A stretch of DNA of 50,477 nucleotides from IMG/VR virus record IMGVR_UViG_3300020166_000003, positions 1 through 50,477 of that record. One strand, written 5' to 3'. A program made the position numbers and the translations under genes. Positions 1 to 50,477 of the stretch are shown piece by piece. The notes under the pieces are model-generated. The model was not told the DNA's origin and did not search any database. It was given only the letters and a program-made list of their open reading frames with translations. Source of the DNA: a virus. Position 1 is the first letter of the stretch. Each line of letters starts with the position of its first letter.

Positions 1-127
1 CCTAGAGCCTTTGACGAGCTAATGTACATACTTATGAACGGGACAGGCGTGGGCTTTAGCGTCGAACGTCAGTATGTAGACAAGTTACCTGAGATAGCTG
101 ATGAGTTCTTTGACACCGACACAGTGA
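1..127. repeat. Terminal redundancy of the contig, left copy
   Basis: The first 127 bases are repeated exactly at 50351-50477. The reductase reading frame passes through the join without a break, which shows that the molecule is circular-mapping with a unit of about 50,350 bp. A length of exactly 127 matches a common maximum k-mer of de Bruijn assemblers. I therefore read it as an assembly overlap, not a biological direct terminal repeat. Confidence 0.95.
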
Positions 128-1614
128 TACACATAGCTGATTCTAAGATCGGGTGGGCTAAAGCCTTCAAAGAACTCATCAGTCTATTGTACTCTGGTCA
201 AGTACCTAGCTGGGACTCTAGCCTTGTTAGGCCTAAAGGCTCAGCCTTAAAGACCTTTGGAGGACGAGCAAGCGGCCCTGAGCCTTTGGAGGCTTTGTTC
301 CGCTTCACCGTTGAGACCTTTAAGGGTGCGGCTGGTCGTAAGTTAAACGGACTAGAAGCCCATGACATCTGCTGTAAGGTGGCTGACATTGTAGTGGTAG
401 GTGGCGTAAGGCGTTCAGCCCTTATCAGCTTATCCAATCTAACAGACACAAGGATTGCCAAGTGTAAGCATGGTGAGTACAGAGCCGAGCACGGACATCG
501 TGATTTAGCCAACAACAGTGTAGTCTATACACAGAAGCCCGACTTAGAAAGCTTTATGACTGAGTGGGTTAACCTCTATGAATCTAAGAGGGGTGAGCGT
601 GGTTTCTTTAGCCGTGTTGCTAGTCAAAACCAAGCCGCTAAGAACGGGCGACGAGATCCTGACCATGAGTTTGGTACTAACCCGTGTAGTGAAATCATCT
701 TAAGACCTAATCAGTTTTGTAATCTTAGCGAGGTGGTGATACGTCCATCAGATACCTTTGAGACTTTGAAGACTAAGGTGGCTAACGCTACTATAATGGG
801 TACACTACAATCTACACTAACCGACTTTAAATATTTGCGCCCTATATGGAAACGTAACACAGAAGAAGAAGCGTTGCTTGGAGTGAGCATGACAGGGATA
901 CAAGACCACCCCTTCATGGCTGGTAAGGTTGATAGTCATAGGGGGTTTGAGGGGTCGTTGCCTGAAGTTCTAGAGGCCTTGAAGGCTATAGCCGTAGAGA
1001 CAAACAAGAAGTGGGCTAAGGCTTTGGGCATTAACCAATCAACTGCTATCACTTGTGTTAAGCCTAGTGGTACAGTGAGTCAGTTAGTCGATAGTGCGTC
1101 TGGTATTCACGGTAGGTTCGCTAGGTTCTATAGACGTAGGGTAAGAGCAGATGCTACTGATCCTTTGTGTCAAGTACTTAAGGACGCTGGAGTCCCTTGG
1201 GAGGAGGCTGATGGAAACCCTAATGCCTTAGTGTTCTCATTCCCCGATAAAGCCCCTGAAGGCTCTGTCATTGCCTCAGAACAAACAGGCATAGAGCAGT
1301 TGGAGTTATGGAGCCTGTACCAAGAGCATTGGTGTGAACATAAGCCAAGCATTACTGTTTACTACAACGATGATAATTTCCTAGACATAGGAGCTTGGTT
1401 GTTTAAGAACTTCGATAAGGTTTCTGGTGTGGCTTTCATGCCTCACACTGAACATGCTTTTGTTCAAGCCCCTTACGAAGAGATAACAGAAGAGGAGCAC
1501 CAAGAACTAGTAGCCTCAATGCCTAAAGAAATTAACTGGGACATTGCAGAGCATGACGATAACACGGAAGGAGCACAGACACTAGCTTGTGTCGGGAATG
1601 TATGTGAAGTATGA
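1..1614 (+). CDS. nrdJ: Class II (B12-dependent) ribonucleotide reductase, 3' part
   Basis: This is the main part of an adenosylcobalamin-dependent ribonucleotide reductase, which makes deoxynucleotides for phage replication. The gene starts at 50081 and continues in frame here, giving a 627-residue protein. The finger-loop motif NPCSEI carries the thiyl-radical cysteine (about residue 319) with the Asn and Glu on either side. The substrate-reducing cysteine is in NCSYLP (residue 83). A C-terminal CVGNVC pair (620 and 625) would re-reduce the active site. VKPSGTVSQL is also typical of the family. The protein is shorter than the 739-residue monomeric Lactobacillus enzyme and has little N-terminal extension, so an allosteric ATP cone is probably absent. 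The last codons overlap the next gene by 4 bp. Confidence 0.93.
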   Translation, partial: PRAFDELMYILMNGTGVGFSVERQYVDKLPEIADEFFDTDTVIHIADSKIGWAKAFKELISLLYSGQVPSWDSSLVRPKGSALKTFGGRASGPEPLEALFRFTVETFKGAAGRKLNGLEAHDICCKVADIVVVGGVRRSALISLSNLTDTRIAKCKHGEYRAEHGHRDLANNSVVYTQKPDLESFMTEWVNLYESKRGERGFFSRVASQNQAAKNGRRDPDHEFGTNPCSEIILRPNQFCNLSEVVIRPSDTFETLKTKVANATIMGTLQSTLTDFKYLRPIWKRNTEEEALLGVSMTGIQDHPFMAGKVDSHRGFEGSLPEVLEALKAIAVETNKKWAKALGINQSTAITCVKPSGTVSQLVDSASGIHGRFARFYRRRVRADATDPLCQVLKDAGVPWEEADGNPNALVFSFPDKAPEGSVIASEQTGIEQLELWSLYQEHWCEHKPSITVYYNDDNFLDIGAWLFKNFDKVSGVAFMPHTEHAFVQAPYEEITEEEHQELVASMPKEINWDIAEHDDNTEGAQTLACVGNVCEV

Positions 1615-1823
1615 AAAACGAAGCGACACTTATAGGCTTTAAAGTACTGTTGAACAGTCGAGGCACTTTAGTTACAGAGTACACCGAGCTTCCAGCAGAT
1701 GCAGTTGAAACAGTCTTCCGTGGAGGGGGCGACCAAGCAGACGTAAGGGCTATTCTGCGTGAGGTCAGTAAGAAACTTAAGCCCTTACACAATGAAATTG
1801 AACAACTACTATTAGAGAGATAA
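1611..1823 (+). CDS. Small hypothetical protein, 70 aa
   Basis: I do not recognise this gene. It begins inside the reductase stop codon (ATGA overlap), so it is probably translated by coupling. It encodes a short protein with a likely beta-rich N-terminal half (GFKVLLNSRGTLVTEYTELP) and a charged helical C-terminal half ending LHNEIEQLLLER. It is followed after one base by another small gene. Position suggests a minor early or middle function. No catalytic motif is visible. Confidence 0.75.
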   Translation: MKNEATLIGFKVLLNSRGTLVTEYTELPADAVETVFRGGGDQADVRAILREVSKKLKPLHNEIEQLLLER

Positions 1824-1824
1824 A

Positions 1825-2073
1825 ATGAAATCAATAATCCATGTCAACCGTCAGAACATAGCTATGAACGCTAAGGACGGGAAGAATCGCCCTGTGTATA
1901 CTGTAAAGCAAGGAGGCAAGACAATCTATGCCGCACAAGTAAACCTCTCAGGAGCAAGTCAGTTGGTGTACAACGGTACTCAGCTAGGTTGTGGGGCGAG
2001 GGCATGGGTTGAAACTAACCACCCTATAGAACTTATAGGTCAATGCACGTTCAAAGAATCGAGGGCTGTTTAA
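1825..2073 (+). CDS. Small hypothetical protein, 82 aa
   Basis: The protein is compact and probably all-beta. It begins MKSIIHVNRQNIAMNAKDG and has a conserved-looking CGARAWVET segment near residue 57. Short proteins of this type recur in marine phage nucleotide-metabolism regions, but I know of no assigned function. The gene sits 1 bp after the preceding stop in the tail of the rightward operon. Confidence 0.8.
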   Translation: MKSIIHVNRQNIAMNAKDGKNRPVYTVKQGGKTIYAAQVNLSGASQLVYNGTQLGCGARAWVETNHPIELIGQCTFKESRAV

Positions 2074-2074
2074 T

Positions 2075-2251
2075 ATGAGCGCACTAGAGCATTTAGTAAA
2101 GAGTAAGAAAGAAATAATGTACAATGAACTTATAAAATCTATAGGCAGTAAAAAGGCCTCCGATGCTGAGAAACATGCGGAGGCCTTGGAGCTTATAAGG
2201 GCTGGTATTTATTTCACCTATATGAATCAGAAGGGGATTATCTCCTCCTAA
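2075..2251 (+). CDS. Last rightward small gene, 58 aa
   Basis: This short frame begins 1 bp after the previous stop. It encodes a mostly helical, charged peptide (MSALEHLVKSKKEIMYNELI at the start, ending YMNQKGIISS). Tight packing with the upstream genes supports translation. It runs 14 bp into the 3' end of the convergent late gene, and its coding sequence contains the hairpin that ends the leftward operon. Function is unknown. Confidence 0.6.
   Translation: MSALEHLVKSKKEIMYNELIKSIGSKKASDAEKHAEALELIRAGIYFTYMNQKGIISS
2149..2187 (-). terminator. Intrinsic terminator of the leftward late operon
   Basis: Perfect 10-base arms (AAGGCCTCCG at 2153-2162 and CGGAGGCCTT at 2178-2187) enclose a 15-base loop. 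Read on the minus strand, the hairpin is followed by a run of T residues. It lies about 50 bp beyond the stop of the last late gene. No T-run follows on the plus strand, so it should mainly stop leftward transcription. Confidence 0.85.
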
Positions 2252-4481
2252 TCCTATTCTCAAACCACTGGGCTTTAGCTTGTTCCTTTTTAGGATTATC
2301 CCTAGCTCCAGCCCAGTGATGTTTGGCATAGAACTTGCCTTTATCTACCTTGCCTTTTGCTATATCATCTAAAGGCGCGGCACCTTCTGATAGATCTGCT
2401 AGAAATATAGAGTCCTGTACTTCTTCTGGCAATGTACTGAAGTCTACGTTCTTCTTGGCGATTAGACTATCTAGCTCAGGAGTATCTTCTACTCCGTGGC
2501 GGGCTAAAAACCTTTTAGTCCTTTTAAGGGCTGTATTATTTGCACCACTTCCCCCTGCTACATCCTCTAGTTCAAACTGATACTTCCCTCTTCCTGCTCC
2601 TCTTGCTTCCCCGTCTATAATCTGTACAGCTTTGGGGTCGTTATTAGATTCTACATGGGCAACATCATCGCTATACTCTTTAATCCTTTCTACTTCTTCA
2701 TCGGTGTAACCACGCTTGTCTTTAATAGCCTTTAGTATCTTATCTGATAGTCTTGATTTCTTCACTGGTCTCCTTTTGATTGTGCCTTTCTGTGAGGTTG
2801 CGTTAGAATTTAAGCCCATTAGGTCTTGTCTTGTGGGTACTCCGTCAACAACCAAACCTCCTGAGCTATAGTTAGATCTAGGATCATTGCGATCCATTTT
2901 AGAGTTCCATATAGTTTTGAATTGAGCATTATCAAATGCAATGTAGCTCTCTCCTTTACTATCAGGTAGGGATTTCTCAGCGGCGTTCTTATACCTTATG
3001 CCATCAAAGCCCAAGTCCTTTAGCCAGTTTCTAAATTGCATGTTCATCTTCTGGTTAAACAAATCTCCCATTATCTCATCTAAGTACTCACCTTGACTTG
3101 GATTCTCGAACTGTCCTGCAGGGGCTGTAGGGTCTTTAAACCTAACAAACCTTTCATTCTTATCCCTTGCAAATAGCTTAGCTTCTTTATAGAGTTTGTC
3201 CATCTGCTTCTCTGCTTTCTTTGTCAGCTCTACTCCACTTCTCTGCACGGCAAGTTTAATCCGAGCAACAGTAGGTGCATCCTTTAAACGCCTTCCCATG
3301 TGCCAACCCAGCTTCATGTCGTCCATGTCTAAGGGCTTCTTTATTTGGACATAACCTTTAGTAATAGCATAGGGCTTAAGATCCATCACGCCCTCGCTCC
3401 CTGCAAGCCCTTCTCCAAAGCCTATACGGACTTGTTGATCCTCATACCTACCTAAGTAGTTCTCAAAGTAATTATCAATCTCAGGCTTAGTCACGGTGAG
3501 CTTGCCTTCATTAGCAGCAAAGGCTCTAAACCTATCGCCGTCCATCTGTGTTGCAATGATACTAGCTACTTGGGCTTCATCTTCACCTAGATGTATACCT
3601 ACCTCACGGGCCAGCACACCAGCTATGTCAGCATCTAAATCATGGTGGTCTGCCGTGGCTCTGTATACAGGTATCTTAACCTCAGAAGGTCTTAGAAACT
3701 TAGCAACATTATACTCCTTCTCCTCTTCTGCTTCCATGCGCTTTATGGCACTGGTCTCATGGAAGGGAGTAGGTATGTCCGTTTTGTTTTTATTAGGAAA
3801 GTTCTCTACTACTTCTCGTATAAACTTACCGTACTCTGCGTCCCGCGCCAGTCTCTGTACTAGCATAGCCCCTACTTTCTCTGAGCCTTCTTTGCCTAAG
3901 CGGCTGAAGGCTTCTGGGTGTAGTTTTTTAAGGGAGTCAGTAACATAGCCTGAGAGCTTCTGGGCTTGCCAGTCATTTAGGGGTTCGCCCTTAAACTTTT
4001 TCTCGTCTGGGAGTTCTCTGGGCTTAAACTTAGAATGGAAACTTCTGATGTCTCCATAAATCTCATTGATGTTATGGACTATAGAGCCGTCAGGGTCTAC
4101 CTCGTCAGCAAACACACTAGAAAGCTCAAAGGTTTCTCGCTCTCCTTCGGTGTAGCCCCTCCACTTCCCAAACTTCTCCCCGCCTATCTTGCCTTCAGGG
4201 GATTTCGCTATCATTTCACTTTTCAGCATGTCGTTCTTTTCTCTAAGGTAAGCCTCCACATTTAAAAGTATGTGCGCTGAACCCTCGTCCGTATCAAGGA
4301 CATCGTTTAGAGTATTCTTGTCAGAACCCTTCACATTTTTATAGGGCTTGGATACAGCCTCCACTAATCTTTGATTGGCTTCCTCTAAAACATCTTTAGA
4401 AATAAAACCATCTAAAGCATCATAAGCTGTATCAGTAAGCTCTTTAACTATTGAGTGGGTTACTTTTCCTAGTCCTGCCAT
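2238..4481 (-). CDS. Virion protein with ADP-ribosyltransferase-like and lysozyme-like domains
   Basis: A 747-residue protein, last in the late operon and probably carried in the capsid and ejected. Residues about 269-527 resemble ADP-ribosyltransferase domains of phage polyvalent proteins: IPVYRATADHHD, then GIHLGEDEAQ, then GFDGIRYKNA and SYIAFDNAQFK near the end. Residues about 600-747 look like a lysozyme or lytic transglycosylase fold, with HVESNNDPKAVQ (candidate catalytic Glu611) and GRGKYQFE. The lysozyme part would open the cell wall during DNA entry. The transferase part might modify a host target, although the catalytic residues are not certain. The N-terminal 260 residues are helical and unassigned. 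The start codon overlaps the preceding stop by one base. Confidence 0.75.
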   Translation of the reverse strand: MAGLGKVTHSIVKELTDTAYDALDGFISKDVLEEANQRLVEAVSKPYKNVKGSDKNTLNDVLDTDEGSAHILLNVEAYLREKNDMLKSEMIAKSPEGKIGGEKFGKWRGYTEGERETFELSSVFADEVDPDGSIVHNINEIYGDIRSFHSKFKPRELPDEKKFKGEPLNDWQAQKLSGYVTDSLKKLHPEAFSRLGKEGSEKVGAMLVQRLARDAEYGKFIREVVENFPNKNKTDIPTPFHETSAIKRMEAEEEKEYNVAKFLRPSEVKIPVYRATADHHDLDADIAGVLAREVGIHLGEDEAQVASIIATQMDGDRFRAFAANEGKLTVTKPEIDNYFENYLGRYEDQQVRIGFGEGLAGSEGVMDLKPYAITKGYVQIKKPLDMDDMKLGWHMGRRLKDAPTVARIKLAVQRSGVELTKKAEKQMDKLYKEAKLFARDKNERFVRFKDPTAPAGQFENPSQGEYLDEIMGDLFNQKMNMQFRNWLKDLGFDGIRYKNAAEKSLPDSKGESYIAFDNAQFKTIWNSKMDRNDPRSNYSSGGLVVDGVPTRQDLMGLNSNATSQKGTIKRRPVKKSRLSDKILKAIKDKRGYTDEEVERIKEYSDDVAHVESNNDPKAVQIIDGEARGAGRGKYQFELEDVAGGSGANNTALKRTKRFLARHGVEDTPELDSLIAKKNVDFSTLPEEVQDSIFLADLSEGAAPLDDIAKGKVDKGKFYAKHHWAGARDNPKKEQAKAQWFENRIRRR

Positions 4482-7400
4482 TAGTAGTTCCTCTTAGTAT
4501 ATTTATCGTTCTCACCAGCAAGTTTCTTGTCTATCTCTCTTAGCATCCTCTTATACTTTTGCTTGCCTTCTCTACTAATTACTAGAGGATTAGTATATCC
4601 GGGAAATAATCTTTGACCTAAGAAGGTTACAGGGCCTTGAGACCATATTGTACCAACGTCACTACCCGCTACCCCAAAAGGTATGCCAAGATAAGGAGCG
4701 GGGTTGCCAATATACTTAGAGGCCTCTGCGGCTCTCCTAAACTGGTCTCCTGCTGTAGTGAACGCACCCCACCTTTCAATAGCTCTTAGGTATGCCATGC
4801 CCTCGCCATCTTCTTCCGAGGCTCCCTCGCTTCTGTAGTAGTTTAAGACCCTTTGCATCTCAGTCATTATTACGCCAGCAGCAACCACACGCGCCGCACC
4901 CTCAGGGGACTTATCGCGGTATAGTTTCTTGGCTGTCCCCTTCAATACAGTGTTAGTAAATGCTGTAGGGTATGTCATAAGTTGAAACATCCAAGCGGTC
5001 TTAGGGTTGTTGTATAGTGCAGGCTTCTGTCCTGACATGCTAGAAGGCTGTAAGATAACCTCATCTGTATATCTAGCTGCTCCCCTCTTTACAACACCAT
5101 AGAAATCGTCGTCTGTGCTTTGCCCAGCGTTATGCCAACGGATGCCTTCCTCTATGTTTACATTAAGCTCTTTGAGTTCATTGACTTTCTGAGTCATGCG
5201 CCTAGTCATAGGGCGGTCTCCGTGGGCCGCCAAGGCTTCTAGGTTACTTGCTATTAACTGTTTGCCTGTTACAAAACTAGTGGACTGTACAAACTTAGTC
5301 CACTGGTCAAGCAAAGTTAATTTAAAGAACGCATTAGTTACTTTATTCATGCCCTCGGAAGTAAGCTCATCGCCTACTAGCCTGTTAGAGATAGACATTA
5401 AGCCGTGCTCCAAAGCTAAGCCATTCTCATATAGCTCCCGTCTAGCCTCTTTAGCTGTTAGACCGAAGTTGTTTTTAAGTATACCTTCAGTATCACCAGT
5501 GAGGATCTTAAAACCTGAACGGCTAGCAGCCGCTAAGCCTTTAATGCTGTTTCTAAAGCCTGCCTTAGGCACGTTCAGCATAAACTCTGTTAAGCTTGTA
5601 ACGGTTGCCATGCCCAGTAACGAAACTCGTGTGGCTAAGCCGTAAGAGTTTGAAACCATTTCACCAGCAGGGCTAAAGCGGTCTAGCCCCTCGCTAGTTA
5701 CATTCTTGTATAAAGCCTCTAAGTGACGCTGCAAAGCTTCATACTCTTTTATACTTAGCTTCTCTCCTGCTTTCTCCCTTACTTGATCTATTATAGGATT
5801 GGCTATACGTTCCATGAACTCGTCAAGGTTAGAAACGCCTAAGCGTTCTTTCTTTGCTATAGCTTTAGAGGCTTGGTGAACATAAGAAGCCATAGTTACA
5901 CGAACGTCCTGCTCAAAAAACTCCGCAAACTTAGAATCATCTTTGATTTTATCCAGTGTACGCACCTTGCTAAAGAACTGAGTACTCATATTGCTGTCGT
6001 CTAGTTGGTTTGCTTTGTCCATCATGCTCTTAAAGATAGCATCTGCTTCAGCCATATCAGCCGCTTGTCCCTCGGAGACTAAAAGGCCTTTAAATTTCTT
6101 AGGGTTAGCCATGATGTGTTCTCTATGCCACATACGGTGGACATAGTTAGGGAGCTTCTCGCGGATAAGCCCATTAGATAATAGCTTATCACCTATTTCG
6201 CTATAGAGGTTTTTCAAATTAGCCCCTATAGTATTAGCCATCTTGTTCCCTACGTTCTCTCCTCGCATAGCTCTGTGTACAAGATCATTAGCTTCAGCGT
6301 CCATCTTGCCTAGTGTCTTGTTTCTTAAGCCTTCTTTGGCTATAGGCTCTACCATAGACATATACTTACCCATCCAGTTCCCGCTGTAGCTCTTGTATAC
6401 TTCAAACAAGCTAGGGGGTATGTAGTCTTGTGCCCCACTCCAAACCTTTGCAAACTCTGGGGATATGGCTGACTGTAGTTCTCTTGCCATAGCAGATATT
6501 TTAGCGTAGGCAGTTAAAAATCCAGGCTGTTTGCCCCAAAGGATTGTAGAGGTCGCACGACTCCCCAAGCGATTAAGGATACCGCCTACCTCACCCTCTA
6601 CGCCTTCTTCACTAACAGCCGCTACGCTTCCCGAAGGGGGAGCAGGAGCTTCAGGAGGTCTAGGGCCGTCTGGGCCGTCTGTAGGGCTTTCTCCGTCTGG
6701 GCCTACGCCTCTAGTTTTAGTAGGGGTAGTTGCATTAGCTGAGGCTCCTCTAGAGGTTACAGTAGCGATCTTCTCGGATACTAAATCTAGGGTCTCTTCG
6801 CCTCCACCGTTCCGTGCTACATAGTCTCTGATCTCTTTTAGTTTTTTAATGTCCTCAGGAAACAAACGCTTGCCTACCGACAAAGCCTCTTCCATCGCTG
6901 CCGTGACTGAGGCTATAGCTTTATCTATGCTCTCAGATTCCATGCTAATAGACTCTGTTAATTTTCTAAGATAGTCTACTGTCTCGTCTACCATCTCAGG
7001 AGTAGCCTGTTCAGCAGGGACAACATCCTCGATGTCCATTTGTGTCTTTAGGTTAGGACGTTCTTCGGGCAGTAGTTTAGTCCTGAACAACTCTAATTGT
7101 TCTTTAGGCTCTACGCCCTTTTTAGGCTTAGCCATGTCCTTGAACATATCTAACTGCTTCATCAGATCTTCGTCGCCTGTCTCTTTTACAAAAGCTTCAA
7201 AGGCATCCATCTGTTCTGTAAGCTCTAGTCTCCGAGAGGATAGCTCCTCGGGGGAGAACAAATCTAACTGGTCTTTTATAGGCTTCTTAGCCGCTACCTG
7301 CTTTAGTAAATCCATCTGCTCAGTAATCTGTCTACTTGCTTGAGGAGAAACTTTATCGGCAAAGGTCGCTGCCGCCTCTACAAGACTGCTTTTGCCTGTA

Positions 7401-8533
7401 CTTGTGTTGAACAAATCTAATTGCTCTGCAAATTCACCTGCCTGTTCTTCAGGGTAAGCATCCTCGAAAAAATCAGCCTGTCTCCTGCCCCTAGATTTCT
7501 CTTCTGGACTTATGCCAGCCTTGAATAAATCTCTTTGCAGTGGAGTAGTAGGCTCAGGAAACATATCCATTTGCCTAGATACATTAACTACACCAACATC
7601 AACATTATCTAACGCCCTGCTAAACACAGGGTCGTCCAGTAGACGGTTAACCACCTTGCCCATAACTCTAGGGCTTTGTTCTGTAATCAGAGGAGCTACC
7701 GCCGCCTTACGCATGAAGGGGGATGCCGCTACCTGTAAGACTTTACCAGCCCCTACTCCGAGACCAAAGGCCCCTAAGGTTTCTGGAATACTTATCTCGT
7801 CTTTAAGGCCTATAGCAACGTCACGCTTCTGTTGTATTGCGGAATCTGCGGCAGCCCACGATCCTGTGACCAGAGGGAAACCAAACTTACTGGTCATGTC
7901 TCCCGCCGCTAGGCCTCTCACAGCCATCTTCTTTGCTACATTCTTAGCAGCAGCAAAGGCTCCTGCCTGTGCGGTACCCTTAACGCCCGCCATAGCCCCT
8001 GCCTGAGCCGCAGTACTTCCACCGCCTGTCGCCAAGCCCAAGAGTACGCCGATAATAGTTTCAGGTGCTGTTATAAGATCAGTACCAATATCAACAAACG
8101 CTGACCATTGCTCATTCCCGCCCCTAATAACTGCTCTGTCAAAAGACTCGCTAAGTTTAGCGGCTTTTAGTTTAATGTGCTCAGGGGCATTTTCAAGTCT
8201 GCCTGCTTCTGATAGCGCAGTAAGCATCCTGTACCTACTATCACGCATATCTTCTACGGGGTCAAAACTCCCCCAGCTACTCCCTGCTTCCATCCACGCA
8301 TCTTTAGTGGTCTCTTGAGAGGCTAGATAGTCGAATACTTCTTTACTGTCTTCCCAGTTGTCAGCACGCCACTCATCCATTGTAGGGATATGCTCAATCG
8401 TAGGGGGTCTGGAGAGTCCAGAGGTTTCAGGAAGCCATCCCTTCTCGACGTACTCAGCTTTTTCAGCATCCATAGCATCAAGTTCTGCTAAGCTATATAC
8501 ATGAGGATCGTACTTACTTCTTTGTTCAGCCAT
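4481..8533 (-). CDS. Giant internal virion (ejection) protein with QLDLF-type repeat array
   Basis: A 1350-residue protein whose position among late genes and size match internal virion or ejection proteins. Residues about 155-215 form Gly/Ala-rich hydrophobic helices. Residues 321-502 carry ten pentapeptides: QMDMF, QRDLF, QADFF, QLDLF, QMDLL, QLDLF, QMDAF, QLDMF, QLELF and QMDIE, starting at residues 321, 333, 352, 371, 406, 422, 441, 460, 479 and 498. Five intervals in the second half are 16, 19, 19, 19 and 19 residues. They match the bacterial sliding-clamp-binding consensus QL[SD]LF. A Pro/Gly linker (about 610-650) leads into a long helical C-terminal region. The clamp-binding role is my inference. 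No enzyme domain was recognised. Confidence 0.75.
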   Translation of the reverse strand: MAEQRSKYDPHVYSLAELDAMDAEKAEYVEKGWLPETSGLSRPPTIEHIPTMDEWRADNWEDSKEVFDYLASQETTKDAWMEAGSSWGSFDPVEDMRDSRYRMLTALSEAGRLENAPEHIKLKAAKLSESFDRAVIRGGNEQWSAFVDIGTDLITAPETIIGVLLGLATGGGSTAAQAGAMAGVKGTAQAGAFAAAKNVAKKMAVRGLAAGDMTSKFGFPLVTGSWAAADSAIQQKRDVAIGLKDEISIPETLGAFGLGVGAGKVLQVAASPFMRKAAVAPLITEQSPRVMGKVVNRLLDDPVFSRALDNVDVGVVNVSRQMDMFPEPTTPLQRDLFKAGISPEEKSRGRRQADFFEDAYPEEQAGEFAEQLDLFNTSTGKSSLVEAAATFADKVSPQASRQITEQMDLLKQVAAKKPIKDQLDLFSPEELSSRRLELTEQMDAFEAFVKETGDEDLMKQLDMFKDMAKPKKGVEPKEQLELFRTKLLPEERPNLKTQMDIEDVVPAEQATPEMVDETVDYLRKLTESISMESESIDKAIASVTAAMEEALSVGKRLFPEDIKKLKEIRDYVARNGGGEETLDLVSEKIATVTSRGASANATTPTKTRGVGPDGESPTDGPDGPRPPEAPAPPSGSVAAVSEEGVEGEVGGILNRLGSRATSTILWGKQPGFLTAYAKISAMARELQSAISPEFAKVWSGAQDYIPPSLFEVYKSYSGNWMGKYMSMVEPIAKEGLRNKTLGKMDAEANDLVHRAMRGENVGNKMANTIGANLKNLYSEIGDKLLSNGLIREKLPNYVHRMWHREHIMANPKKFKGLLVSEGQAADMAEADAIFKSMMDKANQLDDSNMSTQFFSKVRTLDKIKDDSKFAEFFEQDVRVTMASYVHQASKAIAKKERLGVSNLDEFMERIANPIIDQVREKAGEKLSIKEYEALQRHLEALYKNVTSEGLDRFSPAGEMVSNSYGLATRVSLLGMATVTSLTEFMLNVPKAGFRNSIKGLAAASRSGFKILTGDTEGILKNNFGLTAKEARRELYENGLALEHGLMSISNRLVGDELTSEGMNKVTNAFFKLTLLDQWTKFVQSTSFVTGKQLIASNLEALAAHGDRPMTRRMTQKVNELKELNVNIEEGIRWHNAGQSTDDDFYGVVKRGAARYTDEVILQPSSMSGQKPALYNNPKTAWMFQLMTYPTAFTNTVLKGTAKKLYRDKSPEGAARVVAAGVIMTEMQRVLNYYRSEGASEEDGEGMAYLRAIERWGAFTTAGDQFRRAAEASKYIGNPAPYLGIPFGVAGSDVGTIWSQGPVTFLGQRLFPGYTNPLVISREGKQKYKRMLREIDKKLAGENDKYTKRNY

Positions 8534-8535
8534 TA

Positions 8536-10554
8536 TTAGTTTCCTTGTTTTATTGTCATAAAGCCTGCCTCTCGCATAAGCTCTTTAAGCTCGGCTAATT
8601 TGATAGTGGCTGGATTAATACCTCGCTCCTTCAGGCGCTCAGTCACAAACTGTATATGAAGCTCTGGCGGATACCTATTGGCTCCTGTTTCGTTCAGTTC
8701 CTGTGCGTTCTTTATAAGAGCTTTGATAATGTCAGGATCTTTTATCTCGTACTTCTCATTGTCTTCGGGAGCCTTAGGTTCCTCGACAGGCAAAGGCTTT
8801 TGAATCATAGATTCCTCCTTAGAGAGCTTGCGTACATTACCGCTAGGCTTTTTAGCTGGAGGTTTACTTTCTGAATCCCCTGCTCGTCTAGCCGAAGGTA
8901 AGCTTTGCACTCCATAGCTTCCTAGTCCTGCTCTATACGGGTGCTCATCCGCAACAGCTGGAAGACCTCCATATTTCTCAACTTTTCTGGCTATAGTTTC
9001 CAAAAGCCCATACTTTCTCGGTAGGTAAGGTACGCCAGCCTGAGTAGCAATCTTTTGCGCGAGGGTGCCTGCTATTTCCTCGTCCCTATTAGGGTCTTCG
9101 GGGTGAGGGTCGCCCGTTAGAACTCGAAAAGTCTCAGGCACTTTATCAAACATGCTCTTGCTATCCATGTAATTTATTAACTTACTCACCTTATCTTTGC
9201 TCATATTGCTTACTAGTCTAGCTAGAATTGTCTTATCTGTAATAGCAATTAGAAGATCCTTCTCATAAGCCTTATACATTTCTGGATTAGAGTTTTCCCT
9301 AGGGTTGTTTATTTTTATTGTGTCCAAAGCCATCCAACTTAGTAGAGGATTTTCCGTAGCCCCATTGCCTATTAAACTAGTGCCCACGTCAGAATCTTCA
9401 TCTGTTATCCACTTTTCATTTTCTATATGGGAAGTCGCTGCTAGCTGATCGGCAAATTCTTTAGGGAGACCACGAGATCTTGTTAGTGTATAGGATAGGT
9501 TCACAGCAGGAGCCAGTGTATTCTTTGTAAAAGCCTCCGTTACAGCTTTATTTGCATTATTGCTTTCGCCTAAGCCTGCGTCCGTAAACTGCTTTAGATA
9601 TATCTCTCTCCCGTCATCACCAGTTGAGCCATAGATAACCGCTGCCATTTCATCTACCTGATCTTTTTTAGGTACAAAGGCTACGGCGGTTGGGTCTAAT
9701 GGGCTGTCGCCTAGGTTGCCACCCTTATTATCTGCATAGCCTATGAAGCTGCCATCGGCCCCGTTTATCACCACTTGTCGTGTAACGGTAGATACCTCTC
9801 CCGTCCTTCGGTCTACCTGCTTTACATCTCTAAGTTCTACTTTAGTATTCCTAGGCATTCCGTCAGGATAGAGCCTTGAGAGATTTGCCGCCGAGACCTT
9901 AGGGACTCCTACACCTTTAAGTTCTTCATAGGCCTCTAAGTACGGGTTGTACTTAGCCATTATAGCTTCTAAGTCATCGTCGTCGTTCCCTGTTACTAGA
10001 CCTGTAAGCCATGAGCCTACAGTACTGGGCTTTAATTTTCTTAGTTCAGTCTCATAGAAATTAGGATCGCCGCCTGAAAGAGTCTCAATATTCCCTGCAA
10101 CTTTTAGTCTCTGAGCTAAAAGGGATTCGCGCTCCTCAGCTATCCTCCGAGCGACTGGACTTATCTGAGCCTCTATCATATCTAAGTCAACGCCCACACC
10201 ATCAGCATCAAAAGCAGCACCCGCGTTTTCTAAAATCTCCTGCTTGGCTTGGTTGAAATAATAATCAGGATCTTTTTGAAGCTTCTCCAAGGCCGCGTTA
10301 TCCCTAGAAATATCCTGCATAACACCGTTAATTTTAAGTCTGTTGCTAAGGTTAAATTCATTATTGACAAACTTATCCGCACGATCTCTCAAAACCGCAT
10401 TGCCGATGTGACCTCCTATAGACGCCAAAGCTTGGTATTTCTGCGCCCTTTTCTTCCTGTTCCTAAGAACCTTGTTGCGCTCTTTCGTCTGAGCCATTAA
10501 GGAATTGGCTAACTTGTCAATCCCTTCTGTCTGTGCACCATAATCAATAGCCAT
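8536..10554 (-). CDS. Putative internal virion protein, 672 aa
   Basis: The gene sits between other large ejection-type genes, with gaps of 1-2 bp. The protein starts MAIDYGAQTEGIDKLANSLM and then has a basic helical stretch rich in Lys and Arg (residues about 25-40), long helical segments and a Pro/Lys-rich linker near residues 560-600. It ends in a small helical domain. No enzymatic motif is visible. Context and composition suggest a structural or ejected protein. Confidence 0.65.
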   Translation of the reverse strand: MAIDYGAQTEGIDKLANSLMAQTKERNKVLRNRKKRAQKYQALASIGGHIGNAVLRDRADKFVNNEFNLSNRLKINGVMQDISRDNAALEKLQKDPDYYFNQAKQEILENAGAAFDADGVGVDLDMIEAQISPVARRIAEERESLLAQRLKVAGNIETLSGGDPNFYETELRKLKPSTVGSWLTGLVTGNDDDDLEAIMAKYNPYLEAYEELKGVGVPKVSAANLSRLYPDGMPRNTKVELRDVKQVDRRTGEVSTVTRQVVINGADGSFIGYADNKGGNLGDSPLDPTAVAFVPKKDQVDEMAAVIYGSTGDDGREIYLKQFTDAGLGESNNANKAVTEAFTKNTLAPAVNLSYTLTRSRGLPKEFADQLAATSHIENEKWITDEDSDVGTSLIGNGATENPLLSWMALDTIKINNPRENSNPEMYKAYEKDLLIAITDKTILARLVSNMSKDKVSKLINYMDSKSMFDKVPETFRVLTGDPHPEDPNRDEEIAGTLAQKIATQAGVPYLPRKYGLLETIARKVEKYGGLPAVADEHPYRAGLGSYGVQSLPSARRAGDSESKPPAKKPSGNVRKLSKEESMIQKPLPVEEPKAPEDNEKYEIKDPDIIKALIKNAQELNETGANRYPPELHIQFVTERLKERGINPATIKLAELKELMREAGFMTIKQGN

Positions 10555-10555
10555 C

Positions 10556-11155
10556 TTATTGCTCCTCAGTAGGGTCTAGTAAGCTCTCGGGGCTAGCTTC
10601 GGGTTTAGTAATCATACTTTCTATTTCTTCTTTCATGGGAAGCGCGTTAACCTTTTGTTTAAGCTCGTCCGTCAGCTTGCCTCCTGTAGGCATAGTAGTA
10701 AACTGCTTACTTCTACGCTGTAGTGCCTTGAGTTGGACTTCTTGGTTCTCGGCTACAACACCGTCCTCGTCGTCCTCATCATCGTCTTCTTCACCGTCAT
10801 AGATCTTAGCCTCAATGCCTGCCCTTTCAGCAAGAGCAAGAATCATATAGGCTACAGGCTCCCCTAATAGGAGCATGAGGTCAGGAGTCCAAAGGCCTTT
10901 AGCAAACCCAGAGAACGTAACAACTTGGACTATCTCCATAACTGTGCGCCCGTTCATCAACTCGCCCATGAGCTGAACGTAAGTTTCCTCGTCTAGCAAG
11001 TTCCCAAAGATATACTCCGAGGCCTCATGGAGGGAAACAAATTGAGGAGGGGACTCAAAAGGCCTTGGGTTGTCAGGGTCTGCCGTAAGGCTCTGGCCTG
11101 GAATTGCCCGTGGTGCTTCTGTAAGCTGCTTTAAGTATTTAGGATCTTGTTCCAT
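10556..11155 (-). CDS. Conserved phage virion-associated protein, 199 aa
   Basis: The N-terminal part contains a proline-rich segment, PGQSLTADPDNPRPFESPP. A predicted helical core follows (residues about 43-115) that includes TPDLMLLLGEPVAYMILALA. A very acidic stretch (residues about 120-133) comes next, with a charged tail after it. Similar proteins recur in marine phages beside ejection-protein genes, from memory and without an assigned function. It is cotranscribed with the neighbouring virion genes. Confidence 0.65.
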   Translation of the reverse strand: MEQDPKYLKQLTEAPRAIPGQSLTADPDNPRPFESPPQFVSLHEASEYIFGNLLDEETYVQLMGELMNGRTVMEIVQVVTFSGFAKGLWTPDLMLLLGEPVAYMILALAERAGIEAKIYDGEEDDDEDDEDGVVAENQEVQLKALQRRSKQFTTMPTGGKLTDELKQKVNALPMKEEIESMITKPEASPESLLDPTEEQ

Positions 11156-11162
11156 TTTTATA

Positions 11163-12215
11163 TTATCCGTAAGAGGGGTTAGACATTCTGGCTAGCTGGT
11201 CTTGATACATGTTATACACCTGCGCTCCCTGCCCATAAGGGTTAGAGTTCATGTAGCTAATAGCCGACTGAGGTACATAAGTCTGTAAGGGCTGGCCTGT
11301 CACCGCCGTGTAGCCTTCGCGTTGATTAGATAGGCCGTTCATAAAACTTTGGTAGTCAGCTTCAAATTGACCATAGGGCTGCTGCTCAGATTCCTGTCCC
11401 GAAGAGCCTGCAAGGGCTTTCATTCCTTCCTCTAAAATAACTTTAGGAGCGTTAGATGCCATCTTCTCTAAGGTTTCTTTACCTAGTTCCTTGGCTGAAG
11501 ATACGAATTTATCCTTAAGCCCTCCTAATAATGTAGACTTAGCTGTAGGGGCCAGAAGAGACTCGCCTGCTGCCTTGGTAGCCGCCTGAGAAACCGCGCC
11601 TCCTGTAGATGATACGTTAATAGTGTTCATAGGGGCCATAGTTTCTAGTGTAGCGACTGACTGCCCCGCGCCCACAAGCTTACTCGCAACGTCAGTAGTC
11701 CAGTTATATGTCTTAGTATTAAAAATATCTGCCACCGCAGAACCCGCTGACTTTACATTAGTCATTAGGTCTCCAAAGGCTTTGCCGAATGTTTTATCAG
11801 CCACTGCAGGCATATTGAAGCCTAGCTTGTTAGCTGCCGCGCCTGCGAAATCTCCTATGAACTTAGAAACTCCACTGGTTATAGTTTTAAAAGCTGTGCC
11901 TACTTTAGATCCAAACTGTGCCGCAAGGTTAATAACTTTAGTTCCTGTGTTTACTACAGCTGTTAGGAACTTAGAACCCGCAGCGGCTCCCTTTATAAAA
12001 GTACCTACTGCCGTAGAGACTGTCCCCATCGCTGCTCCAAGGGCGGCTCCTAAATAAGGCATGGCGATCATCAAGCCTATCTGGCCTACAATCCCCAGCT
12101 TATTAATCGCTGTGCCTACCTTCTTTACTATTTTCTTAATACCCTTACCTATCTTTTTAAACACTTTACCAATGGTGCCTTTCCATACTTTCTTTAATTT
12201 GCTAAATAATCCCAT
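11163..12215 (-). CDS. Cationic, glycine/alanine-rich internal virion protein
   Basis: A 350-residue protein with a strongly basic amphipathic N-terminus (MGLFSKLKKVWKGTIGKVFK, continuing with Lys-rich helices to about residue 40). Long Gly/Ala/Val-rich helices with GxxxG-like spacing follow (about 45-120). The C-terminal 80 residues are Gln/Tyr/Asn-rich. This architecture fits a capsid-internal protein that inserts into or crosses the host membrane during DNA delivery. No enzyme motif is seen. The membrane role is inferred from composition. Confidence 0.65.
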   Translation of the reverse strand: MGLFSKLKKVWKGTIGKVFKKIGKGIKKIVKKVGTAINKLGIVGQIGLMIAMPYLGAALGAAMGTVSTAVGTFIKGAAAGSKFLTAVVNTGTKVINLAAQFGSKVGTAFKTITSGVSKFIGDFAGAAANKLGFNMPAVADKTFGKAFGDLMTNVKSAGSAVADIFNTKTYNWTTDVASKLVGAGQSVATLETMAPMNTINVSSTGGAVSQAATKAAGESLLAPTAKSTLLGGLKDKFVSSAKELGKETLEKMASNAPKVILEEGMKALAGSSGQESEQQPYGQFEADYQSFMNGLSNQREGYTAVTGQPLQTYVPQSAISYMNSNPYGQGAQVYNMYQDQLARMSNPSYG

Positions 12216-12219
12216 AATA

Positions 12220-14610
12220 TTATCCTAATAACCTGTTTATAATGTCCATAAAATCCGTAGTACTACCGCCACCAGCATCACTTTCGTTCTGCATAGAAGC
12301 TGAGTACAGGGATACCTTCCTGTCTTGCTCGTTCTCGTAAGATCTAAAAGCCCTATCGGCTTCGTCTCTCGCTGACTGCCACACAAATCCCATTTCTCCC
12401 ATTTTCATATTGAACGCATTAGCCGCGTTAAACTGGTTAGTCTGATTAATTGCCGCTGTGTTCATCGTATTAACATTTCGTCTCCAAGTAACGTCAGCCT
12501 GCATTACTGCCTGCTTATTAGCTGCGTTCCACTGCTCCCTTTGCTGATCCAGAGTAGCGTTGAATTGCCTAATCTTATTCTTCATCTCAGCGTTGGACAG
12601 ACTTACTTGTGTCTTGTTGTTAGAATTCTGAGCATTTATTTTGTTTTGTTCGGAAGCCGCAAACTGAGACATAGCATTAGTTTGAGTAGCATTGTACTGA
12701 TCTATCTGCGCCGCAAGGCTAGCCATAAACTGATTGGTCTGGTTCTCGCTTGCTGAGTTAAACTGCCTAGCCGCGTTTGTTGCCGACTGGTTAGCCAACA
12801 ATGTTTGCTGAGTGGCTTGTTGGTTAAGTACCGCCATCTGTTGCTCGTTGCTAAGATTAGTCATGTCCATCTGTAAGAAAGCCTGAGCGTTCTGTACAGC
12901 CAGTTTAGTATTAGCATCTAAGTTTGCCATGTCCATAGAGGCCAGCGCCGTAGCATTTTGAATAATGCTTTGCTGCTTTGCCGAGAACTCTGTTGCGGTC
13001 ATGGACTGTGAGAACTGACTATTAGCTAAGGCTGTCTGCTGCGCCGCACTAAACTTAGTTAAGTCTATGTTCCCCTTAAGCCCTGCATTCTGTAGTGCGG
13101 TCTGCTGGCGGTTAGATAGATTACTTACCTTTAGCTGGTGCTCAAAGTCAGCAGTAGCCATATTAGCTTGCTGCTGATTAGCTAGGTTTTGATTAGCCCT
13201 GTTGCTTAATATTTGTGCGTTGCTCTGAGCAATAGGTAGAGCACTCTGTATAATCGCATTATACATAGAGTCCCTAGCTACTGAAGAAACATTAATTCCT
13301 CTTGCTGCTAATTTTTGGTTGATGGCATCTACCGCAGGACGTGCCCACTTAGGGATTGTCCCGTTATCCATTTCACTAATTAGGTTCTCCATCTGCGTAG
13401 ACATCAAAGCTTCTACAGGCATTTCAGCCATAGCAGCTTGAGCTTCTACAGATTGATTATCTACTTGAGCTTCTGCCTCAGACTCTAAAGATGCTATGAA
13501 CTCTGGAGTTTCTGCCAACGATGCCATCTCCGCAGCAACATCACGTTCCGCTACGTCCGCTAAAGCCGTTAGAGTTTCTTCGTCTCTCTCGGCAGTTGAA
13601 CCCTCGCTAAGCTCTCCTTGTGCTGCCGTCCCTTGGGCCGCTTGGTCTACTTGTGCTCCTTCATACTGAGAAGCAGTTACGTCTCCTGCACCAGCAGCTA
13701 ACGCCGTTTCACCTATAGTTGCAGCGGTGGCGTCATACGCTTCGGCTTGCTTGGCCTTGACATTCTTAGTATTACGCATACTAACGATTTTGCTGGGGTC
13801 TCCTTCCTCTACCATTTCTATCTTTTTAGGATCTATGTAGTAAGAAGAACCGCCCCCGCTATGCCCTCCGCCGCCGACGCCATGCCCTCCGCCGCCATGT
13901 GAGGGGGCATTATTAGGTTTAGGAGGAGGAGCTGCACGCCCCCCGAAACCATGCTGAGCGTCTATAGCCTTTCTAGTTTCTGGGTCTGCCGCGTTCCAAG
14001 CTCTTATGTAATTGTCATAAGCTTCACGGTCACCACGCGCTCCCGTGTTTCTAGCCTTTCCATCCAAGTGATCGAAAGCTAAGTTGTTGTTCCAGTGCCC
14101 AAAATCTACAGGGGAATCCGCGTAGTTTGTAGGGGGAGGATCAGCTTGATTATTGGCTGTAGGTGGAGGCGATATTCCACCGTTACCCCTAGGCGGAGTG
14201 TTGTTAGGCCTAGGGTCTGGCCTAGACGGGAAATAAGGCAAACCCGATAGTCCACCGTCACCCTTAGACGGAGTCGGAGTGTTGTTAGGCCTAGGGTCTG
14301 GGCTAGACGGGAAATAAGGCAAACCCGATAAGTCATTATGAGCTGTAGCTGTAATGCCTGAGGTGTCTGCTAGAGTCCCCGCCATGCCGTTGCCTGACAA
14401 GGTCATACCCGAGTTATCCGTTAGAGTCCCCGCCATGCCGTTGCCTGACAAGGTCATACCCGAGTTATCCGTTAGAGTCCCCGCCATGCCATTGCCTGAC
14501 AAGGTCATACCCGAGTTATCCGTTTGAGTCCCCGCCGTGCTTGAACCTAGAGACACTAAAGGCTTCCCAGCCTTGTTTTTGAGGTCGTATAAATTTATCT
14601 TGCTTGCCAT
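12220..14610 (-). CDS. Repeat-bearing Asn/Gln/Ala-rich virion protein, 796 aa
   Basis: The N-terminal 90 residues contain three tandem copies of a 17-residue unit (DNSGMTLSGNGMAGT core). Residues about 93-145 contain two Pro-rich units with LSGLPYFPS and DPRPNNTP. A Gly/His-rich linker follows at about 235-255. The C-terminal 550 residues form long helices very rich in Asn, Gln and Ala, with recurring NQQ, AQFN and TNQFNA patterns, and suggest an extended coiled or fibrous assembly. A structural or ejected protein is likely. The start overlaps the upstream helix-turn-helix gene by 16 bp. The in-frame DNA repeats suggest length variation. Confidence 0.65.
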   Translation of the reverse strand: MASKINLYDLKNKAGKPLVSLGSSTAGTQTDNSGMTLSGNGMAGTLTDNSGMTLSGNGMAGTLTDNSGMTLSGNGMAGTLADTSGITATAHNDLSGLPYFPSSPDPRPNNTPTPSKGDGGLSGLPYFPSRPDPRPNNTPPRGNGGISPPPTANNQADPPPTNYADSPVDFGHWNNNLAFDHLDGKARNTGARGDREAYDNYIRAWNAADPETRKAIDAQHGFGGRAAPPPKPNNAPSHGGGGHGVGGGGHSGGGSSYYIDPKKIEMVEEGDPSKIVSMRNTKNVKAKQAEAYDATAATIGETALAAGAGDVTASQYEGAQVDQAAQGTAAQGELSEGSTAERDEETLTALADVAERDVAAEMASLAETPEFIASLESEAEAQVDNQSVEAQAAMAEMPVEALMSTQMENLISEMDNGTIPKWARPAVDAINQKLAARGINVSSVARDSMYNAIIQSALPIAQSNAQILSNRANQNLANQQQANMATADFEHQLKVSNLSNRQQTALQNAGLKGNIDLTKFSAAQQTALANSQFSQSMTATEFSAKQQSIIQNATALASMDMANLDANTKLAVQNAQAFLQMDMTNLSNEQQMAVLNQQATQQTLLANQSATNAARQFNSASENQTNQFMASLAAQIDQYNATQTNAMSQFAASEQNKINAQNSNNKTQVSLSNAEMKNKIRQFNATLDQQREQWNAANKQAVMQADVTWRRNVNTMNTAAINQTNQFNAANAFNMKMGEMGFVWQSARDEADRAFRSYENEQDRKVSLYSASMQNESDAGGGSTTDFMDIINRLLG
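14198..14330. repeat. Two 52-bp direct repeats, 81-bp period
   Basis: Copies at 14198-14249 and 14279-14330 are nearly identical, with one clear difference (TGGCCTAG versus TGGGCTAG). The period of 81 bp is 27 codons, so the repeat stays in frame and produces the duplicated proline-rich unit in the 796-residue virion protein. Confidence 0.85.
14375..14527. repeat. Three tandem 51-bp repeats
   Basis: Units at 14375-14425, 14426-14476 and 14477-14527 differ by only a couple of bases. Each is 17 codons and encodes the TDNSGMTLSGNGMAGTL unit. Such near-identity implies recent expansion by slippage or recombination and possible copy-number variation between relatives. Confidence 0.9.
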
Positions 14611-14777
14611 AATTTTCTCTTAGGTTTCTTAATACGTTTAATACATTGATCAACTGCTGTAGAGCTACATCCTAATTTCTTAGCTGCTTTACGGTTAGAT
14701 CCTTTTTCTAGTACTGCTTCTAATATTTGGGTCTGTTTGTTTGATTCACAATATTCTAAATAATGAGATGTAATCAT
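14595..14777 (-). CDS. Small helix-turn-helix protein, 60 aa
   Basis: Residues about 14-52 (QTQILEAVLEKGSNRKAAKK then LGCSSTAVDQCIKRIKK) have the spacing of a resolvase/sigma-like helix-turn-helix, with a conserved Gly in the turn and a basic C-terminus. It is probably a DNA-binding regulator. It lies inside the late operon between the lysis block and the ejection-protein genes, which could allow feedback on late or early promoters. No effector domain is present. Confidence 0.65.
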   Translation of the reverse strand: MITSHYLEYCESNKQTQILEAVLEKGSNRKAAKKLGCSSTAVDQCIKRIKKPKRKLWQAR

Positions 14778-14792
14778 AGGATTCCTTGTGGG

Positions 14793-14924
14793 TTAAGCGT
14801 CTTCACTCTCATCTGTTTCAAGAGTCTTTTTAGGTTTTGGCTTTACTCTATCATACACATACATAATACCGTTGTATGCAAGGGCTATCCCTACTAAAGC
14901 TAGTTCTTTTAATGTTACTTCCAT
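14793..14924 (-). CDS. Small membrane-proximal protein, 43 aa
   Basis: A 43-residue frame starts with MEVTLKELALVGIALAYNGI, a short hydrophobic helix. The Lys/Pro stretch RVKPKPKKT and an acidic end (ETDESEDA) follow. The gene begins 3 bp after the upstream stop. Its position and make-up suggest a tiny membrane protein of the lysis block. Function is unknown. Confidence 0.6.
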   Translation of the reverse strand: MEVTLKELALVGIALAYNGIMYVYDRVKPKPKKTLETDESEDA

Positions 14925-14927
14925 ACT

Positions 14928-16316
14928 TTATTTTACTTTTATAAACCACACGTTAGTACGCTTCTTAGGAGAGCCTTGCTCCTTAGCTCGGTTACCGTCC
15001 CGTATTATATAAGAAGCCATTATTCCAATTACATCACCACTTTGTATGGAATAACTTGCCTTAGCTGCTCCGTGTACCATCCGAGTAGTATTAGTCCTTA
15101 GGTACTCAAAAGGTAACCCTTTGGTTTTGCCGTCTTCAACATAGAAGATAGTAATATTAGCGTTAACATTTATGGTCTGCCCCATATGCTTAGCATCAAC
15201 ACCGGGCCATACATTTTTTTCTGTATGGTTAATACTAGATACTCCTGAGTAGTTAGCCGACATAGACGCAGATATAACTTTAGATGTTTCACGGTACTTC
15301 AAAGGATTTATAAATCCCTGCATATCTACTGAAGCTAAATTGAAATCCGCTTTAGTAATAGGTGCTCTTTTTGGTGGAGGGGGAGGCGCAGTAGTCTGTA
15401 TTAGAGTTTCTTTTGCACCTATGGCAATACGATCTTTGCAAATATCCATGCCATGTTGGATGCCGTTAAATATCCGCGCTATGTCCTTTTCAAAACCTAA
15501 ATCTTTAGCTACACAAAGAACGTCAGCAATTCTCAATACTCCAGTGTTGTCTTTAATTCCAGCGTTTAACTCTTGATTGCGCTTTAGAATTTCAGGGCTA
15601 TTGGCTAAATCCCACGCCTTGAGGGGTCTATTACGATTAATCCATGTGTGCGTGTCTTGGTAAGGTGCGGGTAAGTTACTGCGGGTTATCAGTGTGTAGT
15701 ACTCAGTGACAGCTCCAGACTTATCCTGTAGTCGGTCTAATACATATTTAGCCGCACTGGGGTTTATAGTCTCGTTCCATGTATGCTCTAGCAGTCGAGG
15801 TAGTTTGATATTATGGATATGGCATCCATCTTTGAAAGCCCTTGCAACATCACCCGCAGGAGATCCGAGATAGATTTTAAATACGCCCTTTTTGCTTTCT
15901 GCGACAATCGCATCGCTTAATTCAGACTTTGCGCCTAAGTAAGTCGGTGCGCCTTCTAATACAGGGATGTTGAGACATAACTCTTTTATAGCGTCGATGG
16001 TGGGCTGTTTATTTACCCCATGCTCACCACACGACACACCAATAAAAGCGGGTTTAGTACCTGTCTCGGATATTAGTAAATACAATTGCGCTTGAACGTC
16101 CTGCGCTCCATTAGTCTCACGGCCTGCCGCGACTTCTGGCGTACATTCATCAATGATGCAATAGTTGCCCACTGGTAAATCGGCAATTGATGGGCGAGGA
16201 ATGAGTACGGTTTCTTCCTTCTTCTTTTTGGCTTCCGCATCTTTCTTGCGGTTCTGTGTGAACGCCCATAGTGCTGCTACAACCACTAAACCTATAAGGA
16301 TATTTTCAATACTCAT
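14928..16316 (-). CDS. Membrane-anchored protein with nucleoside-hydrolase-like domain
   Basis: A 462-residue protein beginning with a single membrane helix (about residues 5-20) and a Lys-rich stretch. Residues about 48-200 resemble the inosine-uridine nucleoside hydrolase fold: CIIDECTPE, then AQDVQAQLYLLIS, FIGVSC, IPVLEGAPTYLG, YLGSPAGDVARAF and NETINPSAAKYVLD. The canonical DxDxxxDD metal site is not intact, so activity is uncertain. A Pro-rich linker (311-318) leads to a probable beta-rich C-terminal domain. It directly follows the spanin genes (ATGA overlap), where an endolysin would be expected. Its role could be lysis, nucleoside handling or an envelope function. Confidence 0.5.
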   Translation of the reverse strand: MSIENILIGLVVVAALWAFTQNRKKDAEAKKKKEETVLIPRPSIADLPVGNYCIIDECTPEVAAGRETNGAQDVQAQLYLLISETGTKPAFIGVSCGEHGVNKQPTIDAIKELCLNIPVLEGAPTYLGAKSELSDAIVAESKKGVFKIYLGSPAGDVARAFKDGCHIHNIKLPRLLEHTWNETINPSAAKYVLDRLQDKSGAVTEYYTLITRSNLPAPYQDTHTWINRNRPLKAWDLANSPEILKRNQELNAGIKDNTGVLRIADVLCVAKDLGFEKDIARIFNGIQHGMDICKDRIAIGAKETLIQTTAPPPPPKRAPITKADFNLASVDMQGFINPLKYRETSKVISASMSANYSGVSSINHTEKNVWPGVDAKHMGQTINVNANITIFYVEDGKTKGLPFEYLRTNTTRMVHGAAKASYSIQSGDVIGIMASYIIRDGNRAKEQGSPKKRTNVWFIKVK

Positions 16317-16552
16317 TTAAACTCTCCGATACACTCTCTGGCGCGTTCATATCTACGGCTAAAGATTAGAGCCTCTTCGGTTCTTACTCTTGCCGCTTCG
16401 TAGTAGTCTTCTTTAGTGGCTAAAGGTTTTGGCGGTACGTTCAATTTGACTAGAACCATCTCGTGCCCGAAGCACTGATCAGCTAGCTTGTAGTCCGTTG
16501 TGACACAACTACTGGTTAATAAAATCATTGTTAGGATCATTAACAATCGCAT
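16313..16552 (-). CDS. Outer-membrane spanin lipoprotein (o-spanin, Rz1-like)
   Basis: A 79-residue protein with a typical lipoprotein signal: MRLLMILTMILLTSSC, lipobox LTSSC with Cys16. A short periplasmic segment follows, containing Pro-Pro and a helical charged C-terminus (YYEAARVRTEEALIFSRRYE). Its 5' end overlaps the upstream membrane/coiled-coil gene by 44 bp in another frame, the classic arrangement of i-spanin/o-spanin pairs that fuse inner and outer membranes in the last step of lysis. This implies a Gram-negative host. Confidence 0.75.
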   Translation of the reverse strand: MRLLMILTMILLTSSCVTTDYKLADQCFGHEMVLVKLNVPPKPLATKEDYYEAARVRTEEALIFSRRYERARECIGEFK

Positions 16553-16772
16553 CTACCGCCTCCTTTTTAATTTCACTTTCGTCTACTGCGTCTTGCTCCC
16601 GCCGTTCAACGGTAGCCTCTATCTGGTCTTCAAGTTTTTTATCTTCCTTGTAGTCCTTGTACTCAGACTTAACTCGGCTAAGTCCCATGTAGGCCGCTAA
16701 GCCCGCAATGGCTAGAGCCAGTCCGTTGTTCCATAGTGTATCCAGAAAGAATGTTTTTAGTATGTTAAGCAT
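16509..16772 (-). CDS. Inner-membrane spanin (i-spanin, Rz-like)
   Basis: The start at 16772 is chosen because it overlaps the preceding stop (TAATG) and gives an 87-residue protein, MLNILKTFFLDTLWNN. A longer upstream frame would run through the previous gene. One membrane helix (about 16-32) is followed by a charged coiled-coil region (YKDYKEDKKLEDQIEATVER) facing the periplasm. Overlap with a lipoprotein gene in another frame supports an i-spanin role. Confidence 0.7.
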   Translation of the reverse strand: MLNILKTFFLDTLWNNGLALAIAGLAAYMGLSRVKSEYKDYKEDKKLEDQIEATVERREQDAVDESEIKKEAVDAIVNDPNNDFINQ

Positions 16773-16981
16773 TATAGTTTCTTCGCTGCGTTTAAGGCAA
16801 ATAGATGTGCAATCCCCGCAAGGTTTACAAGAGCCTCTAATCTGTTCTCGGGCATGATGTAAGTGATAAGCACCATAATGGCTAGGGTGGCCCATGTCTT
16901 ACTCCCCGCCCAATAGTTAATGTCGTAGTGCTTTAAGGTTTTAAGGGTTTTAGCTCCCCATGCTTTGACTTGCTCTTTCAT
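16772..16981 (-). CDS. Small membrane protein, holin candidate, 69 aa
   Basis: The protein has a basic N-terminus (MKEQVKAWGAKTLKTLKHYD) and then two hydrophobic segments (about residues 29-43 and 49-65). Its size, two-helix topology and place just upstream of the spanin genes make it a holin candidate. The start overlaps the 41-residue membrane peptide (ATGA). Topology is inferred by eye only. Confidence 0.5.
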   Translation of the reverse strand: MKEQVKAWGAKTLKTLKHYDINYWAGSKTWATLAIMVLITYIMPENRLEALVNLAGIAHLFALNAAKKL

Positions 16982-17103
16982 TCTTGTTCCTCTTGTAAAA
17001 CTTCAATGTAAACTAATGCGCCCCATACCGCCGCTAAGATCAGCCCTATTGTCCCCACTAGAATAAGCAGTCCGTAGCCTAATAGAGTAAGGGCAGGCTT
17101 CAC
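16978..17103 (-). CDS. Single-helix membrane peptide, 41 aa, GTG start
   Basis: The frame starts with GTG inside a GTGA overlap with the upstream stop. It ends in an ATGA overlap with the next gene, so it is translationally coupled on both sides. The peptide is one long hydrophobic helix (LLGYGLLILVGTIGLILAAV) with a short acidic tail (VLQEEQE). It may be a holin, an antiholin or another lysis regulator. Confidence 0.6.
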   Translation of the reverse strand: MKPALTLLGYGLLILVGTIGLILAAVWGALVYIEVLQEEQE

Positions 17104-17702
17104 CTGATGAGGTTTCTTATCTTTCGTGCTGCTAGTTTTGCGTTGAATAAAGTTCCAGCGTCCATATTGTCACTGGTCGTTGCCTGTGTAATAAATATAA
17201 TGCTGTTGCCCCTTATGCCCACTAGAGAAATTAGTGAGTGCTTAACTTCTTCTTCTTTGGAGTTGTAAATATCTCTCAGTAAGCAGGGGGGCATTTCAGA
17301 AACATTCAAGAGTACATGGTCTTCTTTGAGCAAGTCTCTGAGCATGTAAATGTAGTGGCTGTCCACATGCATTTCTGAGTATTTTTCTTTGATTTCATCT
17401 GCCGATAAGTGTCCGTCGCTTGCCCGTGTTCTTGGTTGAATAACATCAACATAGTACGGCTTGTCTGGGCTTGGCTGCCCTCCACAGTTGTGGCCCTCAA
17501 ACATAATGGCTCTCTCTACGCCACTATCAGGATCAGAGACCTGATGCTCAAGGATAGCCATGCCCTCTGCCAGCCGACCCAAGTTTTGATACATGCGCCC
17601 TTTAGCCCCAAAGGCAAGTCTGCCTTTAGATATTAGAGCAACAACGATAGCTGAGAAAGCCGCAATGACCCCGCCCCATAATTCTACAGTATACTTTTCC
17701 AT
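17100..17702 (-). CDS. Membrane-anchored protein, possible GAF-like domain, 200 aa
   Basis: An N-terminal membrane helix (about residues 9-27, GVIAAFSAIVVALISKG) precedes a soluble alpha/beta domain. That domain contains MFEGHNCGGQ, LLKEDHVLLNVSEMP and SLISLVGIRGNSIIFITQAT. The order of strands and helices resembles a GAF-type sensor domain, but this is a weak impression. It lies between the fibre genes and the lysis block. It may act with the small membrane proteins in timing lysis. Function is unknown. Confidence 0.5.
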   Translation of the reverse strand: MEKYTVELWGGVIAAFSAIVVALISKGRLAFGAKGRMYQNLGRLAEGMAILEHQVSDPDSGVERAIMFEGHNCGGQPSPDKPYYVDVIQPRTRASDGHLSADEIKEKYSEMHVDSHYIYMLRDLLKEDHVLLNVSEMPPCLLRDIYNSKEEEVKHSLISLVGIRGNSIIFITQATTSDNMDAGTLFNAKLAARKIRNLIR

Positions 17703-17727
17703 TATTAAATCTCTTGAGGGATTGTCA

Positions 17728-17904
17728 CTATCTAACCCTCTCTAAATTAATTTCAGATCGTGAAAGCACCGCAGATATTTCAGTAAGCCCCCTGTCAGAA
17801 GCAAGCGGAGGATTGTTTATCCCTGCCCCAGTAACCTCAACAGCCGCTACGACCCAAGTTATGTTTTTTAGCAGTATTGCTGCTAACCCCGATTCTGCTG
17901 GCAT
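17728..17904 (-). CDS. Small coupled gene after the tail fibre, 58 aa
   Basis: The ATG overlaps the fibre stop codon (TAATG), so translation is probably coupled. It encodes a 58-residue peptide starting MPAESGLAAILLKNITWVVA, with a moderately hydrophobic first half and a polar end (SRSEINLERVR). Possible roles are a fibre chaperone or a membrane peptide. Neither is shown by sequence. Confidence 0.55.
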   Translation of the reverse strand: MPAESGLAAILLKNITWVVAAVEVTGAGINNPPLASDRGLTEISAVLSRSEINLERVR

Positions 17905-20780
17905 TATTGTATCTCACGGTACTCAACCCATATAGAGTCTAGTTCAGAAGTGAAGTTGCCGTTTGTTCCTGCATGAAAGGGGAACACTTCCCAATCCCCA
18001 CTAGCGTTGTAGTGTGCGCTTGTAAGTTTATAAGTTGCGGTAAAAGCATTTTCAAAATTTGCGTTAGTTACAGAGTATTTGGCATCTTGTCGATGGGATA
18101 TGGATTGTCCTATGCCTGTATTCACGCTAGATGAATTGACATAGCCTCCTTGCGTTTTCCCTGCGACCAGTGAGCCTGTGCCAGTAGTTCTATCTACCCT
18201 TAATCCACCAGTAATAGTGACTATCAACTCGGTTGTACCGCTTGATGGAGTTACAGTCAAAGTATCGCTTGTACCTTTAGCTAATGTACCCGTAGCGTTA
18301 GTGCCATTAGCAGTAAGACTCTCTAAGCCAGCACTAAGCCTGTTCACATAAGCTACTACACTTTCGCTTGTTGGTAGTTTGGTAGCAGAAGCCGTTGCCA
18401 TTGAATCATCATCAATGACAAAACTCATACTTGCTGTAGAAGTATCGGATTCCATTACAGCCCCCGCCGCATTCACATTGGCTGCGTCTGTTACATCAGC
18501 ACCCGCCTCTACGCCTGTAGTAGCTCCTACTGTTAGCCCTGCCGCAGTACCAGTGATGTTAGTGCCAACCAGCGTTGACGGTGTGCCTAAGTTTGGCGTG
18601 ACCAATGTAGGGCTAGTGCCGAACACTAATGCGCCTGAGCCAGTTTCATCCGATATAACCCCCGCTAATTGAGCCGAAGTAGTTGCCGCAAATTGAGATA
18701 GCGGATCAGCTACTAAAGCATCGCCTCCACCACTTAAAGTTACCCAAGATGAAGTGTTGTCTCCATCAGCCTGCAAAACCTTGCCTGCTGTTTCACCTGT
18801 AGAAGCAATATCCGCGCCTTCTACTGTGCCTGATGGAATTGTAGTGGCGTTACCTACACTTGTTACGTCACCTGTTAGGTTTGCATTTGTTGTAACCGTA
18901 GCCGCATTGCCTGTGATGTTTACTTGGTCGCCAGTGTTAGTACCAGAAGTGTTACCTATAACTACCTTCTCTGCATCGGTAACATAGTTATCATCCACTC
19001 CTAAAGCTGGTGCATAGTCTGTAGTGTCAAAAGCTTTTACTTGTGCTAGATTAACTACCTCGCTATCCATTAAGGCTCCAGCAGCCGTGACGTTTGTTAC
19101 GTCTGTTACATCAGCTAAAGCCTCTATCCCTGCCAGTTTAGTTACTTCTGCATCTGTATAAGCGTTCGTATTCGCTTCGCCTTCATAGGCCGCTTTAATC
19201 TCTGCGCCAGTTTGATCTGCTGTAGCGTTCGCTTCTATCGCATTTAGTTTACTTAATAGAGCATTAGTAAATGCATTAGTATCTGAATTAGATTCGTAGG
19301 CCGTCTTAATAGAGGGGGCATCTAAATTCTTATTTACTATTGTCCAGTCGCCTTCGACTGCTGCTGAGGCTATGTTAGAGATAAGCATATCTCCAATTTC
19401 AACATCAATCGTGAAGAATGTACCAGCAACTGTTACTGTGTATACGTCCCCTAATTCTGTAGTTATCTTGCCTGTATCGTCTAGGTTCGGGGTATTGGTT
19501 GAAGCGTTATAGCCTCCCTTGTAACTCATTTCTGATGTCAGCGCAGCAGCTACTTCTGCGTCTACGTAAGCTTTAGTGCTCTGTTGAGTCGGCACTTTAG
19601 TTGCGCTGTCGCTGACCATATCATCTTCATCAACAACAAAAGACATTGGCGCTGTAGTAGTGTCTGTGTTCATCACAGCACCTGCGGCATTGACGTTAGT
19701 AGCGTCAGTTACATCAGCTAAAGCTTCAATACCGTCAAGCTTTGAATGATCTGCTGTAGTAAAGTTTTCATCCGTTGCAACGTATGTTGCATCTATAACG
19801 GTGTTAGCATTATACGCTTGAACATTAACGCCTATATCGGCGTCCTTTAATATTGTTGCGTCAGCGCCTTCATAATCAGAAGGATCGAAGGCTTTAACCG
19901 CCACCAAATTAACGACTTCGCTATCCATTAAAGCACCAGCAGCCGTTACGTTCGTGGTATCAGTCACGTCCGCTAAGGCCTCTATTCCTGTGAGCTTACT
20001 AACAGCCGCGTCATCAAAAGCATTTGTGTCTGCTTCGGCCTCATAAGAGGCTTTAATCTCTGCGCCACTTTGGTCGCCAGTTGCCCCATCCTCAACATTA
20101 AGAAAAGAAAGGGTAGTGGTTTTATTCAAGCCTAAGACTATAGTGCCTGAAGTAGTTATAGGGCTTCCTGAATCTACCTCGATCCCATCGCTCCCCGATA
20201 TTGCAACGCTAGCTACTGTGCCCCCTGCGGTTGTGTCTACATAAGCCTTCACGCTTTGCTGTGTTGGGATTAACGTAGCACTATCGCTGACCATATCATC
20301 TTCATCTACAAAACCTGTGATGGTTATTGCACCGTCCGATACTTGGTTGACTGTGAGCAAGCCCGATACTGTAGCATTCTCATCTACTTGTAACACATCT
20401 ACATTAGCCGTCCCGTCTAGCCAAAGGTCTTTAAACTCTAAGGCCGCAGAGCCTATATCATAATAGTCGTCTTGTACGGGAACTAGGACTGCTGTTTTAA
20501 ACCTAAGCTGTTCTTCGGCTACACTAGCCACACTAGTCCATAGAGTCCACCAGTTATTTCCAGTGTCCACTTCAAACCTATTAGCGAAGTCTATGCTCCC
20601 TATCTTAGGGATATTCCCGCCTTCTCCCGTGCTTCCGTCATGCCTGTGCCCTGTTAGAGTACTACTAGAGCTGGAGTAATTAAAAGCGTCTACAAGCTGA
20701 TTGTACTCAGCGTTGAATAGACTGGCGAATATTACGTCGCCTGTTCCCATAGAGGATTGTCTTGTGTAGTTTTTAGCCAT
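17904..20780 (-). CDS. Long tail fibre protein, 958 aa
   Basis: The N-terminal 100 residues (NYTRQSSMGTGDVIFASLFN, then TGHRHDGSTGEGG) are paralogous to the adjacent fibre gene and probably form the tail-attachment part. The shaft contains repeated units: EALADVTD with NV(T/N)AAGA (four times) and TQQS-(V/T)KAYVD cassettes. The C-terminal domain, ending GNFTSELDSIWVEYREIQ, differs from that of its partner and has no collar domain, so it is likely a host-contact tip. Repeats in the shaft are also visible at DNA level. Surface-receptor binding is inferred from family knowledge. Confidence 0.8.
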   Translation of the reverse strand: MAKNYTRQSSMGTGDVIFASLFNAEYNQLVDAFNYSSSSSTLTGHRHDGSTGEGGNIPKIGSIDFANRFEVDTGNNWWTLWTSVASVAEEQLRFKTAVLVPVQDDYYDIGSAALEFKDLWLDGTANVDVLQVDENATVSGLLTVNQVSDGAITITGFVDEDDMVSDSATLIPTQQSVKAYVDTTAGGTVASVAISGSDGIEVDSGSPITTSGTIVLGLNKTTTLSFLNVEDGATGDQSGAEIKASYEAEADTNAFDDAAVSKLTGIEALADVTDTTNVTAAGALMDSEVVNLVAVKAFDPSDYEGADATILKDADIGVNVQAYNANTVIDATYVATDENFTTADHSKLDGIEALADVTDATNVNAAGAVMNTDTTTAPMSFVVDEDDMVSDSATKVPTQQSTKAYVDAEVAAALTSEMSYKGGYNASTNTPNLDDTGKITTELGDVYTVTVAGTFFTIDVEIGDMLISNIASAAVEGDWTIVNKNLDAPSIKTAYESNSDTNAFTNALLSKLNAIEANATADQTGAEIKAAYEGEANTNAYTDAEVTKLAGIEALADVTDVTNVTAAGALMDSEVVNLAQVKAFDTTDYAPALGVDDNYVTDAEKVVIGNTSGTNTGDQVNITGNAATVTTNANLTGDVTSVGNATTIPSGTVEGADIASTGETAGKVLQADGDNTSSWVTLSGGGDALVADPLSQFAATTSAQLAGVISDETGSGALVFGTSPTLVTPNLGTPSTLVGTNITGTAAGLTVGATTGVEAGADVTDAANVNAAGAVMESDTSTASMSFVIDDDSMATASATKLPTSESVVAYVNRLSAGLESLTANGTNATGTLAKGTSDTLTVTPSSGTTELIVTITGGLRVDRTTGTGSLVAGKTQGGYVNSSSVNTGIGQSISHRQDAKYSVTNANFENAFTATYKLTSAHYNASGDWEVFPFHAGTNGNFTSELDSIWVEYREIQ

Positions 20781-20781
20781 A

Positions 20782-22674
20782 TTAGTATTTGATCACGTAA
20801 GATACTGATGCGTTTTCTGGGCGGGACTCCGTGCCCCCATCGGCGTCTACTGTTACCGTGTGGTTGTGTTCGTCATTATCTACAGTAATAGTATGGTTGT
20901 GGGTGTCACTTACAATAGCATCTGTAGCTGTGTATCCAGCAGTAGCCCTGTAGCCCGCGTCCCCGAAGTAAGGCCCTGTCGCTGGGGCAGTCCCGCCAGC
21001 AAAGAAACTTGTCTCTATATCATGGTCGTGGGTATCGTTGGCTGATGAAGCTGTGTGATTATGGGTGTCGTTTCCAGAGGTAGCTGTGTGAGTGTGAGAT
21101 TTATTAGCGTTAGTCTGGTAAGTAGCAATGGCTCTGGCTGCGTCCCTTCCTGCACTATCATCCCAACCCCTTAAGAATCTACCACGGAAATCAGGCAAGT
21201 TAAAAGTGGTTGAGCCGTCCCCTACCCCCCACGCTGTTCCCAAGACTGCAAAGAGGCCAGCGTATGTCGTTCTACTAACGGCTGCGCCGCCACAATAAAG
21301 GTATCCCTCAGGCGCTACAAGGCTTGCGTCATAAGCTACGGCATGTACGGCTCCCGTTGGATCAGGGATTACTAGCGTATCTATATAAGCCTTAATGCTC
21401 TGTTGTGTAGCTAGTTTAGTAGCACTGTTGCTGCTCATATCATCTTCGTCTAGGACAAAGGACATAGAGGCTGTAGAAGTGTCGGCATTCAGTACTGCTG
21501 CGGTTTCTAGCGTATCTACGTAAGATTTAATGCTTTGTTGTGTAGCCAGCTTAGTTGCGCTGTTACTGTTCATGTCGTCTTCATCAACAACAAAAGACAT
21601 AGAGCCTGTGGATGTGTCTGCTTCCTGAACGGCTCCTGTTATTGTGGCGTCAACATAAGCCTTTACGCTCTGTTGCGTAGGAACTTTAGTGGCTAAGTCA
21701 CTAGCTAAGTTGTCTTCATCAACAACAAAAGACATAGCTGCTGTGGTAGTGTCTGTATTCATTACAGCGCCAGCAGCGTTTACATTCGTGGCGTCTGTTA
21801 CATCAGCACTGGCTTCGATAAGGTCTAGCTTTGCGCCATCTGTGGCTACGTCCCTTCCGTCTATAGTACTAGAGGTAGTGAGCGCCCCTGTGAGGCTTAA
21901 GGTTGTAAATGTGCCAGCCGCTGGAGTAATTGCACCTATAGGCGCGTTGTCTACGCTTCCCCCAGAGACTACAGGGCTTGTGAGTGTTTTGTTAGTTAAT
22001 TCCTGAGTGCCTGTAAGCGTAGTAACTGTTGAGTCAATATTAAAGGTTACTGTGTTCGAGGCTCCTACACTGGTTATTCCTGTGCCGCCCAAGAGCGATA
22101 AGGTCTCTGAGTCTAGGTCAATGTTTAATGCACCGCCTGAATCTGCTATAAAGTCTAAGTCCTGTGCGGTTACTTGGGCGTCTACATAAGCTTTAACACT
22201 CTGTTGGGTGGGCACTAGTGTGGCACTGTTTGAAGACATAGTATCTTCGTCTGCCCATCCTGTGATGGCGATAGTGCCGTCGCTAAGGCTTCCCCAGTAA
22301 GTTGTGCCTTCGACATACACATCTTTAAACTTTAAAGACGCTGTGCCTAAGTCAATATCATTTGTAGTAACAGGAACAATAGCTCCGTCCTGAAACCTAA
22401 TCTGCTCTACTGGGGCTGATGCTACTTCTACAAATACCCCCCATCGGTTATTGGCACTATCCGCAACTATCTTGTTGTTGAAGTCCATGTCTCCAATGAC
22501 GTATATGCTCCCGCCTTCGTTTGTGGAACCGTCGTGTCTATGTCCTGTGGCTGCTTCGTTCGTGCTTGAATACTTAAAAGCGTTTAATAGCGCATTGTAT
22601 TCATTATTAAACAAAGCAGCAGTAATTACGTCTCCTGTAGAGAATGTACTTTGTCGGGTGTAGTTATACGCCAT
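20782..22674 (-). CDS. Tail fibre with phage tail collar domain, 630 aa
   Basis: The N-terminus (NYTRQSTFSTGDVITAALFN, then TGHRHDGSTNEGG) matches the partner fibre. The middle holds several copies of DEDDM-SNSATK-TQQS-KSYVD repeats. The C-terminal part is a tail-collar domain: APEGYLYCGGAAVSRTTYAG, then FNLPDFRGRFLRGWDD. A series of His-x-His motifs follows (SHTHT, THNHT, THDHD, THNHT, EHNHT), which in T4-type fibres bind metal and lock the trimer. It ends SVSYVIKY, typical for the domain. One base separates it from the second fibre. Confidence 0.88.
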   Translation of the reverse strand: MAYNYTRQSTFSTGDVITAALFNNEYNALLNAFKYSSTNEAATGHRHDGSTNEGGSIYVIGDMDFNNKIVADSANNRWGVFVEVASAPVEQIRFQDGAIVPVTTNDIDLGTASLKFKDVYVEGTTYWGSLSDGTIAITGWADEDTMSSNSATLVPTQQSVKAYVDAQVTAQDLDFIADSGGALNIDLDSETLSLLGGTGITSVGASNTVTFNIDSTVTTLTGTQELTNKTLTSPVVSGGSVDNAPIGAITPAAGTFTTLSLTGALTTSSTIDGRDVATDGAKLDLIEASADVTDATNVNAAGAVMNTDTTTAAMSFVVDEDNLASDLATKVPTQQSVKAYVDATITGAVQEADTSTGSMSFVVDEDDMNSNSATKLATQQSIKSYVDTLETAAVLNADTSTASMSFVLDEDDMSSNSATKLATQQSIKAYIDTLVIPDPTGAVHAVAYDASLVAPEGYLYCGGAAVSRTTYAGLFAVLGTAWGVGDGSTTFNLPDFRGRFLRGWDDSAGRDAARAIATYQTNANKSHTHTATSGNDTHNHTASSANDTHDHDIETSFFAGGTAPATGPYFGDAGYRATAGYTATDAIVSDTHNHTITVDNDEHNHTVTVDADGGTESRPENASVSYVIKY

Positions 22675-24278
22675 TATCGTCTTCCTGAAGGGTCGTAGTT
22701 AATATACAACCCGTTGATTGTATAAGGAGGTTTTGTATTTTCACTTTTAAGCCTATAGCTAGAGGTATGCCCTGAGCCTTCTACGGGCTGTCTTACCATA
22801 GGATCTACCGCGCCCCCAAATATGTCTGTCCCAAACACAGCCGTTCCCATCAGCGTGGGAGCGTCTATGGTTGTTAGTTCATAGTCAGATGGCTGGGGAC
22901 TGGAGGATGATCCATAATCATATCTTACTCTGAGCGTGGGGGACACGGCACCTTCAGGCGTTATGGACATTTCCACAGCCTTGATAGTCTTTAAAGTTCC
23001 TAGGTCTCCAAAGTCTAAGTACGGGGTCTCATAGCTTGAGAGTATGTTCCCGCCATTAAAGTCTGGGCCAGAATCATGTAAGTATATGTAGCCGTCATGG
23101 TCTCCGTGGTAGTATACTTCTTCGCCTACTTCATCGAACTCACTGGTTACAGAGGCTACTTCCATTTGGTGAATCTCTGACCACTGAAAGCCCTCTGCTG
23201 TTAGTGTGCCTATGAAGCCGCGAGCTTCTACCGCGTTTGCCCCATTAACATTATAAAAGAATCTGTACTGGGACTTATCCCTTATTACTGTACTGGAGAT
23301 TACATACTGGCTTATGTTAGAAGTGAGAGGCTCTACTAGTACTTGAATGGCGCGGCTGACGGAGCTTAGCTCTACGTCACCTATGCGCTCTGTTCCCGCT
23401 ATCTGCCTAAAGCCGTCAGGGGCTAAGAAGATCAGGTCTCCGCCAATCTCTTGAATACTTTGGCTGCTCACACAGCCGACATTGCCTGTCACTTGTGTTA
23501 TGGCTGCGGTAGCCGTGTCGTTAATGTTATCTAGTTTGTATATAGAATTTTCACAGAATATGTATAAGGACGCTCTAAAGCTTTTTATTCCTACTATTCT
23601 GTCTGGTATAGTATAGACCTCTGAGCCTGCTGAGGCGAAGTCAGTATCTGAATCCGTCGCTGAGACAGTCACCGTACTGGGAGTATTGGTCGTATCTATT
23701 ACGCATAAATGTTTATTGTGAACTTCTATGTGCTTAGCGGCTGCGGGCGCTCCTGCTCCCGAAACTTCTTCGTATACGAATTTTCTGGTTGCTCCAGTCC
23801 CGTCAATATGGAAGTGGCCCATTGGGTCTCCTCCCGTGGCTATGGTCAGAGACCCGTAAGGGTTTGTAGTGTGTCCTACAGCGGCTCTCATTATTTTAAA
23901 GGATGCTTTGCCTTGGAGGCTTCTTGGAAGCTCAGTAGCTGCTGCCATGTCCGCTTCTACTAAGCCTGCGTGGGTAGTGTCTTTATTGACCTGTAGCCAT
24001 GTGATACCATCCTCTGAGTAGAATACCCCGTCCCCCACACAGCAAATAAGGCCTAGCGCATAAGGCACTAAGCCGAGAATAGTATTCTCGCCGTTCGGTC
24101 TTGTAGCACTAACGCCTCCAAAAGGTTCATAGCCGTTAATACGTCTATACCCACCGTCAGGCTTGACCTCATAATTGATAAGCTCCGCAGCTAATCCAGG
24201 CTGAGCCAGTAGGTCGAACTTACTTAAAGTTTTATTGAGTCCTCCCTTGCAGGGGAATCCATAAGGCTGTGAAGGCAT
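22674..24278 (-). CDS. Tail nozzle / tubular-type protein, 534 aa
   Basis: The protein starts MPSQPYGFPCKGGLNKTLSK. Its first 60 residues match the pattern of podovirus nozzle or tail-tubular-B-like proteins (INYEVKPDGGYRRINGYEPF). The middle is a series of beta-strand repeats typical of a propeller-like body, with VGDGVFYSEDGITW and FCENSIYKLDN. It lies between the adaptor and fibre genes, where the podovirus nozzle is expected. It overlaps the fibre start by one base. Confidence 0.75.
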   Translation of the reverse strand: MPSQPYGFPCKGGLNKTLSKFDLLAQPGLAAELINYEVKPDGGYRRINGYEPFGGVSATRPNGENTILGLVPYALGLICCVGDGVFYSEDGITWLQVNKDTTHAGLVEADMAAATELPRSLQGKASFKIMRAAVGHTTNPYGSLTIATGGDPMGHFHIDGTGATRKFVYEEVSGAGAPAAAKHIEVHNKHLCVIDTTNTPSTVTVSATDSDTDFASAGSEVYTIPDRIVGIKSFRASLYIFCENSIYKLDNINDTATAAITQVTGNVGCVSSQSIQEIGGDLIFLAPDGFRQIAGTERIGDVELSSVSRAIQVLVEPLTSNISQYVISSTVIRDKSQYRFFYNVNGANAVEARGFIGTLTAEGFQWSEIHQMEVASVTSEFDEVGEEVYYHGDHDGYIYLHDSGPDFNGGNILSSYETPYLDFGDLGTLKTIKAVEMSITPEGAVSPTLRVRYDYGSSSSPQPSDYELTTIDAPTLMGTAVFGTDIFGGAVDPMVRQPVEGSGHTSSYRLKSENTKPPYTINGLYINYDPSGRR

Positions 24279-25052
24279 TTATACCGTCCGTATTCTGTCG
24301 TCTGTTACATTCTCTGGTGCCACGCCCAACAAGTTCTCTCTCATGCTCCTGAGGCCTTTCTTATAATCCTCATCAGCTATCATAGACGCTTGGTAGTTAT
24401 GCTTAAACATCCAAATGTAGTAACGGGCTTTAGCTAGTAGCACTGTTCTGTACATGGCTGGAAAGACTACCTCGTCTGTACTTTCTACCAATTCTGTTGG
24501 CTGCTTGTACGCAAAGTATTTAATAGAGTATACCTTATCGGGTATAGGACTAAGACCAAAGTTTCTATTGTCGAAGCTTCGGATAACTCTGACGGGCGTT
24601 CCGCCCACGGAATCTCCTGCGTCGTCTTCGTTTTCTTGGTTCCTAAAAAAGTCTTGCCATTTTTGGACACTGATATAATCTAATGTCCTGTTCAAATAAG
24701 GAGCTGTCTCTCCCGCAACGCCGATGGTAGTTACATAAAAACTACTCCAATCCACGTTTGTATAATCTTCTGTGTGGTTAGCTGCGGCATCGTTAATAGG
24801 ATACCACCTCTGTCCCTCCACTGTGTCTTTAGCCACGTTACCATAGAAAGGATCGGCTAGTCCTGATTCGGCTACCGAAAGGAAAGGCCATCTAGGTTCT
24901 GCGTTTACGATGTCTAGGTAAGCTAGGTTAACTTTATCTTTCACCATCTGCTGTACGCCTAACGCGTCTGAGAAGTTTGCAGAAGTTAACGCTACTTCGT
25001 TTAGTTCCCTCAGAAGTTCATTGGTTAGATTGATAAATGAAGTAGAAGCCAT
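24279..25052 (-). CDS. Head-tail adaptor protein, 257 aa
   Basis: The N-terminus (SFINLTNELLRELNEVALTS) and the helical C-terminal part (LLAKARYYIWMFKHNYQASM, then ADEDYKKGLRSMRENLLG) are characteristic of podovirus adaptors that join the portal to the nozzle. The gene lies directly between capsid and nozzle genes, just after the capsid terminator. The assignment uses gene order and motif memory and not a search. Confidence 0.7.
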   Translation of the reverse strand: MASTSFINLTNELLRELNEVALTSANFSDALGVQQMVKDKVNLAYLDIVNAEPRWPFLSVAESGLADPFYGNVAKDTVEGQRWYPINDAAANHTEDYTNVDWSSFYVTTIGVAGETAPYLNRTLDYISVQKWQDFFRNQENEDDAGDSVGGTPVRVIRSFDNRNFGLSPIPDKVYSIKYFAYKQPTELVESTDEVVFPAMYRTVLLAKARYYIWMFKHNYQASMIADEDYKKGLRSMRENLLGVAPENVTDDRIRTV

Positions 25053-25067
25053 ATAGTTCTCTTAATG

Positions 25068-25099
25068 TTAAAAAAGAAAAAGGGGCGCGATGGCCCCTT
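25068..25099 (-). terminator. Intrinsic terminator after the capsid gene
   Basis: Arms AAGGGGC (25080-25086) and GCCCCTT (25093-25099) enclose a 6-base loop. On the minus strand the hairpin is followed by T-rich sequence (TTTTTCTTTTTT). It sits between the capsid stop (25114) and the adaptor start (25052). Partial termination here would raise capsid expression relative to tail genes, as T7 does after its capsid gene. Confidence 0.88.
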
Positions 25100-25113
25100 A
25101 ATCTTAAGCCTGT

Positions 25114-26106
25114 TTAGGCAGTTCCAGTTGTATAGTGAGCTACTACCATTGCTTCTGGGCGAAGAACTTTCGCACCGAAAACATGTAGACCTCGACACAC
25201 ATCGCCAAACGAATCTGGGTCACGGAATGTCTCTGTCTTGATGATAGTCTGGGCAGTCGCCGTAGCTGAAATATGTCCGCCTAACAATACGCCACTAGCT
25301 GTTGCTGGTGTTGCGAAGTTGTTAGTCTTATACATTTCAAAACCACGTAGTTTGCCTGAGCTTACTAGGCCGTTTCTGATTGAACCCATACCGCCGTTGT
25401 AGTCTACTGACATCAACTTAGAAGAAGTCTTAGACAACTCCTCGTAGAAATCAGGTGAGCCTACAACATAACGACCTTCCTCAGGTACATTCTCTGAGTC
25501 TAGCTTACGAGACATACGAGCTAATAGATCTAGAGGGTCAACACCATTAGTGCCGCCATTCAAATCTACAGAAGCTGTAGTTTCGTCAAGACCGCCTGTA
25601 CCTACTGCCGCGTCCGCACCGATAACATTATCGGGGGATGAGGCTGAAGCACCAGCAATCATCTTAGCTAAAACACCTTCGTCATACGCATCTTTCAAAG
25701 CGTAAGCTGCTGAGCTAGCTGCAACTTCTTTCCAGTTTACGTGAGACATTGAAGTTTCAATATCGTCCACTTTAAACTTAAAGCCGTTCGCCGTATCAAC
25801 TACGAGAGTATCTTCTTGGTCGGTTAGTTTTGTATCGGTAATATCCTGTCCACGTTCGTACTGATAAACAGTGATAGTAGGCTCTTTGACAATTCGTACT
25901 GAATCGCCGAAGGCCGTAATCTCGCCTGCATAATCTGTATTAGTAATGGCTTCTACTACTGCGCTCTTACGAAAAAAGTTAAGAACTTTCTTAGAATAAA
26001 CTTCAGGTAGAAAGAAGGAATTAGTTTGTCCACTGACACTGTTTGCAAAGTTTGCATTGGTATCGGTTGACGGTTCAAAATATTGGTCTGCTTGGTTATA
26101 AGCCAT
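25114..26106 (-). CDS. Major capsid protein, 330 aa
   Basis: The sequence fits an HK97-fold capsid protein: FFLPEVYSKKVLNFFRKSAV near the N-terminus, then ITAFGDSVRIVKEPTITVYQ, FKVDDIETSMSHVNWKEVAA, and GRYVVGSPDFYEELSKTS towards the C-terminus. It follows the scaffold gene, has a good ribosome site (AAGGAG) and is followed by a strong terminator, all typical of the most abundant virion protein. It forms the icosahedral shell. Confidence 0.92.
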   Translation of the reverse strand: MAYNQADQYFEPSTDTNANFANSVSGQTNSFFLPEVYSKKVLNFFRKSAVVEAITNTDYAGEITAFGDSVRIVKEPTITVYQYERGQDITDTKLTDQEDTLVVDTANGFKFKVDDIETSMSHVNWKEVAASSAAYALKDAYDEGVLAKMIAGASASSPDNVIGADAAVGTGGLDETTASVDLNGGTNGVDPLDLLARMSRKLDSENVPEEGRYVVGSPDFYEELSKTSSKLMSVDYNGGMGSIRNGLVSSGKLRGFEMYKTNNFATPATASGVLLGGHISATATAQTIIKTETFRDPDSFGDVCRGLHVFGAKVLRPEAMVVAHYTTGTA

Positions 26107-26153
26107 TGGATTTTCTCCTTATTAAATAATTGACAATAGGAGAAAGCGTGGCT

Positions 26154-26954
26154 TTAGCCCTTTACTACACGACCCTCCGTAACAGCTTTATCAATCTCTG
26201 CTTCGTACTTGTCGTATTGGTCTGGGGTTAAGCGGTCAATCTCCGATAATTTCCAGATCTTAGCCTGTCGCACTTCAGGTGCTGCGGACTTAGTAGAAAC
26301 TAAATCTGCATTAGACTTGGATCTGGGCTTGGTTGCTAGAGAAGACTTAATACCTTTTTCAGCTTTATAAAAATCAATAGCCCTACTTGCTAGGTCTGGG
26401 TTGTCAGGGTTCCGATAGATCCAATCTTGAATCTCCTCAGGCTGGGCTTCTGCCCATGCGTGAAAAGCGTCGTCTTCTTTGATCTTATCAAAATCAGGGT
26501 GTCGTTGCTGGAGGACTAGTAAAGCTTCCCGTTTGGTAACTTCAGCAGTCTTAGCTGCGATGGCCTGCACCTGTGCTTCCATGTCTCTTGTGCCTTCTGC
26601 TGTTTTTAATTCAGCTAAAGACGAGATATTCTTAAACAAGTCTGGGTATTCTTTTTGAAACGCTGCTAGGTTTTCAGGCATTTGCTGTGGCTGTGCTCTG
26701 ACAGCATCAACAGCTTCCTCCTGTTCCTTGCTTTGTTTCATCGAGTTGATCTTCTGATCGTAATGCTTCTTCAGATCATCGTATCTCTTTTTATAATCTA
26801 CTTCGCTCTGAGTTTGAGGGGCCTCATCGGGGGTAGCCTCGTCCTCTTCTTGTGCGAAGAACATGCTGTCAGCTCGTCCGTTGTCTGCTTTGTCAGGCTT
26901 GTGCCATGACTTTTTGCGGTTGTATGGATTCGCTTTTGGTTCTGGTTTACTCAT
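26154..26954 (-). CDS. Capsid scaffolding protein, 266 aa
   Basis: The protein is highly charged and largely helical, with an acidic, disordered N-terminus and a coiled-coil stretch (DYKKRYDDLKKHYDQKINSM). A helical middle follows, and the short C-terminal region (IWKLSEIDRLTPDQYDKYEA) is typical of podovirus scaffolds that touch the coat protein. It lies directly before the capsid gene. It would guide procapsid assembly and then leave or be cleaved. Confidence 0.85.
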   Translation of the reverse strand: MSKPEPKANPYNRKKSWHKPDKADNGRADSMFFAQEEDEATPDEAPQTQSEVDYKKRYDDLKKHYDQKINSMKQSKEQEEAVDAVRAQPQQMPENLAAFQKEYPDLFKNISSLAELKTAEGTRDMEAQVQAIAAKTAEVTKREALLVLQQRHPDFDKIKEDDAFHAWAEAQPEEIQDWIYRNPDNPDLASRAIDFYKAEKGIKSSLATKPRSKSNADLVSTKSAAPEVRQAKIWKLSEIDRLTPDQYDKYEAEIDKAVTEGRVVKG

Positions 26955-27128
26955 CTCTAATTTTCCTAGCTGGGGCTGTCAAATAATAGAAGTAGCTTCA
27001 CAATGTCTTAGTTAGGTATACGTTAAACTAAAGTCTGTAAAGGGTTCCTTACTACAGGTGGCCTTTAAGGTTGTTGTTTGTGAGAAGGGCCAACAATATA
27101 TATTTGCTGGGTAGCCTCTCGGTGGGTA

Positions 27129-27701
27129 CTACATGCTTGACATCTTATTAGAGCCAATCATTAATCTGTTAATCTCGTCTTGGAGAGGGAGCTTGCCCTC
27201 ATCGCGTATAAGGCCTCCGCCTGCTTTACGCATAAGGCCTCCGTCGTAGGCTCTTTCTGCTTCGTCCATCATGGACTGAAGGTTCTCAGGGCCTATCTGG
27301 TCTGTAGCCTTTTTAGTCATTACGAACTCCCCATCGCTTAGGCGTGCTGGGATCGAGTCACTTGTGCCGTCACCTTCTCCTTCTACCATACCTGAGCCGC
27401 TGAACTCTGTAGCCGCTACAATAACTTTCTCTACTATAGCCTCTAGGTCAGGGTCTGCGCTGATAGCTTGTTGGAGGTAGGAGGCTTCCTCGTCAGTGAG
27501 TACTTCTTCTACTACGTAACTGAAGTAATCCTCTTCGACTTCCTCGTCGCCTAGCTGTGAGGCTGCTAAGGCCTCTGGGTCTTCTACATTTGGGTAAGTG
27601 TCCTCAGGAACTGCCGCTTCCAGTTCAGCTTCCATCTCGGCTAGCTGTGCTTGCTCCAGTGCCGCAAGGTCGTCTACTCCGCCCCCTGCGTTCTTTTTCA
27701 T
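27129..27701 (-). CDS. Conserved protein downstream of portal, 190 aa
   Basis: The start at 27701 (MKKNAGGGVDDLAALEQAQL) is preferred over an upstream one at 27749, because similar phage proteins begin near an AGGG segment. The chain is very acidic, with helices around residues 55-95. It contains the widespread phage motif GTSDSIPARLSDGEFVMTKK, then an AGGG(L)-rich end. Proteins of this type regularly sit between portal and scaffold genes. It is probably a minor head or head-tail component. Confidence 0.7.
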   Translation of the reverse strand: MKKNAGGGVDDLAALEQAQLAEMEAELEAAVPEDTYPNVEDPEALAASQLGDEEVEEDYFSYVVEEVLTDEEASYLQQAISADPDLEAIVEKVIVAATEFSGSGMVEGEGDGTSDSIPARLSDGEFVMTKKATDQIGPENLQSMMDEAERAYDGGLMRKAGGGLIRDEGKLPLQDEINRLMIGSNKMSSM

Positions 27702-27729
27702 TCTGTTGTGGATACAGCTTCTTAGGCTT

Positions 27730-27852
27730 TTAGTTTCTCTTTTTTTCACTGGCTTGTCCTATTACGTCTTCTTTTAAATTAAGCAGTTGGCGCACTAAAG
27801 CCAGCTTCCCCTGCAACTGGTACATTACCTGTGCCGATGGTTCCGTTTCCAT
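27730..27852 (-). CDS. Candidate small gene overlapping the portal end
   Basis: A frame overlapping the last 74 bp of the portal gene encodes METEPSAQVMYQLQGKLALV, then RQLLNLKEDVIGQASEKKRN. The leucine-patterned helix looks like a genuine short helical phage protein. The frame fills the gap between portal stop and the next gene. The portal's own end here is low-complexity Gly/Ala/Ser. A start at 27825 is also possible. It could simply be a shadow frame. Confidence 0.35.
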   Translation of the reverse strand: METEPSAQVMYQLQGKLALVRQLLNLKEDVIGQASEKKRN

Positions 27853-29920
27853 TGCCCTGCTCTCCTTGGCTTGCAGGCCCAGCAGTAGCTCCTTGAGTGG
27901 GAGGTAGTGTTCCTCCTTGTTCACTAGGGGCACCAGTCTCCTCGCTAGGGACTTGTCCATTGGCAACATTTTGCATTCCTATAATTTTTGCAGCTATCTC
28001 CGCTTCTTCAGGGCTATTCATTATCTCGTCAGGGTCTAGGTCTAAAGACTTAGCTAACTCTGACAACAACGTGCCTACTCTGACGTAAGGGGCTAGTGCT
28101 GGGTTTTGTATGGTTTGAAGCACACTTGTTAGACGCTGTGATCTTACTTCCTTCTGCATTAGAGAAGAAGTGCCAGTAGCGCGAATATCTAAGTCCCCTT
28201 GAATGTCCAAAGGGCCTTCAAAGAATTGCATGTTCCATCTGTAGTATGCTTTGCCTAAAGGCTTTAACAGCATGTCGTCCAAGTTCTTTACTACAGTCTT
28301 GATGTTCAGGCTAGCAGCCCCTAGAAGCATACTCATGCCCGAAGCAGTACGAGTCATTGACTGGACACCTGTGATACCGTGTGAGTAACTAGGTATGCCC
28401 GTCTGTTCGTCTGCAAGTTGTCGGAACTTGTCGAACATCATCAAGTTTTCTTGAGTGGTGTTCGGAAACTTAATCCCGTGTATGGCTTGGCCCACTTGTC
28501 CTGATTGCCGTCTAAAGACTTTTCCTGGATATAGGTCTAGGGACTGACCATGCTCTAGCATAGTCGTGTCTACGTCAAAGATCAGTGAGCCGCTGAGTGC
28601 CATGTTGTCGATAGCCATTCTAGCATGACCGTTCATGATCTGCTGGCTGTCGTCCATGTTCTCCCCTACGCCTATACCAAAAAGGCTATAAGGGTTTTGC
28701 TCATACGAGAAAGCATGATAGGGAAGATGAGTAGGAAGGAAAGGATTTGCGATTACGCGGAGCACTTCGTTGTTACATACCCATGCGTTTACTTGAATCT
28801 CACCGTCTTTCTCTACGTCTAGGCCTAATTCTTTGCCTGTATCCTCATCTATAATGCCCCAATACTCTAGGACTTCGTACTTAGTCTGGTCTAGTTCTTG
28901 TGTGCCTAAGCCGTCTTTAAGCTCGTTCTCGTAGCTATCTAGGGTGTAATTAGGCCCTTTGGCTACGCAACGTGCTATAGCTTTCGCGTCGAAGGCTGGC
29001 ATTGATCGTAATGCTCTTACCTGTGACGCATTGTATTTGTGTCTGTGTACTAAGTACTCTGAGTCTTCTACGCTTGTAGCTGTAGGATCAGGGAAGAAAT
29101 CCCATACACTTACAAACTCACATCGAGGCACTCTTGTCTGTATAGGGGCGTATGTTCGCTCTCCTTCTTCGTCTTGTTCCCAACGATGTATAGTCTTGTT
29201 GAAATTAAAAGGCCCTTTGATTACGCCTGTCCCTAATAGGACTGACTCAAACAAAGATCTTCTTAGTTCGTTAGCTCCATCAGACTCTTCTATCTGGTCA
29301 TGGATGAGCTTCTCCATTTTCTCTGCCGCTAATTTAGCTGGAGAGATTTGAGCCTCTTGAGGGTTCTGTGTAGGCCCTCCTTCTAATAAGAGTCCTGCGT
29401 CTTCTGCCTTATCATATATAGAGGGGGAGTCTACTAGAGTCTTACCTGCTCTCAGTACCCGTCCATCGCCCTTGTAGCCTATGTCATAGATGTTACCTTC
29501 TGGCTCCATCTCTTCTAGGGGGTCTACGCTAGGCTCTTGGTCTAGTTTCAGGTGAGCGTACTCTGGTACACCCTCAGGAACTTTAGTAGGCTTAACGCCT
29601 ATAGGAAACGTATCTGCACCAAACACTACTTCGATCAACTGTCCGTAGGCCGCAACCACTTTAGTCTTAGTAATCTTTACAAAAACCCTAGACTTCTCGC
29701 TGTCGCGGAATCTGACGTTCTTGGGGTAGATGCCTCGGAAATTGTGATAGGCTTGGAGCCAACGTGACTCCTGACCTTGACGCGCCATCTTAGCTTCAGC
29801 GAACTTTAAGTTCACCAAGCCTACGAGCCTGTTCTGCTCCTCTTGATTCTGCTTTGCCGAGAAGCCGTCTTGCTCCGCGTAGTGCATCTGGTCTGCGCCT
29901 TGTTCTACTGCCTTCTTCAT
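27779..29920 (-). CDS. Portal protein, 713 aa
   Basis: Portal of the podovirus type, forming the ring through which DNA is packaged and leaves. Supporting segments are SRWLQAYHNFRGIYPKNVRF near the N-terminus, DQIEESDGANELRRSLFESV, CEFVSVWDFFPDPTATSVED, GEMDDSQQ-like GENMDDSQQIMNGHARMAID, and GITGVQSMTRTASGMSMLLG. The C-terminal 60 residues are Gln/Gly/Thr-rich and probably disordered. It begins directly after the terminase stop with no spacer and precedes scaffold and capsid genes. Confidence 0.9.
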   Translation of the reverse strand: MKKAVEQGADQMHYAEQDGFSAKQNQEEQNRLVGLVNLKFAEAKMARQGQESRWLQAYHNFRGIYPKNVRFRDSEKSRVFVKITKTKVVAAYGQLIEVVFGADTFPIGVKPTKVPEGVPEYAHLKLDQEPSVDPLEEMEPEGNIYDIGYKGDGRVLRAGKTLVDSPSIYDKAEDAGLLLEGGPTQNPQEAQISPAKLAAEKMEKLIHDQIEESDGANELRRSLFESVLLGTGVIKGPFNFNKTIHRWEQDEEGERTYAPIQTRVPRCEFVSVWDFFPDPTATSVEDSEYLVHRHKYNASQVRALRSMPAFDAKAIARCVAKGPNYTLDSYENELKDGLGTQELDQTKYEVLEYWGIIDEDTGKELGLDVEKDGEIQVNAWVCNNEVLRVIANPFLPTHLPYHAFSYEQNPYSLFGIGVGENMDDSQQIMNGHARMAIDNMALSGSLIFDVDTTMLEHGQSLDLYPGKVFRRQSGQVGQAIHGIKFPNTTQENLMMFDKFRQLADEQTGIPSYSHGITGVQSMTRTASGMSMLLGAASLNIKTVVKNLDDMLLKPLGKAYYRWNMQFFEGPLDIQGDLDIRATGTSSLMQKEVRSQRLTSVLQTIQNPALAPYVRVGTLLSELAKSLDLDPDEIMNSPEEAEIAAKIIGMQNVANGQVPSEETGAPSEQGGTLPPTQGATAGPASQGEQGNGNGTIGTGNVPVAGEAGFSAPTA

Positions 29921-31591
29921 CTAATATCCGAAAGTGTTGTCTGCTGGTGCGTAACTTACGCTCCGTTTATATTCGTTCATACGTGCTCTAGGATCTACGT
30001 GTCTTGGTCTACTCATAATGAGATAGCGTAGAGCGTCGTATGCGTGGTCAGGAGCGTGTGTGTCTACATCCTCAGGATTGTTTTTTGCCAGAGGAATACT
30101 TTGAAGTTCACGGACGAGGTTAGGACATGTATTAAATATTTGTATTTTTGGTCTACCTGTGTGCTGAGTCTTCAAGTACTCATGGACTTGTATCTTTCCT
30201 GCTATTCTATTCTTGTCTGCTCGGCGGACTTTGTGCCCTGTCTTGATTATACTTTCGGCTATACTTGGCCCACTTGAGCCTGTCTTAGACCAACAAGCTG
30301 TATCTAGGATACCATGTATGCTCATTGGGTCTGTACGTTCCATCTCGGCTAAGACTTGTCCTAGCTCTACGGCTGTGAGGCCTTTGCGGTACAACTCCCT
30401 ATAAATTACTAGAGTGCCATCACTAGGATCTACTGCTCCCCATACACATGCACTTTCACTTGCATACCCGTAATCTATTCCCTTTACTCTTTCCCAGTGC
30501 AGAGGGATCTCGAAGGGCGGTATCACATGCTTAAGGTAATCAAACTCTAAGAACGCTGCTCCTTCTGCTACGTCCCAATCGCCTTCCAGTAATTGCTTAC
30601 GTAGTATAGGAGGGAGACTCTCCAGCATCTTCTGATAACTCCCGTCCCTTGTAAGGTAGGGGTTGTCGCTTAGCTTTGCTGGTATGAAGCGCCTTGTTAC
30701 TCCATCCTCTCCCGTGAAGCCCACATTAGGGGGAACAGGATCAATGTATCTTTTCTTTACCCAGTGAGAGCCTACACCCCCTGGATTTGCTGTACAACGC
30801 ATATAGCATTGTATCTCTGTGTCTGTTGTTCTTAGTCGTGACGCTAAGTAGTTCCAAGCAAAGTCTGTAGGTACCTGTGTGATTTCATCAAAACCAATCC
30901 AGCTGTAGGACTGTCCCTGATACCTGTAAACATCTGCATCACGCTCTAGGAATCCGAACTCCATCTTAGCCCCGCTAGGGAATGTCCAAGTCTTCTCTAC
31001 TTCTTTGAACTTCGCGCCTTTGAAGGCTTTAGGGTAGAGTTCCCGCGAGTTGTCTATCAGCTCTCGCAGCTCGGGCATAGTCCTTCTCAACAGGAGTGCT
31101 CTGTGCTTACCTCTGTGGACATACCGCAAAGGGTCTGCCAGCAGTGAATAGCTTTTGCCGCCTCCTGCTTGCCCACCGTAGAGAACATCTTTCTCTGGAG
31201 CCGCAAGAAACTCTGTCTGAGGCCCTTCGTTAGGCTTGAAGGCTACGTCTTCTTCCACGCCTACCTCTACTACGGAGGTCATGGATTTAAGTTCGCCTGT
31301 CGTGACTAAGCCTCCGTCCTTGAGGAGTTTCTTCTGGGCTTTTAGTTCTCTAGCCCTTTTAGCTGCTTGGTCTGCTTTCTTTCTGTCTCGTGTAGCCTTG
31401 CGCTGCTGTGTGCGTATGCGGGCTTGGAGGGCCTGTGCGGCCTTTTGTTTCTTTGAGAAATTGTAAGGAACCTTTAGAGGCCCTGTCTTTCTTCCTGCTT
31501 TCTTCTTTGGCGTACCATCCAGCTTTAGTTTAAAAGTCCCATCTAGGTTCTTTTGATAACCGTCTGGATTAAGCTCCCAATCTTTTTGCAT
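29921..31591 (-). CDS. terL: Terminase large subunit, 556 aa
   Basis: DNA-packaging ATPase and nuclease. The Walker A-type loop is YGGQAGGGKSYS (about residues 138-149). A Walker B-like YSWIGFDEIT follows with the catalytic Glu. The nuclease part shows the acidic clusters GIDYGYA, HGILDTACW and HAPDHAYDALRYLIM. The first 95 residues are basic, Lys/Gln-rich and helical, longer than in many terminases, and may bind DNA. It overlaps the preceding small gene by 23 bp and abuts the portal gene. Confidence 0.95.
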   Translation of the reverse strand: MQKDWELNPDGYQKNLDGTFKLKLDGTPKKKAGRKTGPLKVPYNFSKKQKAAQALQARIRTQQRKATRDRKKADQAAKRARELKAQKKLLKDGGLVTTGELKSMTSVVEVGVEEDVAFKPNEGPQTEFLAAPEKDVLYGGQAGGGKSYSLLADPLRYVHRGKHRALLLRRTMPELRELIDNSRELYPKAFKGAKFKEVEKTWTFPSGAKMEFGFLERDADVYRYQGQSYSWIGFDEITQVPTDFAWNYLASRLRTTDTEIQCYMRCTANPGGVGSHWVKKRYIDPVPPNVGFTGEDGVTRRFIPAKLSDNPYLTRDGSYQKMLESLPPILRKQLLEGDWDVAEGAAFLEFDYLKHVIPPFEIPLHWERVKGIDYGYASESACVWGAVDPSDGTLVIYRELYRKGLTAVELGQVLAEMERTDPMSIHGILDTACWSKTGSSGPSIAESIIKTGHKVRRADKNRIAGKIQVHEYLKTQHTGRPKIQIFNTCPNLVRELQSIPLAKNNPEDVDTHAPDHAYDALRYLIMSRPRHVDPRARMNEYKRSVSYAPADNTFGY

Positions 31592-31802
31592 GAATTTTTC
31601 TAAGGCCTTGTGGCGTAATCGCTCTGTCTGTCATTATGGTCAACCACTCTGATGCAGTAGCGTAGCCTATGTCGTCCTCTTCTATCATGTCTAAGGACTC
31701 TTCTAAGTATTTTAGCTCGTCTGAGATTGGTAGGATGCAGGTAGTGTCTTCAGGATCTTCTTTATATCCGTATGGGATGTTGTGCCACCTATCCTTTTTC
31801 AT
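31569..31802 (-). CDS. Small protein between terminase subunits, 77 aa
   Basis: The protein begins MKKDRWHNIPYGYKEDPEDT and contains a central acidic helix (ELKYLEESLDMIEED). Its C-terminal part, ASEWLTIMTDRAITPQGLRK, has the look of a helix-turn-helix. It overlaps both terminase genes, which suggests an accessory DNA-binding role in packaging. Similar small proteins occur upstream of terminase genes in marine phages, from memory. Confidence 0.65.
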   Translation of the reverse strand: MKKDRWHNIPYGYKEDPEDTTCILPISDELKYLEESLDMIEEDDIGYATASEWLTIMTDRAITPQGLRKIHAKRLGA

Positions 31803-32169
31803 TGATCACGTCTTTAGTGGGGAGTATAAACACTGAAGAACCTTCATTGAGGTTCACATCTACTGCTGCACGCTTGGCTACCCCTACACGGTCTAGTATA
31901 CTGTTAGACGCAGCCAACTTGTGTTGGACTTGAGGGATAGGCTTGTTAGAGTTCATCACTTCTATCAGTTTGCTAGCCGCCTGAGGCGCTGAGGTGGCTA
32001 GTATAGCCTCGCTCATCTCTAGTATCTCGGCTCTAAGGCCTTTAGCTACCTTGAATGAGTTGGTTGTGCTATAGCCTGCTTGTCTACATGCCTCTGCCAC
32101 ATTGAACCCTACCTTGGGCAGAGCCTTCAAGAATGCTTGCTGCTTATCTGTATAGTTTCTTTTACTCAT
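31789..32169 (-). CDS. terS: Terminase small subunit, 126 aa
   Basis: The start at 32169 (MSKRNYTDKQQAFLKALPKV) lies 4 bp after the upstream stop and is preferred over a start 39 bp earlier inside the previous gene. The N-terminal part (residues about 8-40, FNVAEACRQAGYSTTNSFKV) is a DNA-binding helix-turn-helix of the small terminase type. A helical oligomerisation region follows, then a short C-terminal tail. It recognises phage DNA and loads the large subunit. Confidence 0.8.
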   Translation of the reverse strand: MSKRNYTDKQQAFLKALPKVGFNVAEACRQAGYSTTNSFKVAKGLRAEILEMSEAILATSAPQAASKLIEVMNSNKPIPQVQHKLAASNSILDRVGVAKRAAVDVNLNEGSSVFILPTKDVINEKG

Positions 32170-32173
32170 ATTA

Positions 32174-32458
32174 TTACCATTTAGCTTTGTCGGCCCAGTA
32201 TGCTCCACTCATCTTACCTTTCTTGATGTTCGCACTATGTCGGGCTTTAAATGACTTACGCTTTGCTTTCATGGCAGCACTTTCCCCCGCCTTTGGCTTA
32301 CCAGCAGTCTTTGCGCCTTGTTCTCCAAAGCGTATCGTTTTAATCTTGTCACCTTCTTTAGCTAATACAACGTGTGACTTAGTTGGGTGTGCTGGGGTTC
32401 TTTTCGGTTTGTTAAACCCCTCAACCCCCAGCTTTGCTATACGTGTATCTTTAGTCAT
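32174..32458 (-). CDS. First late gene, small basic phage protein, 94 aa
   Basis: A Lys-rich protein: FNKPKRTPAHPTKSHVVLAK, then KTIRFGEQGAKTAGKP, and KGKMSGAYWADKAKW at the C-terminus. This pattern belongs to a small conserved phage family (probably DUF6321). Its role is unknown but it is often near packaging genes. The -10 box of a perfect promoter ends only about 7 bases upstream of the ATG, so the message may be leaderless. I see no Shine-Dalgarno sequence. Confidence 0.8.
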   Translation of the reverse strand: MTKDTRIAKLGVEGFNKPKRTPAHPTKSHVVLAKEGDKIKTIRFGEQGAKTAGKPKAGESAAMKAKRKSFKARHSANIKKGKMSGAYWADKAKW

Positions 32459-32465
32459 ACTATCT

Positions 32466-32493
32466 ATTATAGTGCGTGTGGTACATTTGTCAA
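32466..32493 (-). promoter_or_regulatory. Perfect sigma70 promoter for the late operon
   Basis: On the minus strand, TTGACA (32493-32488) is separated by 16 bases from TATAAT (32471-32466). Both hexamers match the consensus fully. Transcription should begin near 32459, at or just before the ATG of the first late gene. Such a strong promoter would need repression or competition if late genes are to be delayed. Confidence 0.85.
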
Positions 32494-32533
32494 GTGTATT
32501 TAGTAAATAAATGGCTTTTAGTGTAAAAAAGAC

Positions 32534-32562
32534 TTGACAAAACCCGATTTAAACACTATACT
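32534..32562 (+). promoter_or_regulatory. Strong sigma70 promoter for the rightward early region
   Basis: TTGACA (32534-32539), a 17-base spacer and TATACT (32557-32562). It is divergent from the late promoter, with the two -35 boxes 40 bp apart across an AT-rich stretch. It faces the non-coding leader that precedes the first early gene. Confidence 0.85.
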
Positions 32563-33245
32563 AGAAGGTAAGCCATCGCCCCCCGTATACCCCATACATT
32601 CCCTAAAGCTCTAATAGCTTTATCGGCCCCTACCTACCTTATCATGTCCTCTCTGATAGTTGAAGTAGCAGTATAAGGGCTATTAATCCTCCTGAAGTCC
32701 TAAAGCCTATAAGCCTTTAAGGTTGGTAGGCGCCTAAAACCCCCCAAGATCTCCAAACCTACCCACCCCTATGAGACTTTTACGTGCTCAGGGATACTCG
32801 TGCATGGGTTCTAAGGTTTGAGGGCTTAGGGAGGCTCTGAAGGCTCTCGGGGTTACTAGGCCTTTTAGTTAATTTAGTGTAACCATTAGTATATACTATG
32901 GGGGTGTGGGTGCCCCCCTGCCTACCCCTAATGCCTACAAGCCTACAAGACCTCCAGAGAACTCCGAAGCCCTAAAGGGCTAGGAAATCTCCAAGTCCTC
33001 CGCGTAATGCGCGGGGAAATTCTAAAGAATTTAGGGGTTCCGAGGTTTTTAGGCTCTGAGGCCTTAGAGATTCTGCACCTAAAAACCTAACAAGCCTCCC
33101 AAAATCCCTAAGGATTTCATACACCTACGCGATTAAGCCCCACGCAAAGAATACGCATAGCTTCCTAGGCTTCCTAGGCTCTCAAGCCTGTGCGATAGGA
33201 GCCGCAAAAATCTACCTACGGTAAAAAAATAAATAGCGAAAAGTG
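32563..33245 (+). other. Non-coding early leader or possible origin region
   Basis: About 680 bases have no convincing frame on either strand. The stretch is unusually rich in CCT and AGG runs. It contains short inverted repeats, such as AGCCC-TAAA-GGGCT at 32968-32981, CCGCG-TAAT-GCGCGG near 33000 and ATTCT-AAAG-AAT just after. The first of these motifs recurs at 33585-33598, right after the first early gene. A structured leader RNA, a replication origin or a packaging signal are possibilities. Sequence alone does not decide. Confidence 0.5.
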
Positions 33246-33295
33246 TTGACAGCACCGCCAAGACCTGATCTAATGTAATGGCTCAGGGCAAATTC
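33246..33295 (+). promoter_or_regulatory. Early promoter with shared start-site element, copy 1
   Basis: TTGACA (33246-33251), 17 bases, TCTAAT (33269-33274). The block GTAATGGCTCAGGGCAA and then TTCGCCTT follow at once. The same block occurs after three other early promoters. It can form a small hairpin (GGGC/GCCT core). It drives the 85-residue early gene at 33328. Confidence 0.75.
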
Positions 33296-33327
33296 GCCTT
33301 CAGCGAACTCCTAATCACGAGGAACTT

Positions 33328-33585
33328 ATGTACACTTACAAGCACTACACATCCGACGAAAGACTTATCCTAGCAAAGCTAGCCCTTGAAGAACAAGACT
33401 TGACCGCTAAATTTGGTAGCCTAAAGGCTTGCCGAATTATTGCCAAGAAGTATGGCTGGGATCTCAGCTTTGCTGAAGAAAGGTTGGACGAGGCAGACGA
33501 AGTCTGGGCAGGTGAGACGAAGTCTATGACACCCGCCGAGCGAAAGGAATGGGAGACACTCACAAGAGCAAGCGAGGCAGACTAA
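33328..33585 (+). CDS. First early protein, 85 aa
   Basis: The protein is small, charged and helical (MYTYKHYTSDERLILAKLAL, acidic C-terminus). A motif such as GSLKACRIIAKKYGWDLSFA could be a compact helical domain. It is expressed from its own promoter, with ribosome site CACGAGGAA. Position as first early gene suggests a host-takeover function, but no homology is recognised. Confidence 0.7.
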   Translation: MYTYKHYTSDERLILAKLALEEQDLTAKFGSLKACRIIAKKYGWDLSFAEERLDEADEVWAGETKSMTPAERKEWETLTRASEAD

Positions 33586-33620
33586 GCCCTAAAGGGCTAG
33601 AAAATAAATGACGAAAGTTG

Positions 33621-33684
33621 TTGACAGGGCAAGCAATTCATGCCCTAAATGTAATGGCTCAGGGCAACTTCGCCCTTTGCACAA
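33621..33684 (+). promoter_or_regulatory. Early promoter with shared start-site element, copy 2
   Basis: TTGACA (33621-33626), 18 bases, CTAAAT (33645-33650), then GTAATGGCTCAGGGCAA and TTCGCCCTTT. AGGGC and GCCCT can pair as a 5-bp stem. The element lies upstream of the H1-like gene and rules out the longer reading of that gene, which would begin inside the promoter. Confidence 0.75.
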
Positions 33685-33707
33685 TCCTAATCACGAGGAA
33701 ATTTATC

Positions 33708-34295
33708 ATGGCTACAAACACTAAAGGCAAGCAGCAAGCAACGAATTTCAAAGAAATTGAGCGAGTAATGGGCAGTACCTATTGCGAAGGAGCTTTGCTC
33801 CCTGCTTCCACATCACAGCTATACTTCCTAGGAAGTCTATTCGGTCAAGTGTGGCTCAAGGGGGCTGGAGTCGATGTGGATACTTTTAAGTATCAAGCCC
33901 GCAAGATATTCGGTGCGATTGTTTGCAAAGCAAATGACAACGCCAAGCATGGCATCACCCGCTTTGATGTAGCTTTAGCTAAGGAGAATTTCGACAAGGG
34001 CAACCTAAAGGTTCCTGCGGCAATGCTCAAAGCTTGCACCGTTGATCCTACCAGCTTCAAGCCGAAAGCTCCTAAGACAGCCCGCAAGTCTAAGACAGCC
34101 GCCAAGCCTACGGCAACCGCTAAGCCTAAGACACCCGCTAAGCCTAAGACACCCGCCAAGCCTACAGCTAAGACACCCGCTAAGCCTACAGCTAAGACAC
34201 CCGCTAAGCCTAGCACCGATGTGCAGGCTTTGCTCGATGTGATCGAAGCCCAACAAGCGCAGATCGCGGCACTAATGCAAGCCCTAAAGGGCTAA
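33708..34295 (+). CDS. Early protein with histone-H1-like tail, 195 aa
   Basis: The start at 33708 follows CACGAGGAAATTTATC, as in its paralogue at 36084. The N-terminal domain (about 1-115, with LYFLGSLFGQVWL and FKYQARKIFGAIVCKAN) is shared with that paralogue. Residues about 120-172 are a Lys/Ala/Pro/Thr repeat tail made of KTPAKP and PTAK units, like histone H1 and bacterial H1-like proteins. The C-terminal 20 residues (VQALLDVIEAQQAQIAALMQ) form a probable coiled coil, also shared. A DNA-coating or nucleoid-altering function is inferred. The protein is probably abundant early in infection. Confidence 0.75.
   Translation: MATNTKGKQQATNFKEIERVMGSTYCEGALLPASTSQLYFLGSLFGQVWLKGAGVDVDTFKYQARKIFGAIVCKANDNAKHGITRFDVALAKENFDKGNLKVPAAMLKACTVDPTSFKPKAPKTARKSKTAAKPTATAKPKTPAKPKTPAKPTAKTPAKPTAKTPAKPSTDVQALLDVIEAQQAQIAALMQALKG
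34120..34209 (+). repeat. In-frame tandem repeats of the Lys/Pro tail
   Basis: 18-bp and 24-bp units such as AAGCCTAAGACACCCGCT repeat in frame and encode the KTPAKP/PTAK tail. The paralogue at 36084 has only a short KPKTSRK-type version, so the repeats are a lineage-specific expansion. Confidence 0.8.
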
Positions 34296-34304
34296 TCAAT
34301 CGAA

Positions 34305-34330
34305 GGGGCGTGTGTAGATTATCACGCCCC
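34305..34330 (+). other. Hairpin after the H1-like gene
   Basis: GGGGCGTG (34305-34312) and CACGCCCC (34323-34330) form a perfect 8-bp stem with a 10-base loop. No T-run follows, so it is either a weak terminator or an mRNA 3' stabiliser. A near-identical hairpin after the gene ending at 35058 does have a T-run. Confidence 0.6.
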
Positions 34331-34364
34331 GCATCACCCACATTAAAATTCAGGAGCCATGCTC

Positions 34365-34697
34365 ATGCCAAAAAAATTATACTCTAGTCGTGTACGCCGC
34401 GATACATCCGTAACCTATACATACCTAACGCGTCATGTGTTAGCCTTAGTGCAAGGTTTAGCAATCGACAGCCGAGAGTATGCTAATACTAGGGTTGACC
34501 GTAAGGTACGCACTATATTAGACGAAGCTAAAGTATCCTCCTGCGATTACAAGGTAACAGTAACGCAGGAGCGTGTGTTAGGATTTATAGCGACTATACT
34601 CACTATGACCTATTACTACGGTGACGAAACATTAGTATCACGCTATACTTTCGTAGGCGCAGAAAAACTATTACGTGTCACACACGACTGGACATAA
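34365..34697 (+). CDS. Early hypothetical protein, 110 aa
   Basis: The ATG at 34365 (MPKKLYSSRVRRDTSVTYTY) is chosen over the ATG two codons upstream, since CAGGAG lies 8 bases before it but only 2 bases before the other. The protein is basic, with a mixed alpha/beta look and the segment TVTQERVLGFIATILTMTYY. No promoter of the repeated type precedes it, so it is likely cotranscribed with the H1-like gene. Function is unknown. Confidence 0.7.
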   Translation: MPKKLYSSRVRRDTSVTYTYLTRHVLALVQGLAIDSREYANTRVDRKVRTILDEAKVSSCDYKVTVTQERVLGFIATILTMTYYYGDETLVSRYTFVGAEKLLRVTHDWT

Positions 34698-34717
34698 TAC
34701 TATAACGCAACTAGGGG

Positions 34718-34780
34718 TTGACAGCCTCTGGTCGCTTGTGGTTTAATGTAATCGGTCAGGGCAAATCCGCCTTGATCCAA
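34718..34780 (+). promoter_or_regulatory. Early promoter with shared start-site element, copy 3
   Basis: TTGACA (34718-34723), 18 bases, TTTAAT (34742-34747), then GTAATCGGTCAGGGCAAA and CCGCCTTGATCC. TCAGGGC and GCCTTGA form a 7-bp stem with one G-T pair. The element precedes the 85-residue gene at 34801 (ribosome site TAGGAGC). Confidence 0.75.
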
Positions 34781-34800
34781 CTCGCATAGGAGCTTCACGC

Positions 34801-35058
34801 ATGAAATCATCCATCCTCAACACCCAAATTGTACATGACGCATACGACTTTAACCAAGCCTACAGACTCGACGAGCAAGTAGGACACCTACCCGCAGGTA
34901 CACTTGTGTATTCTACAGGGGTCAAGATAGGCAACGACAGCCCTGATGTTTACCCTGCAATGCTAGTGTTCCACAAAGCGGGTAACGCATACGAGCTAGT
35001 ACTAGAGGGGCTTATGAGTCCAGTCGGTGACATAGGAGACCTAGACTTCCGCACATAG
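34801..35058 (+). CDS. Early hypothetical protein, 85 aa
   Basis: The protein has a likely beta-strand body (LPAGTLVYSTGVKIGNDSPD, then MLVFHKAGNAYELVLEGL) and an acidic end. The pattern hints at a small beta-barrel, but no family is recognised. It has its own promoter and a following intrinsic terminator, so it forms an independent transcription unit. Confidence 0.7.
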   Translation: MKSSILNTQIVHDAYDFNQAYRLDEQVGHLPAGTLVYSTGVKIGNDSPDVYPAMLVFHKAGNAYELVLEGLMSPVGDIGDLDFRT

Positions 35059-35066
35059 CGTGTGAG

Positions 35067-35104
35067 CAGGGGCGTGTGCATCTTATCACGCCTCTGCATT
35101 TTTT
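35067..35104 (+). terminator. Intrinsic terminator of an early unit
   Basis: CAGGGGCGTG (35067-35076) pairs with CACGCCTCTG (35087-35096) in a 10-bp stem with one G-T pair and a 10-base loop. A run of six T residues (35099-35104) follows. It lies just after the gene ending at 35058. Confidence 0.85.
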
Positions 35105-35126
35105 AAATTATTGGGCTGAGTTTTCG

Positions 35127-35190
35127 TTGACACCAACGGCTCAGCGTGATTTAATGTAACGGCTCAGGGCATTCCGCCTTGAGCTTATTC
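35127..35190 (+). promoter_or_regulatory. Early promoter with shared start-site element, copy 4
   Basis: TTGACA (35127-35132), 17 bases, TTTAAT (35150-35155), then GTAACGGCTCAGGGCATT and CCGCCTTGAGC. CTCAGGGC and GCCTTGAG form an 8-bp stem with one G-T pair, the best version of this hairpin. It drives the 144-residue gene at 35208. Confidence 0.78.
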
Positions 35191-35207
35191 GCATAGGAGC
35201 TTTACAC

Positions 35208-35642
35208 ATGACTAAATATGCACGATTAACGCAAGCCTTTGAGGACTTGCCACATAAAGCCTTAGTAAAGGTTACACCTGTGACTAGTAACGATGGCGAC
35301 TACCAACTAGTAATTTGTGAATCCACTGGAGATCCTTATCATGTTCCAGTTGAAATCTTAAAGCCATTTGAGCCTAAGAGGGTTCGACGTTTTTTCAATT
35401 ACAAGGCAGGCACTAAGCTTGCTGTACTTGAGGGAGGCACAGATTCTGCTGATCCTGTCCACTATTTTAAAAAGGGAGATGTGGTGGAGATACTCAAGCG
35501 TGATAAGACTATGACACCCCATGCTTATTACTGCAAGAAAGGACTTGAGGTTCAAGTAATCTACGGCTATCAACTACGACCAGTAACGCCTAGCATGTCT
35601 GTCTTATCACGCATTAAAAACCTTTTTAAAACATCGGGCTGA
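35208..35642 (+). CDS. Early protein with SH3-like beta segments, 144 aa
   Basis: The protein looks all-beta, with two stretches of SH3-barrel character: HKALVKVTPVTSNDGDYQLV near the N-terminus and VHYFKKGDVVEILKRDKTMT later. It ends with a basic helix (SVLSRIKNLFKTSG). The second segment resembles the next small protein (KVGTEVEILDL). A role in binding a host protein or nucleic acid is possible. Function is unknown. Confidence 0.65.
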   Translation: MTKYARLTQAFEDLPHKALVKVTPVTSNDGDYQLVICESTGDPYHVPVEILKPFEPKRVRRFFNYKAGTKLAVLEGGTDSADPVHYFKKGDVVEILKRDKTMTPHAYYCKKGLEVQVIYGYQLRPVTPSMSVLSRIKNLFKTSG

Positions 35643-35649
35643 ATTGTTG

Positions 35650-35678
35650 TTGACAGTGTGGCGTTGTTGTGGCATCAT
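35650..35678 (+). promoter_or_regulatory. Early promoter, weaker -10
   Basis: TTGACA (35650-35655) is followed after 17 bases by CATCAT (35673-35678), a weak -10. The upstream block TCGGGCTGAATTGTTG is shared exactly with the promoter at 35987. The GGCTCAGGGCA start-site element is absent here. Confidence 0.6.
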
Positions 35679-35731
35679 TTAAATGGCAACACCACTCCCC
35701 TTTTAATTAGAAACATTTGAGGTACTTGAGC

Positions 35732-35965
35732 ATGTATAAAGTAGGAGATAGAGCAATAGTAGTAGAGAGCAATGGGGTTGGAAATGTTGCTCACCACTAC
35801 AAGGTAGGTACGGAGGTAGAAATCTTAGACCTTAACTGTGATAGAGACACTATCTATTGCACAGACAATGATAGTAGGATGCCCATGAGACAGTTTATTC
35901 CTAAGCATCAGCTAAAATTTGTACCTAAGGATGCACATGTATGTCCCACATGTGGGCGCTTTTAA
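35732..35965 (+). CDS. Small protein with SH3-like fold and CxxC, 77 aa
   Basis: The ATG at 35732 is preferred. A TTG five codons upstream overlaps what looks like the ribosome site (TTGAGG). The chain begins MYKVGDRAIVVESNGVGNVA and continues with KVGTEVEILDL, a pattern of a small SH3-like barrel. It ends VCPTCGRF, a single zinc-knuckle-like CxxC. It probably evolved with the 144-residue neighbour. Confidence 0.65.
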   Translation: MYKVGDRAIVVESNGVGNVAHHYKVGTEVEILDLNCDRDTIYCTDNDSRMPMRQFIPKHQLKFVPKDAHVCPTCGRF

Positions 35966-35986
35966 AAATATCGGGCTGAATTGTTG

Positions 35987-36015
35987 TTGACATTGACGAC
36001 TCGGTGTGGTGTAAT
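35987..36015 (+). promoter_or_regulatory. Early promoter upstream of the H1-tail paralogue
   Basis: TTGACA (35987-35992), 17 bases, TGTAAT (36010-36015). It shares its upstream block with the promoter at 35650. The start-site element is diverged (GATCAGCAACACCGATC). Confidence 0.7.
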
Positions 36016-36083
36016 GTAAACCGATCAGCAACACCGATCACACTTTAATAAAATTTAAACCTAATCTATACGAGGAAATTATC

Positions 36084-36527
36084 ATGGCTACAAAGAAACA
36101 AATACTAGCAGTAATGGGTGAGCAGTATGCAGAAAAAGCTAACGAGCCAGCAAGCACTGGACAGTTGTTTAAACTTGGCGACATGTACGGTCAAGTATGG
36201 TTGGCTGATGCAGACAAGGACTTGAAAGCCTTTAGGTATCAAGCACGTAAAACCTTCGGCTCTATCATCTGCAAAGTAAACGGCGCGGCGACTAAGCCTT
36301 TGACACAGTACGATGTAGCTAAGGCTGTCGAGGACTTTGAAGCTGGCAAACTCAAGATGCGTAAGGAGTACTTAGACTTGTGTATAATAGACGTTAACGC
36401 TTTGGAAGTTCGTAAGCCTAAGACAAGCCGCAAGGTGAGCAAGCCTAGTAGCGATGTCGAGGCTCTTACTGCGATGATCGAAGCACAACAGGCTCAGATT
36501 GCTGAGTTGATTGCCGCTAACAGTTAG
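36084..36527 (+). CDS. Paralogue of the H1-like early protein, 147 aa
   Basis: The protein aligns along its length with the product at 33708: ASTGQLFKLGDMYGQVWL, then FRYQARKTFGSIICKVNG, and the C-terminal coiled coil VEALTAMIEAQQAQIAELI. The Lys/Pro repeat tail is reduced to about 15 residues (KPKTSRKVSKPSS). It shares the leader ACGAGGAAATTATC with its relative, and both start MAT. A gene duplication within the early region is the simplest explanation. DNA binding is inferred. Confidence 0.75.
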   Translation: MATKKQILAVMGEQYAEKANEPASTGQLFKLGDMYGQVWLADADKDLKAFRYQARKTFGSIICKVNGAATKPLTQYDVAKAVEDFEAGKLKMRKEYLDLCIIDVNALEVRKPKTSRKVSKPSSDVEALTAMIEAQQAQIAELIAANS

Positions 36528-36534
36528 TAAATCC

Positions 36535-36562
36535 TAGGGGGCTGGCGAGGACTAGCCCCCTA
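36535..36562 (+). terminator. Hairpin, probable weak terminator
   Basis: TAGGGGGCT (36535-36543) and AGCCCCCTA (36554-36562) form a perfect 9-bp stem with a 10-base loop. The sequence after it (CAGTTTAATAATTTTGG) is T-rich but not a clean run, so termination may be partial. It sits just after the paralogue. Confidence 0.65.
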
Positions 36563-36588
36563 CAGTTTAATAATTTTGGAGAAACGCA

Positions 36589-37080
36589 ATGTTAAGCACA
36601 GTACAGAAACATGAGCTGAAGGTATTACTCAGCCAAATAAAAGAGTTAGGAGATGAGTGGGATTTACACTATAAGTATCTTAGCAACTTAACTGACAGTA
36701 ACCTATATGTATCTTCGACATCTTCGTGTACTAACGTAGACGAAATGTTTACATGGTCTGATACTCCTCAGGGGCATGACTTTTGGTCGCCTCTTAACTC
36801 TGCCCATAAGGAGGAATACGGCAATGAGATATATGCTTATGCAAAAAAAGCCGATGATGCCAAATACATGGTGGATCACTATAGTCTTATTGCTAGGGTA
36901 CACGTTTTAGATAAGGAGGCGGCAAGCTATATGATTAAGGAAGCGCCTAAACTTGAGGGCTTTAAGCCTTCTAACCGTTTACGCTATTGCTTTGAGTATA
37001 ATTCAACACCTCAAGGCTGTGAGTATTGGACAGACATAGCCCTAAAACTCCGCGCCCTACCACACAACGCACTCTATTAA
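36589..37080 (+). CDS. Early protein with duplicated TPQG motif, 163 aa
   Basis: The protein is helical at the N-terminus. It has two similar aromatic motifs: MFTWSDTPQGHDFWSPL in the middle and FEYNSTPQGCEYWTDIA near the end. Comparable F-x(n)-TP-G-x-x-F/Y-W motifs are common in phage and prophage proteins of unknown function. The ribosome site is GGAG. It is followed closely by the promoter of the ubiquitin-like block. Confidence 0.65.
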   Translation: MLSTVQKHELKVLLSQIKELGDEWDLHYKYLSNLTDSNLYVSSTSSCTNVDEMFTWSDTPQGHDFWSPLNSAHKEEYGNEIYAYAKKADDAKYMVDHYSLIARVHVLDKEAASYMIKEAPKLEGFKPSNRLRYCFEYNSTPQGCEYWTDIALKLRALPHNALY

Positions 37081-37101
37081 AAACATTGTGCCGAATTGTT
37101 G

Positions 37102-37130
37102 TTGACAGTGGACTGACTGCCATGTACAAT
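37102..37130 (+). promoter_or_regulatory. Promoter of the ubiquitin-like conjugation block
   Basis: TTGACA (37102-37107), 17 bases, TACAAT (37125-37130). The upstream CCGAATTGTTG resembles that of the other early promoters. It is the only clear promoter before the four-gene block at 37241-40430. Confidence 0.78.
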
Positions 37131-37148
37131 GCACCACATCGAGACACC

Positions 37149-37174
37149 GACATTTACTTTACTTATTAAATGTC
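37149..37174 (+). other. Leader hairpin upstream of the ubiquitin-like gene
   Basis: GACATTTA (37149-37156) and TAAATGTC (37167-37174) pair perfectly over 8 bp with a 10-base loop. It lies about 20 bases after the -10 box, in the 5' untranslated region. It could be an operator or an RNA control element. There is no T-run. Confidence 0.55.
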
Positions 37175-37240
37175 ACGACAGAACACTGGGATTTGCCCTT
37201 TGTATTTTACTTTTAATTTTAATTTAACGGAGCTTTATAT

Positions 37241-37462
37241 ATGTATACTATCGTAATCGCAGACATCGCCAATTCTTCTAGTGACGACCTTAAGCAAGTC
37301 CAAGTTGAGTCAGGTTCTACAGTAGGGCAAGCACTTGCTCAAGCTGGTGTGACCTTATATCCTGGGCAGAAGGTAGCCTTGAACGGTGTAAATACTACAC
37401 TCGAAAGCCCTATCAATGTTACTGGCATGTTGTCTGTTACTGGCGAAGCTAAAGCAGCCTAG
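37241..37462 (+). CDS. Ubiquitin-like beta-grasp protein, 73 aa
   Basis: A 73-residue protein with the strand-helix-strand order of ThiS/MoaD/ubiquitin folds: MYTIVIADI, then LKQVQVESGSTVGQALAQAG, then GQKVALNGVNTTLESPINVT. The segment VALNGV-x-x-x-L matches the last beta hairpin of MoaD-like proteins. It ends MLSVTGEAKAA, without a terminal Gly-Gly. Trimming after SVTG by the neighbouring peptidase would expose a Gly end, as many ubiquitin-like proteins need. It stands first in a row with E2-like, E1-like and JAB genes. It is probably the conjugated modifier or a sulfur carrier. Confidence 0.6.
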   Translation: MYTIVIADIANSSSDDLKQVQVESGSTVGQALAQAGVTLYPGQKVALNGVNTTLESPINVTGMLSVTGEAKAA

Positions 37463-37497
37463 TAATTAACCCACAATAACTAAGAGAGGACTCTGGA

Positions 37498-38781
37498 ATG
37501 ACTTTTAAATTAGACGAATACATGAGTAGGTACTATGGTGTTACACCTAGCAGTGTTTACCAACATTCATTTGGGATTGCCCAACAAATAGTCAAGTTAG
37601 AGTCCCAACTTAGGGAGCTAGAGGGTAGAGAAGCTGTAGGTGTTTTGCTTATTAAGGAGCAGTACGCCGCGTATAAACTCCTACCCCTTAGTGACCCATT
37701 AAAATGGAGATGGAAAGAATGTGTGTCTAGGCTTATATCACAGTATAAGCTGGATGTAGACACATTAAGGGAACAAAGCCTTAGACTGCCCCAGCTCAAG
37801 GCTAAGTTAGCTATGGCTACCCCATCACCAGAAAACGAACCGAATTATATTAGTGCCGAGAAGTATGCAAAGGCGTTTGAACAGTTACCAGTATCACTAG
37901 CCCTTGAAGGGGTTTACATTAAACCTACCAAGCCTAATAGAGTTTGGTTGGTTATTACTATAGGCGACCATGTTATAAGACCTGCTAGTAATTTTTTAGA
38001 AGCCCTAGAGGAGGGGCGAGATTTTACAAAGAAAGGCTGGGATCTCACGACTATAGCGCAGTTTGCTCAACAAGGTATCCCTAGAAAGCCTATAACCTTT
38101 GCCATCAATGTGATCTTTAATGACCAAGACGACATGGCTACTGACGTAGAACTTGGAGTATTAACAGGGCATCCCACTAACATTAACTCTAATGAGGCTA
38201 TATTTTGGGACGGTGATAAAGTTTATGAGACTACCGAGATTGAAGAAGGGAGTGAGTATGTGTGTGGCGCCCCAAGCTGTGATGCTACTGTAGTATTCCA
38301 CCCACACATTAGGACTGAGCTATCCGAGTATGAAATATATAGTAGGAGGATGGCATGTTTAGGATCTTACATGACCCCGATGGCTAAAGCAATTAGGGAT
38401 AACAAGCCTACAGGACTTGGGCTATACCTTATAAATTATTTCCAAGAATTTGACCTTACAGATACATGGGGTAGGTTTGGACTTGCACGAATGTTCCGAC
38501 CTAGTGACTTGGAACCTGTAGTCGAGACACCTAAGGTAGAGGCTGTACAAGACTGGCGCCCTTCCTTTATATATCACCAAGACACTAAGATTCTAACCCT
38601 ACTCAACCAGCCCACAGAACAGCAAACGTATGAATTATACGGAAGCTATGGGGATGGTCTTATGTTTATTAGGGAGGGAAGCACCTCAGATAAGGAGGTA
38701 GACTTATCTGATACCGTATATACTTGGATATGGCTTAGAATTGTACCCCGCTATGGGAAAATAGTAACACTTAAACTTTAA
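37498..38781 (+). CDS. Candidate E2-like conjugating protein, 427 aa
   Basis: The N-terminal 110 residues are helical (VKLESQLRELEGREAVGVLL). Beta strands follow (NRVWLVITIGDHVIRPA and PITFAINVIFNDQ). Next is the signature FHPHIRTEL (His268 and His270), and ACLGS with Cys287 about 17 residues later. Two helices follow, with YLINYFQEFDLTDTWGR. E2 enzymes have HPN...CL in this order, and prokaryotic E2-like families keep HPH...C. Lying between ubiquitin-like and E1-like genes supports an E2 role with Cys287 as the thioester residue. The C-terminal 90 residues are a separate beta-rich domain. The full E2 fold is not proven. Confidence 0.5.
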   Translation: MTFKLDEYMSRYYGVTPSSVYQHSFGIAQQIVKLESQLRELEGREAVGVLLIKEQYAAYKLLPLSDPLKWRWKECVSRLISQYKLDVDTLREQSLRLPQLKAKLAMATPSPENEPNYISAEKYAKAFEQLPVSLALEGVYIKPTKPNRVWLVITIGDHVIRPASNFLEALEEGRDFTKKGWDLTTIAQFAQQGIPRKPITFAINVIFNDQDDMATDVELGVLTGHPTNINSNEAIFWDGDKVYETTEIEEGSEYVCGAPSCDATVVFHPHIRTELSEYEIYSRRMACLGSYMTPMAKAIRDNKPTGLGLYLINYFQEFDLTDTWGRFGLARMFRPSDLEPVVETPKVEAVQDWRPSFIYHQDTKILTLLNQPTEQQTYELYGSYGDGLMFIREGSTSDKEVDLSDTVYTWIWLRIVPRYGKIVTLKL

Positions 38782-38793
38782 CAGAGGATAACC

Positions 38794-39513
38794 ATGACAG
38801 ACTTACATTCTTTATCAGGCTTAAGGTCTTTAGAAATTATAGACTTTGAGAAATACGAACATATACCTATTCATATTGTAGGGCTTGGGGCAGTAGGCTC
38901 TAAAGCCTTTGAGCAATTAGTATGCTTAGGGGCAAGGCACTTAGTATTGCATGACTTTGATACTGTCGAGCATCATAATACTCACAATCAACTCTTTGGA
39001 GTGGGACATGTGGGCATGACTAAAGTGGACGCTTGTTTAGATTGGGTCAAGTATAAGTATGGCGACCAGTATGTAGGTAAAATTGAAACCTTTAACCACA
39101 AAGTTACTGAGGACACTGAGTTAGTTGGTGCGGTATTGATGTGTGTTGATACCTTTGATGGCAGGAGAGCAGTAATACAAGCTTCTATAGCCTCTCAAGG
39201 TGTTGGGATAGTGGTCGAGGGGCGGTGCGCTCCTAAGTTCTTTGAAGTACGGACTATCAATCCTTTCAATACTGAGCAAGTCGAAGGGTTCTTAGGTTCT
39301 TTAGGAGACGATAGCACTCCCGATACTCATGTATCTATTTGTGGTGCGCCTATCTCCTTTTCTCCTGTCATGTCAGCTTGTGGCATAATCATGGTGGGGC
39401 AGTTAATTAGCGCACTAAAAAATGGAGGGGTAGCCCCATCACAAGAACACTTAAACATTTTTATGCAGCCATTACTAATGGTTGGCGGTCAATCTTTAAC
39501 AGGAGAAGTATAA
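38794..39513 (+). CDS. ThiF/E1-like adenylating enzyme, 239 aa
   Basis: A Rossmann-fold E1 enzyme that would adenylate the C-terminus of the ubiquitin-like protein. The nucleotide loop is IHIVGLGAVGSKAFE (Gly30, Gly32, Gly35). LHDFDTVEHHNTHNQLF follows (Asp54, Asp56, Asn62), then GHVGMTKVDA (Lys77) and CVDTFDGRR (Asp119). The Arg in the usual NxxRQ is Asn here, a notable change. Cys183 (VSICGAP) or Cys196 (SACG) could be the thioester residue. The zinc CxxC pair of ThiF/MoeB is missing. The stop overlaps the JAB start (TAATG), linking the two products. Confidence 0.85.
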   Translation: MTDLHSLSGLRSLEIIDFEKYEHIPIHIVGLGAVGSKAFEQLVCLGARHLVLHDFDTVEHHNTHNQLFGVGHVGMTKVDACLDWVKYKYGDQYVGKIETFNHKVTEDTELVGAVLMCVDTFDGRRAVIQASIASQGVGIVVEGRCAPKFFEVRTINPFNTEQVEGFLGSLGDDSTPDTHVSICGAPISFSPVMSACGIIMVGQLISALKNGGVAPSQEHLNIFMQPLLMVGGQSLTGEV

Positions 39514-40430
39514 TGGGAACACCTAAGGCAGAAGCACTACCAATTAAAGACGCAATCATACCTGACGTATGGTTCTCTACGTTAGCATGGGCTAAGATAC
39601 AAGACTTAATAACCTCACCACATAAAAAATCTAACGAGATTACTTGGTACGGTGACATTGAAAAGACTGATGTGGGAGACTTATACATTAACGATGTCTT
39701 TGTGCCAACCCAAGAAGTTACAAGGGTGTCAACGTCTATCGAAGATTTTAATGTAATTGTACCTGAGGCAGTAGAAGCGGGGCTTAACCCTATGAAACTT
39801 AAGGCTTGGTTTCATCTACATCCTAACGGCATGTCCACTAGCCCTAGCAGTGTTGATGTGGAACAAACTGATGAATACCTAAAGACTTGGAGCTATATCC
39901 TTAGAGGTATCATAAACAACGAGGGTGAGTTTCAATTAGATTACTTTGATAAGGATGCGGGGTTACAGTATAGTAATCTTAGACACTTCATTGACTTTAG
40001 TGATGTGTTAGACAGCGAAGAATTTGAAAAGGTTATAAAAGAACGTGTCACCATCAAAACTCCCGTCTCTCTTGCTAAGAAAGCAGGCTCTACCTACAAC
40101 ACTTACAGCTATGATTACGCTCAAGACAGTAGAGGCAACCAAGACACTGTATATGTAGGGCTACTGGATACTAGGGCTGCCCATGTAGATATATTAGATG
40201 CTTTTGTAGAGGGCGACAGTACTCTAGTAGAGACGGCAACCCACGTTACTACAATGTCCCTTGCAGAAGCTATTGAAAACGGGAGGCTCAAGACTACACC
40301 TTCTACTTGGGAGGCTTTCAAACGTAAGATAGCTATGACTCCTGAATTTTTTGATGTCATGTTCCCAAGTGTTTCTGAGCAAATGAATAAGAGGATTAAA
40401 AATGATAAGACTAAACGCAGTAGTAAGTAA
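39513..40430 (+). CDS. JAB/JAMM-type metallopeptidase, 305 aa
   Basis: The N-terminal half shows the JAMM zinc-peptidase pattern: NEITWYGDIEK with candidate catalytic Glu42, DLYINDVFVPTQEVTRVSTS, then FHLHPNGMSTSPSSVD with His101, His103 and Asp115. The spacing to the Asp is one residue longer than the classical HxHP-x6-SxxD. Such enzymes cut ubiquitin-like proteins from targets or trim their precursors. The C-terminal 150 residues are extra and mostly helical. The gene follows the E1 gene directly, as in known bacterial ubiquitin-like operons. Confidence 0.85.
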   Translation: MGTPKAEALPIKDAIIPDVWFSTLAWAKIQDLITSPHKKSNEITWYGDIEKTDVGDLYINDVFVPTQEVTRVSTSIEDFNVIVPEAVEAGLNPMKLKAWFHLHPNGMSTSPSSVDVEQTDEYLKTWSYILRGIINNEGEFQLDYFDKDAGLQYSNLRHFIDFSDVLDSEEFEKVIKERVTIKTPVSLAKKAGSTYNTYSYDYAQDSRGNQDTVYVGLLDTRAAHVDILDAFVEGDSTLVETATHVTTMSLAEAIENGRLKTTPSTWEAFKRKIAMTPEFFDVMFPSVSEQMNKRIKNDKTKRSSK

Positions 40431-40764
40431 AATCTATGGTGATGGTAGTCGTATCAGGGCTATAGTCTTGAATACTGCAAGTAGGGACACCATGACAGTT
40501 AAGACTGAAGATAATTGTATTCTCGTATGGAGGAGGAGCGATACCGAGTATGTAGGTACACTAGATCCAGAAACTAGGGTACGTGTTAAGAATATGTACG
40601 AGCCTAACTATAAAGTAAGAAGGCTTATAACTATAGTGCCTAGCAGGATGTATAGTGGTAAGCTTTGTATGACTAGAAGCCCTAAGGGTGAGATAGAAAC
40701 TTTCTCGTACATGAATTTCTTTAAGGGCATTAAGGCTCTGGAGGACAGCGATGGACAATCCTAA
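40402..40764 (+). CDS. Hypothetical protein after the JAB gene, 120 aa
   Basis: The gene overlaps the JAB gene by 29 bp. The protein looks all-beta and basic (MIRLNAVVSKIYGDGSRIRA, then DTMTVKTEDNCILVWRR), ending with a helix (YMNFFKGIKALEDSD). No family is recognised. Its overlap suggests translation with the conjugation block, and it may be an accessory factor or just a neighbour. Confidence 0.65.
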   Translation: MIRLNAVVSKIYGDGSRIRAIVLNTASRDTMTVKTEDNCILVWRRSDTEYVGTLDPETRVRVKNMYEPNYKVRRLITIVPSRMYSGKLCMTRSPKGEIETFSYMNFFKGIKALEDSDGQS

Positions 40765-41086
40765 ATATATTCAAGCCCTTAAAGAGGGCAAGGTTCCTAT
40801 GGACTACCTACCCTATACTTGTTTTGCTGAGGACTCATTGTGTCATAAGCATGGGGCAGATAAGTATGGCATCAGGAACTATAGGATCAGTAAAATATTA
40901 GCCAGTACATACGAAGGGGCTATCATGCGACACTTTGTAGCTTGGGCTAATGGTGAGGACTTAGACCCTGACAGTGGGCTTAGTCACTTGACACACTTGA
41001 GGGCTTGCTGTGCTGTAGTCTTAGACTCGCAGAAGCATGGAACTTTCTTAGACGATAGGCTTAGAGCCGAGGAGAAAAAGGTATGA
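40751..41086 (+). CDS. dATP/dGTP diphosphohydrolase-like (DUF5664-type) protein, 111 aa
   Basis: The central motif, HGADKYGIRNYRISKILAST, then IMRHFVAWANGEDLDPDSGL and SHLTHLRACC, is typical of a small helical phage family related to nucleotide pyrophosphohydrolases (Pfam dATP/dGTP diphosphohydrolase N-terminal). It could adjust dNTP pools or remove modified nucleotides. The ribosome site is GGAGG. It overlaps both neighbours, so it is part of a tight operon. Confidence 0.75.
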   Translation: MDNPKYIQALKEGKVPMDYLPYTCFAEDSLCHKHGADKYGIRNYRISKILASTYEGAIMRHFVAWANGEDLDPDSGLSHLTHLRACCAVVLDSQKHGTFLDDRLRAEEKKV

Positions 41087-41580
41087 GCGTATACTTTACA
41101 AGTGATTTACACTTAGGACATTTAATGGCTTCAGACAAACGAGGCTTTAACGACATTAGAGTACACGATGAAACTGTCTTAGCTTCTATTGAAGTTATTG
41201 ACGATAAGAGAATGGTGCTGTATATTCTAGGCGATGTTGCCATGAACCCAGCAATGCTATCGAGACTCAAAGACTTTAAGTGCCGCAAGATATTAGTGCG
41301 TGGCAACCACGATGTCTATAAACTTTCTGAATACTTGGAGGTCTTTGAGGAGATACACGGGTTCGTTAAGTACAAGGGTATGTGGCTGAGTCATTGCCCT
41401 ATCCACCCGCAAGAAATGTTCAGGGCTGAGGTTAATGTGCATGGTCACATACATAAGGATGCCATGACTAAGCCTCTAGGATTCCCTTACATCAATGTAA
41501 ATTGGGACTTCTGGCATAGACCAATAAGTCTTGACGAGGTTAAGGTGTTAATAGAATCACGATCAGATGGGTTAGTGTGA
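41083..41580 (+). CDS. Calcineurin-like metallophosphoesterase, 165 aa
   Basis: All metal-binding motifs of the family are visible: TSDLHLGH near the N-terminus, LGDVAM, VRGNHDVYK, LSHCPIHPQ and VHGHIHKD. The length is normal for small phage phosphoesterases. The substrate could be a nucleotide, a 2',3'-cyclic phosphate or DNA ends. Context points to nucleotide or nucleic-acid metabolism. It starts in an ATGA overlap. Confidence 0.9.
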   Translation: MSVYFTSDLHLGHLMASDKRGFNDIRVHDETVLASIEVIDDKRMVLYILGDVAMNPAMLSRLKDFKCRKILVRGNHDVYKLSEYLEVFEEIHGFVKYKGMWLSHCPIHPQEMFRAEVNVHGHIHKDAMTKPLGFPYINVNWDFWHRPISLDEVKVLIESRSDGLV

Positions 41581-41636
41581 TGTACGACTACAACCACACG
41601 ATTAAAACTAAACGTATCAATGGAGTAATACAATGA
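41580..41636 (+). CDS. Possible 18-residue coupling peptide
   Basis: An ATG overlaps the phosphoesterase stop (TGATG). The tiny frame MYDYNHTIKTKRINGVIQ ends in a TGA that overlaps the next gene's ATG (ATGA). Its double coupling may be a way to pass ribosomes on, or a chance frame. The next gene has its own GGAG site inside this frame. Confidence 0.3.
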   Translation: MYDYNHTIKTKRINGVIQ

Positions 41637-41863
41637 ATTACAAAAACATTCCAGGACAAATAATACAGATTGATTCTGACGAGCAATTTCAGCTGTTCCC
41701 CTTGCCGCTATCAAGACGCGACCAGCTTGCGGGTATGGCTATGCAAGGATTGCTGGCTGGAAATTTTTATAGTAAAGACCCAGAATTAGTAGCCGAAGTA
41801 GCCTGTGACCGCGCAGACGCACTAATTGCAGAGCTAGACAAAGACCACAAAGTCGCTATGTGA
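41633..41863 (+). CDS. Small conserved phage protein, 76 aa
   Basis: RRDQLAGMAMQGLLAGNFYS, then a C-terminal ADALIAELDKDHK, is a pattern often seen in short phage proteins encoded near replication genes. It is helical and acidic. No biochemical function is known to me. The ribosome site is GGAG, 7 bases before the ATG. Confidence 0.75.
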   Translation: MNYKNIPGQIIQIDSDEQFQLFPLPLSRRDQLAGMAMQGLLAGNFYSKDPELVAEVACDRADALIAELDKDHKVAM

Positions 41864-41938
41864 GCTATACAGGATGCAGAGGATGAACAACGCTGAGAAG
41901 ATAAAAGAATGTTAAGTAATATTTGTGTTGAAATACAC

Positions 41939-41967
41939 TTGACATCTACCGAGGGGTGTGGCATAAT
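41939..41967 (+). promoter_or_regulatory. Promoter of the replication module
   Basis: TTGACA (41939-41944), 17 bases, CATAAT (41962-41967). It stands directly before the single-strand binding, primase-helicase and polymerase genes. An upstream GTG reading of the binding-protein gene would start inside this promoter, which supports the ATG at 42013. Confidence 0.75.
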
Positions 41968-42012
41968 GCCCATCCCAAACAACAACAACCATTGGAGAAT
42001 AATAAAAATAAC

Positions 42013-42429
42013 ATGCCAATTATAGAAGGAAAAGCTTACTGGGCTAACATCACAGTACCTAATACTACCTATGAACCTTGCTACACTATCGACCTAGTAG
42101 TAGACGAAGAGAACGCCGCTAAGTTTAAAGCGGAAGGCTACAACGTCAAGGATAAAGATAATGGGCCGACGCTAACTATTAAGCGTAAAGTCCTGAAGAA
42201 GGATGGTAGTAAACGACCTGTCCCTAAACTCATGGATGCTAAGAAACAACCCTTAGATGAATCTGTAGGTAACGGATCTTATGTCCGAGTACAATATAGA
42301 CCGTGGGAAATGGGAGAGTATAAGGGTTTAGAACTTCAAGCCGTTCAAGTCATTGACCTAGTAATCTTTGGCGGCGCAGATGGCGAGGAGTTTGAAGCTA
42401 TAGATGATTACGAAGATGGAGAACTGTAA
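42013..42429 (+). CDS. Single-stranded DNA-binding protein, T7 gp2.5-like, 138 aa
   Basis: A beta-rich OB-fold protein: KAYWANITVPNTTYEPCYTI, then LMDAKKQPLDESVGNGSYVR, and LELQAVQVIDLV. The tail is strongly acidic (FEAIDDYEDGEL). Acidic tails of this kind let phage and bacterial single-strand binding proteins contact polymerase and helicase. It begins the replication operon and abuts the next gene. Confidence 0.82.
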   Translation: MPIIEGKAYWANITVPNTTYEPCYTIDLVVDEENAAKFKAEGYNVKDKDNGPTLTIKRKVLKKDGSKRPVPKLMDAKKQPLDESVGNGSYVRVQYRPWEMGEYKGLELQAVQVIDLVIFGGADGEEFEAIDDYEDGEL

Positions 42430-42627
42430 ATGATTATTAGTATATACGGCAAGGAGTACGACCTTACTGAGGCTCCTGATGAACTCAAACAGACAGTCAA
42501 TACTATTGCGATTTTAGAACGCAAGCATACTGAAGCTGTGTCTGAGCTTTCAATTCTTCAAGCGGCAGCTAAGTCTCTCAACGAGAAGATGAAGTCTGAG
42601 TTGAGCGAAGATTATCTAGTAACCTAA
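42430..42627 (+). CDS. Small coiled-coil protein, 65 aa
   Basis: The protein begins with a short strand (MIISIYGKEYDLTEAPDELK) and continues as a helix (ILERKHTEAVSELSILQAAA). It starts on the base after the preceding stop. Short coiled-coil proteins lie at this place in many T7-like replication modules. Function is unknown. Confidence 0.75.
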   Translation: MIISIYGKEYDLTEAPDELKQTVNTIAILERKHTEAVSELSILQAAAKSLNEKMKSELSEDYLVT

Positions 42628-42643
42628 AAGGGATGGCGGAACA

Positions 42644-44296
42644 ATGAATAACGAAGACAATAAATTTATAGAATATCACTTACCCTGTCCTGATGCTGAG
42701 ACATGCGGAAGTTCAGACGGTGCTTCTAAGAACGCTGACGGTTCATTGTTCTGCTTTGCCTGCAATAAGTTCTTCCCTAGTAAGGGAGGCACAGTAGTAG
42801 CATTAAAGAAAGAAGCAGTAACGAAACCAGTACTACATGACGACTTCGGTTACAGTCCTCTAACGGACAGAAGAATTAACGTAGGAACCGCAAAGAAGTA
42901 TGGGGTACTGGTAACGTCACTGTCAACAGGAGAGGTAACGCAACATGCTTACCCCTACTTGAGTAAAGATACAGGCGACACTAACTATAAGATAAGGAAT
43001 GTCAAGGCTAAAGGGTTCACTTGGGCTGGTTCGCCTAAAGGTACTACGCTCTTTGGACAGCACTTGTTTAGGGCTGGAGGTAAGTTTATAACTCTAGTCG
43101 AGGGAGAGTGTGATGCTCTAGCGGCTTACCAGTTACTAGGATCTAAGTGGGCTGTAGTTTCTATCAAGAATGGTGCGGCTGGTGCAGTTAGGGATGTTAA
43201 AGAGAACTTAGAATACCTAGAAAGTTTTGACAATGTTGTAATCAATTTTGATTCAGACGAGGCGGGACAAGCGGCGGCGCAAGCTGTAGCCCAACTGCTC
43301 ACACCTAGTAAGGCTAAGATTATGTCGATGCCTACAGGATTCAAAGATGCGAACGACATGCTCAAGGCTAACAAGATTACCGATTACGTTAGTCATTGGT
43401 GGGATGCTAAGGTTTATAGACCTGATGGTGTACTAAACGCCTCAGAAGAACTAACGAATTATTTAGAATACGAACGGAAGCCCTGTATACCTTATCCGTG
43501 GGATGGCTTGAACGCTAAGCTAGAGGGCATAAGACTTGGAGAACTGACCACCATTACAGGCGGCACAGGCTTAGGCAAGTCTACAGTAACCAGAGAGCTA
43601 ACCCATTGGCTATTGACTCAAGCTGATTCCCCTATAGGTGTCATGGCTTTAGAGGAGAACTGGCGTAGGACAGTCGATGGTCTATTGGGTATTGAAGCTA
43701 ATGTCTTGATGCACAAAGCAGAGATAAGAGAGGGCTACAGTAAGGAAGCTATAGCAGAAGTGTATGAAAGGATCATACTGCCTGACAAGCTATGGATTCA
43801 TAGCCATCACGGGGTGACAGATATTGAAAGTATCTTTAGTAAACTCCGATACCTTATTGTAGGGTGTGGCTGTAAGTACATAGTTCTTGACCACTTGCAC
43901 ATGCTAGTCTTAGCACATAAAGAAGTGGATGAAAGGTTAGGTATTGATAACATTATGGGGCGACTAAGCTCTTTGTGTGAGGAAACAAACACAAGTATAT
44001 TCTTAGTGTCGCACCTCAAGAGGGTAGAGGGCAACAGGGGACATGAAGATGGGGTGCAAACTTCGATCAGTCACCTTAGAGGTTCTCAGTCTATTGCTCA
44101 ACTCTCTCATAATGTTGTCTCGATAGAGCGCAACCAACAAGCGGAAGATCCTATCGAAGCCTCGACATCTTATCTAAGAGTTTTGAAGTCCAGAGAGACA
44201 GGTACTGTAGGCTTAGCCTGTGCCGTTATGTACGATAGCGTAACAGGAAGATTAAAAGAGACAGATATGAATGATGAATTTGCAGGAGAATTATAA
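42644..44296 (+). CDS. DNA primase-helicase, T7 gp4-like, 550 aa
   Basis: A bifunctional primase and replicative helicase. The N-terminal zinc domain has CPDAETC and CFAC. The TOPRIM part shows LVEGECDALAAY and INFDSDEAG. The helicase has Walker A TGGTGLGKSTVT, a Walker B-like KYIVLDHLHML, SIFLVSHLKR, and a C-terminal HLRGSQSIAQLSHN with the arginine finger region. The length matches T7 gp4 (566). It overlaps the polymerase start by one base (TAATG). Confidence 0.95.
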   Translation: MNNEDNKFIEYHLPCPDAETCGSSDGASKNADGSLFCFACNKFFPSKGGTVVALKKEAVTKPVLHDDFGYSPLTDRRINVGTAKKYGVLVTSLSTGEVTQHAYPYLSKDTGDTNYKIRNVKAKGFTWAGSPKGTTLFGQHLFRAGGKFITLVEGECDALAAYQLLGSKWAVVSIKNGAAGAVRDVKENLEYLESFDNVVINFDSDEAGQAAAQAVAQLLTPSKAKIMSMPTGFKDANDMLKANKITDYVSHWWDAKVYRPDGVLNASEELTNYLEYERKPCIPYPWDGLNAKLEGIRLGELTTITGGTGLGKSTVTRELTHWLLTQADSPIGVMALEENWRRTVDGLLGIEANVLMHKAEIREGYSKEAIAEVYERIILPDKLWIHSHHGVTDIESIFSKLRYLIVGCGCKYIVLDHLHMLVLAHKEVDERLGIDNIMGRLSSLCEETNTSIFLVSHLKRVEGNRGHEDGVQTSISHLRGSQSIAQLSHNVVSIERNQQAEDPIEASTSYLRVLKSRETGTVGLACAVMYDSVTGRLKETDMNDEFAGEL

Positions 44297-46095
44297 TGAG
44301 TACCTATGTATTTGACATAGAGACAGACAGCTTAGAAGCCAACGAACTTTATTGTATTGTTGCTCAGCACCTGCCTTCTAAAAAACTTTACAGCTTCCCG
44401 CCTGATAAACTTAACGAAGGGCTGGAGTTACTTAAGTCCGCCACTTGTTTAATCGGGCACAACATACTAGGCTTCGACCTCCCTAAGCTAGAGAAACTAA
44501 CAGGCATTAACTTAGACGACGAGCGATCTATAATAGATACTCTTGTGTTGTCAAGACTCTTTAAACCTACAAGGGAAGGCGGTCACAGCTTAGAGTCATG
44601 GGGCTATAGACTTAATAAGCATAAGCTAGACTTTGCAGTAGAGGATTTTGGTAAGGGCTTCACCCCTGAAATGCTAGCGTACTGCGAAGGCGACGTAGAA
44701 TTAAACACAGAAGTATACTTGCACCTAAAGGCTTATGAGGCTCAAGGGTTCTCAGAGAAAGCAATACAGTTGGAGCATGAAGTCTTTAGAATCATTAGGG
44801 GACAGATGGGACACGGCTTTCTAATGGACATGCCTATGGTAACAGGGCTTGAAGCTCAGATAGCTCAGGAGATTGTAGAGTTAGAAGACGAGGTACACAA
44901 AACCTTTGTGCCTAAGGTCACTAAAGAAAAACTCATAGCTAAGTTCACAGCCAGTGGAGAGTTGTCTAAGATGGCGCATAACGCAACGCTAGATAAAGGC
45001 ACTAGGCTTAAAGAAGATGAGTATAATAAATTAAAGGCTCTTATGGCTGACCTACCTAATCCTCTTGACCTTAGCTACATTGTAAGGCATACTTCTACTC
45101 CCTTTAATCTAGGTAGCACTAAACAAATTGGTGAGTACCTTCAAGACTTTGGTTGGGTTCCCAAAAAGTTTACACCAACAGGACAGCCCATTGTAGATGA
45201 TAAAGTATTGACAGCCGTTAGGGGCATACCCGAAGCGGCTTTGATTGCTAAGTACCTTACCCTTAAGAAGCGTTTAGCTTTTGTGTCTGGTTGGATTAAA
45301 GATGTAAACCCTGAGACTAATAGGCTTCACGGCTATGTGAATACTTTGGGTGCAGTAACGAATAGAATGACGCACAGTAGACCTAACGTGGCTCAGACCC
45401 CTAGTTCTTCTACGCTATATGGAACAGAATGTAGAGGATGCTTTACAGTACCCAAAGGTTATAAGCTGGTGGGGGCTGACGCATCAGGACTAGAACTTAG
45501 AGTACTTGCTCACTATATGGGCGACGAGGATTACGCAAATGAAATTATCAATGGGGATGTTCACCAACGCCATCAAGGAATTACAGGTATTGACAGTAGA
45601 GATAAAGTCAAGACATTCATCTATGCTTTTATCTACGGGGCAGGAGATAAAAAACTTGGATCAGTTATTGGAGGAGGCGCAAAAGAAGGGAAGAGACTTA
45701 GAGCTTCTATTCTGGATGGCATCCCAGCACTTAAACAACTACAAGACAGAGTTGCAAAGGCGGCAAGAAAAGGATACTTAAACGGCTTAGATGGTCGCCG
45801 TATACTAGTACGTTCTCCTCATGCCGCACTTAACACAGCCTTTCAGAGCGCAGGAGCTATCATAATGAAGGTAGCTCTTGTGTTGTTGTCCGAGGAGATA
45901 AAGAAGCGGAGGCTTGATGCACATTTTGTGGCTAACATTCACGATGAATTTCAAATAGAAGTTAGAGAAGATCAGGCAGAGGAGGCAGGGTCTTTAGCAG
46001 TATGGGCTATTCAACAGGCAGGTGTAGTACTTAACCTAAGAGTTAAGTTGGATGGTGAATATAAAGTAGGAAACAACTGGGCGGAGACACACTAA
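44296..46095 (+). CDS. Family A DNA polymerase with 3'-5' exonuclease, 599 aa
   Basis: The replicative polymerase. Exonuclease motifs are FDIETDSL, GHNILGFDLPKL and YCEGDVELNTE. Polymerase motif A is GADASGLELRVLAHYM, motif B RDKVKTFIYAFIYGAGDKKL and motif C IHDEFQIEV. In motif B the residue at the E. coli Pol I 762 position is Tyr, as in T7 (Tyr526). In marine phages this has been tied to a fast, virulent lifestyle. Length is shorter than T7 gp5 (704). A thioredoxin-binding loop is not obvious. Confidence 0.95.
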   Translation: MSTYVFDIETDSLEANELYCIVAQHLPSKKLYSFPPDKLNEGLELLKSATCLIGHNILGFDLPKLEKLTGINLDDERSIIDTLVLSRLFKPTREGGHSLESWGYRLNKHKLDFAVEDFGKGFTPEMLAYCEGDVELNTEVYLHLKAYEAQGFSEKAIQLEHEVFRIIRGQMGHGFLMDMPMVTGLEAQIAQEIVELEDEVHKTFVPKVTKEKLIAKFTASGELSKMAHNATLDKGTRLKEDEYNKLKALMADLPNPLDLSYIVRHTSTPFNLGSTKQIGEYLQDFGWVPKKFTPTGQPIVDDKVLTAVRGIPEAALIAKYLTLKKRLAFVSGWIKDVNPETNRLHGYVNTLGAVTNRMTHSRPNVAQTPSSSTLYGTECRGCFTVPKGYKLVGADASGLELRVLAHYMGDEDYANEIINGDVHQRHQGITGIDSRDKVKTFIYAFIYGAGDKKLGSVIGGGAKEGKRLRASILDGIPALKQLQDRVAKAARKGYLNGLDGRRILVRSPHAALNTAFQSAGAIIMKVALVLLSEEIKKRRLDAHFVANIHDEFQIEVREDQAEEAGSLAVWAIQQAGVVLNLRVKLDGEYKVGNNWAETH

Positions 46096-46625
46096 TGCAA
46101 CCTAAGATACAACTAATGTCGGGCAAGGTACTGGATTTCCAAGACCCTAAGCCCGATCAGTTTACTATAGAGGACATAGCCTTAGGGCTTTCAAGGCAGC
46201 CGAGGTTTGGTGGTCACACTAAGTCTTTCTATAGCGTGGCACAGCATTGCATTACACTATCGCAAGTAGTACCTAATGGCTACAAGATGCAAGCACTAAT
46301 GCACGACGCCAGTGAAGCCTTTATGGGAGACTTACCTACCCCCCTTAAACATCTACTACCTGAGTACATGGGCATTGAAGAAGAAGTCAGTGATGCAATA
46401 CAAGAGGCTTTCGGCTTTAGCACTATGAGTCCTTTGGTCGAGGTAGCCGATGCCCGTATGTTAATTACAGAACGTAACGCTTTACTTCCTAGCCTTGATG
46501 TGTTAGACTGGGAGGAACACAAGCCTTACCCTATTAGGATTAACCCGATGCCTATGGACAAGGCGTATGGAGAGTTCCTTAAAATCTATCACCGCCTTAA
46601 GAGGGATGAGTTATGTGGTTCTTAG
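46095..46625 (+). CDS. HD-domain phosphohydrolase, YfbR-like, 176 aa
   Basis: HD-superfamily nucleotidase: SVAQHCITLS with the first His, ALMHDASEAFMGDLPTPLKH with the HD pair, and VADARMLITERNALL with the distal Asp. The same fold occurs in 5'-deoxynucleotidase YfbR and in phage dATPase DatZ. It could degrade host nucleotides or balance dNTPs. No PurZ-like synthetase is visible, so a full Z-genome system is not supported. It overlaps the polymerase gene by one base. Confidence 0.88.
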   Translation: MQPKIQLMSGKVLDFQDPKPDQFTIEDIALGLSRQPRFGGHTKSFYSVAQHCITLSQVVPNGYKMQALMHDASEAFMGDLPTPLKHLLPEYMGIEEEVSDAIQEAFGFSTMSPLVEVADARMLITERNALLPSLDVLDWEEHKPYPIRINPMPMDKAYGEFLKIYHRLKRDELCGS

Positions 46626-46783
46626 AAATTAGTATCATAGTTCTCATAGCTTTAGCGGGCTTAAACATAGTAAGAATTTTATCGTGGGAGGATATACAAG
46701 CAGACGACTATGTTTACATACTGTGTCACCTTGTAATCATCTTAATTTTATGTAGCAGTATTTATCTAGGAGTATTTGAATGA
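46613..46783 (+). CDS. Small two-helix membrane protein, 56 aa
   Basis: The frame overlaps the HD gene by 13 bp. It encodes two hydrophobic helices, MWFLEISIIVLIALAGLNIV and then YILCHLVIILILCSSIYLGV, joined by an acidic loop. A small membrane protein is clear from composition. It could act in superinfection exclusion or envelope change. The stop overlaps the next gene (ATGA). Confidence 0.6.
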   Translation: MWFLEISIIVLIALAGLNIVRILSWEDIQADDYVYILCHLVIILILCSSIYLGVFE

Positions 46784-46941
46784 GTGATTTTATTTTCAAG
46801 TTAAAAGTATGGTTAGTATTCAACAAGGGCTTTGTCTCTAGAATTTACCATACAGATTTAGACGAGCCGTTGCGGGAGAATGGAGAAGAGACAAACGCCA
46901 CTCACCGTGATAGGCTTCAAGAGATTTTAGACGCAAGTTAA
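46780..46941 (+). CDS. Small hypothetical protein, 53 aa
   Basis: The gene starts in an ATGA overlap with the membrane protein gene. The peptide has an amphipathic N-terminal part (MSDFIFKLKVWLVFNKGFVS) and a charged C-terminal part (HRDRLQEILDAS). It ends 7 bases before a tRNA-like gene. Function is unknown. Confidence 0.6.
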   Translation: MSDFIFKLKVWLVFNKGFVSRIYHTDLDEPLRENGEETNATHRDRLQEILDAS

Positions 46942-46948
46942 AACTAAT

Positions 46949-47018
46949 GAGGCCTGTTCTGGGACGACAGAGGTTTCCAAAACCTTTAAGCGGGGTTCGA
47001 TTCCCTGAGGCTTCGCCA
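46949..47018 (+). tRNA. tRNA-Trp(CCA)-like gene, 70 nt, short D arm
   Basis: The acceptor GAGGCCT pairs with AGGCTTC (one G-T). The anticodon arm GAGGT-TTCCAAA-ACCTT has CCA in the right place for Trp. The T arm CGGGG-TTCGATT-CCCTG is followed by the discriminator G and an encoded CCA. Between acceptor and anticodon stem there are only 14 bases, against about 19 normally. The D arm is therefore reduced to about 3 bp (GTT/GAC) with no connector, and the variable loop is 4 bases. It may be a minimal functional tRNA or a degenerating one. Confidence 0.65.
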
Positions 47019-47036
47019 AATAAGAAGGAGAGCACA

Positions 47037-47255
47037 ATGGAAGCAACATTTAAATCACCAATTAAACCAGATAAATTTTGGATGGTGTGGCGTTACGGAA
47101 CAAACGCGCCTACCTTTGTACATCATAGTGAAAGCTCGGCTGTATATGAAGCCGAGAGGTTAGCACAAAAGCACCCAGACGATGTTTTTTATGTCATGGA
47201 GAGTGTTAAGGAGATTAAAGCCTCCCGATCCCCTGTAGTCATTATAGACCTTTAA
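47037..47255 (+). CDS. Small hypothetical protein, 72 aa
   Basis: The ATG at 47037 is preceded by AAGGAG 6 bases away. A longer upstream reading would run through the tRNA-like gene and is rejected. The protein (MEATFKSPIKPDKFWMVWRY) has a middle helix with EAERLAQKHPDDVFYVMESV and a hydrophobic end. It resembles short phage proteins with a W-V-x-P...A...A fold. No function is known. Confidence 0.7.
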   Translation: MEATFKSPIKPDKFWMVWRYGTNAPTFVHHSESSAVYEAERLAQKHPDDVFYVMESVKEIKASRSPVVIIDL

Positions 47256-47292
47256 ACCTAAACATACTAATAATAAGAAGGAGAAGATCCCA

Positions 47293-47373
47293 ATGTTTGA
47301 TAACCCACTAGTCGCCTTTGTTTTTATTGTAGTACTACTCGGCGTGACGGCTTACTACGGAGACAGATCATGA
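47293..47373 (+). CDS. Membrane microprotein, 26 aa
   Basis: The peptide MFDNPLVAFVFIVVLLGVTA, followed by YYGDRS, is a single hydrophobic helix. A good AAGGAG lies upstream at 47276-47282 and the stop overlaps the next gene (ATGA). Both support real translation despite the size. It may modify a host membrane complex. Confidence 0.55.
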   Translation: MFDNPLVAFVFIVVLLGVTAYYGDRS

Positions 47374-47849
47374 CAGATGTTTGCATAACCTGTGACGTTC
47401 CCCTAATCTCAGGAGAGAACTGGTATCCTAGCTTTGTAGCTAAGAACCACCGTAAGTGTAAGACTTGTTACGACGAGCGTAGACTTATAAACAAAATCAA
47501 AAGAGATGGTATGGAAGAAAGGTTTGTAGCTCAGTTACTTAAACTTCAGACCGCCTCTCAGTTTAACAAGGTGAAAGGAGGTCACATATATATTATCTCC
47601 AATCCCGCTTGGGATTCTTGGTACAAGGTAGGTAGCTCTATCGACGCTAAGAACCGCAGAAATTCTTATCATACTGCTAGCCCTTTTAGAGATTACAAAC
47701 TTAACTATAAGGTTTGGTTCGACGACAGACGAGCAGTAGAGTGTAAGATACATATAGATTTAGAGTCTAAGGGACTGCCCCGACAAGGGGAATGGTTCCA
47801 GACTAACGACATAACTAAAATTAAAGAGGCGATACATGAGTACAAATAA
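47370..47849 (+). CDS. GIY-YIG nuclease, T5orf172/MUG113-type, 159 aa
   Basis: The N-terminus has a zinc-finger-like pair, CITC and CKTC. The catalytic domain begins with GHIYIISNPAWDSWYKVGSS and contains KNRRNSYHTASPF and RAVECKIHIDL, matching the T5orf172 branch of GIY-YIG nucleases. It may be a free-standing homing endonuclease or a host-DNA nuclease. It overlaps the exonuclease gene by 14 bp. Confidence 0.8.
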   Translation: MTDVCITCDVPLISGENWYPSFVAKNHRKCKTCYDERRLINKIKRDGMEERFVAQLLKLQTASQFNKVKGGHIYIISNPAWDSWYKVGSSIDAKNRRNSYHTASPFRDYKLNYKVWFDDRRAVECKIHIDLESKGLPRQGEWFQTNDITKIKEAIHEYK

Positions 47850-48678
47850 AACATTGGACACCCTAGTCCCTGACATCTATGATAAGCTGGCAGTACTTAA
47901 CACCAAAGATAAGCTGGAGATTTCTGACGAGGAGTTAGACTTCACTGCGGCTAACATGAGGGAGGCTATAGATCATTGGTGTACCCCACAGAACCACGAC
48001 ACCTTTACGTTGCGTATGTCTAACATAGGACAGCCCACTAGAAGGCTTTGGATGGACTCTAGGGACAAGCACAGCGAAGATCATTCTCCTGCTACCCAAC
48101 TTAAATTCTTGTATGGACACCTACTAGAGCAAGTTGTTTTAATGCTATGTCGAGTAGCGGGACATGAAGTTACCGATACACAAAAGGAAGTAGAGATTGA
48201 TGGCATCAAAGGACACATGGATTCCAAGATTGATGGGGAAGTTGTGGATGTCAAGACAGCTAGTAGCTTTGCGTTCCTTAAGTTTGTAAGGGGAACACTA
48301 GCAGAGAACGATCCTTATGGCTACATGGGTCAGTTGGCAGGGTATGAGGCGGCAGAGAATACAAGTGCTGGAGGCTTTCTTGTTTTGAATAAGGAGTCAG
48401 GGCAGTTGTGTCTTAACCGACCTGATGATTTAGACAAGCCTGACATTAGGGCTAGGATTGCTGAGGTTAAAGCTGCGATAGAGCTTGACACCCCTCCTGA
48501 GATATGTTATGATCCAGTACCTCATGGGGCTAAGGGTAACATGAAACTTGCAAGTGGATGTACTTGGTGTCCTCATAAACATAAATGCTTTGACGACCTT
48601 CGTACCTTTAGATATTCTAAAGGGCCTGTGTACTTTACTAAGGTTGTAGTAGAGCCTAACGTAGAAGAGATGCTATAA
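47836..48678 (+). CDS. RecB/Cas4-like PD-(D/E)xK exonuclease, 280 aa
   Basis: The nuclease core is visible: YGHLLEQVVLML, then IKGHMDSKIDGEVVDVKTAS with the Asp and DVK triad, and GYMGQLAGYEAAE as the QxxxY motif. The C-terminal SGCTWCPHKHKCF recalls the Cys cluster of Cas4/AddB-type nucleases. It probably acts in phage recombination or in degrading host DNA, like the T7 gp6 exonuclease in function. Confidence 0.87.
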   Translation: MSTNKTLDTLVPDIYDKLAVLNTKDKLEISDEELDFTAANMREAIDHWCTPQNHDTFTLRMSNIGQPTRRLWMDSRDKHSEDHSPATQLKFLYGHLLEQVVLMLCRVAGHEVTDTQKEVEIDGIKGHMDSKIDGEVVDVKTASSFAFLKFVRGTLAENDPYGYMGQLAGYEAAENTSAGGFLVLNKESGQLCLNRPDDLDKPDIRARIAEVKAAIELDTPPEICYDPVPHGAKGNMKLASGCTWCPHKHKCFDDLRTFRYSKGPVYFTKVVVEPNVEEML

Positions 48679-48977
48679 TGGAAAGGAAAAGAATAAACGA
48701 AAAGACTATGAAGGTTATTAGCTTTCATGCTAAGGGGCTTTTGAGGGACTGGTTGTATACCCTAGTCGCTGACGCTGAGGAAATACCTTTGAAGAAAGTG
48801 AAGTCTTACTTATCCCCCGACCAACATTACTTTGTAGGGGGCAAGATAATACTCAGTGGTTACTCTTACAAGTGGACAACCAAAGGCTTGAAGAAACTGT
48901 ATCGTGAACAGCCCACTAAGCCTATAAGGGAATGGAGGTTTGAGGACATTGAGCGAATCCACAGAGCAACAAACTAA
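48678..48977 (+). CDS. Small basic protein, 99 aa
   Basis: A basic protein with helices at both ends (MERKRINEKTMKVISFHAKG, then IREWRFEDIERIHRATN) and a probable beta hairpin between them (YFVGGKIILSGYSYKWT). It overlaps the exonuclease stop by one base. Nucleic-acid binding is possible from charge. No family is recognised. Confidence 0.7.
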   Translation: MERKRINEKTMKVISFHAKGLLRDWLYTLVADAEEIPLKKVKSYLSPDQHYFVGGKIILSGYSYKWTTKGLKKLYREQPTKPIREWRFEDIERIHRATN

Positions 48978-49119
48978 AAACCTAACACTGTATGTGATTC
49001 AGTTAGCTTATATACTTAAAAGCGGCACGCCACTATCTGAGTTAGACGACCATGTACTAGAAGAGTTTATGGAAATGTTATCCCATGAATTGAATAGTAG
49101 AAACAGAACGCTACACTAA
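48949..49119 (+). CDS. Small helical protein, 56 aa, TTG start
   Basis: An open frame in the gap before the resolvase gene starts with TTG at 48949, after GGAGG. It encodes a helical acidic peptide: TKNLTLYVIQLAYILKSGTP, then DDHVLEEFMEMLSHELNSRN. The sequence looks protein-like, but the start codon is uncertain. It overlaps the preceding gene by 29 bp. Confidence 0.5.
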   Translation: MSESTEQQTKNLTLYVIQLAYILKSGTPLSELDDHVLEEFMEMLSHELNSRNRTLH

Positions 49120-49132
49120 CCAAAGGAGCATC

Positions 49133-49603
49133 ATGCCTAAAATAAAAAGAGGCGTAAGGAAAGCAAGAGTTAAACGCCCGAAGGAAAAAGACGTACCCAA
49201 GAACTATGACAGCCTGTTTGAACACGAACTTCATACAGGAATCTTAAAGGATTGGGACTTTCATTCTGAAGTAGTTGAGTATTCAGTAGACCATAAGTAC
49301 CACGCAGATTTTGTACGGAAGATAAACGGTGTTCAAATCCTACTAGAGGCTAAGGGTAGGTTTTGGGATTACGCTGAGTACAACAAATACATTTGGATTA
49401 AAAAGAATTTGCCCGAAGGTACTGAGCTAGTCTTCTTGTTTGCTAACCCCTCTGCCGCAATGCCAGCCGCAGTAAGGCGTAAGGATGGTACTAAAAGATC
49501 ACATGCAGAATGGGCAACAGCTAACGGTTTCAGGTGGTTTAGTAGGGAGAGTATGCCTGAGTCTTGGGTAGACGCTTCGTGCTTAGACGGAGGAGAATTA
49601 TAA
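49133..49603 (+). CDS. Endonuclease I (Holliday-junction resolvase), T7 gp3-like, 156 aa
   Basis: The catalytic motifs of T7 endonuclease I are present: EVVEYSVDHKYHADF with the metal-binding Asp, and ILLEAKGRFW with Glu and Lys. The C-terminal ANGFRWFSRESMPESW matches the end of the family. The length is near T7 gp3 (149). The first 25 residues are very basic. It resolves branched DNA before packaging and may cut host DNA. Confidence 0.9.
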   Translation: MPKIKRGVRKARVKRPKEKDVPKNYDSLFEHELHTGILKDWDFHSEVVEYSVDHKYHADFVRKINGVQILLEAKGRFWDYAEYNKYIWIKKNLPEGTELVFLFANPSAAMPAAVRRKDGTKRSHAEWATANGFRWFSRESMPESWVDASCLDGGEL

Positions 49604-49604
49604 A

Positions 49605-49823
49605 ATGAAATGTACGCCAAAGTATTTAGAGTCTTTAGGCTACACACTGTCTGAGGTTGCTGTGCCTAAAATCACTGGATTTTATTATACCTTTGCAGAT
49701 TCAGGGCTTATCCTTTACTACTACAACGAAGAGACTAAAGAACTTAAGTCCACTGACGAGAGGCTGATGGATTTTCATAACTACGGGCCAGCTAATTTTT
49801 TAAAGCTGGCGAGGAAAAACTAA
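49605..49823 (+). CDS. Small hypothetical protein, 72 aa
   Basis: The protein (MKCTPKYLESLGYTLSEVAV) has a likely beta-hairpin centre (TFADSGLILYYYNEETKELK). It shares the order LGxxxSEV...Y...F-ADSG/TG with the next gene, so the two may be distant duplicates. Function is unknown. Confidence 0.65.
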   Translation: MKCTPKYLESLGYTLSEVAVPKITGFYYTFADSGLILYYYNEETKELKSTDERLMDFHNYGPANFLKLARKN

Positions 49824-50080
49824 TGACTATAACGAGAGAGCAGCTAAAGGCTCTAGACTTTAGAGAAGTAGAACCCGACTATGAAGTTACAAGGGAGGGT
49901 AGGTATTTTGTAGCAGACACAGGTGTGCTATTCAATTATAAATTGTATGTGTTGGCAGGAGGAAGGATCTATAGGGCGCAGACCTCAGTACTTAATCGGA
50001 AAGGGTACAGCCTAGATAGCTTTATGCAGCGCGTACACAAAGACGTTAAAAAACCATTAAACATTCAGGAGAAAATGTAA
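49823..50080 (+). CDS. Small hypothetical protein, 85 aa
   Basis: The protein begins MTITREQLKALDFREVEPDY and contains YFVADTGVLFNYKLYVLAGG, similar in layout to the gene before it. It is separated from the reductase start by nothing: the reductase ATG follows its stop. It is cotranscribed with the reductase. Function is unknown. Confidence 0.65.
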   Translation: MTITREQLKALDFREVEPDYEVTREGRYFVADTGVLFNYKLYVLAGGRIYRAQTSVLNRKGYSLDSFMQRVHKDVKKPLNIQEKM

Positions 50081-50477
50081 ATGAACCCATATCAAACATA
50101 CATAGCTAAGAGTAGGTACTCAAAATATTTGGCAGGCGAGAACCGTAGAGAAGATTATGACGAGACAGTAGATCGCTGGCTCAATTTCTTTAAGGACAAG
50201 GTAGAAGATGATAGCGTATTTGAGGGGTTAAGAACCTCCATGCTGTCTATGGACACTATGCCCTCTATGCGTTGTTTTATGACAGCAGGGGAGGCGTTAC
50301 GCAAGTCTAACGTGGCAGGATACAACTGTTCTTATCTTCCTGTTGATCATCCTAGAGCCTTTGACGAGCTAATGTACATACTTATGAACGGGACAGGCGT
50401 GGGCTTTAGCGTCGAACGTCAGTATGTAGACAAGTTACCTGAGATAGCTGATGAGTTCTTTGACACCGACACAGTGA
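50081..50477 (+). CDS. nrdJ: Class II ribonucleotide reductase, 5' part
   Basis: This is the first part of the reductase that continues at position 1. The start ATG follows directly after the preceding stop. The N-terminus reads MNPYQTYIAKSRYSKYLAGE, with MDTMPSMRCFMTAGEAL and then AGYNCSYLP carrying the first redox cysteine (residue 83). Bases 50351-50477 duplicate 1-127, so residues from 91 onward are shown twice in this linear view. Confidence 0.92.
   Translation, partial: MNPYQTYIAKSRYSKYLAGENRREDYDETVDRWLNFFKDKVEDDSVFEGLRTSMLSMDTMPSMRCFMTAGEALRKSNVAGYNCSYLPVDHPRAFDELMYILMNGTGVGFSVERQYVDKLPEIADEFFDTDTV
50351..50477. repeat. Terminal redundancy of the contig, right copy
   Basis: Identical to bases 1-127. 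It is the overlap at which the contig closes into a circle. It lies inside the reductase coding sequence, an unlikely place for a packaging terminus. Confidence 0.95.

Follow-up and report, generated by a model that had tools for sequence, protein, structure and literature searches.

A phage-encoded block of ubiquitin-like modifier, E2-like, E1 and JAB genes that resembles a complete protein tagging kit

Genes for a ubiquitin-like modifier (Ubl), an E2-like protein, a JAB peptidase and a ThiF protein are found together in the PRTRC plasmid system, and ubiquitin-like conjugation in bacteria has lately been studied mainly as a defence against phages. Among these defences, Bil conjugates a Ubl with E1- and E2-type enzymes, and type II CBASS combines Cap2, an E1-E2 fusion, with a CD-NTase. 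The tail assembly proteins I and K of Lambda and T1 provide a phage-borne Ubl and JAB. The group 6 prokaryotic Ubl-E2-E1-JAB operons (Iyer, Burroughs and Aravind 2006) comprise a rhodanese-free E1, an adjacent JAB with an intact JAMM motif, an E2-like protein with a conserved His and Cys and a small beta-grasp protein. Their type 6d E2s lack an upstream His, the 6e E2-like domains lack the Cys, and the only phage case in the same source is tail assembly (PMC1779556). In crAss001, the genes gp76-gp79 of the replication module encode a linked E1, JAB, E2-like protein (HSH...CTG) and Ubl-like protein, of which only a ThiF protein ('thiamine biosynthesis') and a metalloprotease are annotated.

The window, which here means the whole 50,477-base viral contig of IMG/VR that was analysed, contains four successive plus-strand genes which look like an apparently complete kit for adding and removing a ubiquitin-like protein tag (Table 1). 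The original prediction of a phage-encoded Ubl, E2, E1 and JAB block in one operon is borne out by the ORF coordinates and is supported for each of the four parts, with the genes also linked in relatives. All four frames are intact, and the E1 and JAB ORFs overlap by one base. Upstream of the block lies a strong sigma-70-like site, which by consensus scoring ranks first in its region. The features of the group 6 operons listed above are all shared by the block; however, the E2s described here have an upstream HPH motif and a coiled-coil fusion, with no match to Pfam E2 models in any of 60 E2-like sequences, and the highly conserved Gly at the Ubl C-terminus of type 6d is absent from the window modifier, which ends KAA, whereas its relatives end KGN. 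No match to BilA, BilB or BilC was found, and BilD matched at 3.9e-5 over a partial E1 core, more weakly than several E1-E2 models did. Unlike in type II CBASS, the E1 and E2 are separate genes, and there is no CD-NTase among the flanking window proteins scanned. The PRTRC_ThiF model scored 31.5 bits, below its cut-off of 144.75, and no other PRTRC model matched. Relative to the Lambda and T1 tail assembly proteins, the window adds an E1 and an E2, has no detected NlpC domain and places the genes away from those of the tail. The crAss001 genes differ in their order, Ubl-E2-JAB-E1, and in a Ubl-like protein that is extended C-terminally after KSG.

Table 1. Positions of cassette features in the window and of tandem modifier ORFs in other loci (the latter given as locus:positions)
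Feature	Position	Strand	Basis or remark
Sigma-70-like promoter site TTGACA-17-TACAAT	37102-37130	+	11 of 12 positions agree with the consensus; identified by this agreement alone
Ubl ORF, 73 aa	37241-37462	+	ORF list
Modifier tail GEAKAA	37442-37459	+	Relatives have GAKGN-type tails; terminal Gly replaced by Ala72
E2-like ORF, 427 aa	37498-38781	+	ORF list; no Pfam or PHROG family
E2-like protein: N-terminal helical hairpin and C-terminal UBC-like domain	37498-38781	+	UBC fold from the model of a relative
HPHI...ACLG motif of the E2 (residues 268-289) with putative catalytic Cys287	38299-38364	+	60-sequence alignment
E1 ORF (ThiF family), 239 aa	38794-39513	+	ORF list; PF00899
Candidate thioester Cys183 of E1	39340-39342	+	Cys in 160 of 160 E1 sequences with a residue there
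JAMM/JAB metallopeptidase ORF, 305 aa	39513-40430	+	ORF list; family profile
JAB Glu42	39636-39638	+	Aligned with Glu in most other rows
JAMM motif HxHP...S..D: His101, His103, Ser112, Asp115	39813-39857	+	22-sequence alignment
Tandem modifier ORFs	L172:4991-6142; L067:11846-12325; L107:938-1417		Two to four domains
Tandem modifier ORFs	L134:74-520; L116:8677-9093		Two to four domains

Its sequence leaves no doubt that the 239-aa protein belongs to the ThiF family of adenylating enzymes: Pfam returned PF00899 at E=2.2e-18, with ThiF as the only domain and no rhodanese, UBA5 is the best PDB match, and the anticipated GLGAVG and DFD...N motifs are both present. Conservation among E1 relatives extends over the nucleotide-binding glycines, R11, Asp54/Asp56, Asn62, Gln66, Lys77, Asp119, Arg124 and Arg144, and the candidate thioester Cys183, judged by eye, occupies the position of the UBA5 catalytic cysteine. 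At the site of MoeB Arg73 all family E1s have Asn or Gly, indicating a chemistry that is not identical to that of MoeB; Asn at this site was part of the pattern that found most of the E1s, and in a set selected without that pattern, the crAss-like E1s, the residue is Gly in 54 of 55.

The identities of the JAB and the Ubl are confirmed by family profiles. No Pfam model matched the 305-aa protein; an iterative profile started from it gathered approximately 160 relatives, mostly adjoining an E1, and the resulting family profile matches RPN11, CSN5, BRCC36 and AMSH (best 9.8e-8). A profile built without the window found the window JAB at 6.4e-28. Glu42, His101, His103 and Asp115, which had been named as the JAMM residues, align with the catalytic residues of relatives, and the two His, the Asp and Ser112 are invariant in 22 sequences. 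For the 73-aa protein, an iterative search returned approximately 60 small proteins, mostly near E1s, and a profile built without the window sequence recovered it at 6.2e-9. Given that the family profile matches the structures of archaeal SAMP2 (4.4e-5), MoaD and ThiS, the beta-grasp assignment of the modifier family, which had been proposed for the window protein, is supported.

The E2-like protein required a less direct route. The HPHI...ACLG motif with Cys287 is present as had been described, and His270, Cys287 and Gly289 are invariant in 60 aligned sequences. A profile of 15 relatives, picked by an HPH...C.G motif near E1s and with the window left out, found the window protein at 9.5e-9, a value which overstates the evidence because the seeds were chosen by the motif that provides most of the score; with the HPHI and CLG residues masked, the window protein scored 6.6 bits against 4.2 for the best of 200 shuffles, which is not significant alone. 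AlphaFold2 modelled the whole window protein as a helical hairpin with an uncertain core (pLDDT 67), and a PDB structure search with this model was dominated by the hairpin or coiled coil and returned no E2; likewise, the E2 alignment profile returned coiled coils from the PDB sequences. A trimmed relative, L155, was modelled confidently in place of the hairpin-dominated protein (pLDDT 95.9, pTM 0.89), and its best PDB matches were nearly all ubiquitin-conjugating enzymes, with a best E of 5.6e-3, none reaching 0.001, and TM up to 0.55. In a viral structure library the same model matched annotated viral E2 enzymes as well as proteins of crAss-like phages; when the profiles of the window E2 and the crAss E2s were compared directly, no link emerged. 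The UBC fold expected around Cys287 was recovered in the modelled relative and not in the weak model of the whole window protein. Based on the relative's model and the alignments, the E2 family is UBC-like; motif, operon position and profile place the window protein within it. In a separate viral locus, five E2-like ORFs lie in a row (L121:7912-13221).

Linkage of these genes recurs widely. The E1 is present in 78 GenBank phage records, which include crAss-like Bacteroides phages, Flavobacterium phages and the jumbo phages of Xanthomonas and Erwinia, and versions of the cassette occur in the cultured phages crAss001, DAC15, FpV4 and PhiXhv-12. Queries with crAss E1s gave 49 viral loci, most of them ordered E2-JAB-E1. 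Scanning viral contigs with a degenerate DNA pattern for D.D.[VI][DE].HN..NQ gave at least 120 loci, and 119 of the 120 listed have a family E1, most with an adjacent JAB. In the 75 viral loci with enough flank, JAB was found in 74, the E2 profile in 31 and the Ubl profile in 19, the latter two profiles being unable to detect the crAss versions. The window order is repeated in L088 and also in L078, where the Ubl was missed by the profile. Confinement of the cassette to phages was considered and rejected: the same pattern gave 117 loci in bacterial and archaeal genomes, with E1 in 112, JAB in 88, E2 in 79 and Ubl in 57. Some of these loci lie on contigs of hundreds of kilobases, and some may be prophages or misbinned phages. 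In a FastTree tree the window E1 groups, with support of 0.92, with viral L065, L090, L099, L103, L128, L132, L138, L163, L168 and L169 and the genome sequence L253, and in the wider tree viral and genome sequences are interleaved. Other searches were less productive: when the window E1 and JAB were each run singly against viral contigs, only a near-identical contig was returned, whose eight differences from the window, in runs of A or T, look like assembly noise and were left unused; a scan with the PhiXhv E1 returned nothing, and an alignment of seven diverse E1s contained no stretch conserved enough to serve as a query.

The genomic setting bears on the role of the cassette. In the window it lies in a plus-strand region; such genes as were identified for head, tail and packaging occupy the minus strand. 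Its neighbours in crAss001, FpV4, Dulem virus 41 and PhiXhv-12 include genes for primase, uracil-DNA glycosylase, ligase or topoisomerase, and transcription of the crAss001 replication genes takes place in the middle phase, from 10-30 minutes post infection (PMC8375218). Among the 25 PHROG families that are commonest in 89 flanking proteins, terminase is the sole structural family of those named by function; the mostly non-structural flanks in relatives argue mildly against the tagging of virion parts. Genes on either side of the block in the window lack relatives beside other E1s and were left out of the cassette. At window positions 40402-41086, an ORF of 120 aa with no known family overlaps the end of the JAB; next comes a 111-aa protein whose N-terminal domain is of the dATP/dGTP diphosphohydrolase type.

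Taken together, the block is probably a self-contained, reversible system for Ubl conjugation and deconjugation that acts in the early or replication phase. For the window phage we infer covalent conjugation, its timing and the following order of chemical steps. The E1 would adenylate the modifier C-terminus and then load the modifier onto Cys183, from which Cys287 of the E2 would receive it and pass it to a nucleophile on the target protein. Given that no E3 was seen, the N-terminal coiled-coil hairpin of the E2 probably confers target or partner specificity. The JAB would process the precursor of the modifier, in relatives by a cut that follows the Gly of K-G-N, and/or take the tag off. Since the cassette lies with early and replication genes, the proteins altered are probably those of the host or phage during takeover of the cell and copying of phage DNA. 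More tentatively, and with somewhat less than even confidence, the window cassette may be an Ala-ended variant within a large unrecognised family of Ubl conjugation systems, with KGN modifiers and coiled-coil-fused HPH...CLG E2s, that serves early or replication-phase tagging in unrelated phages.

It is possible that the cassette instead serves counter-defence, blocking or competing with bacterial Ubl defences such as Bil and type II CBASS, whose modifiers or targets it would sequester or edit. The window DNA polymerase is closest to those of the Pelagibacter phages HTVC115P and HTVC103P, and no cassette match was found in these or in Slicky01; this absence from the closest cultured relatives marks the cassette as accessory, a distribution that would suit such a role, and Ubl conjugation in bacteria does act against phages (PMC10097602). 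However, a counter-defence role is unlikely for three reasons: first, sequence closeness to Bil and CBASS is limited to the generic E1 core. Second, a full enzyme set with its own modifier exceeds the needs of a decoy. Third, the cassette sits with replication genes in several lineages.

The modifier tail raises a different doubt. In the family of approximately 60, the exact ending K-G-N occurs in 28 members and the looser K-G-x pattern in 38, with some ending K-G-G or K-G-A; in the window modifier, the nearly invariant Gly at position 72 is Ala. Trimming after SVTG, as originally predicted, is unsupported, since in the alignment the tail of the family coincides with the very C-terminus of the window protein, and a cut after SVTG would take away the flexible end needed to reach the E1. 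The Gly-to-Ala replacement, together with how far the window E1 lies in the tree from its closest relatives, raises the possibility that the cassette has decayed in the window phage, leaving remnants or non-covalent regulators; against four intact frames and conserved catalytic residues in the E1, E2 and JAB, this is distinctly unlikely. Within a working conjugation system, the Ala end may mean that charging is slower, that conjugates are harder to remove or that the tail is used differently. Five tandem modifier ORFs, two of them identical, each contain two to four beta-grasp domains in a polyubiquitin-like arrangement, and their presence in several loci implies a processing protease.

A role as sulfur carrier, in which E1 and Ubl would deliver thiocarboxylate sulfur for nucleotide, tRNA or cofactor modification and the JAB would trim the carrier, is highly improbable, for although the E1 and Ubl are ThiF/MoaD-like and JAB-Ubl-E1 sets occur in the sulfur pathways of some bacteria (PMC1779556), the block has an E2-like protein as a gene of its own, in which a His and a Cys are invariant, the window modifier has lost its terminal Gly, and a scan of ten window proteins from the block and its surroundings found no rhodanese or sulfur-metabolism gene.

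No prior description of this phage cassette was met in the open-access literature searched, which is weak evidence. The kit, present in many phages and some bacterial genomes, is largely unrecognised by family databases, and annotation misses the E2 family because it has no Pfam assignment. Phages, cultured model phages included, carry the full set, and whether viruses of bacteria tag proteins during infection is a directly testable question. A reverse transcriptase with a YTR[YF]ADD motif (PHROG 1423/2825), absent from the window, lies immediately downstream of the E1 gene at 19 viral loci (L079, L082, L083, L085, L087, L091, L101, L114, L131, L135, L148, L149, L153, L156, L158, L164, L166, L178 and L179), and in seven of these Rfam identified only tRNAs and one borderline abiF RNA.
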